36,066 nucleotides of DNA from Thermodesulfobacteriota bacterium (GCA_028282925.1 JANQGV010000239.1:1-36066), one strand, 5' to 3'; numbered from the stretch's first letter, positions 1 through 36,066 are shown. Program-made: numbers and translations. Notes: a model not told the origin generated them from the letters alone.

Positions 1-54
1 ATAAAAATAAATATTATTATAAATGTTTAAAATTAATAATAACCTGCATTGATA

Positions 55-132
55 AAGCCACACCCCGGGTAACCGGGGGCCGGAAAGTCACGGGTCCTAC
101 AGCAGCTTTTTTTGAAGGATAGCCGGATTGCC
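55..132 (+). promoter_or_regulatory. GEMM-I cyclic-dinucleotide riboswitch aptamer
   Basis: The leader of the giant secreted-protein gene matches the GEMM-I (c-di-GMP-I) fold. A 6-bp stem (63-68 with 73-78) is capped by a GTAA tetraloop of the GNRA class. It is followed by AAAGTC at 84-89, then ACGGGTCC (90-97), a variable loop, and GGATAGCCGGATTGCC ending at 132. These correspond to the conserved AAAGCC, ACGGGUC and AGCCGGGUUGCC blocks of this family. The bases before the first conserved GC are AAA, so the position that reads G20 in the Vibrio Vc2 aptamer may be A here. A at that position is associated with GEMM-Ib riboswitches that prefer 3',3'-cGAMP. One extra base in that strand makes the alignment uncertain. 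The family call is recognition from memory; ligand choice is inference. Confidence 0.8.
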
Positions 133-172
133 ACAGCATGTGTATGCATGTAACAGGCAGTCCGGCTTTTTT
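122..172 (+). terminator. Intrinsic terminator overlapping the riboswitch (expression platform)
   Basis: GCCGGATTGCC at 122-132 pairs with GGCAGTCCGGC at 156-166 (11 bp, one G-T pair), followed by six T at 167-172. The left arm is also the 3' strand of the aptamer, so ligand-bound aptamer and terminator hairpin exclude each other. This predicts that ligand binding favours read-through (an ON switch). The loop contains a CATG...CATG inverted repeat. The terminator ends about 28 nt before the chosen start codon at 201. Confidence 0.8.
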
Positions 173-200
173 ATTGCCTACCATCAAGGGGAGAGGTCAT

Positions 201-3200
201 ATGCATTACAGAAAAACTGTCATACTCACCATAACTATTATTTTGTGTGTCTTTTTCCAGGGTGCTGTTTTCGGCTCCAGCGGGGGCGGCCCGGCAAAGC
301 TGGTGTTCGATATCGACGATTCAGTCGGATTTAGCAGTTCTCCCGACGATAAGGTCAGTGTAAACGGGGTACTGTTCTTCTCAGCTACAACGTCAGCCAA
401 TGGCCGGGAGTTGTATAAAAGCTACGGAACCGCCGGCGGCACACGCGTTCTCAGGGATATCAACTCCAGCGGCGACGGCATTGAAACCAGTTCAAACGTT
501 CCCGTACTTGCCGTTATGGGAGATTTTGTCTACTTCCCTGCTAACCATGTTGCAGTTGGGGGCGGGGGCGACGGTGTTGAGTTGTTCCGTAGCGACGGTA
601 CGGCCTCCGGCACGGATATCGTCAAAAATATCAATGCCGGTGGAGATGGTCTTGATGGAGATAATACAGACTTTGCTGTTCTCAACAATGAACTGTACTT
701 CAGTGCTAACGATGGGTCCAGCGGCTGGGAACTCTGGAAATCCGACGGCACCGCAACAGGCACGGTTCAGGTAAAGGATATTTATAATAACGGCTCGTGG
801 AGCAGCAATCCCGCCAATCTGACGGTTATGGGCGGTACACTCTATTTTTCCGCCAACGATGGCACTGCCGGTATCGAGTTATGGAAATCCGACGGCACGG
901 CGGGAGGTACCACTCTTGTTAAAACTATCAATACTGATGGAGACAGTTCCCCCAGTAATTTGACGGTTATGGGCGGGATGCTTTATTTTGTCGCCAACGA
1001 TGGCGGTGGGATTGATTTGTGGAAATCCGACGGCACTGAGCCCGGCACGGTTAAGGTAAAAGATATCAATCCCGGCTTTATGTCCGATCTTACGGTTTCA
1101 GGAGGCAAGCTGTTTTTTGTGTGTGACGGTGGGATCACCGGCGAAGAGTTGTGGGTCAGCGACGGAACGGAAATCGGCACCTATCTGGTAGAGGACATCA
1201 ATGCCAACGGCAGCAGCTATCCTAGCGACCTTACCGATATGAATGGCATTCTCTATTTTTCAGCAGACGATGACTCAAATGGAGAAGAATTATGGCGGAG
1301 CGACGGTACAGAGTCCGGCACGTATATTGTTAAAGATATCTGTCCCACCTGTGGGGGTGGCCCTCAAAACATGGTCAATGCCGACGGCACCCTCTATTTT
1401 TCTGCCCAGGATGATATTTTCGATGGACACGAGCTTTGGAAAAGTGACGGTACCGAATCGGGTACTGTCCAGGTGCAGGATATAAATAGCAGTGGAAGCA
1501 GTTGGCCGAAAGATTTTCTTTATGCCGATGGCATCCTCTATTTTACGGCCACCCGCTCTACCAACGAAGGGGCAGAACTGTGGAAACTTGATATCGATCC
1601 GGCAGCCCCGGCAGCCCCGTTTGCCGACCAGGCGACTGTTCGTGATTCCGGAACCAATGCTTCTCAGTGCGCCATTATAGCCGACATCAATGGAGATGGT
1701 TCCATGGATGTGGTAGCTGCCAATCCAGGCGACGATAGTATTACATGGTACAGCGGCCCATCTCCCTGGTCGACGGAGGGTACTATTAGTAACCCCGATT
1801 TCACCAGTGGTGTAAATGATGTTGTGGCGTTAGATGTTGATAGTGATGGCAGACTTGACCTTGTGTCTGCAAATGTCGACGCAACCTTTTCTGGTATTTT
1901 TATGCACCGTAATTTAGATAATGGTACCACGTGGAACAGTTCGGAAATCATTGATCCTGGCTCTTGTTATGTTGTCCGTGTTGCTGATTTTGACAATGAC
2001 GGTGTTGTTGAATATGTGTATTCTACAGCCACCCAGGTTTTTTATCGTGACCCTCAGGTACCTCCAGCGGACTATACCGGTGCCGCTTCCGATCTGGCCG
2101 TGGCAGATATCAATCGCGACGGCACACTGGATTTTGTCATTGCCGATAAAACCAACGATAAGCTTGTTTTTGCATATTATAATGGATTAGGCTTGACTGA
2201 CCGGCAAATAGCTACACTGGCCTCAGAGCCGACGTCGGTTTTTACCGGCGACATCAATCGCGACGGCGATGTTGATATCTGTGCGGCATTCGGCAACAAT
2301 ATTACCTGGTATGCCAATATCAATAGCGGCTCAAACTTCAGCGCTGTTACGGTTACAACCTCAGCCGGCCAACCCCAAAAGGTGCGGGGGGCTGACGTTG
2401 ACAGTGACGGCGACCTCGATATTGTGGCCGCCCTTGCTGAAGACAACGGTGTTTTCTGGTATGAGAACACCGACGGTGACGGGACTTTCGGTCTGCCGCA
2501 ACTTCTTACCAGCGATGCCACAAACGCCGCCTGCGTTGCCGCAGGCGACCTTGATGGTGACGGCGATATAGATGTCGTCTCTGCCTCTCCTGATGACGAT
2601 AAGGTTGCCTGGTATGAGAATAAAACGATACACGGCAGTGCATTATTCGAAACACAGTCTCCCGAGGTGACTAATAATGCAAGCGGGGTTAACGCAGTGT
2701 ATGCCGCAGATATTGATGGTGATGGTGATCAGGATATTCTGTCTTCCTCAGAGGGTGACGATAAGATTGCCTGGTATGAAAATACAGATGGTGCGGGGAG
2801 TTTTGGATCACAGCAGGTTATTTCAACCTCTGCCGATCGAGCAAGGTCTGTGTATGCCGCAGATATTGATGGTGATGGCGACCTGGATGTGTTGTCTGCA
2901 TCATATTCAGACGATAAGATAGCGTGGTATGCAAACACTAATGGTGCCGGGACTTTTGGTTCTGAGCAGGTTATTTCTACTTCAGCAGACGTTGCATGGT
3001 GTGTGCATGCGGCGGATTTGGACAAAGACGGTGATGTTGATGTCATTTCGGCTTCAACCGGTGATAATAAGATAGCGTGGTATGAAAACACAAACGGCTT
3101 AGGAACATTCGGTGCCCAGCAAGTTATCTCGACTTCTGCAACCAATGCGCGATCTGTCTATGCAGCAGATATAGACCAAGATGGGGATATGGATATTGTC

Positions 3201-6200
3201 TCAGCTTCAAGTGGGGACGATAAAATAGCCTGGTATGAGAATACAGATGGTGCGGGGAGTTTTGGATCGCAGCAGGTCATTTCAACTACCGCCGATAGTG
3301 CCTATTCGGTTGTTGCAGCGGATATAGACAAAGATGGTGATATGGATGTCATTTCGGCTTCAACCGGTGATGATAAGATAGCGTGGTATGAAAACACGGA
3401 CGGTGCCGGGACCTTTGGTGCTCCGCAAAACATATCCCTTACCGCCGACAGTGCATATGCGGTCTATGCTGCAGACGCAGACGCAGACGCAGACGGTGAT
3501 GTGGATGTTTTTTCTGCATCAAGCTTAGACGGAAAAGTTGCCTGGTATGAAAACCAGGGGGGATCATGGGTGTCTGATAATATCACAATGTCAGGTGCTG
3601 CGCCTATGACAATCTATGCCGCAGACCTTGACGGCGACGGCGATATAGACGTTGTTTCCGGGTATTATAACACCGGTGAGATTGTCTGGTATGAAAACCG
3701 GGGCGGGCAGTTTGCGCTGGCAACCGAGAACGTAACCCCGCAAATGATAACTAACGGCGAAACAGCCGAATTTCTCAAGATTACCACTACCCATGAGGGC
3801 CGCGCGGGAGATTCTGCCCTGGCACTTACCTCTTTTGAGCTCTATTTTGATAGCGGCGATGATACGATGCCCCTTACATCGGCCGAGGCCAATGCTCTGA
3901 TTGAGAACCTGTATATATATTATGACAATGATACGGACGGTTTGTTTGACGGAACTGAAAGACTTGTTACCACGGTTGATACCCTTGCGTTGACGGGCGG
4001 CTCGACGGCCGTTGAACTGCCGTTTTCGGCTTCAGTGCAGATCGGCGGACCCGGCAGTAATATGGTCTACTTTGTTGTTGCGGAGTTGACTTCTAATGCC
4101 GGCAATCAGACACCAAGTAACCTCAGGATAACCCATGTTACCGAGGCATCCAGTACGGCCGAAGACGGAAACTACGGCAACCCTCTGCAACTGGAGTACG
4201 CACTCAATACACCCAGCGGCACGGCATATCCGCCCAGCACAACCACTACATCGACTCCGGCAACTACAACGGTTGGTGGAAGCAGCCCCGGCGGGCCCAG
4301 CGGAAGCACCCCTCCCGGTGATGCCACGACAACCACCACGGCCCCGGAACCACCGCCGCCGGGTGACGGCGATCCTGGAGGAGATGGCGGTCCAGGTACA
4401 GCCGGTCTGGGTGCAGATTTTACGGCCCTGCCGGTTGCGGGTACGGTCCCGCTTGCGGTGAGCTTTGTCGATATCTCCGACGGCGCTATTACCAGCTATG
4501 CCTGGGATTTCGGCGACGGCACCACAAGCAGTGAGGCCAATCCCGACCATGCCTACGTTGAAAGCGGCACCTTTACAGTTACCCTTACCGTAACGGGTGA
4601 AAGTGCAACCGATACTTTGACCATAGAAGACTTTATTACCGTTGATCCGTCGCCCCTGGCAGCCGGTTTTACCGCGGATGTGGTGAAGGGCAATGCGCCC
4701 CTTGCAGTTCAGTTCAGCGACACATCAACCGGAGCGCCGATATCATGGTCATGGAATTTCGGCGATGGCGGCAGCGATACGGCCCGGAACCCGGCCCATG
4801 CGTATACAGTGCCCGGCACGTACACGGTCAGCCTTGTGGCGTCCGATGCAGAGGGAAGCGACGCGATAGGTAAATACGGTTACATCGTGGTGACGGAAGA
4901 TGCCCCCGAGGCCGATTTCAGCGCCCGACCCACAACCGTTGATCAGGACGAAGAGGTACGCTTTACCGATGCCTCAACCGGTGATATTACCTCCCGGTTG
5001 TGGAATTTCGGCGACGGGCAGACCAGTGCCGAGCAGAACCCGCGCCATGGCTATGCGCTGCCCGGTACTTATGCGGTGTGCCTGACGGCAACCGGGCCGG
5101 AAGGCTCCTCGCGTAAGGTGCGTGAAGACTATATTATCGTGCAGCCCAAGCCGGGCACCTACACTGTTTCCGGCACCATAACCGGCGAAGTTACAGCCGG
5201 GATGGAGGTCTATATCAGCGGTACTCTGAACAGAGCGGTCCCGGTGGCGTCCGACGGTACCTATATCATTGAAGGGCTTGTGCCCGGAACCTACACCGTA
5301 ACGCCCCTGAAGCCGGGAATGGGGTTTGTTCCCTCGGCGGTGGGTGTGACCATAACGAACGAGGATGTGAGCGACATCGATTTCAATGTTGAAATTGTGG
5401 GTGGATTTATAACCCGTGCGGTGGCCGACCCCAGGGTGCTGATAGCCGAACAGGACAACGCAGTGACCTTTATTGCCCGGGTTATTCATAAAGAAGGTTT
5501 GATAAACATCGACACCATAGCCCTCGACCTGTCGCCCTTGGACGGTCCCGCGTCGGTTGTCATGCATGACGACGGCACCACCGGCGATGAAGTTGCCGGA
5601 GACGGAGTCTTCACCTGGTTCGGCACCGTTGTGCCCCTGCCCACACCCGGAGCCGTGCTGGTACCCTGCACGGCGGTGTCCGACGGCGGTCTGTACAGCT
5701 ATACGGCAACGGTGCAGGTTGAAGTGGTAGATACCATAGACGATGAACTGGGCGCAGGCGATACCCAGGAATACGGCATAACCAACAGCATCGGCGGCCA
5801 GGACCTGGTTATTGCCATCGGCTCGGGTCCCAGCGGCAGTGCCCGGATGACGGCTGCTGCCGAAGAAGGGCTTGTGCTGCAAATATTCAAACCCGACGGC
5901 ACGCCCCTCTTTGACGATTTGTTCCCCATGAGCGGCAGCATCAACGGTATAACCGTGCGTGACGCTGAAGCGGGGAGCTGGTCGTACCAGGTGACCAACC
6001 AGTCCGGCACCGCCATGTCTTTTTCCATGAAATCAAGCGGAGCCGGAACCGGCACAGTGATGGGGGCTGTAATAGATGCCCAGGACGGCAGCGGAATAGA
6101 CCATGCCACCATCAGCACCAATGTGGGCGGCAGCACGGTGACCCAGAACGGCTATTATGCCCTGCTGCAACCGGCCGGTTCGTTTTTAATCCAGGCCATC

Positions 6201-6695
6201 GAGCCCGAGTATGTCACGGCTTCATGCTCCATAACCCTTGCAGCCGGTACGTCCGTTGAGGCCAACATGGCCATGCTGGACAAAGCCTCGGCCCCGGCAC
6301 CGGATGAGAGCTGTTTCCTGTCGGATATCTTCGGCTTTGGAGATACGGCTAAACTGCAACTTCTGCGACGCTTCCGCGACACGGTGCTTGCCGAAACCCC
6401 GGTGGGCAAACAATATATCAGCCTGTATTATACCCACTCGCCGGAGATCAGCGGTATGCTGCTCACCAACAGTGCTTTGAGAGCGGAACTGTGGCATGGT
6501 GCTGTGGAACTGCTTCCCCTGGCGGTGAAAGCGGCTCGTGGTGAGCGTGTTGTTTTAAGCGGTGGAGCAGTAGATGCCCTGCAGGGTTGTCTGGAGGCAA
6601 TCAGGAAGCAGGCCGGGCCTAAGCTTGCCGGTGATATCGACGCCCTGCTGCTGAAGCTTGATACCGGCATGACCATGGGTGAACTGGTCAGGTAA
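201..6695 (+). CDS. Giant secreted ELWxxDGT/VCBS/PKD repeat protein
   Basis: A 2164-residue exported protein, probably a surface or matrix adhesin. The start at 201 is chosen over 138 because a GGGGAGAGG Shine-Dalgarno precedes it, it lies after the leader terminator, and it gives a clean signal peptide (about residues 1-25). Order: about nine ELWKSDGT-type repeats (about 69-460); many FG-GAP/VCBS repeats with Ca-binding-like DxDGDGDxD and WYEN motifs (about 490-1173); a Thr/Pro/Gly linker (about 1344-1400); three PKD domains with FGDG (about 1403-1648); a carboxypeptidase-regulatory-like domain; a choice-of-anchor-X-like domain (about 1736-1833); a second regulatory-like domain; and a tail (about 2035-2164) with LRRFRD and YYTHSPE. 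That tail resembles the CFIATAAYG C-terminal domain, but its first motif reads CFLSDIFGFG. Expression is probably set by the upstream riboswitch. The ligand of the protein is unknown. Confidence 0.9.
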   Translation: MHYRKTVILTITIILCVFFQGAVFGSSGGGPAKLVFDIDDSVGFSSSPDDKVSVNGVLFFSATTSANGRELYKSYGTAGGTRVLRDINSSGDGIETSSNVPVLAVMGDFVYFPANHVAVGGGGDGVELFRSDGTASGTDIVKNINAGGDGLDGDNTDFAVLNNELYFSANDGSSGWELWKSDGTATGTVQVKDIYNNGSWSSNPANLTVMGGTLYFSANDGTAGIELWKSDGTAGGTTLVKTINTDGDSSPSNLTVMGGMLYFVANDGGGIDLWKSDGTEPGTVKVKDINPGFMSDLTVSGGKLFFVCDGGITGEELWVSDGTEIGTYLVEDINANGSSYPSDLTDMNGILYFSADDDSNGEELWRSDGTESGTYIVKDICPTCGGGPQNMVNADGTLYFSAQDDIFDGHELWKSDGTESGTVQVQDINSSGSSWPKDFLYADGILYFTATRSTNEGAELWKLDIDPAAPAAPFADQATVRDSGTNASQCAIIADINGDGSMDVVAANPGDDSITWYSGPSPWSTEGTISNPDFTSGVNDVVALDVDSDGRLDLVSANVDATFSGIFMHRNLDNGTTWNSSEIIDPGSCYVVRVADFDNDGVVEYVYSTATQVFYRDPQVPPADYTGAASDLAVADINRDGTLDFVIADKTNDKLVFAYYNGLGLTDRQIATLASEPTSVFTGDINRDGDVDICAAFGNNITWYANINSGSNFSAVTVTTSAGQPQKVRGADVDSDGDLDIVAALAEDNGVFWYENTDGDGTFGLPQLLTSDATNAACVAAGDLDGDGDIDVVSASPDDDKVAWYENKTIHGSALFETQSPEVTNNASGVNAVYAADIDGDGDQDILSSSEGDDKIAWYENTDGAGSFGSQQVISTSADRARSVYAADIDGDGDLDVLSASYSDDKIAWYANTNGAGTFGSEQVISTSADVAWCVHAADLDKDGDVDVISASTGDNKIAWYENTNGLGTFGAQQVISTSATNARSVYAADIDQDGDMDIVSASSGDDKIAWYENTDGAGSFGSQQVISTTADSAYSVVAADIDKDGDMDVISASTGDDKIAWYENTDGAGTFGAPQNISLTADSAYAVYAADADADADGDVDVFSASSLDGKVAWYENQGGSWVSDNITMSGAAPMTIYAADLDGDGDIDVVSGYYNTGEIVWYENRGGQFALATENVTPQMITNGETAEFLKITTTHEGRAGDSALALTSFELYFDSGDDTMPLTSAEANALIENLYIYYDNDTDGLFDGTERLVTTVDTLALTGGSTAVELPFSASVQIGGPGSNMVYFVVAELTSNAGNQTPSNLRITHVTEASSTAEDGNYGNPLQLEYALNTPSGTAYPPSTTTTSTPATTTVGGSSPGGPSGSTPPGDATTTTTAPEPPPPGDGDPGGDGGPGTAGLGADFTALPVAGTVPLAVSFVDISDGAITSYAWDFGDGTTSSEANPDHAYVESGTFTVTLTVTGESATDTLTIEDFITVDPSPLAAGFTADVVKGNAPLAVQFSDTSTGAPISWSWNFGDGGSDTARNPAHAYTVPGTYTVSLVASDAEGSDAIGKYGYIVVTEDAPEADFSARPTTVDQDEEVRFTDASTGDITSRLWNFGDGQTSAEQNPRHGYALPGTYAVCLTATGPEGSSRKVREDYIIVQPKPGTYTVSGTITGEVTAGMEVYISGTLNRAVPVASDGTYIIEGLVPGTYTVTPLKPGMGFVPSAVGVTITNEDVSDIDFNVEIVGGFITRAVADPRVLIAEQDNAVTFIARVIHKEGLINIDTIALDLSPLDGPASVVMHDDGTTGDEVAGDGVFTWFGTVVPLPTPGAVLVPCTAVSDGGLYSYTATVQVEVVDTIDDELGAGDTQEYGITNSIGGQDLVIAIGSGPSGSARMTAAAEEGLVLQIFKPDGTPLFDDLFPMSGSINGITVRDAEAGSWSYQVTNQSGTAMSFSMKSSGAGTGTVMGAVIDAQDGSGIDHATISTNVGGSTVTQNGYYALLQPAGSFLIQAIEPEYVTASCSITLAAGTSVEANMAMLDKASAPAPDESCFLSDIFGFGDTAKLQLLRRFRDTVLAETPVGKQYISLYYTHSPEISGMLLTNSALRAELWHGAVELLPLAVKAARGERVVLSGGAVDALQGCLEAIRKQAGPKLAGDIDALLLKLDTGMTMGELVR
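3471..3494 (+). repeat. In-frame hexanucleotide tandem repeat (4 x GCAGAC)
   Basis: Four perfect copies of GCAGAC lie inside one VCBS repeat of the giant secreted protein and encode alternating Ala-Asp. The neighbouring repeats have a single copy at this place, so the array inserts residues at the edge of a Ca-binding-like loop. Because the unit is 6 bp, slippage would change length without breaking the frame. Confidence 0.9.
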
Positions 6696-6718
6696 GAAAA
6701 TATGTGAAATAGGTTTTT

Positions 6719-6748
6719 AAGGGCGCTCCGCAGTGGGCGCCCTTTTTT
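6719..6748 (+). terminator. Intrinsic terminator after the giant secreted-protein gene
   Basis: AAGGGCGC (6719-6726) pairs with GCGCCCTT (6737-6744), with a 10-nt loop and a run of six T at 6743-6748. It lies 24 nt downstream of the stop codon. Confidence 0.88.
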
Positions 6749-6865
6749 GTTCATCCGATGAGCATTAAGGTGTATTAGTGCATCTCACCACTCGCTACGC
6801 TGCACCCATCCTACAAAATCAATAATAATGCCTGAATATCTGTGGTGAAATGTTTTTATCAGCCT

Positions 6866-8110
6866 CTATTCGATCCCGGTCAGGAGTTCGGCAAGTTCTG
6901 TATGAAAGGTGACGAACTTATGGAATTGGTAATAGGTGCCCTGGGTGTGCCCCAGGATGTCGAAGTGGTCCCAGTGCCGGGTGCCCATGAAGTTCCAGGT
7001 GCCGGTTTGGACCGTACCGTCATACTCAACATAGCTGTCGCCACAGCCGGTTAAGGGGGCCCGCATCGAGGCGGTGTTGACCACCCCGTCGTTTTCACGC
7101 CAGGAAGGGCCGACTTTCATGCGATCGGTAAAGTCCGGAGCCAGTCCCAGCTTGAGTGCGGTATCGATATAAATCGGGTTCATGGTGGGCTCGGGCAGGT
7201 ATGCATAACCACCGGCCACTGGGAAGGTCTCCTCATTGGCAAAGGAAAAGTACCGGGCAGTGGTATCCATGGTGTCGAAATTGACCATGGTATTGAACCG
7301 TTTGGCCCCGTGGGTGGAGAGCTCGCGAAAGCTGATGTCCATGGTGTCGCCCACGGCGCGGTATACGCGGTGCAGGTAGTCGAACATTGTTTCGTTGTCT
7401 TCGGGTACAAGATCCCACTGCTCAAGATCGAAGCTGTAGAGCTCAGCCGGGATGATATCGCTGGAGGTAACCCCGGCGAGCAGCAGTACGGTGGAAGCAA
7501 TGCCCAGGGGGTTGTCGTACTGCTCGAACAGGGACGAGCCGCAATGGGGCGACGAGATGGTGGAAATGCTTTTTATCCAGCCCTCGCCGGGAATAAAGGT
7601 TTGATCATCATCACTTCGCAGCACATTCTGAAACTGCGGCTCACGGCCTGCCAGCAGACTTGAAAGCATGCGGATGGTCTGGCCGCCCATGCTGTGCCCC
7701 ACAAGGTGCACCGGATGGTCTGCGTCCCACTCGGGGTAGATGGGTTCGTCGTATGTTTTTCCTTCGGGCCGCTGCAAGTGGCCGTAGGTGGCGCTGTGTT
7801 CTTCGCCGTAGTCCACCTGGCCGCCCTTTATCTGGTAGTAGAGCTCGATGGCGCGGTCCCAGTTGCTGGAAAGTGCGCCCACGGTTGCCACATGTACCCG
7901 GTAGCCTGCTTCTGCCAGAATGTCACGCAGGTCGTACCGGCCGCCCCAGTAATAGAGGCCTTCCATTTCATCGGGGCCCCAGCCGCCGAACCCGTGCACC
8001 AGTATTATGGGGCACTCGTTATTGTAGGCGGTTTCTTCTGCGGATGCCGGAAGGAGTAATATACATGTAATAAAGATCGCTAATGTGAGTAGAGTGCAGG
8101 CTGTTTTCAT
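6866..8110 (-). CDS. Secreted triacylglycerol lipase, family I.5-like
   Basis: A 414-residue alpha/beta-hydrolase that should hydrolyse acylglycerols outside the cytoplasm. It has a signal peptide (about 1-24, cleavage after PASA), the oxyanion-hole motif VHGFGGWG (38-45) and the nucleophile elbow GHSMGG with Ser140. Asp341 lies in NDGVVNT and His382 in HWDHFDI. The stretches SSNWDRA, GGQVDYG and SSPHCGSSL are characteristic of the Geobacillus/Staphylococcus lipase family (I.5/I.6), and its length fits that family. No dedicated foldase gene lies beside it, which is normal for this family. It is convergent with the giant secreted-protein gene and separated from it by a terminator. The Shine-Dalgarno is weak. 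A 44-bp block about 100 bp upstream (8213-8256) resembles one upstream of the small gene at 33050-33223. Confidence 0.92.
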   Translation of the reverse strand: MKTACTLLTLAIFITCILLLPASAEETAYNNECPIILVHGFGGWGPDEMEGLYYWGGRYDLRDILAEAGYRVHVATVGALSSNWDRAIELYYQIKGGQVDYGEEHSATYGHLQRPEGKTYDEPIYPEWDADHPVHLVGHSMGGQTIRMLSSLLAGREPQFQNVLRSDDDQTFIPGEGWIKSISTISSPHCGSSLFEQYDNPLGIASTVLLLAGVTSSDIIPAELYSFDLEQWDLVPEDNETMFDYLHRVYRAVGDTMDISFRELSTHGAKRFNTMVNFDTMDTTARYFSFANEETFPVAGGYAYLPEPTMNPIYIDTALKLGLAPDFTDRMKVGPSWRENDGVVNTASMRAPLTGCGDSYVEYDGTVQTGTWNFMGTRHWDHFDILGHTQGTYYQFHKFVTFHTELAELLTGIE

Positions 8111-8531
8111 TTCTAAAGCGCCATGTCAAAAAATACAGTTTTTCCAATTGTTTAATCAAAAAGGAACCTGCGGCGAGGTGCCCCGGTATAGTAAAAAATT
8201 CCTTTGGTACCTATAAACACTTAACGTATCGAAAAGTTTTTGTGAAATATTTACGGTTCTCTTACATGGAATAGTCAGATTTTGCTTCATGGCATGTCCT
8301 GATGAATGTATCTATTGATTTTTTTTAAAAGTATATCCCATTTTAGATAATTTTTATAAAAAATAGCATTACAAACGATAAATAACGAAAAATACCTGTG
8401 TAGTATTGCGTATGCCCTGCATGAAACAATGATACTGCTTGCCAATTTCTCAAAATGTATTTAATAATGAGTATTTATGGAGAGCCTTTTTGCACTAAAG
8501 GCTGAATCCGGATGCCGTATTTTTTTAAGAG
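8111..8531. other. AT-rich divergent intergenic region
   Basis: This 421-bp gap separates the divergent lipase and MpsC-like genes and must carry both promoters. I see no coding frame longer than about a dozen codons. It holds the CACTTAAC-containing block at 8213-8256, shared with 33265-33308. Just before the MpsC-like gene is an inverted repeat AGCCTTT/AAAGGCT (about 8483-8503). That repeat is not directly followed by a T run, so I do not call it a terminator. Confidence 0.6.
8213..8256 (-). promoter_or_regulatory. Shared upstream block A (candidate regulator site or promoter)
   Basis: On the + strand this block contains CACTTAAC, then CGAAAAGTTTT, then GAAA and ACGG. The same order and spacing, with small indels, occurs at 33265-33308. 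Each copy lies upstream of a minus-strand gene for an exported protein: the lipase here, and the 57-residue peptide at the other site. The similarity is seen by eye. Its function as an operator or promoter is inference. Confidence 0.35.
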
Positions 8532-8927
8532 ATGCCTGTGAAGATACAGAAAACAAAAGGTATGCTTGAAGCCGAGATCAGTGAAGCGATGATCGGCTTT
8601 GAAAAGGAGCACATGGGCCGCGGTCCGCTCGAAACCAGGACCTATATTATTGAAGATATGGTCATGGTCCGAATGAAAGGCGTGCTTACCAAAGCCGAAG
8701 TGCAGTTGACGAAAAGCGAGGAAGGGCTGGGCCTGATCAAAAAAGTCAGGTTGACGCTGATTGAGGAAGCACGGCCGTTGCTGCAGGCAATCGTAGAGGA
8801 TATTACCGGCGCAGCCCTGACAAGCATGCATTCCGATATCAGCACGACAACCGCAGAAAGAATCGTTATTTTTGTGCTGGACAGAAACCTGGAGGCCGAA
8901 CTGAAAAATAAACTTGTCAAACGCTGA
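8532..8927 (+). CDS. MpsC-like protein (DUF2294 family)
   Basis: A 131-residue soluble protein resembling DUF2294, the MpsC family named after a component of the Na+-translocating membrane-potential-generating Mps system of Gram-positive bacteria. Family-like features are the GRGP motif near residues 29-32, an early YIIEDMVMVRMKG strand, a middle RLTLIEE-type helix and the terminal VIFVLD strand; the size is also right. No MpsA or MpsB gene is nearby, so the Mps role is not supported by context and the biochemical function here is unknown. A purine-rich AAGAG lies just upstream of the ATG. The next gene on the same strand is separated by 223 nt containing a folded leader and a terminator. Confidence 0.7.
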   Translation: MPVKIQKTKGMLEAEISEAMIGFEKEHMGRGPLETRTYIIEDMVMVRMKGVLTKAEVQLTKSEEGLGLIKKVRLTLIEEARPLLQAIVEDITGAALTSMHSDISTTTAERIVIFVLDRNLEAELKNKLVKR

Positions 8928-8975
8928 TTTTTCTGTATAATCGGCTTCTTTGAAAAGACTGGAAGATTGCCTGAG

Positions 8976-9041
8976 AACCTTACGCACAAACGGCGTTCCG
9001 GCCCACAACGTTTGGAAATCCGTATGACGCACAAGAAGGTT
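8976..9041 (+). promoter_or_regulatory. Structured leader of unknown class before the P-loop kinase-like gene
   Basis: Between the MpsC-like and kinase-like genes lie two nested stems: AACCTT (8976-8981) with AAGGTT (9036-9041), enclosing CAAACG (8987-8992) with CGTTTG (9009-9014). The octamer ACGCACAA occurs twice as a direct repeat (8982-8989 and 9027-9034), on either side of the inner stem. A strong terminator follows at 9055-9107. The arrangement of a compact fold followed by a terminator just ahead of a start codon is that of an attenuator or riboswitch. I cannot match it to a known class, and it may simply be the 3' region of the preceding gene. Confidence 0.35.
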
Positions 9042-9054
9042 GTTGAGTAATAAG

Positions 9055-9107
9055 CCGGCCTACCGGTTTCGTCAATAGCGGCGACACAGGTGAGCCGGTT
9101 TTTTTTT
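9055..9107 (+). terminator. Intrinsic terminator upstream of the P-loop kinase-like gene
   Basis: CCGGCCTACC (9055-9064) pairs with GGTGAGCCGG (9089-9098), with one C/A mismatch and one T-G pair, followed by nine T (9099-9107). It lies 128 nt after the MpsC-like stop and 43 nt before the chosen start at 9151. It therefore either ends the first transcript or attenuates the second gene. Confidence 0.7.
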
Positions 9108-9150
9108 GCATAACCGCGGCGGCAGCCGCCCTGCATGGGAGTATAACGAC

Positions 9151-10932
9151 ATGGAAATGATAGCCTATAAGATTTTCGCAAGGAAAGTAATTCTTTACAC
9201 AAAATGGAAGATGTGCGAGACAACCGACGAACTGTTGAGGAGCGAGTTGTTTGCAGAACTGCTGCAGCGGTTTTGCGACGGCCTTACCGAAAAACAGTCG
9301 TATCTGCTCAATATCTTCGAAAACGGGACGGCGAATGAGACGGCAGTTGCCGTGCTGCGCGAAACCCTGCAGCACCTTGCCAAGCTTCCTGCTGAGACGG
9401 TTGCAAAAATTGTGGATGGATCGGACAGCCTGTTCCGGGACGTGGAGCTCTTCAGTGAATTTATCGAGCAACTGTACAATTACTGGCGTGAGTTCGACCG
9501 GTTCATCCTGTGTGATTCCGAAGGCGAGACCCTTGACAAACGCCCCTACCGCACCTTTAACCTGACAATTGAAAAATTGACCCATCTCATCAGGAGCGCA
9601 TACCGCGATGTTGAAGAGAATCTGACCGCAACGCATCCCCGTATCTATCGCCAGATTACGGCCGGGGCTGAAATTGCGGCCATATCCCTGCCCCGGAAAC
9701 CGGATTTGCCCGATTACCTGGGTGCAAAGCTCGAAGGGATTTCCGTTATTCGGCAGGTGCTGCTGAATCCACCCCTCATTTTAAACCCGCCCATGAACAA
9801 GCGTACCGGGCAGTTCGTTAAGATAAGCGAGAACCCTTTGGCGGCAATTGATTTTGAACAGGACGAATGGCTGTGCTATCCCGCCAAGGTCGGGAAGCTT
9901 ATTGTGCTGGTCTATTTTCACGCAGCATTTTTTGAGCTGGGGTTTTCGCTGTGCAACCTGTTCGAACTGGCCGACGATGCGGACCTGAGACGAAAGCCCG
10001 ACGCGGTGTATGCCTTCGGGGTGCCGCAGGGCTCCCTTGATCAGTTGGGCGAATTTCCCACGGTTTTTTATGAGGATGAGGACAACGACATCCTGGTTGC
10101 GGCCGCGCCGAACGACGATGCATTCGGATATTTCGGATATCTGAAAAAAATGGTGCTGACCCTGCACAACATTAAAATGATGCGGGCCGGCAAGCTCCCC
10201 TTTCACGGAGCCTTTGTCAAAATACAACTCCACACAGGCGAGGAAAAAAATATCCTCATCATCGGCGACACCGGCGCCGGAAAATCGGAAACCCTTGAAG
10301 CTTTCCGGACCATCGGCGACCGAAAGCTGAAGGGCATGTTCATCATTGCAGACGATATGGGCTCCATCGACATCGACCAGGATGGAAACATCATCGGGTA
10401 CGGCACCGAAATAGGAGCGTTTCTAAGGTTGGACGACCTCCAGCCGGGTTATGCCTTCGGGCAGATCGACCGGTCCATTATTATGAACCCGGCCCAGACA
10501 AATGCGCGTATTGTGATGCCGGTTACCACCTTTGATATGATCAACAAGGGACACACAATCGATGTGATCCTGTACGCCAACAATTACGAGCAGGTCGATG
10601 ATGAACATCCGATCGTCGAGCGGTTCAACGATGTGGAGCAGTCCTTCAACGTTTTCCGCGAGGGGACCGTTATGAGTAAAGGCACGACGACGTCGACCGG
10701 AATCGTGCATTCATATTTCGCCAATATTTTCGGACCGCCGCAGTATAAAGACATACACGATAAAATAGCTATGGTGTTTTTTAATGCTTTTTTCTCTAAA
10801 AGTATTTTTGTGGGTCAAATACGCACAAGACTCGGTATTGCCGGGTACGAGACGACCGGCCCCGAAGAGGCGGCAAAGGAACTGCTCGCCTATATGAGCG
10901 GCACGGTGAAAAACGCCGGGGCCAAGAGTTAA
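9151..10932 (+). CDS. HPr-kinase/PEPCK-like P-loop protein of unknown function
   Basis: A 593-residue cytoplasmic protein. The start at 9151 is preferred over 9106 because GGGAG precedes it at suitable spacing and the upstream residues overlap the terminator tail. Residues 1 to about 350 match nothing I recognise. From about 360 there is an HprK/PEPCK-type nucleotide-binding core: a P-loop GDTGAGKSE (about 371-379), then a Walker-B-like IADDMGSI as in HPr kinase. C-terminal stretches such as YFANIFGP recall phosphoenolpyruvate carboxykinase. It is about twice the size of HPr kinase, and no HPr or other phosphotransferase gene is nearby. The likely activity is phosphotransfer to or from a protein or small molecule, with unknown substrate. 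The preceding terminator suggests separate or attenuated expression. Confidence 0.65.
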   Translation: MEMIAYKIFARKVILYTKWKMCETTDELLRSELFAELLQRFCDGLTEKQSYLLNIFENGTANETAVAVLRETLQHLAKLPAETVAKIVDGSDSLFRDVELFSEFIEQLYNYWREFDRFILCDSEGETLDKRPYRTFNLTIEKLTHLIRSAYRDVEENLTATHPRIYRQITAGAEIAAISLPRKPDLPDYLGAKLEGISVIRQVLLNPPLILNPPMNKRTGQFVKISENPLAAIDFEQDEWLCYPAKVGKLIVLVYFHAAFFELGFSLCNLFELADDADLRRKPDAVYAFGVPQGSLDQLGEFPTVFYEDEDNDILVAAAPNDDAFGYFGYLKKMVLTLHNIKMMRAGKLPFHGAFVKIQLHTGEEKNILIIGDTGAGKSETLEAFRTIGDRKLKGMFIIADDMGSIDIDQDGNIIGYGTEIGAFLRLDDLQPGYAFGQIDRSIIMNPAQTNARIVMPVTTFDMINKGHTIDVILYANNYEQVDDEHPIVERFNDVEQSFNVFREGTVMSKGTTTSTGIVHSYFANIFGPPQYKDIHDKIAMVFFNAFFSKSIFVGQIRTRLGIAGYETTGPEEAAKELLAYMSGTVKNAGAKS

Positions 10933-10998
10933 TATTATATAAAACTACTACCTTTTGTGGTGGGCCATGTAAGATTCCACCGATCCGGGGAGAATACG

Positions 10999-11240
10999 TT
11001 CATAAGACGCTACGCGTCTTCTCCTCCTTTTCTTTGCTCGCTCCAAAGAAAAGGAGACAAAAGAAAAGGCGCCCTGCAACTTGTCCCGCCTTAGCAGGCG
11101 GGATACCCTCGCGGCACGATTTCAGTCGGCGGGTCAACAAACTCGCCCCTGAGAAACGGGGCTCAAACATGTCGACCCTTCCCTCCTCCTGAAATCGCTG
11201 CACTCGGCTGCGTTGCAATGGGAATGAGAAAGCCCGTAAC
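10999..11240. repeat. Complex palindromic intergenic element
   Basis: The gap of 357 bp after the kinase-like gene is filled by stacked inverted repeats. These are AAGACGC/GCGTCTT (11004-11020), a perfect 13-bp stem 11024-11036 with 11044-11056, TCCCGCCT/AGGCGGGA (11084-11103), and CGATTTCAG/CTGAAATCG (11117-11125 with 11189-11197). The last encloses GGGTC/GACCC and GCCCC/GGGGC. There is no coding frame of conserved character. The composition resembles dispersed palindromic elements found between genes in many proteobacteria, so other copies elsewhere in the genome are expected. It could also act as a terminator for the converging kinase-like and flippase-like genes. Confidence 0.6.
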
Positions 11241-11289
11241 TTCACTTATTCAGTTGAAAACTTGAAAGCTATAAGCCCAAACGCCAAAT

Positions 11290-12291
11290 TTATCCCTCTA
11301 GGCCTTCTTCTTCCATCTCTTTTTCTTCATTCTTGATCATGCCGGGAAGTGAAATTTTTTGAAAGGGCAGGAAGATCAGGCCCAAAATGATGACCGGCAT
11401 CATCTGTAAAAAATGAAGGGCAATTGCATAGGAAAGTGCCGTTGCCTTGGCAATGCCGAAGGACTTCAGCCCCAGAACGCAGGCAAAGTGGTAGGTGCCG
11501 ACAAAGCCGGGGGCCGCCGGCAGCATTACACCAAGAGCGACAATGACAGTAATGGCAAAGGCGTTGATAAGGGACAACTTGAAGCCATAGGCAAAAAAGA
11601 GCACATAGGCCGAAGACCCGATGACGATCCAGATCAGAAACGACAGCAGGGAAACATACAGGGTCTTTTTAATGTCGGGCAGGATCTGGAGGCCTTCGAT
11701 AAAGGAATGGGCCAGGTGCTTCAGGGGTTTGGCCAGGCGGGTGGGAAACTTTGATACAATGATATCAATGGTATTAAGGGAAAAGTCCTTTTTTACCGCC
11801 AGGAAAATCAGGACCAGCAAAACCGCAAAGGCAACGCTCAACGTTGTGATGCCGGTATTGAATATGATGGGCGGCAGGTCGATTTTTACCAGAACCATAA
11901 ACATCAGGACCATAAGGGCCAGCACATCGAAAACCCGCTCCACAATAATAGTTGCCATTGTGGCCGACATTCGTACCCCGCTTTTCTGTTTCACCAGATA
12001 CGGGCGGGCGAATTCTCCAAGGCGGGCCGGGAGCATGCTGACCGCCATAAACCCGATTGAGCCGATTGCGAACAGCCTTTTTTGATCATATTTTACCAGG
12101 GATTCGAGGATGATTCCCCAGCGGTAACACCGTAAATAATGCCCCAGAACTATTACCAGGATAACCGGTATGAAATAGAGATAATCGGCTTCTTTAAAGC
12201 TTGCAGCAAGGTCGTTGATATTAATGCCCCGCAGGGCAAGATAGATAAAGAGGCCGCTTATCAGAAGTCCAATCATGAGGTTCTTTTTCAT
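11290..12291 (-). CDS. Flippase-like integral membrane protein (UPF0104/YbhN, LPG synthase TM domain)
   Basis: A 333-residue polytopic inner-membrane protein of the lysylphosphatidylglycerol-synthase transmembrane family (PF03706), with about eight hydrophobic segments. Family hallmarks are GHYLRCYRWG near residues 49-58, SMLPARLGEFARPYL near 90-104, and IVERVFDVLAL near 120-130, then GVMLPAAPGFVGTYHF near 255-270. It lacks the cytosolic aminoacyl-transferase domain of MprF, so it is more likely a lipid or polyprenyl-glycan flippase-type protein than an LPG synthase. An AAAGGAT Shine-Dalgarno precedes the ATG. It ends in a Glu-rich cytoplasmic tail. No glycosyltransferase neighbour suggests its substrate. 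Confidence 0.85.
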   Translation of the reverse strand: MKKNLMIGLLISGLFIYLALRGININDLAASFKEADYLYFIPVILVIVLGHYLRCYRWGIILESLVKYDQKRLFAIGSIGFMAVSMLPARLGEFARPYLVKQKSGVRMSATMATIIVERVFDVLALMVLMFMVLVKIDLPPIIFNTGITTLSVAFAVLLVLIFLAVKKDFSLNTIDIIVSKFPTRLAKPLKHLAHSFIEGLQILPDIKKTLYVSLLSFLIWIVIGSSAYVLFFAYGFKLSLINAFAITVIVALGVMLPAAPGFVGTYHFACVLGLKSFGIAKATALSYAIALHFLQMMPVIILGLIFLPFQKISLPGMIKNEEKEMEEEGLEG

Positions 12292-12447
12292 TTTTTATCC
12301 TTTTAAAAAATTATGTCTTATACTATGTTTTTCGTATAAAAATATTTTCCATAAAGGTCTGGAAACTTTGGTCCGAAAAGATAGAAATGGCAATGGGTGA
12401 CCTCTGCCTAAAAAACCATTTGCCGGTTAAAACAGGACATAATATAG

Positions 12448-12621
12448 TTAAAAATAAGCATATTTAGAGACTTATTTATTCTTTTTAGCTTGTTGCTTGC
12501 CAGTGCTGTTTTGTTTTCGGCAAGCCTTGGATGTGGTGATGATTCGCCAGGAATCGGCAAATCTCATAAATGCTATAATATACTAATAAAAGAAAAAAAT
12601 CTTTTACTTTTGACGTTCTGA
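12448..12621 (+). pseudogene. Possible remnant or non-ATG lipoprotein reading frame
   Basis: In the 412-bp gap before pilB, one + frame from the stop at 12445-12447 to TGA at 12619-12621 reads as a near-perfect lipoprotein signal. It has a short basic start, a long Leu/Phe/Ala-rich stretch, then the lipobox SLGC at about codons 26-29, followed by GDDSPG. No ATG, GTG or TTG lies at the proper place; the frame opens with TTA, preceded by AGGACATAATATA. The 28 codons after the Cys become Lys-rich and low complexity. The best reading is a decayed lipoprotein gene whose start was lost. A small lipoprotein with a rare start such as ATA is possible but less likely. The rest of the gap is AT-rich and probably holds the pilB promoter. 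Confidence 0.35.
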
Positions 12622-12703
12622 AACATTTTATTGTTCAGTTTTACTCATTTTGTGCTGCAAAAGGGGCCGGGCGTTACACGTATTATCTTCATAAGGACGT
12701 TTC

Positions 12704-14410
12704 ATGTCGGAAAAAATAGGCGATCTTTTAGTAAAAAGGGGAATAATCACCCCTGATCAGCTTGAAAAAGCCCTGAAAGAACAGAAGGACAAAGGGGGGA
12801 AGTTGGGTTCCGCTCTGACCAAACTGGGGCTTTTGAAAGAGAGCGAACTATTACAATTTCTGAGTGAACAGTACAGCGTCCCTTCAATCAAGCTCACGGA
12901 ATTTGAGATAGACCCGGATGTGTTGAAAATCATACCATCAGAAGTGGCCCAAAAATACTCGGTCATGCCGCTGTCCATCAAAAATTCCAACCTTATTGTA
13001 GCAATGGTAGACCCGTCCAATATTTTTGCCCTGGACGACATCAAGTTTCTTACCGGATATCGGGTTGAACCGCTTATTGCCGCAGAAAGCGCAATTCTTG
13101 AATCGATCGACTCCCATTACGGCACAACCACCGCAGGGCTGGACAACCTGCTTGACAGTTTTGATGCCGAAGATGTGGATGTGGTTGACCAGGCCGATGA
13201 TGTCGATGTCGGCTCGCTGGAAAAAGAGAGCGAGGACGCGCCGGTTATCAAACTGGTGAATGCGATTTTGACCGATGCCGTTACAAAAAACTGTAGTGAT
13301 ATTCATATAGAAGTATACGAAAAGAGTTTCCGGGTCCGCTTCCGAATAGACGGCAATCTTTATGAAGTCATGAGGCCGCCCATTAAAATGAAAAACGCCA
13401 TAATCTCCCGATTGAAAATTATGGCAAAGCTCGATATCGCCGAGCGGCGGCTTCCCCAGGACGGCCGTATCAAACTCAAGATGGGCAAAGGCCGGGAGAT
13501 GGACTACCGCGTTTCGGTGCTTCCGACCCTGTTCGGCGAAAAGGTTGTTCTGCGTTTGCTCGATAAATCAAATCTGCAACTTGACATGACCAAGCTCGGG
13601 TTTGACGATACCCAGATCAAAGACTTTCAGGATGCCATACATAAACCTTTCGGGATGGTGCTGGTAACGGGGCCGACCGGTAGCGGAAAAACAACAACGC
13701 TCTATTCCGCTCTTTCAGAGTTGAATAAAACCACTGAAAATATTTCAACCGCCGAAGATCCGGTTGAGTTTAACCTTGACGGCATCAACCAGGTGCAGAT
13801 GCATGAAGATATCGGCCTTAATTTTGCCGCGGCGTTGCGGTCTTTCCTGCGGCAGGACCCCGACATTATTCTGGTGGGTGAGATCCGTGACTTTGAGACC
13901 TGTGAGATCGCCATCAAGGCCGCCCTTACCGGCCACCTTGTTTTAAGTACCCTGCATACTAATGATGCGCCCAGCACGGTAAACCGCCTTTTGAATATGG
14001 GCATCGAGCCGTTTCTGGTTTCCTCGTCGGTCAACCTGATACTTGCCCAGCGGCTGGCCCGCAAGATTTGTCCGGAGTGTAAAGAGCCGGCGGAAAAGTA
14101 TCCGGCGGAAACCCTTGAAAAGCTCGGTACGCTTCCGGAAGGGTTTCACGATGCCACCCTGTATAAAGGCCGGGGCTGTGAGACCTGTAATGAAACCGGA
14201 AGCAAGGGGCGTATTGCTCTGTATGAAGTTATGCCCATGACGGAACCGTTGAAGGAGCTTGTTTTGCAGGGTGCGTCTTCCATCGAAATCAAAAAGGAAG
14301 CCATTGCCCAGGGCATGATGAGTCTGCGGCAAAGCGGTATCAAAAAAATGCTTGAAGGCACAACCACCCTTGAGGAAGTGCTGAAAACAACGGTACGTGA
14401 TGACAAATAA
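12704..14410 (+). CDS. pilB: Type IV pilus assembly ATPase PilB
   Basis: A 568-residue hexameric secretion ATPase that powers pilus extension at the inner membrane. The N-terminus (about 3-60) carries two MshEN-like units, seen in KIGDLLVKRGIITPDQ and KLGSALTKLGLL with Leu/Gln spacing typical of c-di-GMP-binding MshEN domains; the usual leading Arg is Lys. The ATPase core has Walker A GPTGSGKTTT (about 322-331), an Asp-box region, Walker B IILVGEIRD and the His box STLHTNDA. A zinc tetracysteine module, CPEC near 456 and CETC near 491, is as expected for GspE/PilB. Its size matches PilB (about 565-570). pilC follows after 44 nt with the same orientation, so they probably form an operon. pilT, pilM-Q and pilin genes are not in the window. 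GspE of a type II secretion system is the alternative, but pairing with PilC alone favours pilus assembly. Confidence 0.93.
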   Translation: MSEKIGDLLVKRGIITPDQLEKALKEQKDKGGKLGSALTKLGLLKESELLQFLSEQYSVPSIKLTEFEIDPDVLKIIPSEVAQKYSVMPLSIKNSNLIVAMVDPSNIFALDDIKFLTGYRVEPLIAAESAILESIDSHYGTTTAGLDNLLDSFDAEDVDVVDQADDVDVGSLEKESEDAPVIKLVNAILTDAVTKNCSDIHIEVYEKSFRVRFRIDGNLYEVMRPPIKMKNAIISRLKIMAKLDIAERRLPQDGRIKLKMGKGREMDYRVSVLPTLFGEKVVLRLLDKSNLQLDMTKLGFDDTQIKDFQDAIHKPFGMVLVTGPTGSGKTTTLYSALSELNKTTENISTAEDPVEFNLDGINQVQMHEDIGLNFAAALRSFLRQDPDIILVGEIRDFETCEIAIKAALTGHLVLSTLHTNDAPSTVNRLLNMGIEPFLVSSSVNLILAQRLARKICPECKEPAEKYPAETLEKLGTLPEGFHDATLYKGRGCETCNETGSKGRIALYEVMPMTEPLKELVLQGASSIEIKKEAIAQGMMSLRQSGIKKMLEGTTTLEEVLKTTVRDDK

Positions 14411-14454
14411 CCTTACGTACTCTATAACAACTATACATTAAGGAAGGGGTATCT

Positions 14455-15663
14455 ATGCCGATTTATATATGGGAGGGAAAAACCCCGCAAGGGTCTATAC
14501 AGAAGGGTGAAAACGAAGCTGCCGATGAAAACAGCCTTAAAAAGATGCTGCAGCAGCAGAATATCAGGCCGACAAAAATTAAAAAGAAGCCCAAGGACCT
14601 CCTGGAAGATATTCCGCTTTTTCAGCCGAGTGTAAAAACCAAGGACCTGATTCTGTTTACCCGTCAGTTTTCCACCATGATAGATGCGGGCCTTCCGCTG
14701 ATCCAGGGCCTGGAGATTTTGACCAACCAGGCTGAAAACCCGACCTTTAAAAAAATTCTGATGCAGGTAAAGTCCGATGTCGAGGGCGGCTCTTCCTTTG
14801 CCGATGCTTTGCAGAAACACCCCAAGGTGTTCGACAAGCTGTATTGCAACCTGGTGGCCGCCGGGGAGATGGGCGGTATTCTGGATACAATCCTGCAGCG
14901 TCTGGCAGCCTATATCGAGAAAAATGCCAAGCTGGTCAGCAAGGTCAAGGGTGCCATGGTCTATCCGTCCGTTATCGGTGTTGTGGCAATCGTAGTTATT
15001 ATTGTCATGCTGGTTTTTGTTATCCCGGTTTTTGCGGAAATGTTCGACAGTTTCGGCGGGGAGCTTCCCGGACTGACCAAGGGCGTTGTTGATCTCAGTA
15101 ATTTTTTACGGGGCAACTGGCTGTACCTGAGTATCGGGGCAGCAGCGTTTATTTTTGCATTTAAAAAATTTAAAGGTACCGACAAAGGAGAATACCTGTT
15201 CGATAAATATATTCTCAAGTTCCCGATTATCGGTGATCTGCTTCGGAAAGTAGCTGTGGCAAAGTTTACCCGGACCCTGGGAACCATGATTTCCAGTGGT
15301 GTGCCGATTCTCGACGGGCTGGACATCGTGGCCAAAACCTCCGGAAACAGGATTGTTGAAGATGCCATAATCGCCACCAAAAACAGTATCAGCGAAGGTA
15401 AGACCATTGCCGAGCCGCTGCTGCAAAGCGGGGTTTTTCCGCCCATGGTGTGCCAGATGGTGGCGGTTGGTGAATCCACCGGTGCACTGGATAATATGCT
15501 GGGAAAAATAGCAGAATTTTATGAAGAGGAAGTCGACCAGGCGGTTGAAACACTGACCTCAATGATTGAGCCGGTCATGATGATTTTTCTCGGCGGTACG
15601 GTCGGAACAATGCTGGCCGCCATGTATCTGCCTATATTCAAGATCGCCGGTGCAGTTGAATAA
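14455..15663 (+). CDS. pilC: Type IV pilus inner-membrane platform protein PilC
   Basis: A 402-residue inner-membrane protein with two T2SSF (PF00482) domains, about 68-190 and 270-392. Hallmarks are FTRQFSTMIDAGLPLIQGLE in the first and FTRTLGTMISSGVPILDGLD in the second. Three transmembrane segments are visible near 172-195, 220-240 and 370-390. The N-terminal MPIYIWEGKTPQG strand is typical of PilC/GspF. It couples the PilB ATPase to pilin insertion. The start is preceded by AAGGAAGGGG. It lies 44 nt after pilB and is probably co-transcribed. Confidence 0.94.
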   Translation: MPIYIWEGKTPQGSIQKGENEAADENSLKKMLQQQNIRPTKIKKKPKDLLEDIPLFQPSVKTKDLILFTRQFSTMIDAGLPLIQGLEILTNQAENPTFKKILMQVKSDVEGGSSFADALQKHPKVFDKLYCNLVAAGEMGGILDTILQRLAAYIEKNAKLVSKVKGAMVYPSVIGVVAIVVIIVMLVFVIPVFAEMFDSFGGELPGLTKGVVDLSNFLRGNWLYLSIGAAAFIFAFKKFKGTDKGEYLFDKYILKFPIIGDLLRKVAVAKFTRTLGTMISSGVPILDGLDIVAKTSGNRIVEDAIIATKNSISEGKTIAEPLLQSGVFPPMVCQMVAVGESTGALDNMLGKIAEFYEEEVDQAVETLTSMIEPVMMIFLGGTVGTMLAAMYLPIFKIAGAVE

Positions 15664-15778
15664 CCGGTTAGAAGGCTGTCGGAGAACATTCATCTACACA
15701 TTCTCCAACACCCTTTTGTTCTTTCAAGGGGCCGAGGTAAAGATTTGTCTTGAAAAACGTATAAGCGTATTTTATTCT

Positions 15779-15812
15779 TACATGACCCTGTCCTTCACGG
15801 CAGGGTCATGTA
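15779..15812. repeat. Perfect 12-bp hairpin before the VCBS lipoprotein gene
   Basis: TACATGACCCTG (15779-15790) and its exact complement CAGGGTCATGTA (15801-15812) are separated by 10 nt. No T run follows on the + strand, so it is not a clear intrinsic terminator there. It lies 60 nt before the start at 15873 and could be a regulator site or a leader hairpin. Confidence 0.6.
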
Positions 15813-15872
15813 GTATGTACACCATCCTCCCCAAAGACATCTAATGAAACTAATGAAAGGAGTTTTTTTGTC

Positions 15873-17123
15873 ATGGTTCATTCACGCAAATTGTATGCAG
15901 TATTGTGCTTTGTCGTATGTCTGGGTATCGCCGCCTGTGCGGAAAAAAAGAGCAGCATCGAAACCCCCCAGGCTGATGGGCCCTACCCGGCTCTTTTGAT
16001 TGCCCAAGCCCAATTTATCTATGAAAAGAAAGGCGACAAAAAGATTCCCAAGCCCGGTCCTGCTCTTGTAACCATTAAACAAAAGACTCCCGCCGGGTGG
16101 AAAGACACCATCCTGGAAGACCCGCAAAGCAATGTTTTCCACAAAGCACTGTTTATTAAAGACGGCGATGCACAGAAGATAGTAACTATCGGGGCGATGG
16201 AAGCCGCGTTGAAGCTCTGGGAGTATAAAGGCAACTCGCTGCAACAGCAGGTGCTTTGGAATCCCGTTTTCGGTGGAAAGTGGAACCGGTTGCGTGACAT
16301 AGAAATCGCCGACGTCACCGGTGACGGGCAGGAGGACATGGTAATCGCCACCCACGACCAGGGCGTCATTGCCGTGGCCACTAAAAGCGATCAGGGATGG
16401 AATATTTCAGAAATAGACCGGGAACCGGACATCTTTGTGCATGAAATTGAGATCGGTGATGTTGACGGCGACGGGAAAAAGGAATTCTTCACCACTCCCA
16501 GCCGCCCCAACAAGGCAAAGGGCGGGCCCCAGCCGGGTAAAGTGGCTATGTATGCGTGGAACGGCAAGGCCTTTGAAAAAAAGGTCGTCGACAGCTATGA
16601 CCGCACCCATGCCAAAGAAATACTGGCTGCAGACATTGAAGGAAAAGGAACGGCAACGCTCTTTTCCGTATACGAAGCCGAGACAAAACAGGAACAGGGA
16701 AAAACGGTTCGGGTAGAGCCTGTAAAAATAAAACAGTATGCTTTTAAAAAAGACGGCAGCGTTACCAGCACGGTTATTGCAACGCTTGACGATTATCAGT
16801 GCCGGTTTCTCTGTGCCGGTGATATCGACGGAGACGGAAAGGTGGAGCTGGTGGCTGCCGCCATGAAAACAGGTATTTGGCTGTTGAGGCAGGATGGAGA
16901 CTCCTGGAAAAAGGAATTGATCGATGCCGATTCATCCGGCTATGAACACACAACCTACCTTGCCGATCTTGATTCAGACGGCACTGAGGAAATTTATGTG
17001 GCCTCGGATGATCAGGGAGAATTGAGAGTGTATGCCTGGAACGGAAAGGCGTTTGATAAGAAGGTAATCGGATTGATTTCGAAAAATAAAATTACCTGGA
17101 ACATAACAACCGGCAAGATTTAG
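15873..17123 (+). CDS. VCBS-repeat lipoprotein of unknown function
   Basis: A 416-residue predicted lipoprotein: the signal ends in the lipobox GIAAC with Cys22, after an AAAGGAG Shine-Dalgarno. Beyond residue 60 it forms a beta-propeller-like set of FG-GAP/VCBS repeats, with DVTGDGQEDMVIA, DVDGDGKKEFF, DIDGDGKVELVAA and DLDSDGTEEIYVA at roughly 75-residue spacing. These Asp/Gly loops probably bind calcium. Proteins of this kind are exported and often mediate binding to surfaces, sugars or partners. No enzymatic domain is visible. It follows pilC after 209 nt containing a strong hairpin, so co-transcription is uncertain. A role in surface attachment alongside pili is conjecture. Confidence 0.85.
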   Translation: MVHSRKLYAVLCFVVCLGIAACAEKKSSIETPQADGPYPALLIAQAQFIYEKKGDKKIPKPGPALVTIKQKTPAGWKDTILEDPQSNVFHKALFIKDGDAQKIVTIGAMEAALKLWEYKGNSLQQQVLWNPVFGGKWNRLRDIEIADVTGDGQEDMVIATHDQGVIAVATKSDQGWNISEIDREPDIFVHEIEIGDVDGDGKKEFFTTPSRPNKAKGGPQPGKVAMYAWNGKAFEKKVVDSYDRTHAKEILAADIEGKGTATLFSVYEAETKQEQGKTVRVEPVKIKQYAFKKDGSVTSTVIATLDDYQCRFLCAGDIDGDGKVELVAAAMKTGIWLLRQDGDSWKKELIDADSSGYEHTTYLADLDSDGTEEIYVASDDQGELRVYAWNGKAFDKKVIGLISKNKITWNITTGKI

Positions 17124-17192
17124 TTTGCAATACATAGTCATTTGTTTTGAGCGTTGAGCAACGATTGAGACCTCGATCAAGAAGTGAGGATA

Positions 17193-17309
17193 CAGCCTGT
17201 AATCATCTGCTTCCTTGCTGCAGGCAATGTGCTCACACAAAAGCTTATTTCCAAATCGGTTCTTTTCGTTCGCACTGCCTTTGCAGCATAACCAGACGCT
17301 TACAGGCTG
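17193..17309. repeat. 10-bp inverted repeat in a convergent intergenic gap
   Basis: CAGCCTGTAA (17193-17202) and TTACAGGCTG (17300-17309) are perfect complements about 97 nt apart, between the convergent VCBS lipoprotein and serine acetyltransferase genes. The arms are too far apart for an ordinary terminator. No transposase frame lies between them. Confidence 0.4.
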
Positions 17310-17338
17310 TAATGGCTTCTGTTTAAGAATAAAGCGGG

Positions 17339-18277
17339 CTAGATGTAGTACATATACACATCATTGGAAGACTTCGAGTCCGTCTCTTTATAGGCCAGTT
17401 TCGGGGGCTGATGGGTAATGGTTGTATCGGGAGGAACGGACTTAAGCAGCCAGACGTTACCGCCGATAATCGAGTTCTTTCCCACAACGGTCTCGCCCCC
17501 GAGAATTGTTGCTCCGGCATATATGACCACATTGTCCTCAATGGTAGGGTGGCGCTTGCCGCCCTTCATTATCCGGCCGTCGGCGTCCTTGCGAAAACTG
17601 AGAGCCCCGAGGGTGACGCCCTGATAAATCCGCACATTTTCGCCTATCCCGGTTGTTTCACCGATAACGATCCCGGTACCATGATCGATAAAAAAGTTTT
17701 TCCCGATGTGTGCGCCGGGATGTATGTCGATACCGGTTTTTGAATGGGCAAACTCCGTCATAATGCGGGGGATAAAGGGGATGTTCAGGTGAAACAACTC
17801 GTGGGCTACCCGGTACACGGTAATGGCAAACAGTCCCGGATAGCTGACAATAATTTCATCCAGGCTTTTGGCGGCCGGATCGCCCTCGTAGGCCGCCTGC
17901 ACATCACCGTAGAGCATGTCGCGTACATAGGGAATCCGGGAGAGAAATGTTACCGTTGCTTCAACGGCACGGTACATGATCTGCTCGTCGCTTTCCGGAA
18001 CAGGCGGCTGGGCTGTTTTAAGGCTTTTGGCAATTTCGGCGGAGAGGCTGTGATAGACGGCGATGATTTTTTCCCATACATACAGCCGTATTTCTTCCCG
18101 GGTCAGTTCCAGCTTTTCGTAATAGCCCGGGAAGACCACATTGATAATGTCGATAATAATTTCTTCAACAGCTTCGCGTGAGGGGAGGTTGGGGCCCTGG
18201 AGGTGGTTTATGCCCTCATCAACGGTATAGCTGTCGAGTATTTCATTAATGATATCGCATAACTTACGATCCGGCAT
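17339..18277 (-). CDS. cysE: Serine O-acetyltransferase
   Basis: A 312-residue cytosolic enzyme that acetylates L-serine with acetyl-CoA to give O-acetylserine, the first step of cysteine synthesis. An alpha-helical N-terminal half is followed by a left-handed beta-helix of hexapeptide repeats containing HPGAHIGKNFFIDHG, GIVIGETTGIG and GATILGG; the DHG His is the expected catalytic base. It belongs to the longer type found with NIF-type cysteine desulfurases. The ATG at 18277 is chosen; an upstream TTG at 18295 would add six residues. It overlaps the end of nifS by 14 nt, so translation is probably coupled, and supplies cysteine to the desulfurase. Confidence 0.92.
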   Translation of the reverse strand: MPDRKLCDIINEILDSYTVDEGINHLQGPNLPSREAVEEIIIDIINVVFPGYYEKLELTREEIRLYVWEKIIAVYHSLSAEIAKSLKTAQPPVPESDEQIMYRAVEATVTFLSRIPYVRDMLYGDVQAAYEGDPAAKSLDEIIVSYPGLFAITVYRVAHELFHLNIPFIPRIMTEFAHSKTGIDIHPGAHIGKNFFIDHGTGIVIGETTGIGENVRIYQGVTLGALSFRKDADGRIMKGGKRHPTIEDNVVIYAGATILGGETVVGKNSIIGGNVWLLKSVPPDTTITHQPPKLAYKETDSKSSNDVYMYYI

Positions 18278-19445
18278 TGAGCTCGTCCCTGCCAAAAGGG
18301 GATATCTCCCGCAAGCGGTTTTCTATCCGCAGCATGTTTTCGATAATATAGTCGATGTCATCGTCCGTGTTATACCGACTCAGACTGAATCGGACGGACC
18401 CATGCACCCGGGTAAAGGGAACACCCATTGCACGCAACACATGGGAAGGCTCAAGCGATCCGGAGGTGCAGGCTGAGCCGGAGGATGCGGCAATGCCCAC
18501 CTCACTCAACAGAATAAGGATGGATTCTCCCTCAATGTACTTGAAGCTGATGTTGGCGGTATTTGGCAATCGGTGTTTCCTGTCGCCGTTAATGGAAGCG
18601 TCCAGCGCTTTTTCAAGCAGTTCTGTTTCCAAGCGGTCCCGTAACGCTTTGACGGTCGTGTTTTCTTCTTCCATGTGCTGCAGTGCAAGCTCACAGGCTT
18701 TGCCCAGTCCCACAATATAGGGAACATTTTCAGTTCCGGCGCGCCGGCCGTGCTCCTGGTGGCCGCCCATGATAAAGGGCACGCAATGAGTCCCTTTTCT
18801 GACATACAAAGCACCGATTCCCTTGGGCGCGTGCAGCTTGTGCCCGGAAATCGACAAAAGATCAATGGGAGTATTTTTCAGGTCTATATCAATTTTTCCG
18901 GCGGCCTGCACGGCATCGGTATGAAAAGCAGCACCGGCCTGTCTGGAGATTTCGGCAACCTGCTGAATGGGAAATATGACGCCGGTTTCATTATTGGCCC
19001 ACATAACGGACACCAGCGCGGTGTCGCCGTCGAGCTTTTCACGCAGTTCGTCCAGATCGAGTTGCCCGTCGCGATCTACGGTCAGCTCGGTTACCCGGTA
19101 GCCGTTTTTCCCCAGATGCTGAAAGACGTTTTTTACAGCCGGGTGTTCAACGCGGGATGTAATAATGTGTTTTTTCTCCGGCTGTGCTGCAAGCACACCC
19201 TGGATAGCGGCATTGTCGCTTTCTGTTCCGCAGGACGTAAAGACTATTTCGGACGGGTCGGCCTGTAGCAGGGCGGCGACCTGTTCACGGGCCTGGTCGA
19301 TATACTTTTTAACCTGGCCTCCGAAAAGGTGCATGCTGGAGGGGTTGCCGTACAATTCTGTAAAGTAGGGCTGCATTGCTTCGGCGACTTCCGGGGCAAC
19401 CATGGTGGTTGCATTATTATCGGCATAAACAGTTCGGGTGCTCAC
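18264..19445 (-). CDS. nifS: Cysteine desulfurase, NifS type
   Basis: A 393-residue PLP enzyme that takes sulfur from L-cysteine as a persulfide and passes it to the NifU scaffold. PLP-binding Lys203 lies in SGHKLHAPKG, the active-site Cys326 loop reads SSGSACTSGS, and the NNATT motif is at the N-terminus. The short, flexible Cys loop puts it in group I (NifS/IscS). It starts with GTG, overlapping the nifU stop in GTGA and preceded by GAGGAGG, so translation is tightly coupled. It is the middle gene of nifU-nifS-cysE. No nitrogenase structural gene is in the window, so a housekeeping Fe-S role is likely. Confidence 0.95.
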   Translation of the reverse strand: MSTRTVYADNNATTMVAPEVAEAMQPYFTELYGNPSSMHLFGGQVKKYIDQAREQVAALLQADPSEIVFTSCGTESDNAAIQGVLAAQPEKKHIITSRVEHPAVKNVFQHLGKNGYRVTELTVDRDGQLDLDELREKLDGDTALVSVMWANNETGVIFPIQQVAEISRQAGAAFHTDAVQAAGKIDIDLKNTPIDLLSISGHKLHAPKGIGALYVRKGTHCVPFIMGGHQEHGRRAGTENVPYIVGLGKACELALQHMEEENTTVKALRDRLETELLEKALDASINGDRKHRLPNTANISFKYIEGESILILLSEVGIAASSGSACTSGSLEPSHVLRAMGVPFTRVHGSVRFSLSRYNTDDDIDYIIENMLRIENRLREISPFGRDELNAGS

Positions 19446-20290
19446 GGCTTCACCTCCTCAATGAAAATATCCTCGCTTACAAACTCTTTCAACTTCGGCT
19501 CTATATATTTTTTCAGGGTGAACTGGGCGCTGGTACAGGAGGAGCACATGCCCCGCAGTGATACCAGAACCTTGTCGCCTTCGATATCAATCAACTCAAT
19601 ATCGCCGCCGTCCGCCTTGAGCATGGGGCGAATTTCTTTTTCAAAGGTTTCTTCAATGAGCTTCATTTTCTGAATATTGCTCAATTTCTTATTTGGTTGT
19701 GCCTCGGGCTGCTGCTCGGTGACAGACATTTTTATTGAGTCGAGTAGTTCCTGTATTTTTCCATGACACCCTCTGCAGCCCCCGCCGGCCTTGGTATAAT
19801 TGGTAACGTCCTCAACGGTTTTGAGGTTGTTTTCACGAGCAACCTGCAGAATTTCTTCATCGGTCACGCCAAAGCATTCGCACGCAATGTGCTTTTTCTT
19901 TTCGGCCAGTGTTTCCGGAGGAATGCCGCGGAAGTTGCTGATGGCGGCCTCTAAGGCCTCATGCCCCATAACAGAGCAGTGCATTTTTTCCGGAGGCAGG
20001 CCTCCGAGAAAATCGGCAATGTCTTTATTGGATATTTTTTCGACCTCATCGACGGTTTTTCCGATAATCATTTCGGTCAGGGCGGAAGCAGAGGCTACCG
20101 CACTGCCGCATCCGAAGGTCTGAAACTTTGCATCGGTCACAATACCGTTATCATCAATTTTAAGCATAAGCTTCAATTGATCGCCACAGGCAAGAGATCC
20201 GGCCTCGCCGACCGCATCAGCATCCTGCATTTCACCGACATTGCGGGGGTTTAAAAAATGCTCCCGAACTTTTTCGGTATATTCCCACAT
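19442..20290 (-). CDS. nifU: Fe-S cluster assembly scaffold NifU (three-domain)
   Basis: A 282-residue full-length NifU. The IscU-like N-terminal domain carries the three cluster-assembly cysteines Cys35, Cys61 and Cys105, with Asp37 beside the first. The central BFD-like domain has Cys137, Cys139, Cys172 and Cys175 for a stable [2Fe-2S] cluster. The C-terminal Nfu domain has the CSSC pair Cys249/Cys252 for transient [4Fe-4S] assembly. It receives sulfur from the co-encoded NifS and hands clusters to apo-proteins. An AAAGGAG Shine-Dalgarno precedes the ATG. It is the first gene of the three-gene operon. No iscR-like repressor gene or iscA/hscBA set accompanies it. Confidence 0.96.
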   Translation of the reverse strand: MWEYTEKVREHFLNPRNVGEMQDADAVGEAGSLACGDQLKLMLKIDDNGIVTDAKFQTFGCGSAVASASALTEMIIGKTVDEVEKISNKDIADFLGGLPPEKMHCSVMGHEALEAAISNFRGIPPETLAEKKKHIACECFGVTDEEILQVARENNLKTVEDVTNYTKAGGGCRGCHGKIQELLDSIKMSVTEQQPEAQPNKKLSNIQKMKLIEETFEKEIRPMLKADGGDIELIDIEGDKVLVSLRGMCSSCTSAQFTLKKYIEPKLKEFVSEDIFIEEVKP

Positions 20291-20386
20291 AATGTATCTC
20301 CTTTAGTCTAATAAGTGTTTTCCTGTGTATCAGCTTTTGAGAAGCATGACCGATATGCCGGTAACGACACTTTTTCGTACTCACTT

Positions 20387-20923
20387 TCAGACGTCGACAA
20401 GACGCTTGAGCGTTTCACAATAGGTTGTAAAATCGGCGTTGCTGAATAAGACAAACACCGCCAGCTCCAGGCCGGTTTTGCCCTTAAGATGTTCAATTAC
20501 CGCAGACAGGGCAATGTCTGATGCTTCCTGAATCGGATAGCCATAGACACCGGTACTGATCGATGGAAAGGCAATGCTTTTCAGGTTGTGTTCATCGGCA
20601 CGTTTCAGGCTGGTCGTATAGGCACTGCGCAACAGTTCCGGTTCCCCGGACTTACCGCCGCGAAAAACCGGACCCACCGTATGGATTACTTTTTTGGCCG
20701 CAAGGTTACCCGCGGTGGTTATAACGGCCGTTCCCGTGGGGCAGCCCCCGATTTTGCGGCACTCTTCCATAATAGCCGGTCCGCCTGCCCGATGAATGGC
20801 TCCGTCAACCCCGCCGCCGCCGGCAAGCCGCGAATTGGCCGCGTTGACAATCGCATCTACCGTCTCAACGGTTATGTCGCCCTGACGCAAAGAAAGTACC
20901 GTTTTTTGTATGGTGATGTCCAT
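20387..20923 (-). CDS. Macrodomain protein, O-acetyl-ADP-ribose deacetylase (YmdB) type
   Basis: A 178-residue single-domain protein. ADP-ribose-binding hallmarks are VDAIVNAANSRLAGGGGVDGAIH (about 23-45), including the conserved Asn and Asp, and SISTGVYGYP (about 121-130), with VIHTVGP between. Family members hydrolyse O-acetyl-ADP-ribose or ADP-ribosyl groups in the cytoplasm. It is upstream of nifU on the same strand with a 96-nt gap, and after the yggS-like gene with a 164-nt gap. No toxin or ADP-ribosyltransferase partner is adjacent, so a stand-alone detoxifying or regulatory role is likely. Confidence 0.92.
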   Translation of the reverse strand: MDITIQKTVLSLRQGDITVETVDAIVNAANSRLAGGGGVDGAIHRAGGPAIMEECRKIGGCPTGTAVITTAGNLAAKKVIHTVGPVFRGGKSGEPELLRSAYTTSLKRADEHNLKSIAFPSISTGVYGYPIQEASDIALSAVIEHLKGKTGLELAVFVLFSNADFTTYCETLKRLVDV

Positions 20924-21087
20924 ACCCTTTTCCCCCGGCGGAATTCTCCGTCAATTTACATTGTATACCATAAAACAGCCGGTTTTTGAATACATATAGA
21001 AATTCATCCTTCTTTTTGAAGGAAACCCGCGCAGTTCGGCTGAAAAAGCCCGTCAAAGCCGGGCGGTAATACGTTTGCACACAAGCC

Positions 21088-21768
21088 TTACCGGTTGTAT
21101 GAACGTGCTCCAAACACAACTGTGCCGAGTCGTACCATTGTTGCACCCTCTTCTATGGCCACCCGGTACGAATCGGACATGCCCATGGAGAGAGTTTCCA
21201 TCGTGATACCGGGAACAGCAAGGGTTTGAAGCGATTCAAAAAGCTGGCGGGTTTTTCTAAAATGCGGCCGGCTGTCTTCCGGGTCTCCGGTGAGCGGGCC
21301 CATGGTCATAAGGCCCGTGACCTGCATATGCTTCAATTTTGCCATTTCGGCCACAAGCACCTCTAATGTACCCATGTCCGGAGCAACCCCCGACTTAGCG
21401 GCTTCGTTGCCAATATTGATTTCAATGTAGACCGGCATGGTTTTGCCGGCCTTTTCCGCGCGCAGGCTGATGGCCCGGGCCTTTTCCAGGCTGTCGACCG
21501 TTTGGATTACATCGAACAGGTGAAGCGCTTTGTTGATTTTATTTGTCTGCAGGGGGCCGATCATATGCCGGGTGATCCGGTTTGCCTGTTCGCCCAGGTC
21601 ACGGCACATCTGTTCGGCTTCCTGGACATAGTTATGTCCGATATCTGTCGCCCCGGCTTCTACGGCTTCCAGAATTTCCTGCGGTGTCCTGGTCTTGCCC
21701 GCCAGGACAATGGTTACGGTATCGGGTATTTCACGTCTGATTTTCAGATAGTTTTCTGCAATGCTCAT
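21088..21768 (-). CDS. yggS: YggS-family PLP homeostasis protein
   Basis: A 226-residue single-domain PLP-binding protein of the YggS/PROSC family, a fold-type III barrel that buffers pyridoxal phosphate in the cytoplasm. The PLP Lys is probably Lys25, in VLAGKTRTPQ; the family more often reads VSKT here. Other hallmarks are DIGHNYVQEAEQM (usually FGENYVQE), HMIGPLQTNK, VYIEINIGNEAAKSG, and METLSMGMSDSYRVAIEEGATMVRLGTVVFG at the end. The GHNYVQ variant departs from the usual GENYVQ. A GGAA motif precedes the ATG. It has no enzymatic reaction of its own. Confidence 0.93.
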   Translation of the reverse strand: MSIAENYLKIRREIPDTVTIVLAGKTRTPQEILEAVEAGATDIGHNYVQEAEQMCRDLGEQANRITRHMIGPLQTNKINKALHLFDVIQTVDSLEKARAISLRAEKAGKTMPVYIEINIGNEAAKSGVAPDMGTLEVLVAEMAKLKHMQVTGLMTMGPLTGDPEDSRPHFRKTRQLFESLQTLAVPGITMETLSMGMSDSYRVAIEEGATMVRLGTVVFGARSYNR

Positions 21769-21819
21769 GATTCCGTTGTCTTAACAATAATAAATGGATC
21801 CGGTTGTGTTCAGTCAGGC

Positions 21820-22761
21820 TCACTGGATAAAAGAACGCCAGCCGGCAATTATTGATCCCGGTTTCAGGTTGAGGGCTCCCACCGCTTCCGCCACAGGGGT
21901 GAAGCCGCAATCGACACAGCACACTTCGCCCCGGCTTTTGACATAACAGCCGGTTGTTATGGTACCGTCCGGATCGACGTTGACGAGTATATCGTCGCGA
22001 CAGTGCCAGGTGTTTTCAATCATAGACTTCAAAATTGCCCGGGAATTAATTATCGGATATCCCCGGCCTTTCAGGCGCAGCACGTTTTCAATGGCCTCAC
22101 GTCGTTCATTGCCGATCAGGGCCAGGGGTTCTTCACCCTGTCCGTAGGGATAAAAAAGCTGGACGGTCACGCCTTTTACTGCTTGAACCGGCTGTAATTG
22201 TCGGAGCAGGGTTTCTACGTCCCGCCAGTTCTCGCGGTTCATGGTAAAATGAATCAGCACCTTGGGGTGCTGCGCTTTTGAAAGGTTTTCCCACACCTGG
22301 TCAAAGGAGTTGCTGCGCAACCGGTCGTGGGTTTCCTTCAGCCCATCGAGACTTACCCACAAAACATCGGCCGGTACATCCAGGGGCCTGGTACCGTTTG
22401 TGGTGAAGCCCACCCGTAGAAACAGGTTTTTTGCATAGCGCACCAGTTCGCTGAAGGTGTGGGACCCGTCTTTCCAGATCAACGGTTCGCCGCCCTCAAA
22501 CATAACAATCCGGCAGCCCCGGGCTTTCAACTCATGCATGCAGGCAACGGCCTTTTCCCAGGAGATATGGGCTCCAGGCTCTCCGGCCCGCTGGTGAAAC
22601 GGACAGGGGCCGCATGCGAGATTACACCGATACGTCACCTTAAAGCTTGCAAAAAGCGGAATGGGCTTTCCCAGCAGTTTCCGCTGTATAAAGAAAAGAG
22701 GCAAATCAACAATCCAGGGCCGCTTTTTTACCTTCCCGAAATCCATCGCTTTATTGTTCAT
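21820..22761 (-). CDS. Radical SAM protein with a C-terminal Cys-rich region
   Basis: A 313-residue protein with the radical SAM CxxxCxxC motif as CNLACGPC (Cys46, Cys50, Cys53), preceded by KVTYR, and the GGEPL motif shortly after. Extra cysteines near the C-terminus, in GCYVKSRGEVCCVDCGF, could hold an auxiliary cluster as in SPASM or twitch proteins. The layout resembles the HpnH/SCIFF-like and peptide-modifying groups, but no precursor peptide or substrate gene is nearby, so the substrate is unknown. The ATG at 22761 is chosen; a TTG at 22782 would add seven residues. It is preceded on the same strand by the RAYT-like gene. Confidence 0.85.
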   Translation of the reverse strand: MNNKAMDFGKVKKRPWIVDLPLFFIQRKLLGKPIPLFASFKVTYRCNLACGPCPFHQRAGEPGAHISWEKAVACMHELKARGCRIVMFEGGEPLIWKDGSHTFSELVRYAKNLFLRVGFTTNGTRPLDVPADVLWVSLDGLKETHDRLRSNSFDQVWENLSKAQHPKVLIHFTMNRENWRDVETLLRQLQPVQAVKGVTVQLFYPYGQGEEPLALIGNERREAIENVLRLKGRGYPIINSRAILKSMIENTWHCRDDILVNVDPDGTITTGCYVKSRGEVCCVDCGFTPVAEAVGALNLKPGSIIAGWRSFIQ

Positions 22762-22811
22762 TGTAGCTCGTATCTGATCCAAAAATGACTAAAGGTTATA
22801 GACAGGTTACC

Positions 22812-23669
22812 TCAAGAAGGGCTTCCCGGCTGTTTTTTAAGCGCTTTGCTGACTGTGGAATAATGAATTCCCAGGAAGCGCCCGATCTCCTTCAGGCTGT
22901 ATCCACAGGTTACATGGGCGGCATACAGCTGCCTGTTCCGCTCCTCTTTGTTGGTCACTCCTTTGAAAAGGGCTTCAAGGGTCGGGCGGGTTGCAAACCG
23001 CTCTGCAAGGGGGTATTCTTCAACCGATTCTTTACCTTCCAGAAATACTTTTATCCGGTCGATAAAGGCATCGCTGCCGAGCAGTATCCTGCCCCGCACC
23101 GAACCCCATGGTGGCTCTTCATCAATACCCTTTACGATAAATTCCGTGAATCCATGGCGGGCATCTTTTATGTTCTCACCAAACCGGCCCAGAATCCAGT
23201 CTGTATTTAAAAAATCCGGTGGTTTTGCCATGCCGATGGTGGCCGGAAAGCTGCTCCAGCGCCAGGCCCGGGGATGGTTGACTTCCTTTGAGCGCACCGG
23301 AGCTAAAACGGTTTCGCGACAGACTTTCAGCAGAAAGGTTTCTTTTTCGACCACAAGGGATGAGAAGCGGCCCTGAAACAGGTGCCCGGTTTTGTTATGG
23401 GTTTTGTTATATGTCTGGGTATAGACGCCGTTCAACTGGCGCATGCCCAAAGAGAGGTTGCCGTCGGGTGTTTCTATGAGGAGAATATAGTGATTCTCCA
23501 TGAGGCAAAAGGCATGACAGATCCAGTGATATTTCTCTACAACGCCTGCCAGCACTTCCAGGAAAAGCTCGCGGTCCCGGTCGTCGTCAAAGATGTTTTG
23601 TTTGTTGTTGCCCTGGGTGCACAGATAATACAGTGCACCGGGAAATTCTACGCGCAGTGTTCGTGCCAT
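22812..23669 (-). CDS. RAYT-like Y1 transposase relative lacking its catalytic residues
   Basis: A 285-residue protein of the REP-associated tyrosine transposase group (Y1_Tnp, PF01797). The start at MARTLRVEF is the family N-terminus; the longer frame to 23735 runs into repeat DNA. Family motifs are FPGALYY, MENHY, KTGHLFQGRF and WRWSSF. The HUH metal site that should read H-hydrophobic-H reads HYI, and the segment that should read CRYIVLNPVRA reads CRETVLAPVRS, so the second His and the presumed nucleophilic Tyr are both replaced. A C-terminal helix-turn-helix (LKEIGRFLGIHYSTVSKAL) is intact and the frame is open. It is therefore likely a DNA-binding derivative unable to cut DNA. Confidence 0.85.
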   Translation of the reverse strand: MARTLRVEFPGALYYLCTQGNNKQNIFDDDRDRELFLEVLAGVVEKYHWICHAFCLMENHYILLIETPDGNLSLGMRQLNGVYTQTYNKTHNKTGHLFQGRFSSLVVEKETFLLKVCRETVLAPVRSKEVNHPRAWRWSSFPATIGMAKPPDFLNTDWILGRFGENIKDARHGFTEFIVKGIDEEPPWGSVRGRILLGSDAFIDRIKVFLEGKESVEEYPLAERFATRPTLEALFKGVTNKEERNRQLYAAHVTCGYSLKEIGRFLGIHYSTVSKALKKQPGSPS

Positions 23670-23700
23670 ATTAAATACTATAACATATAAACCAAGGCTC

Positions 23701-23754
23701 TTCAAGACCTGACCCTTGCCTTGGTGTGCTTTCATCTGCCTGCCGGATGGCAGG
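23701..23754. repeat. Candidate RAYT-associated end sequence and REP-like hairpin
   Basis: Just outside the RAYT-like start lies TTCAAGACCTGACCC (23701-23715), a sequence I recall flanking many Y1-type transposase genes in related bacteria. It is followed by the hairpin CCTGCC-GGAT-GGCAGG (23739-23754). The hairpin ends 1 nt before the stop of the FkbH-like gene and has no T run on the minus strand. I see no matching copy at the other side of the gene (about 22780-22812). The recollection of the flank is from memory and unverified. Confidence 0.4.
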
Positions 23755-23755
23755 A

Positions 23756-25582
23756 CTATCCTTTCAAGGGGAGGATTTCTTTGAATAGTTTTCTTTTAAG
23801 GTTACGATACACGTAATCGGCATAAAAGGCTATGCAGCGGAGTTCTTTTTCCAGGAAACCGTACTTCACCGTAAACCGTTCCTGTATCAGCGCATTAAGG
23901 CTGTTTGCCAGCTGATAGTAGGCATACCGGTTATAGTGACGCAGGTTGTTTGAGTGATGTTCAGGCTCCTGTAAAAACCGTCGCACGTCGCAGATTACCG
24001 CATGCTCGTGTCCTTTGACGATATCCTCAAGGGCCCGGTTCATGCGGGCGTGATGTTCCCAGCGGTTTTGCTGTGGGTTCTTGGGATATACAACTTCGGA
24101 TCCGTTCATAAGGATCAGTGTTTTTTGCTTGTCGATTGTAGTGCACAGCCAGTTAATGTTCTCTTTAAAGGACGCTACTGTTTCACCGCCCAGGAACGTA
24201 AAATTTTCCTGAAACCATTCCAGAAATTCGGGAGAAAAGCGCTTCTTTTTTCGGTGGGCGTTTATGAGGCCGGCCCGGTTTTTTGAGTCGGTAATATCGA
24301 CGGTAACGTCTCCATAGGGAACAATAAAATCGGTATCACGATAGCGGTACAACCCCTGGGAATAGTCCTGGAGTACACTGTAGATATATATATCGTATTT
24401 GGTGTTGAGCAGGTCGGTGGTATAGGCCTGGCGATCCAGAAACATGAGCCTGTCGATGATGTGTCCGTATGTATCGATGGTGGCCCTGTTGCAGCGTTTT
24501 AGAATTTCGGTATGCTCACCATGAACGGAAAGCCCGTGTTGTGATACCCGGGTAAACTCCGTGTCCAGGTGAAGTCCTTTGGTCAGGTAGGGACCGATCT
24601 GTTCCAAATCGCAGCCGCCTTTAATAAGAATGCGGGGCTTTTTCCACGGCGACTCACTTTTTTGATCTCCAGTGCTCAGCGGTTCGTCCCCGGACTCTTC
24701 CGTTATCCAGTCGGGAGTTGAGCCGGCCCTGAGGGGGGTTGCGCATTCTCCATCAATGGAGATGTCCGGGCATTGCAGCTTGTTGTACAGCCAGTTTTCA
24801 ACGCCCATATTGAGAATGCGGCATGAAAAAAGAAAATGCAGCAGACGACCGCCCCTTGCGGCATAAAATCCGCAGATACCGTAATCGCCGTAATTGTCCG
24901 CAACCCGCACATATGCAGCTTCAACCGAAGCATCGTTAAGCAGCGTTTCGAGCTCGTCCTCCTGCAGCCGGATTTTGGTGTAGTTGAGCTGATTGGTACG
25001 GTTGATCATTTCAAGGATGCGGTTCTGCTCGGCCAGGCAGTCCGTTGAGATGCGGACCCTGATGCCGGAACTTCGCAGGAAGTCCTCATTGCTGCTGCCG
25101 GTGCGTTGTTTTTCGGCCTGCTTCTGCTCAAGTATTTTATATTGATTCAATCGTGAAAGCGCTTCATCGTTTTTGCCTTTACACGCATCAAGATCAAGAA
25201 TGGTTTCGAGAATTTCAGGCGTTGCGGTCTGCAAATCAGGGTTGTAGAATTTCGCTTCTTCCAGGTTGCCGGGATTATCGTCGACAAAAAGCACATTGGG
25301 TGCCCGAAGCTGCATGTCGGTTATGATTTCGGAGATCAGTTGACCCTTCGGCGCCCATGCTATGCGCGGAAAGACAAACGAGTCCCACATGCCTGCTTGT
25401 TCCAGCCGGACCCTGGCATCCTCAAAGGTGTTTTTGGAACAGATCGAGCTCACAATGCCCCGGCGGTTCAGCGTGCGCACAATAGAGCAGTTTTTTTCTA
25501 TAAGGGTAACGGGCCCTTCTGAAAGAGTGCCCTGCCAGAAGGTTTCATCAAGGTCCCAAATGACCAGTTTTATTTGCTGCAT
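23756..25582 (-). CDS. FkbH-like HAD protein with a C-terminal SGNH-like domain
   Basis: A 608-residue protein. The N-terminal HAD phosphatase-like domain begins IKLVIWDLDETFWQGTL (the DxDxT nucleophile motif) and continues with SICSKN and VLFVDDNPGN, all characteristic of FkbH. FkbH-type enzymes load glyceryl units onto carrier proteins in polyketide synthesis or act in related transfers. A GNAT-like middle section follows (about 190-270). After residue about 300 a second region contains IKGGCDLEQIG and ends with TLILMNGSEV and LRHYNRYAYYQLANSLNALI, which look like an SGNH/GDSL-type fold. The start is placed at the ATG after an AGAGAAGA Shine-Dalgarno; a TTG 18 nt upstream is possible. No PKS, NRPS or acyl carrier gene is nearby, so the substrate is unknown. 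Confidence 0.82.
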   Translation of the reverse strand: MQQIKLVIWDLDETFWQGTLSEGPVTLIEKNCSIVRTLNRRGIVSSICSKNTFEDARVRLEQAGMWDSFVFPRIAWAPKGQLISEIITDMQLRAPNVLFVDDNPGNLEEAKFYNPDLQTATPEILETILDLDACKGKNDEALSRLNQYKILEQKQAEKQRTGSSNEDFLRSSGIRVRISTDCLAEQNRILEMINRTNQLNYTKIRLQEDELETLLNDASVEAAYVRVADNYGDYGICGFYAARGGRLLHFLFSCRILNMGVENWLYNKLQCPDISIDGECATPLRAGSTPDWITEESGDEPLSTGDQKSESPWKKPRILIKGGCDLEQIGPYLTKGLHLDTEFTRVSQHGLSVHGEHTEILKRCNRATIDTYGHIIDRLMFLDRQAYTTDLLNTKYDIYIYSVLQDYSQGLYRYRDTDFIVPYGDVTVDITDSKNRAGLINAHRKKKRFSPEFLEWFQENFTFLGGETVASFKENINWLCTTIDKQKTLILMNGSEVVYPKNPQQNRWEHHARMNRALEDIVKGHEHAVICDVRRFLQEPEHHSNNLRHYNRYAYYQLANSLNALIQERFTVKYGFLEKELRCIAFYADYVYRNLKRKLFKEILPLKG

Positions 25583-25795
25583 ACCGTCTTCTCTCGGCAA
25601 TCACGAAGGATAAAACAGGCGATGACACAGGTCCACCGCCTTGGGATTAATCAAATAGAGGGATTGTATTCCTGCCGGAAAAATTTGAATTAGCTAAGAA
25701 ATACAAAGAGTTATACTCTTATATGCCTGAAAAGTCAAGCTGTCGATATACACACTATATAGTATCGCTATTGAAATAACTCCTCTATATATACA

Positions 25796-25834
25796 AAAGA
25801 AAAGCCCCGGGTGGAAAGCAGGGGGCTTTTCTTG
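25796..25834. terminator. Bidirectional intrinsic terminator after the large chelatase-like gene
   Basis: AGAAAAGCCCC (25798-25808) pairs with GGGGCTTTTCT (25822-25832), with a loop of 13 nt. The A-rich side becomes a T-rich tract on the minus strand. It lies 20 nt past the stop of the 813-residue chelatase-like gene. The rest of the 254-bp gap up to the FkbH-like gene is AT-rich with no coding frame. Confidence 0.8.
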
Positions 25835-25854
25835 AAGAGATACCTTTACAAACC

Positions 25855-28296
25855 TTACCAGGCAAAAGGCCAGAACAGCAGGCGTGGTGTTACCGTTACC
25901 GGGCTGCCAAGGGATGACCGTCCGGAAAAGTCCATGGACTCAAACCGGTAATAATAAGTGCTAGAGTTTTTTACGCCCGTATCCTTAAAAGAATAAACCG
26001 AACCGGGGCCTTTAGAAGAAATCAGAGCGCTGTTTACCTTTGTATATTCGCCGTCTTCAGAGTCGGCCCGGAAAATATTGAACCCATAGGTGTCGATTTC
26101 AGATTCGGTTGTCCAGTATATCCGGGCCTTATTGGAGCCCGGCACCGCAACGATGGATTTAATTTCTGTTAGGGAAACAGCCTGAACCCCGGCCCGGAAG
26201 AGACCCAGAACCTTGGTCTTGCACGAGACCAGCCCATCCTGCACTGATTCTTTACCGATAAGGTCCCAGCCCTTGCTTACGTGGTTGTATATATAGACGT
26301 TCACGTTGCCGCCGGCTGCTGATGCGGCATCAAAAGGGATGGTCACGGTTACATCACGATTAAAAAAGGTACGATACGGCCCAAAATAAACCGCCGGACC
26401 TGCCAGCGTAGCATTGTCCATTGCCGGAGGGTCGCTCAAATAGCCGATGTTGATTACCGTGTCTTCCCACATACAGTCGTTGGTATCTGTGGGATCGTTA
26501 ACCGGAACGGCGGTTTCAGGGGTAAAGCCTTCGGGCCGGTCGGGATACGGGTCGGCCGGAATGGTAATTTTGGCCCCCGCTATCGTACTGGACATTGCCG
26601 TTACTTCCACGCTCCCGCCGGATAGTTTTGTTACCTTCTGTGAAGCTTCGATAAGGGGTTCTTCCCCTTCGGGGTACAGGCCGAACCGCTCGAGTGCTCC
26701 CCTCAGCACTACGTAATATGCCGTAGCAAACTCCTCGGCCACATCGCTGTAGGAAGGCGCAACGGTTATGCGGGCCACGGCATCCCGGCCGTCACAGCTT
26801 ACCTCAGCGCCGTCACTATCTTCGCAATAGGTGTTGGCGTAGATGCCGGCTTTCAGGTTATCAAGGGGGGCTATGGGCATACCGTTGATTTCCTGCATGC
26901 GGAAAATGGTATCCAGGTTGTCATAGTTCCAGTGGCAGGGGGCAATAATAATCTTGTCAAGGCCGTCTTCTTTGGCAAGATCAAGCACATCGCGTACGTT
27001 GCTGAAAACGGTTTCTCCGCCATAGCCTTTCAGGTCGATGTCGTTACCCAGGCCATAGGCATAAAAACTGTCTTCCCGTAAATCGCTTTGCTTGCCGCCT
27101 TTGGCAAACACAAGAGTATAGGTGTCGCCAAATTCCCTTATCAGGGCTTCCTTCAATGAAAGATAGTTGAGATAGGCGTTATCGTGGTAGACCTCTTTAC
27201 TCCAGGGGTGGGGGGCACCGAATGAGCCGCTGGTTTCCTGCTTGCCCCAGGTAAGCCCTCTGGTAACATAGATGAAGCCGATGGTACTCCCCGCAGGATG
27301 AGCCTCAATATAGGGCTTCAGGTTGCGAATATTCATCAAATTAAATTCGGGAGTTCTGCCGACCTGCCGGGAGAAATGTATTTCCATAGAGTCAAGCACG
27401 CCCAGTTCACACAGGCGTTCTTTTATGTAATTGCCGGTCATGAAATTCAAGGCATAATTGTTGTAATCGGTGGTCTCCCGTGCCAGCAGCATTTTGGTAA
27501 AGCCCTCATCCGCAAATTCTTCAGCCACGTCATCCATCATTTTTGTTTCACCGGGAACGGCCGTGTATTGACCGTACCTGATGTCGATCCTGTGGCCGAA
27601 GGCGTCCTCCATCAACTGTTCAAGGTAAGCGTCCTGCTCTTCTACCGCTGGTGGAGGAACATGGGGCCCTGTTGGGTCGGTCGAGGCGCCCATAATGCCG
27701 TAATAGCGGATGTAGAGCGGTGGGCCGGCCTCTACCATGTCATGAATGCCATTGGGTAAAGGGTTGTCCCAGTCGCCGATTCGATACCAGCCTTCAAGGT
27801 AATCTTCACCGGTCCGGGGGTCTACGGGGTATGAAAGATCTCCGGTGTGACCGGCAACATCTTTCAGCGGTGTAACGGGCGTGCCGTCGGGAATTTCGGC
27901 CGGAGAAAGTGATGCCACATCCGGATGGGGGTGTACGTATTCATCGTTCTCAAAATAATAAATGCCGTGGAAGTCAAAAAAAAGTTTGTCCTCTTCAACT
28001 AAAAACGTAATGCCGAAGGGGATCATTCCTATGTGGGAAGCATAGGGATACTCGCCGACATGGCCGATTTTGCAGGGCTGTCCCTCATACTCGGTCAGAT
28101 CACCGATACGGGGATAGTCGCTGCTGGTCCAGGCATAGTCGAAATTGTAAGCCGCAGGCATTCCCCACCCCGTGATCAAAACGGCAATGGTATCATCGAC
28201 CGAGGCATTATCCGATGCCGCCGCGCTGAGGCCGGGAACAGAGAGAGACAGGAAAAAAGATAGACAAAAAACAAGCGTGCGTAAAAAGTCGTTCAT
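25855..28296 (-). CDS. Large exported ferrochelatase-superfamily-like protein with Fn3-like tail
   Basis: An 813-residue exported protein with signal peptide (about 1-27, ending LSAAA). The opening TIAVLITGWGMPAAYNFDY parallels VLITALGQPEQYDFPF of the lipoprotein encoded at 29037-30437. Later segments can also be paired: IGFIYVTRGLTWG (about 339-351) with IILTRHGFP, and CHWNYDNLDTIF (454-465) with SENTDTVY. In ferrochelatases these correspond to the SAHGLP and SDHIETLYE motifs. Here the His is replaced by Arg346, but a new Cys454-His455 pair is present near the second motif. Residues 500-690 form a beta-rich region, and 705-795 a fibronectin-III-like domain with YWTTESEIDTYGFNIFRA. mntP lies 27 nt upstream and should be co-transcribed. 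Chelatase ancestry is inferred; activity is doubtful. An AAGGAGG Shine-Dalgarno supports the start. Confidence 0.6.
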   Translation of the reverse strand: MNDFLRTLVFCLSFFLSLSVPGLSAAASDNASVDDTIAVLITGWGMPAAYNFDYAWTSSDYPRIGDLTEYEGQPCKIGHVGEYPYASHIGMIPFGITFLVEEDKLFFDFHGIYYFENDEYVHPHPDVASLSPAEIPDGTPVTPLKDVAGHTGDLSYPVDPRTGEDYLEGWYRIGDWDNPLPNGIHDMVEAGPPLYIRYYGIMGASTDPTGPHVPPPAVEEQDAYLEQLMEDAFGHRIDIRYGQYTAVPGETKMMDDVAEEFADEGFTKMLLARETTDYNNYALNFMTGNYIKERLCELGVLDSMEIHFSRQVGRTPEFNLMNIRNLKPYIEAHPAGSTIGFIYVTRGLTWGKQETSGSFGAPHPWSKEVYHDNAYLNYLSLKEALIREFGDTYTLVFAKGGKQSDLREDSFYAYGLGNDIDLKGYGGETVFSNVRDVLDLAKEDGLDKIIIAPCHWNYDNLDTIFRMQEINGMPIAPLDNLKAGIYANTYCEDSDGAEVSCDGRDAVARITVAPSYSDVAEEFATAYYVVLRGALERFGLYPEGEEPLIEASQKVTKLSGGSVEVTAMSSTIAGAKITIPADPYPDRPEGFTPETAVPVNDPTDTNDCMWEDTVINIGYLSDPPAMDNATLAGPAVYFGPYRTFFNRDVTVTIPFDAASAAGGNVNVYIYNHVSKGWDLIGKESVQDGLVSCKTKVLGLFRAGVQAVSLTEIKSIVAVPGSNKARIYWTTESEIDTYGFNIFRADSEDGEYTKVNSALISSKGPGSVYSFKDTGVKNSSTYYYRFESMDFSGRSSLGSPVTVTPRLLFWPFAW

Positions 28297-28323
28297 GGTT
28301 TCCCTCCTTTTTGTTTGGACATA

Positions 28324-28905
28324 CTAAAACATTCCCGCGAAAACGCCGTGCTCACGCAGGATGTTGATGCCGATACAAAGAAGCACTATGCCTCCGACAA
28401 CTTCGGCATAGCTACCCACATGGGACGAAGCCCCAACCTTTTTGCCCAGCCCCAGGCCGATTGCGGTAAACAGAAAAGCGACTATACCAATGATGAGAGC
28501 AGGAAACCAGATTGAAATTTTCAGAATTGAGAGACTTAAACCGATCGCCAGGGCGTCAATGCTGGTGGCAACCGAGAGCATAACCAGGGAAAAGCCTTTG
28601 GTTGGGTCGCGTCTTTGCTTTTCAGGGTCATCCGGCTTGAAAGACTCGATAATCATATGCCCGCCTACACAGGCAAGCAGTCCGAAGGCTACCCAGTGAT
28701 CAAAACGTTCTATTAAGGACCGGACCGTCAACCCGGCGGCCCAGCCGATAACCGGCATCATGGCCTGAAAAAAGCCGAAGTGCCAGGAAAGCCGAAGGGT
28801 CTGTCGTGTAGAAACGGTTTTCAGATGTATTCCGGAAGCAATTGCAACGGCGAAGGCATCCATTGCAAGAGCTACTGCTATTGCAATACTGCTTACTAGT
28901 GACAT
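28324..28905 (-). CDS. mntP: Manganese efflux pump MntP
   Basis: A 193-residue inner-membrane protein with six predicted helices and the two-fold repeated acidic motifs of the MntP family: AMDAFAVAIASG (about 14-25) in the first half and SIDALAIGLSL (about 115-125) in the second. Their Asp residues are needed for Mn(II) export in characterised members. The length is typical. It is 27 nt upstream of the large chelatase-like gene and probably co-transcribed with it. I see no yybP-ykoY manganese riboswitch fold upstream. A terminator for the preceding unit lies between 28985 and 29015, so mntP needs its own promoter between about 28906 and 28980. Confidence 0.93.
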   Translation of the reverse strand: MSLVSSIAIAVALAMDAFAVAIASGIHLKTVSTRQTLRLSWHFGFFQAMMPVIGWAAGLTVRSLIERFDHWVAFGLLACVGGHMIIESFKPDDPEKQRRDPTKGFSLVMLSVATSIDALAIGLSLSILKISIWFPALIIGIVAFLFTAIGLGLGKKVGASSHVGSYAEVVGGIVLLCIGINILREHGVFAGMF

Positions 28906-28980
28906 ATTGTATGGTTACTGTTTAGGGTCTCTCTTATTATACATCGTGAATTTTATTTTATCTACATGGTTTTGTGCAAT

Positions 28981-29015
28981 AAAAAAAGCCCATATGCCTG
29001 GGGCATATGGGCTTT
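28981..29015 (-). terminator. Intrinsic terminator after the chelatase lipoprotein gene
   Basis: A perfect 14-bp stem (28985-28998 with 29002-29015) has a 3-nt loop. It is followed on the minus strand by a run of seven T (28981-28987 complement). It lies 22 nt beyond the stop of the chelatase lipoprotein, and separates that transcription unit from mntP. Confidence 0.9.
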
Positions 29016-29036
29016 CCGGTGTTTTCCAGTGTTGTA

Positions 29037-30437
29037 TTATCCTTTGCCGGAACCTGAAACCAGTTGCGGCCAGGCTTCTCCGCGCAAAATCGTGGCGACG
29101 GCATCGAAAATACCCTTTGCTACATGGGGCTGATATCGTGGTCCGACCGGCGTTCCGGCGACAATTATCCTGGTTTTGTCATGTGTGAGTTCCGTTCTAT
29201 ACGGGTGGGTGAAATCGGGATAAGGAACCATCCCCTCGTACTCAAAATGAATGGGCTCCAGCGCCTCTTCACGTGCGCAGTATACCGTGTCCGTGTTCTC
29301 ACTCATAAAGTCGACCAGCACGAAAACGATGTTGTCGTATTTGTCCTTCAGTCCGCGCTCAAGTGCTTCGGCGGAAGAGAGGCGTTTGTCTTCCGGGTCG
29401 TCATCCTCGCCCGAAAACTCGGTGTCGGCATAAACAACATCGGTTGTTTTGCTGTTGATGGCCGCTTCCACTTCCTTTTGCAGATTGTCGTAGTATGCCG
29501 GGGCCAGCTTGTGGAAGGGCTCGCCGGGCATTTCGGGGAAACCGTGGCGGGTAAGTATGATAAGGTTTTTACTGTCCTCGGGAAGTTTGGATACCTCATC
29601 TGAGGCCATTTTTACAAGCGCTTTCCGGTAACTGGCATATGCGCCGACCGAGGGCGAATAGATTACCTTGGCCCTGCCATGCACAAAGTGTTCGATTTCG
29701 ACAAAGAGCGCATTGAACTGCTCCAGGTTGGAGTAAACCGGAAAAAGGTCGCACACAACGATGGTTTCCACCTTTTCCTTGAGCAAAGCTTCAATGGCCT
29801 TTTCCACAGTTTCCGGGTACATTGCCCAGGCGGTTTGCACCGGCGTTTTGGGAAAGGACTGTGATACCAGGCTTTCAACTTCCTTGAACAACGACAAGTG
29901 CTGTTGTACATAGGGCACTTTCTGGCCCGGCATCCGGGGGTAGTGTGATGCCGCCATCTTTATGGCCGTTTTTTCAGCGATGTCGACAAAGCCGTTTTTC
30001 TTTTTGAGTAAAAAATGTCCGGCACCGCCTTCTTCGCGGGGCTTGACCCATTTCACCTCAAGTTTTGCATAGGGTGTTCCGTCTTCACTCACGGTTTTCC
30101 CATAGCAGTCCATCAGCGTTTTAGGGGTAAATTCTTCAGATGCAAACAGGTTTTTAGGATCACGCAGCACGGTGCCGCCGTCGCGCAGGATTATAAATTT
30201 CAGAAGGGGCGGAAAGGCTGCGTTGAAAATCTGGTTCAGATAGCGATCGAAAAACGGAAAATCGTACTGCTCAGGCTGGCCGAGGGCGGTGATGAGCACC
30301 CCGGCTTTCCCTTTAACCGCAGTATCCTGATTGAGGTACTTTTCGAAATTTTTGTTGTCCTGTTTGACCGAGCAGGCGCTCAACAGCAGCCCGCACAGGC
30401 AAATGATGCCGGTTGTTCGAGACAAAAACGCTTTCAT
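29037..30437 (-). CDS. Ferrochelatase-like lipoprotein
   Basis: A 466-residue predicted lipoprotein (lipobox LSAC with Cys22) whose mature part resembles class II chelatases, which insert Fe or Co into tetrapyrroles. The N-terminus has VLITALGQPEQYDF, like the LLNLG opening of ferrochelatase. The middle has MYPETVEKAIEALLKEKVETIVVCDLFPVYS, matching the helix before the PLYPQYS motif. ILTRHGFPEMPGEPF carries His298 at the place of the SAHGLP catalytic His. SENTDTVY (379-386) aligns with SDHIETLY, with Asp383 in place of the catalytic Glu. The predicted site is therefore mostly kept and lies outside the cytoplasm. A precedent is the periplasmic cobaltochelatase CbiK-P of Desulfovibrio. It is the third gene after the porin and the Asp/His-rich protein (28-nt gap); AGAGGTG precedes the ATG. 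Metal and substrate are unknown. Confidence 0.72.
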   Translation of the reverse strand: MKAFLSRTTGIICLCGLLLSACSVKQDNKNFEKYLNQDTAVKGKAGVLITALGQPEQYDFPFFDRYLNQIFNAAFPPLLKFIILRDGGTVLRDPKNLFASEEFTPKTLMDCYGKTVSEDGTPYAKLEVKWVKPREEGGAGHFLLKKKNGFVDIAEKTAIKMAASHYPRMPGQKVPYVQQHLSLFKEVESLVSQSFPKTPVQTAWAMYPETVEKAIEALLKEKVETIVVCDLFPVYSNLEQFNALFVEIEHFVHGRAKVIYSPSVGAYASYRKALVKMASDEVSKLPEDSKNLIILTRHGFPEMPGEPFHKLAPAYYDNLQKEVEAAINSKTTDVVYADTEFSGEDDDPEDKRLSSAEALERGLKDKYDNIVFVLVDFMSENTDTVYCAREEALEPIHFEYEGMVPYPDFTHPYRTELTHDKTRIIVAGTPVGPRYQPHVAKGIFDAVATILRGEAWPQLVSGSGKG

Positions 30438-30465
30438 GGCTCACCTCTTTAAAATAATTATTCTC

Positions 30466-31038
30466 TTAGTGATCATGATCATCGTCGTCATGATCATCTC
30501 CATCGTCATCATGGTCGTCCCCATCATCGTGATCATCGTCGTCATGATCGTCCTCATCGCCGGGGGCAGCAAGGGAAAAGCGTATTGAGCACTCGGCCGG
30601 CATTTCAACCGATCCGCTGACCTCGGTGATCATGGCCCCGACCAGTGCAAAACCAAAGTCTCCTCCGATGGGTATTTCAAACGAGGCTTCAAAGGGTGTT
30701 TCGCCGGAGGAAATGATCGGCGTGACCCCGGCCCCGGCACTAACGGCCAGACCACTCAAGGCAAAACTGATCACCTCGCCGAAATCAAGATCGGCATCGG
30801 CGCTGAGCGAAATGCTGAGGGTTTCGGATTCACCGGCCGTGAATACCAGGAAGTTTTCAACGGGATAGAACTTTGTAATGTCGAACACTTTGGATATGTG
30901 AAACTCCCGTTGCACCTGTTCGCCCGGTGTGAGCACGATAAAATCCTGCAGCAGATGTTCTTCGGCGCTAACCGATGCCGGAATAACAGAGATACAAAAA
31001 GCAAGAATTACAGCAATGTATATAACAGTTTTTTTCAT
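30466..31038 (-). CDS. Exported beta-rich protein with Asp/His-rich metal-binding tail
   Basis: A 190-residue protein I do not recognise. The start at 31038 is chosen over 31044 because the AAAGGAG Shine-Dalgarno lies 7 nt before it but only 1 nt before the other. A signal peptide spans about 1-24 (cleavage after SVSA). The middle (about 25-155) is beta-rich with small residues and no cysteine apart from one near residue 150. The last about 33 residues are almost only Asp and His in DDHDD-type units, ending DDHDH: a low-complexity metal-binding tail as in zinc and nickel chaperones. It sits between the porin and chelatase lipoprotein genes with gaps of 54 and 28 nt. A periplasmic metal buffer or carrier is the best inference. 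Confidence 0.72.
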   Translation of the reverse strand: MKKTVIYIAVILAFCISVIPASVSAEEHLLQDFIVLTPGEQVQREFHISKVFDITKFYPVENFLVFTAGESETLSISLSADADLDFGEVISFALSGLAVSAGAGVTPIISSGETPFEASFEIPIGGDFGFALVGAMITEVSGSVEMPAECSIRFSLAAPGDEDDHDDDDHDDGDDHDDDGDDHDDDDHDH

Positions 31039-31092
31039 TGTCATACTCCTTTCGTTGGGCTAAGTAAAGATTTTATTTTATTGTCAAGCTCA

Positions 31093-32424
31093 TCAATGGT
31101 CATGGTCGTCATCTTCGTCAAGGTGTTCATGCCGGCCCAGGGTGAAGACCCACTGAAGAAGAATTTCGTTTGAATCTTTGTCGTGGTTTCGCTGACTGTT
31201 TTTAAACTGTACCCGAAGGCGGTTATTATCGGTATACTGGTGTGTCAGGTATGCCGAGTATTCGGTTATGTGGTCGCGCGATTGCAGGGGTGTTTCTGCA
31301 TAATCATACCGGGCACCCAGGATCCAGCGAGGAGCAAACTGGTAGTCGATAAAGCTGTACATGCCGTAGGAACGCTCCCAGCTGTGGTCTTCTTCGATCT
31401 GGGCACTGATAAATTCCGACTGCCAGCGGATCCGCTTGTGTTCATCCCGGAAGGGGCGCCAGATCAGGGTCAGATCACCGCCCTGGTAGTAAAAGCGGGG
31501 TGACTCTTCATCGTTTTCAAAACGTCCGGAAAGACCCGACAGGCCCCATTTGATTTCCATGTGGTCCGACAGATCGATATCGTTTCGCAGGCGGGCAATG
31601 TAGACGATATCATCGTAGTCCTTGAGCCGCCGGTCTTCATCATCGTGACCATGGCCGTCGTCGTCTCCATCGTGGTCATGGCGGTTGCCGTTCAGAGCCT
31701 GCAGGCTGTATTTAATGGGCGAGCCCCACAGCGAGGGGAACGATCCGGCAATGCCGACACCCTCGTCAATGTAACCCTCTTCGCCGAGATATTCGCGGTA
31801 TACCGCCGGGTAGTCGACCTGGGGCAGCGCATGGGGGTGAATGGTATTCAACAGACCGAAGTCCGCCCGGAATTTACCGAATTTCAAATCCGTATGGAAC
31901 GGCAGTAGTTCTTCAACAATCAGGTAGGCTTCTTCCAGCTCTACATCATCATCATGATAGGCAATGTTGGCATACGCTTTGCCGATACCGTCGATCTCAC
32001 CCATAAAATCGATATCTACACCCCGCAGGTCAAAGCGGTCTTCCGTGCTGCGGGTGTGGTGATCATCGGAAACGTTGGCGACAAAATCACCGGTTACACT
32101 GATGTTAGGCGTAATCCGGTCCAGTAAGCCATCGAAAGAGAGCATTTCGCTATCACTATGCTCTTCATCGTGGTCATCTTTTGCCGAGGCAATATGACCT
32201 TCTTCTTCATGCTCGTCTTCTTTGCTGTGCTCCCGCAGTTCTTTGATGGTTTCATTTTGCTGTTTAATAATGCTTTTCAGGTCGCCGACCAGATTTTTCA
32301 GCTCCTGCATGTCTTTGCGCATCTGCTCCATCTCCGCCTTGCTGGCATACTCTGCGGCACTTGCGGGCAGGCACAAAGCGAGAAGCAGAAAAGCGGTCAT
32401 GAAAAAAACGGTTTTCAAACGCAT
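31093..32424 (-). CDS. Outer-membrane porin-like protein with His/Asp-rich segments
   Basis: A 443-residue outer-membrane protein with signal peptide (about 1-23, ending PASA). A coiled-coil with Met/Glu/Lys heptads (about 28-68) is followed by a His/Glu/Asp-rich segment (about 68-92, with EDEHEEEGH and DDHDEEHSD). A beta-barrel of alternating amphipathic strands continues to the end, and a further metal-binding-like loop in the barrel reads HDHDGDDDGHGHDD. The C-terminus ends HEHLDEDDDHDH rather than the usual terminal aromatic residue, so the last strand is probably WVFTLGRHEH. The fold resembles the OprP/phosphate-selective or DUF-type trimeric porins with a coiled-coil neck. It is the first gene of a three-gene unit. 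A metal-ion uptake pore is inferred from composition and neighbours. Confidence 0.78.
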   Translation of the reverse strand: MRLKTVFFMTAFLLLALCLPASAAEYASKAEMEQMRKDMQELKNLVGDLKSIIKQQNETIKELREHSKEDEHEEEGHIASAKDDHDEEHSDSEMLSFDGLLDRITPNISVTGDFVANVSDDHHTRSTEDRFDLRGVDIDFMGEIDGIGKAYANIAYHDDDVELEEAYLIVEELLPFHTDLKFGKFRADFGLLNTIHPHALPQVDYPAVYREYLGEEGYIDEGVGIAGSFPSLWGSPIKYSLQALNGNRHDHDGDDDGHGHDDEDRRLKDYDDIVYIARLRNDIDLSDHMEIKWGLSGLSGRFENDEESPRFYYQGGDLTLIWRPFRDEHKRIRWQSEFISAQIEEDHSWERSYGMYSFIDYQFAPRWILGARYDYAETPLQSRDHITEYSAYLTHQYTDNNRLRVQFKNSQRNHDKDSNEILLQWVFTLGRHEHLDEDDDHDH

Positions 32425-32571
32425 TTTCTCATCCTCCTTCAGGTAAAGAAAATATTTACATTTTTAAATTAAATCTGTTCCGGGCAGCGAATACACCGCT
32501 GGTAAAAATCCGGTCACAGGTCAATAGTATTGTACGTGCTGTTGTATTACGAATAGTAGAAAGAGAAAGGA

Positions 32572-32922
32572 TTAAAGCGGTGGAGCCCTGCTTTTGCGCC
32601 GGGATGTAAGAAGCAGTTTTTTAACCGGCTTGGGAGCTGTTTTGGGCCGGCAGACGGACAGTCCCGTGAGCAGCAGGAAAAGCACCAGGGCCGGTATGCA
32701 CAACAGGCTGGGCAGGGAAAGGCTGTTGCGGCACAGCTTGCCGTCCTTGACCCACTTGCAGATAGCACTGTGCTCCAGCGGATGGACATCATGCAGGCCA
32801 TCGTCAAAATGGATTATGCACGCAAAGGTGGCGCAGGTCATCATGATGACAATTGCCGAGCACAGGGGGTGGATAACCCGGCTTTTTTTACTGAGCGCTT
32901 TTGTGGGAAGTGCGGTTAACAT
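32572..32922 (-). CDS. Small membrane protein with His/Asp-rich loop
   Basis: A 116-residue protein I do not recognise. Hydrophobic segments at about 19-37 and 68-88 flank a loop with HFDDGLHDVHPLEHSAIC and a second Cys ten residues on, suited to binding a metal. The C-terminus is strongly basic, so it should be cytoplasmic. No Shine-Dalgarno precedes the ATG; instead a perfect TATAAT lies only 9 nt before it, so the mRNA may be leaderless. It is upstream of the porin gene by 147 nt on the same strand. Overlapping frames on both strands have no comparable features. It could belong to the small DUF2946-like metal-transport-associated proteins, but I cannot show that. Confidence 0.6.
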   Translation of the reverse strand: MLTALPTKALSKKSRVIHPLCSAIVIMMTCATFACIIHFDDGLHDVHPLEHSAICKWVKDGKLCRNSLSLPSLLCIPALVLFLLLTGLSVCRPKTAPKPVKKLLLTSRRKSRAPPL

Positions 32923-32931
32923 AATGAATAA

Positions 32932-32960
32932 ATTATACCAAAATCGGAGGGGTACTGCAA
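32932..32960 (-). promoter_or_regulatory. Sigma-70-type promoter for a leaderless start
   Basis: On the minus strand TTGCAG (32955-32960) and the perfect -10 hexamer TATAAT (32932-32937) are spaced by exactly 17 nt. Transcription would begin about 7 nt after the -10, which is 2-3 nt before the ATG at 32922. The -35 matches only TTG of the consensus. Confidence 0.55.
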
Positions 32961-33049
32961 CTATGGTTTTAAGAGGTATTCCAGATACATATACACCTGG
33001 ATGCCGGCCGGGCTCAAAGGGACATATTTGTTGGATTTACAGAAAAGTA

Positions 33050-33223
33050 CTATCTGACCGAATCAAAAACGGCATCCGCTGCACTGCGAACGGTTTGGGC
33101 AACACCAGTCTGGCGGGCATTGTGGGGGCCTTCCATAGAATCACAGCCGGGGTCGGCAATGGCCTTCAGATACATCATACACATAACAACCGTTAGTACC
33201 ACCACCAATAATCGTTTGAACAT
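33050..33223 (-). CDS. 57-residue exported peptide
   Basis: A short frame starting MFKRLLVVVLTVVM has a hydrophobic signal segment (about 4-23). The mature part contains DPGCDSMEGPHN with one Cys and one His, then an amphipathic helix ending FDSVR. AGGATC lies 6 nt before the ATG, an acceptable Shine-Dalgarno. It stands 127 nt upstream of the small membrane protein on the same strand and begins the metal-handling block. Upstream lies the CACTTAAC-type block at 33265-33308. No family is recognised. The signal peptide and ribosome site support a real gene, but the length makes chance possible. Confidence 0.5.
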   Translation of the reverse strand: MFKRLLVVVLTVVMCMMYLKAIADPGCDSMEGPHNARQTGVAQTVRSAADAVFDSVR

Positions 33224-33264
33224 ACTGTAGATCCTGTATAGTTGTTATTTATCGAACTAAAATA

Positions 33265-33308
33265 TAAAACACTTAACATGCCGCAAAGTTTCACGAAAAA
33301 AACGGGGA
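33265..33308 (-). promoter_or_regulatory. Shared upstream block B (candidate regulator site or promoter)
   Basis: The + strand carries CACTTAAC, then CGCAAAGTTT, then CGAAAA and ACGG, in the same order and spacing as 8213-8256 upstream of the lipase gene. It lies about 42-85 nt upstream of the 57-residue peptide gene, where a promoter would be expected. The function is inferred from the repeated position. Confidence 0.35.
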
Positions 33309-33454
33309 TGTTTTTTAGGCTCTTTTTCTAAGTCGCTGATTTTGCTTTAAAAAGAACCAATTTGCCGAACCGTCCAGACGACGGAAGGAGAAAAAATACA
33401 GAAGATAACACCGGTTGGAAAACCCCTCCGGCAGTTCAGGTAGTATGTAGAAGT

Positions 33455-33486
33455 AAAAAAACCGGCCCAGAAGGGCCGGTTTTTTT
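33455..33486. terminator. Bidirectional intrinsic terminator
   Basis: ACCGGCCC (33461-33468) pairs with GGGCCGGT (33473-33480), with a 4-nt loop. It is flanked by AAAAAA at 33455-33460 and TTTTTT at 33481-33486, so it works on either strand. It ends the minus-strand duplicated-domain gene, whose stop is at 33513. Between this and the small exported peptide gene (33224-33454) I see only the shared upstream block and no gene. Confidence 0.88.
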
Positions 33487-33512
33487 ATTGTCAAAGGTCC
33501 TTACGGAAGAAT

Positions 33513-34544
33513 TTATTCTACGGTAAAGGAAACACCGCCGGCTCCGTCCACCTGCACATCGTATGTTCCGGCTTCCACCGCAGGATCAACGATCAGGAGT
33601 GCCAGAACCCTGTTCTGAATGCCAAAGATGGTTATGGAAGTAACGGCGTCCGTGCCCAGGTCGATTTGACTCTGAGGGGTGAACTTACAATCGTCTCCTC
33701 CGGTAATAACAACCAGAGCAAAACCGGGAAGAATGGTCGGGGCGCTGATGGAGTCGGTGCTGATGTCGGTCAGGGCACAGCCGCCGGCAGCGTCACCGGC
33801 CGTAATGGTAAACTCGGCCTGGCAGTTTACCTCCGGATCCATAACACCTTCGGGGTCGGTTACCTTGATATTGCAGGTAGCATTATCTGCTGTTCCGGCA
33901 ACGGTGATGGATGCGGTAATGGTATTGTTGTCTTCGTTAACGGAATATTCATTTATAGTAACAGCATCGGCACAGTTTTTGTTAACACTTACTTCAAGCT
34001 TTTCAATGTCTTCCCGGCTGAGTCCCAGCAGGTCTTCTCTTGCCAGGGTGACAACTACGTCGATGGTTTTGTCCTCTCCGGCAACGGTCACACCGGCAGG
34101 TTCAATGGTAAAGCAGGGCTGTTCGGGACCGGCGTCCGAAACAATCTCAAAAGCGGCCTTACAGTCGAAAGGCGGCTCGCCGACACCTTCGGGGTCTTCA
34201 ATCTTCAGGTTGCAGGAGGTGCTTTCGGCGGTTGCGTCAACGGTAATGTTGACCACCAGCTGATTATTCTCAATATTGGCGGTGGTGCTGTTGACGCTGA
34301 TATAGTCAAGGCAGTTTTTGTTGGGGGTCACCACCAGCTTTTCAAGATCTTCGTTGGTGAGAGCCAGCAGGTCTTCGCGAATAAGGGTCAGGGCAACGTC
34401 CATCGTTACATCGTTTTCACCGTCGACCGTCACCTGGGCCGGCTCAACCGTATAACAATCCTCATCGGCTGCAACTGCCGGGAGCAGACCAATAGATACA
34501 ACCATAAGTAAGGCGGTTACTACTGCTAAAGCTGTTCTTTTCAT
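33513..34544 (-). CDS. Secreted protein with two tandem homologous domains
   Basis: A 343-residue exported protein with no recognised family. The start at 34544 is chosen because AAAGGAAC precedes it and the signal peptide begins there (MKRTALAVV, cleavage after AVAA); the longer frame overlaps the upstream gene. Two copies of an about 105-residue domain follow (about 27-135 and 140-247). Each starts CYTVEPA/CFTIEPA, contains REDLL...EDLEKL and NKNC, then SCNLKI/TCNIKV, DPEGV and a final DCKAAF/NCQAEF, so cysteines are placed identically, probably as disulfides. The last about 90 residues form an IPT/TIG-like beta domain ending GGVSFTVE. It lies 38 nt after the DUF1566 lipoprotein gene and is probably co-transcribed with it. 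A structural or binding role at the surface is likely. Confidence 0.8.
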   Translation of the reverse strand: MKRTALAVVTALLMVVSIGLLPAVAADEDCYTVEPAQVTVDGENDVTMDVALTLIREDLLALTNEDLEKLVVTPNKNCLDYISVNSTTANIENNQLVVNITVDATAESTSCNLKIEDPEGVGEPPFDCKAAFEIVSDAGPEQPCFTIEPAGVTVAGEDKTIDVVVTLAREDLLGLSREDIEKLEVSVNKNCADAVTINEYSVNEDNNTITASITVAGTADNATCNIKVTDPEGVMDPEVNCQAEFTITAGDAAGGCALTDISTDSISAPTILPGFALVVITGGDDCKFTPQSQIDLGTDAVTSITIFGIQNRVLALLIVDPAVEAGTYDVQVDGAGGVSFTVE

Positions 34545-34582
34545 GCTCGTTCCTTTCTCTGCGTTACCTTCGTTTTTGCACG

Positions 34583-35476
34583 TTACTGCCCCGGGCATAC
34601 GGCCCGGGCATGATATTCCAGGTACTTCATGCCGTAATGGTTCAGGGCAATTATCCTGGACTGAACAGTTCCTGAAGCGGGGGACCCCATGAAATAGATG
34701 TGGCAGGCAGCATAGGTGAAATCGACATAGGTTGTTCCGGACCAGTAATACCAGGCAACGGTGTTGGGAAAAAAGTCCGTATTGATTGCCGGGTTATAGC
34801 GGCCCGAACCCAGGAGCGTTTCAAGCTCATCACAGTCGGGCAGCCGCCAGGATGAAAACCCTCCGTATTCTTCAGTGTTCAACTCACTAATAAAATCTTC
34901 AGTGTCTGTTCCCTCTCCTTCTGTTCCGGCATCACCTCCATTCGTATTTTCGTTACCGTCATACCAGGTATAGGTATTGTCGGCATCATGCGGGTTGGCA
35001 TAATCGGGGGCGCCGTCTTTATGCTGTTTTACTTCCCAGACAAGGTCTGTTGTCGCGTCATACACCATGGTCCAGTCGGTTGCATCATCAGGCAGTTCCG
35101 CTCCCAGTGAATCCAGCTTTCTATATCGGGAGGAATTGATGTGCAGCGTTATTGTATCTGAAATCGATTCCTCGTATTGATCAATGATGGTGCAGGTTAC
35201 CATATAGCTTCCCTTGCGGTCATAGGCATGGGTAACCGCAGGTCCGGCGGCCGTTGCATTGTCGCCGAAATCCCATTTTACTGTATACGAATCAGGTTCA
35301 TCTCCAGGAAGCCGGGCCGCAAATCCAATATCCCGGCCCCCGTTAAAAACAGCTCCGCTACGCGGGAACGCAATCCCACGTTCGTCACCGCCGGGCAAAA
35401 CGCACCCCGGAAGTATTCCGAGCAGGCCAAGGACGATGCAGAAAGAGAAGAATTTCAGATGCATTTTATCGACTGC
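34583..35476 (-). CDS. PKD and DUF1566 domain lipoprotein
   Basis: A 297-residue predicted lipoprotein. The ATG at 35476 (MAVDKMHLKFF) follows GAGGGGGTG and leads to a lipobox ILPGC (Cys about 26); the longer frame to 35551 would cover a terminator hairpin. A PKD domain (about 40-125) shows VKWDFGDNATA and THAYDRKGSYMVTC. A DUF1566 (Lcl C-terminal-like) domain (about 130-297) begins TDWTMVYDATTDLVWE and contains the hallmark SSWRLPDCDEL, then YYWSGTTY and ARAVCPG. Such proteins are anchored at the cell surface and thought to be binding proteins. The duplicated-domain gene follows downstream after 38 nt. Confidence 0.85.
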   Translation of the reverse strand, partial: AVDKMHLKFFSFCIVLGLLGILPGCVLPGGDERGIAFPRSGAVFNGGRDIGFAARLPGDEPDSYTVKWDFGDNATAAGPAVTHAYDRKGSYMVTCTIIDQYEESISDTITLHINSSRYRKLDSLGAELPDDATDWTMVYDATTDLVWEVKQHKDGAPDYANPHDADNTYTWYDGNENTNGGDAGTEGEGTDTEDFISELNTEEYGGFSSWRLPDCDELETLLGSGRYNPAINTDFFPNTVAWYYWSGTTYVDFTYAACHIYFMGSPASGTVQSRIIALNHYGMKYLEYHARAVCPGQ

Positions 35477-35509
35477 CATGCGGCACCCCCTCATGCCGGG
35501 CCGAAAAGA

Positions 35510-35539
35510 CGGCTGCAACCGGGAGTCCGGCTGCAGCCG
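35510..35539 (-). terminator. Hairpin after the tungstate-binding protein gene
   Basis: CGGCTGCAACCGG pairs with CCGGCTGCAGCCG (35510-35539), with one mismatch and a short loop. On the minus strand it is followed by TCTTTT. It begins 21 nt past the TupA-like stop and probably ends that transcript. The T tract is short, so termination may be partial. Confidence 0.6.
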
Positions 35540-35560
35540 ATCACTTTTCATTATTGATAT

Positions 35561-36066
35561 TTATTTTGTAATTGCCATCGGTATAAAAAGCGGCCGCCCG
35601 AATTTTTCCTTGCCGAACTCACGGATAATATCCTGCCCCTCGGGGGAGGTGATCCAGCCGATTAACGCCATTGCTTTTACGTATTTTGCATGGGGGTATT
35701 GAGCCGGGTTAACCGCCATGATACCATACGGGTTGTACAGTGTAGAATCCCCCTCACACAGCACCTTCAGCCCAACCTTTTTTGAAAAGGCAAGGTAGGT
35801 GCCCCGGTCGGCAAGCGCATAGGCCTTTTTTTCGTCGGCAATTTTCAGCACAGCGCCCATGCCCTGGCCCACTTCCTGATACCAGGTGCCCTGGGGGGTG
35901 ATTCCGGCCTTGGCCCAGATCTTTTTTTCTTTTTTGTGGGTCCCTGAGTCATCGCCACGGGAGATAAAGGGTGCCTGGGCTTTGGAAATCTTTTTCAGGG
36001 CTGCGGCGGCATCCTTCATACCCTTGATGCCGGCAGGATCGCTTTCCGGGCCGAGGATGACGAAAT
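35561..36066 (-). CDS. tupA: TupA-like tungstate ABC transporter substrate-binding protein (partial)
   Basis: The C-terminal 168 codons of a periplasmic solute-binding protein; the frame stays open to the window edge, so the N-terminus is missing. FVILGPESDPAGIKG at the edge, then SRGDDSGTHKKE, GTWYQEVGQGMG, YALADRGTYLAF and YNPYGIMAVNP are characteristic of TupA/WtpA-like tungstate-binding proteins of the PBP-like family (PF12849). The SRGDDSGTH stretch contains oxyanion-binding residues. It would deliver tungstate to a TupBC permease, expected beyond the edge or elsewhere. It suggests use of tungsten enzymes such as aldehyde oxidoreductases or formate dehydrogenases. Molybdate is the alternative ligand. 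Confidence 0.9.
   Translation of the reverse strand, partial: FVILGPESDPAGIKGMKDAAAALKKISKAQAPFISRGDDSGTHKKEKKIWAKAGITPQGTWYQEVGQGMGAVLKIADEKKAYALADRGTYLAFSKKVGLKVLCEGDSTLYNPYGIMAVNPAQYPHAKYVKAMALIGWITSPEGQDIIREFGKEKFGRPLFIPMAITK

Follow-up and report, generated by a model that had tools for sequence, protein, structure and literature searches.

A candidate orphan zinc-type outer-membrane module and a new porin-partner family in a Thermodesulfobacteriota bacterium

Which genes in a mixed cluster of exported and membrane proteins work together, and on what substrate? The question is raised by seven consecutive minus-strand genes (positions 25855–33223) of a Thermodesulfobacteriota bacterium, which a first-pass annotation read as a single metal-handling island with two exported chelatase-like proteins. 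They lie in the window, the whole 36,066-nucleotide stretch of DNA that was analysed. Comparative analysis favours a narrower answer. The upstream half is probably a paralogous, orphan version of the outer-membrane module found in this phylum with the zinc importer ZnuABC, and neither the ferrochelatase-like lipoprotein nor the MntP/813-aa pair appears to be part of it. Given the linkage of the porin family to ZnuA, the likeliest candidate for the metal is zinc or a divalent ion like it. The defensible finding is a putative orphan zinc-type outer-membrane module together with a new porin-partner family. The reading rests on homology, gene order, tail distribution and terminators; the metal, the direction of transport, docking and co-transcription are what we infer. 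Outer-membrane passage of zinc outside TonB-receptor systems is poorly known. If the reading is correct, a phylum-wide porin family tied to ZnuABC, with an Asp/His-tailed partner, would provide a testable zinc route without TonB, and porins would use exported partners matched to their substrate.

Gene layout and transcription units

Homology confirms six of the seven genes, at the places and on the strand first assigned to them. The remaining ORF (33050–33223, minus strand, as are all features below) encodes a 57-aa peptide with a signal-like N-terminus and has no homologue in any comparison locus examined. It is a doubtful gene, may be a chance ORF and probably lies outside the module. The module's first gene (32572–32922) encodes a 116-aa membrane protein that is DUF2946-like by position and by its C-terminal RAPP motif. 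There follow a 443-aa porin-like protein of the ZnuA-linked porin family (31093–32424), with a signal peptide, a coiled-coil N-terminus and His/Asp loops; its 192-aa exported partner (30466–31044), a beta-sandwich core with an Asp/His tail; and a 466-aa ferrochelatase-like lipoprotein (29037–30437; Pfam PF00762). An MntP-family membrane protein (28324–28905; PF02659, 5.9e-55) and an 813-aa exported protein (25855–28296) complete the series.

From the membrane protein gene onward, the intergenic gaps are 147, 48, 28, 131 and 27 bp. The lipoprotein gene thus starts 28 bp after that of the partner, a distance that suggests one transcript for both, and the lipoprotein is probably carried on it; the 813-aa gene starts 27 bp after mntP. 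Both terminators named in the first-pass annotation can be read from the sequence as minus-strand hairpins followed by T-tracts. One (28985–29015, AAAGCCCATATGCCCCAGGCATATGGGCTTTTTTT) is a strong terminator 3' of the lipoprotein gene, within the 131-bp gap; the other (25796–25834, hairpin AAAAGCCCC...GGGGCTTTTCTTTT) lies 3' of the 813-aa gene. The 131-bp gap also contains a promoter-like site before mntP (28936–28964, TAGATA-17-TATAAT). Terminator and promoter-like site together indicate two probable units, the first running from the membrane protein (or the porin) to the lipoprotein and the second, starting at mntP, comprising MntP and the 813-aa protein. The site matches at 10 of 12 positions and is the best promoter-like match of the region, where sigma-70-like matches number 18 against 12.8 expected from shuffles (sd 3.1), slightly above chance. 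Upstream of the module, no convincing Zur or Fur box of the E. coli, Geobacter or Desulfovibrio type was found. A manganese riboswitch before mntP was considered and set aside, with no match in Rfam.

The claim that most of the seven proteins carry metal-ligand clusters holds for three. Relative to shuffled sequences, His and Asp are concentrated in the partner's tail (18 of 20 residues, reached by 0 of 2000 shuffles), in the porin (12 of 20, p 0.002) and in the 116-aa membrane protein (7 of 20, p 0.0005). No clustering beyond shuffling occurs in the two chelatase-like proteins (p 0.24 and 0.74).

The porin family and its link to ZnuABC

Profile A1 consists of eight porins, with the window porin among its rows, and matches 32 of the 297 genomes of the phylum. 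The window porin alone as query also finds the ZnuA-linked members G017, G021 and C120, at E values from 1e-11 to 1e-29. Among the 30 loci matched by the profile with E ≤ about 1e-17, 22 place ZnuA directly behind the porin on the same strand: no more than about 250 bp from the match in 21, and with the tailed gene in between in C120. The latter is a contig of the window's own genome and carries a paralogous pair of porin and tailed protein in an operon with the order DUF2946-like protein, porin, tailed protein, ZnuA, ABC ATPase and ABC-3 permease. The tail of its tailed protein reads DDHDHDDDDHDDDDHDDDHDDHDHDDDHDH. The C120 ZnuA aligns best with Synechocystis ZnuA and has His at all three aligned ligand positions. 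A small RAPP-ending protein precedes most ZnuA-linked porins of the family in the neighbourhoods inspected. Homologues of the window's 116-aa protein, which share its RAPP motif, stand directly upstream of orthologous porins (29% in G005, 24% in G001). Three counterparts match DUF2946 (PF11162) below the cut-off (19.2 to 20.6 versus 23.7); the window's own protein has no DUF2946 match in Pfam.

Neither Pfam nor NCBIfam has a curated family that covers the porin. Borderline Porin_O_P and BBP2 matches occur in its relatives only, so its beta-barrel is a prediction. Homology to solved porins was also considered and rejected: comparison with proteins of known structure gave no relative.

The window copy itself is separated from the importer. 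Downstream of its porin gene come those of the partner and the lipoprotein instead of ZnuA, and the ZnuA genes of this genome sit on contigs C120, C48 and C230, none beside the window porin. Orthologues of the porin share 53–59% identity. In G001, G002, G005 and G008 a DUF2946-like gene immediately precedes the orthologue, with no ZnuABC beside it; the G006 orthologue is located at a contig end, and G002, G006 and G008 have ZnuA on another contig. Most class genomes of the comparison set are fragmented MAGs, contig ends truncate several loci, and gene calls at comparison loci follow a simple longest-ORF rule. Points counted for a zinc module are the C120 operon, the ZnuA linkage in 22 of 30 loci, the ligand His residues of ZnuA, the upstream DUF2946-like gene, the tail distribution described below and the terminator before mntP. 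Counted against it are the window copy and its four orthologues without ZnuABC, the lack of a Zur box, a G001 copy that follows an efflux operon of the CusA/CzcA family, and a porin without a relative of solved structure.

The proposed route is as follows. Acidic and His loops of the porin channel would attract and admit scarce Zn2+ or a comparable divalent metal. The partner would dock through its beta-sandwich, and its Asp/His tail would capture the metal at the periplasmic face. An assisting or sensing role may fall to the DUF2946-like membrane protein, and a ZnuABC-type importer encoded elsewhere would complete the passage through the inner membrane. The lipoprotein is probably co-transcribed with the module here and appears to be no part of it elsewhere. 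This sequence-based picture is close to the earlier proposal of a porin that admits a metal and an Asp/His protein that buffers it, with zinc now the favoured candidate. The metal-handling reading fits porin, partner and membrane protein; MntP and the 813-aa protein appear to stand apart from it.

The principal alternative gives the orphan module a role in metal efflux or resistance, or another metal (Cd, Co, Ni, Cu or Mn) as its substrate, in place of zinc import. A second G001 copy of the porin, truncated by a contig end, ends an operon of outer-membrane channel, adaptor, CusA/CzcA-family pump (TIGR00914, 1059 bits), P-II-like protein, DUF2946-like protein and porin. The clade of the window porin is separated from ZnuABC, and zinc efflux loci can also carry DUF2946 proteins: in Caulobacter, CC2720 is such a protein, preceded by a Zur-type site and listed beside the Zur-responsive czr zinc-efflux genes (PMC4176598). 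However, most of the porin family is tied to ZnuA, as is the paralogue in the same genome that has the same kind of tailed partner, and efflux pumps already supply an outer-membrane channel of their own. We consider this alternative rather unlikely.

The zinc-import module resembles known systems in part. ZnuABC is likewise served by, or encoded with, metal-linked outer-membrane proteins, namely ZnuD-type TonB receptors and MspD, an accessory porin in mycobacteria (PMC13098993). In contrast to these, the protein here is porin-like, has no TonB-receptor signature above cut-off and comes with an Asp/His-tailed partner as a second, distinct protein; in the window, moreover, it sits away from ZnuABC. 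In delta-proteobacteria, the passages of PMC545781 on psp describe Fur-regulated hypothetical porins, proposed for ferrous iron. There, too, gene context provides the metal assignment, but the psp porin, weakly like PF07396, is linked to feoAB, whereas the window porin family is linked to ZnuABC. On zinc, the same paper reports znuABC in delta-proteobacteria, and its passages considered here mention no linked porin (PMC545781).

The Asp/His-tailed porin partner

The partner is the most novel part of the finding. Its family (profile A2) is uncatalogued and restricted to one class: homologues occur in eight of 17 genomes of the class and in six of the 297 genomes of the phylum, all six belonging to that class. 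Members share a conserved, alignable core. The AF2 model of the window protein has an all-beta core with pLDDT mostly above 85 and a tail of low confidence. A fold search with this model gave generic beta-sandwich matches (TM ≤0.38 on the query), with no informative PDB match. Identity with ZrgA, the zinc-binding protein of Vibrio and Pseudomonas with a His-rich loop (PMC9820375), was rejected for the tailed protein: the NF047873 score is 13.5 bits (cut-off 185), through the low-complexity tail only, and the model is all-beta. The two proteins are alike in being exported, in having a flexible His/acidic stretch and in their link to a zinc transporter; the all-beta core of the partner differs from the ferredoxin-like fold of ZrgA.

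Thirteen of the 15 members with readable surroundings adjoin a same-strand gene for a known or probable outer-membrane barrel. By Pfam type, these neighbours include four Porin_5 proteins, one Porin_O_P and one alginate-export barrel; the others are two zinc-type porins, four porin-size coiled-coil proteins without a Pfam barrel match, and one split, putative case. The tail follows the neighbour. Only the two members that neighbour zinc-type porins carry it (27 to 30 Asp/His among the last 30 residues, 27 in the window), and the other members have 0 to 4. Two partner loci, C18 and G003:C150, also hold PstS-like phosphate genes, as judged by eye.

A tentative generalization is that this exported beta-sandwich family, confined to one lineage, provides outer-membrane porins with a modular partner. 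One core might dock on phosphate-, alginate- and zinc-type barrels, with a C-terminus adapted to the cargo and an Asp/His tail only for the zinc type, where it might relay metal from barrel to ZnuA. We regard this as possible, and as less secure than the assignment of the module itself.

The chelatase-like proteins and MntP

The lipoprotein has an LLSAC lipobox, read from its sequence, and passes PF00762 (41.9 bits versus a cut-off of 27; 8e-11). Against the NCBIfam ferrochelatase equivalog it reaches 38 bits, with a cut-off of 124.6. Its family aligns with canonical HemH at an hhalign E of 7.7e-13. The catalytic His and Glu of HemH, whose roles are established, align with His298 (LTRHGFP) and Asp383 (SENTD), and both the His and the Asp are invariant in 17 of 17 members. 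The lipoprotein is like HemH by profile and in the retained His, and unlike it in being exported, in carrying about 140 extra residues and in having Asp for Glu. The family has no match among PDB sequences. In a related bacterial group, the CbiK-type periplasmic chelatase of Desulfovibrio is an exported class II chelatase; no CbiK match to window proteins was found in Pfam or NCBIfam. The lipoprotein family adds an exported relative of ferrochelatase.

Relatives above 50% identity come only from uncultured Thermodesulfobacteriota, 'Deltaproteobacteria' and similarly labelled MAGs; those at 25–32% come from Alpha- and Gammaproteobacteria, Bacteroidales and others. Their commonest setting comprises MarR, two membrane proteins, an aldehyde ferredoxin oxidoreductase, a chelatase-like protein, exported flavodoxins and an FrhB-like protein, and other relatives stand alone. 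Common neighbours of the Proteobacteria relatives are mostly alpha/beta hydrolases, with no tetrapyrrole link among them. The closest relative (G003:C88) lies beside ApbE.

Might the lipoprotein nonetheless be a working exported chelatase or dechelatase, moving metal into or from a tetrapyrrole in concert with porin and partner? Conservation of the catalytic His, with Asp replacing Glu, in all aligned members would suit such an enzyme, as would the short gap to the partner gene. The second-closest relative, in G008, is about 2 kb from a convergent ZnuABC, and no canonical HemH was found in the nine genomes of family f1. Yet no relative stands beside a porin, nor beside a tailed protein, MntP or the 813-aa protein; paralogues occur in operons of aldehyde ferredoxin oxidoreductase and exported flavodoxins, and a tetrapyrrole gene is absent nearby. 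The idea strikes us as improbable on present genomic grounds.

MntP scores 185.7 bits in Pfam (cut-off 24.4) and 119.5 against 214 under the stricter NCBIfam equivalog. Its companion was annotated as a second chelatase-like protein. Unlike the lipoprotein's membership, that link is remote: the 813-aa protein aligns with the lipoprotein family by hhalign (78.7%, E 1.7e-5; score 51.5, where 60 column shuffles reached at most 27.1), collinearly and with the N-terminal VLIT.G.P motif included, but has no PF00762 match, reaches 2.2% with HemH and reads VTRGLTW, without the catalytic His, where relatives have it. Its AF2 model (pLDDT 46) was set aside. MntP and the 813-aa protein look like a separate unit, unrelated neighbours of the module.

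A single metal and tetrapyrrole system of all seven genes, as shared strand, short gaps, several exported proteins and three His/Asp clusters might suggest, is very improbable: lipoprotein relatives, MntP and the 813-aa family occur in other contexts, and such scattered homologues, an outcome that the first-pass annotation itself named as refuting, do not support a single island, nor do the strong internal terminator, the chelatase-like proteins without metal-ligand clusters and the unconserved 57-aa ORF. The surroundings of MntP in seven other genomes of the class lack the window's partners with one exception: the G005 locus has, two genes upstream, a chelatase relative of 30% identity. In the 813-aa protein, the remote chelatase-like region gives way to a ZU5-like region and then, at the C-terminus, to an FN3-like repeat, a domain found in dozens of other places of this genome.

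The 813-residue exported protein

The 813-residue exported protein, a remote chelatase relative encoded after mntP, ends in an FN3-like domain of about 100 residues (window 25855-26180). A search of its own genome with the whole protein returned 46 matches, the majority of them to this C-terminal part. The domain occurs in dozens of places in that genome and also in its relatives; in all likelihood it is a common module for anchoring or sorting. Genes of the 813-residue protein's family form tandem pairs at two comparison loci (L095, 4602-9853; L093, 8431-14289), and in some tandem members a Ser/Asp-rich end replaces the FN3-like domain.

Surroundings of other chelatase relatives

Relatives of the ferrochelatase-like lipoprotein occur in several settings. 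In the class genome G005, a chelatase relative (30% identity), an 89-aa ORF and MntP are encoded consecutively on the same strand (L235, 2696-5151), the sole other chelatase-like/MntP proximity seen besides the window. An operon conserved in the class (L022, 2482-11548; also L019, L020, L023 and L024) encodes MarR, two membrane proteins, one of them with 4Fe-4S domains, an aldehyde ferredoxin oxidoreductase, a chelatase-like protein, exported flavodoxins and an FrhB-like protein. Distant lipoprotein relatives in Alpha- and Gammaproteobacteria (L201-L224) have alpha/beta hydrolases nearby, as does one on own-genome contig C289 (L027).

Module flanks and the window start

Just upstream of the module region, an exported repeat protein is encoded on the minus strand (window 33513-34598). 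Its match to the NEAT domain, which binds heme or iron, falls below threshold (2.7e-5; 25 bits versus a cut-off of 32.8). The own-genome paralogous zinc operon on contig C120 is preceded by GAGTTCGAGTCTCACCACCGGCACCA (L082, upstream of 6022), which looks like a tRNA gene 3' end; such ends are a common integration point. At the window start, a plus-strand c-di-GMP-I-GGC riboswitch aptamer (48-136; 65.1 bits, above the gathering cut-off) lies directly 5' of the gene for an exported repeat/PKD-type protein of 2185 aa (138-6695).
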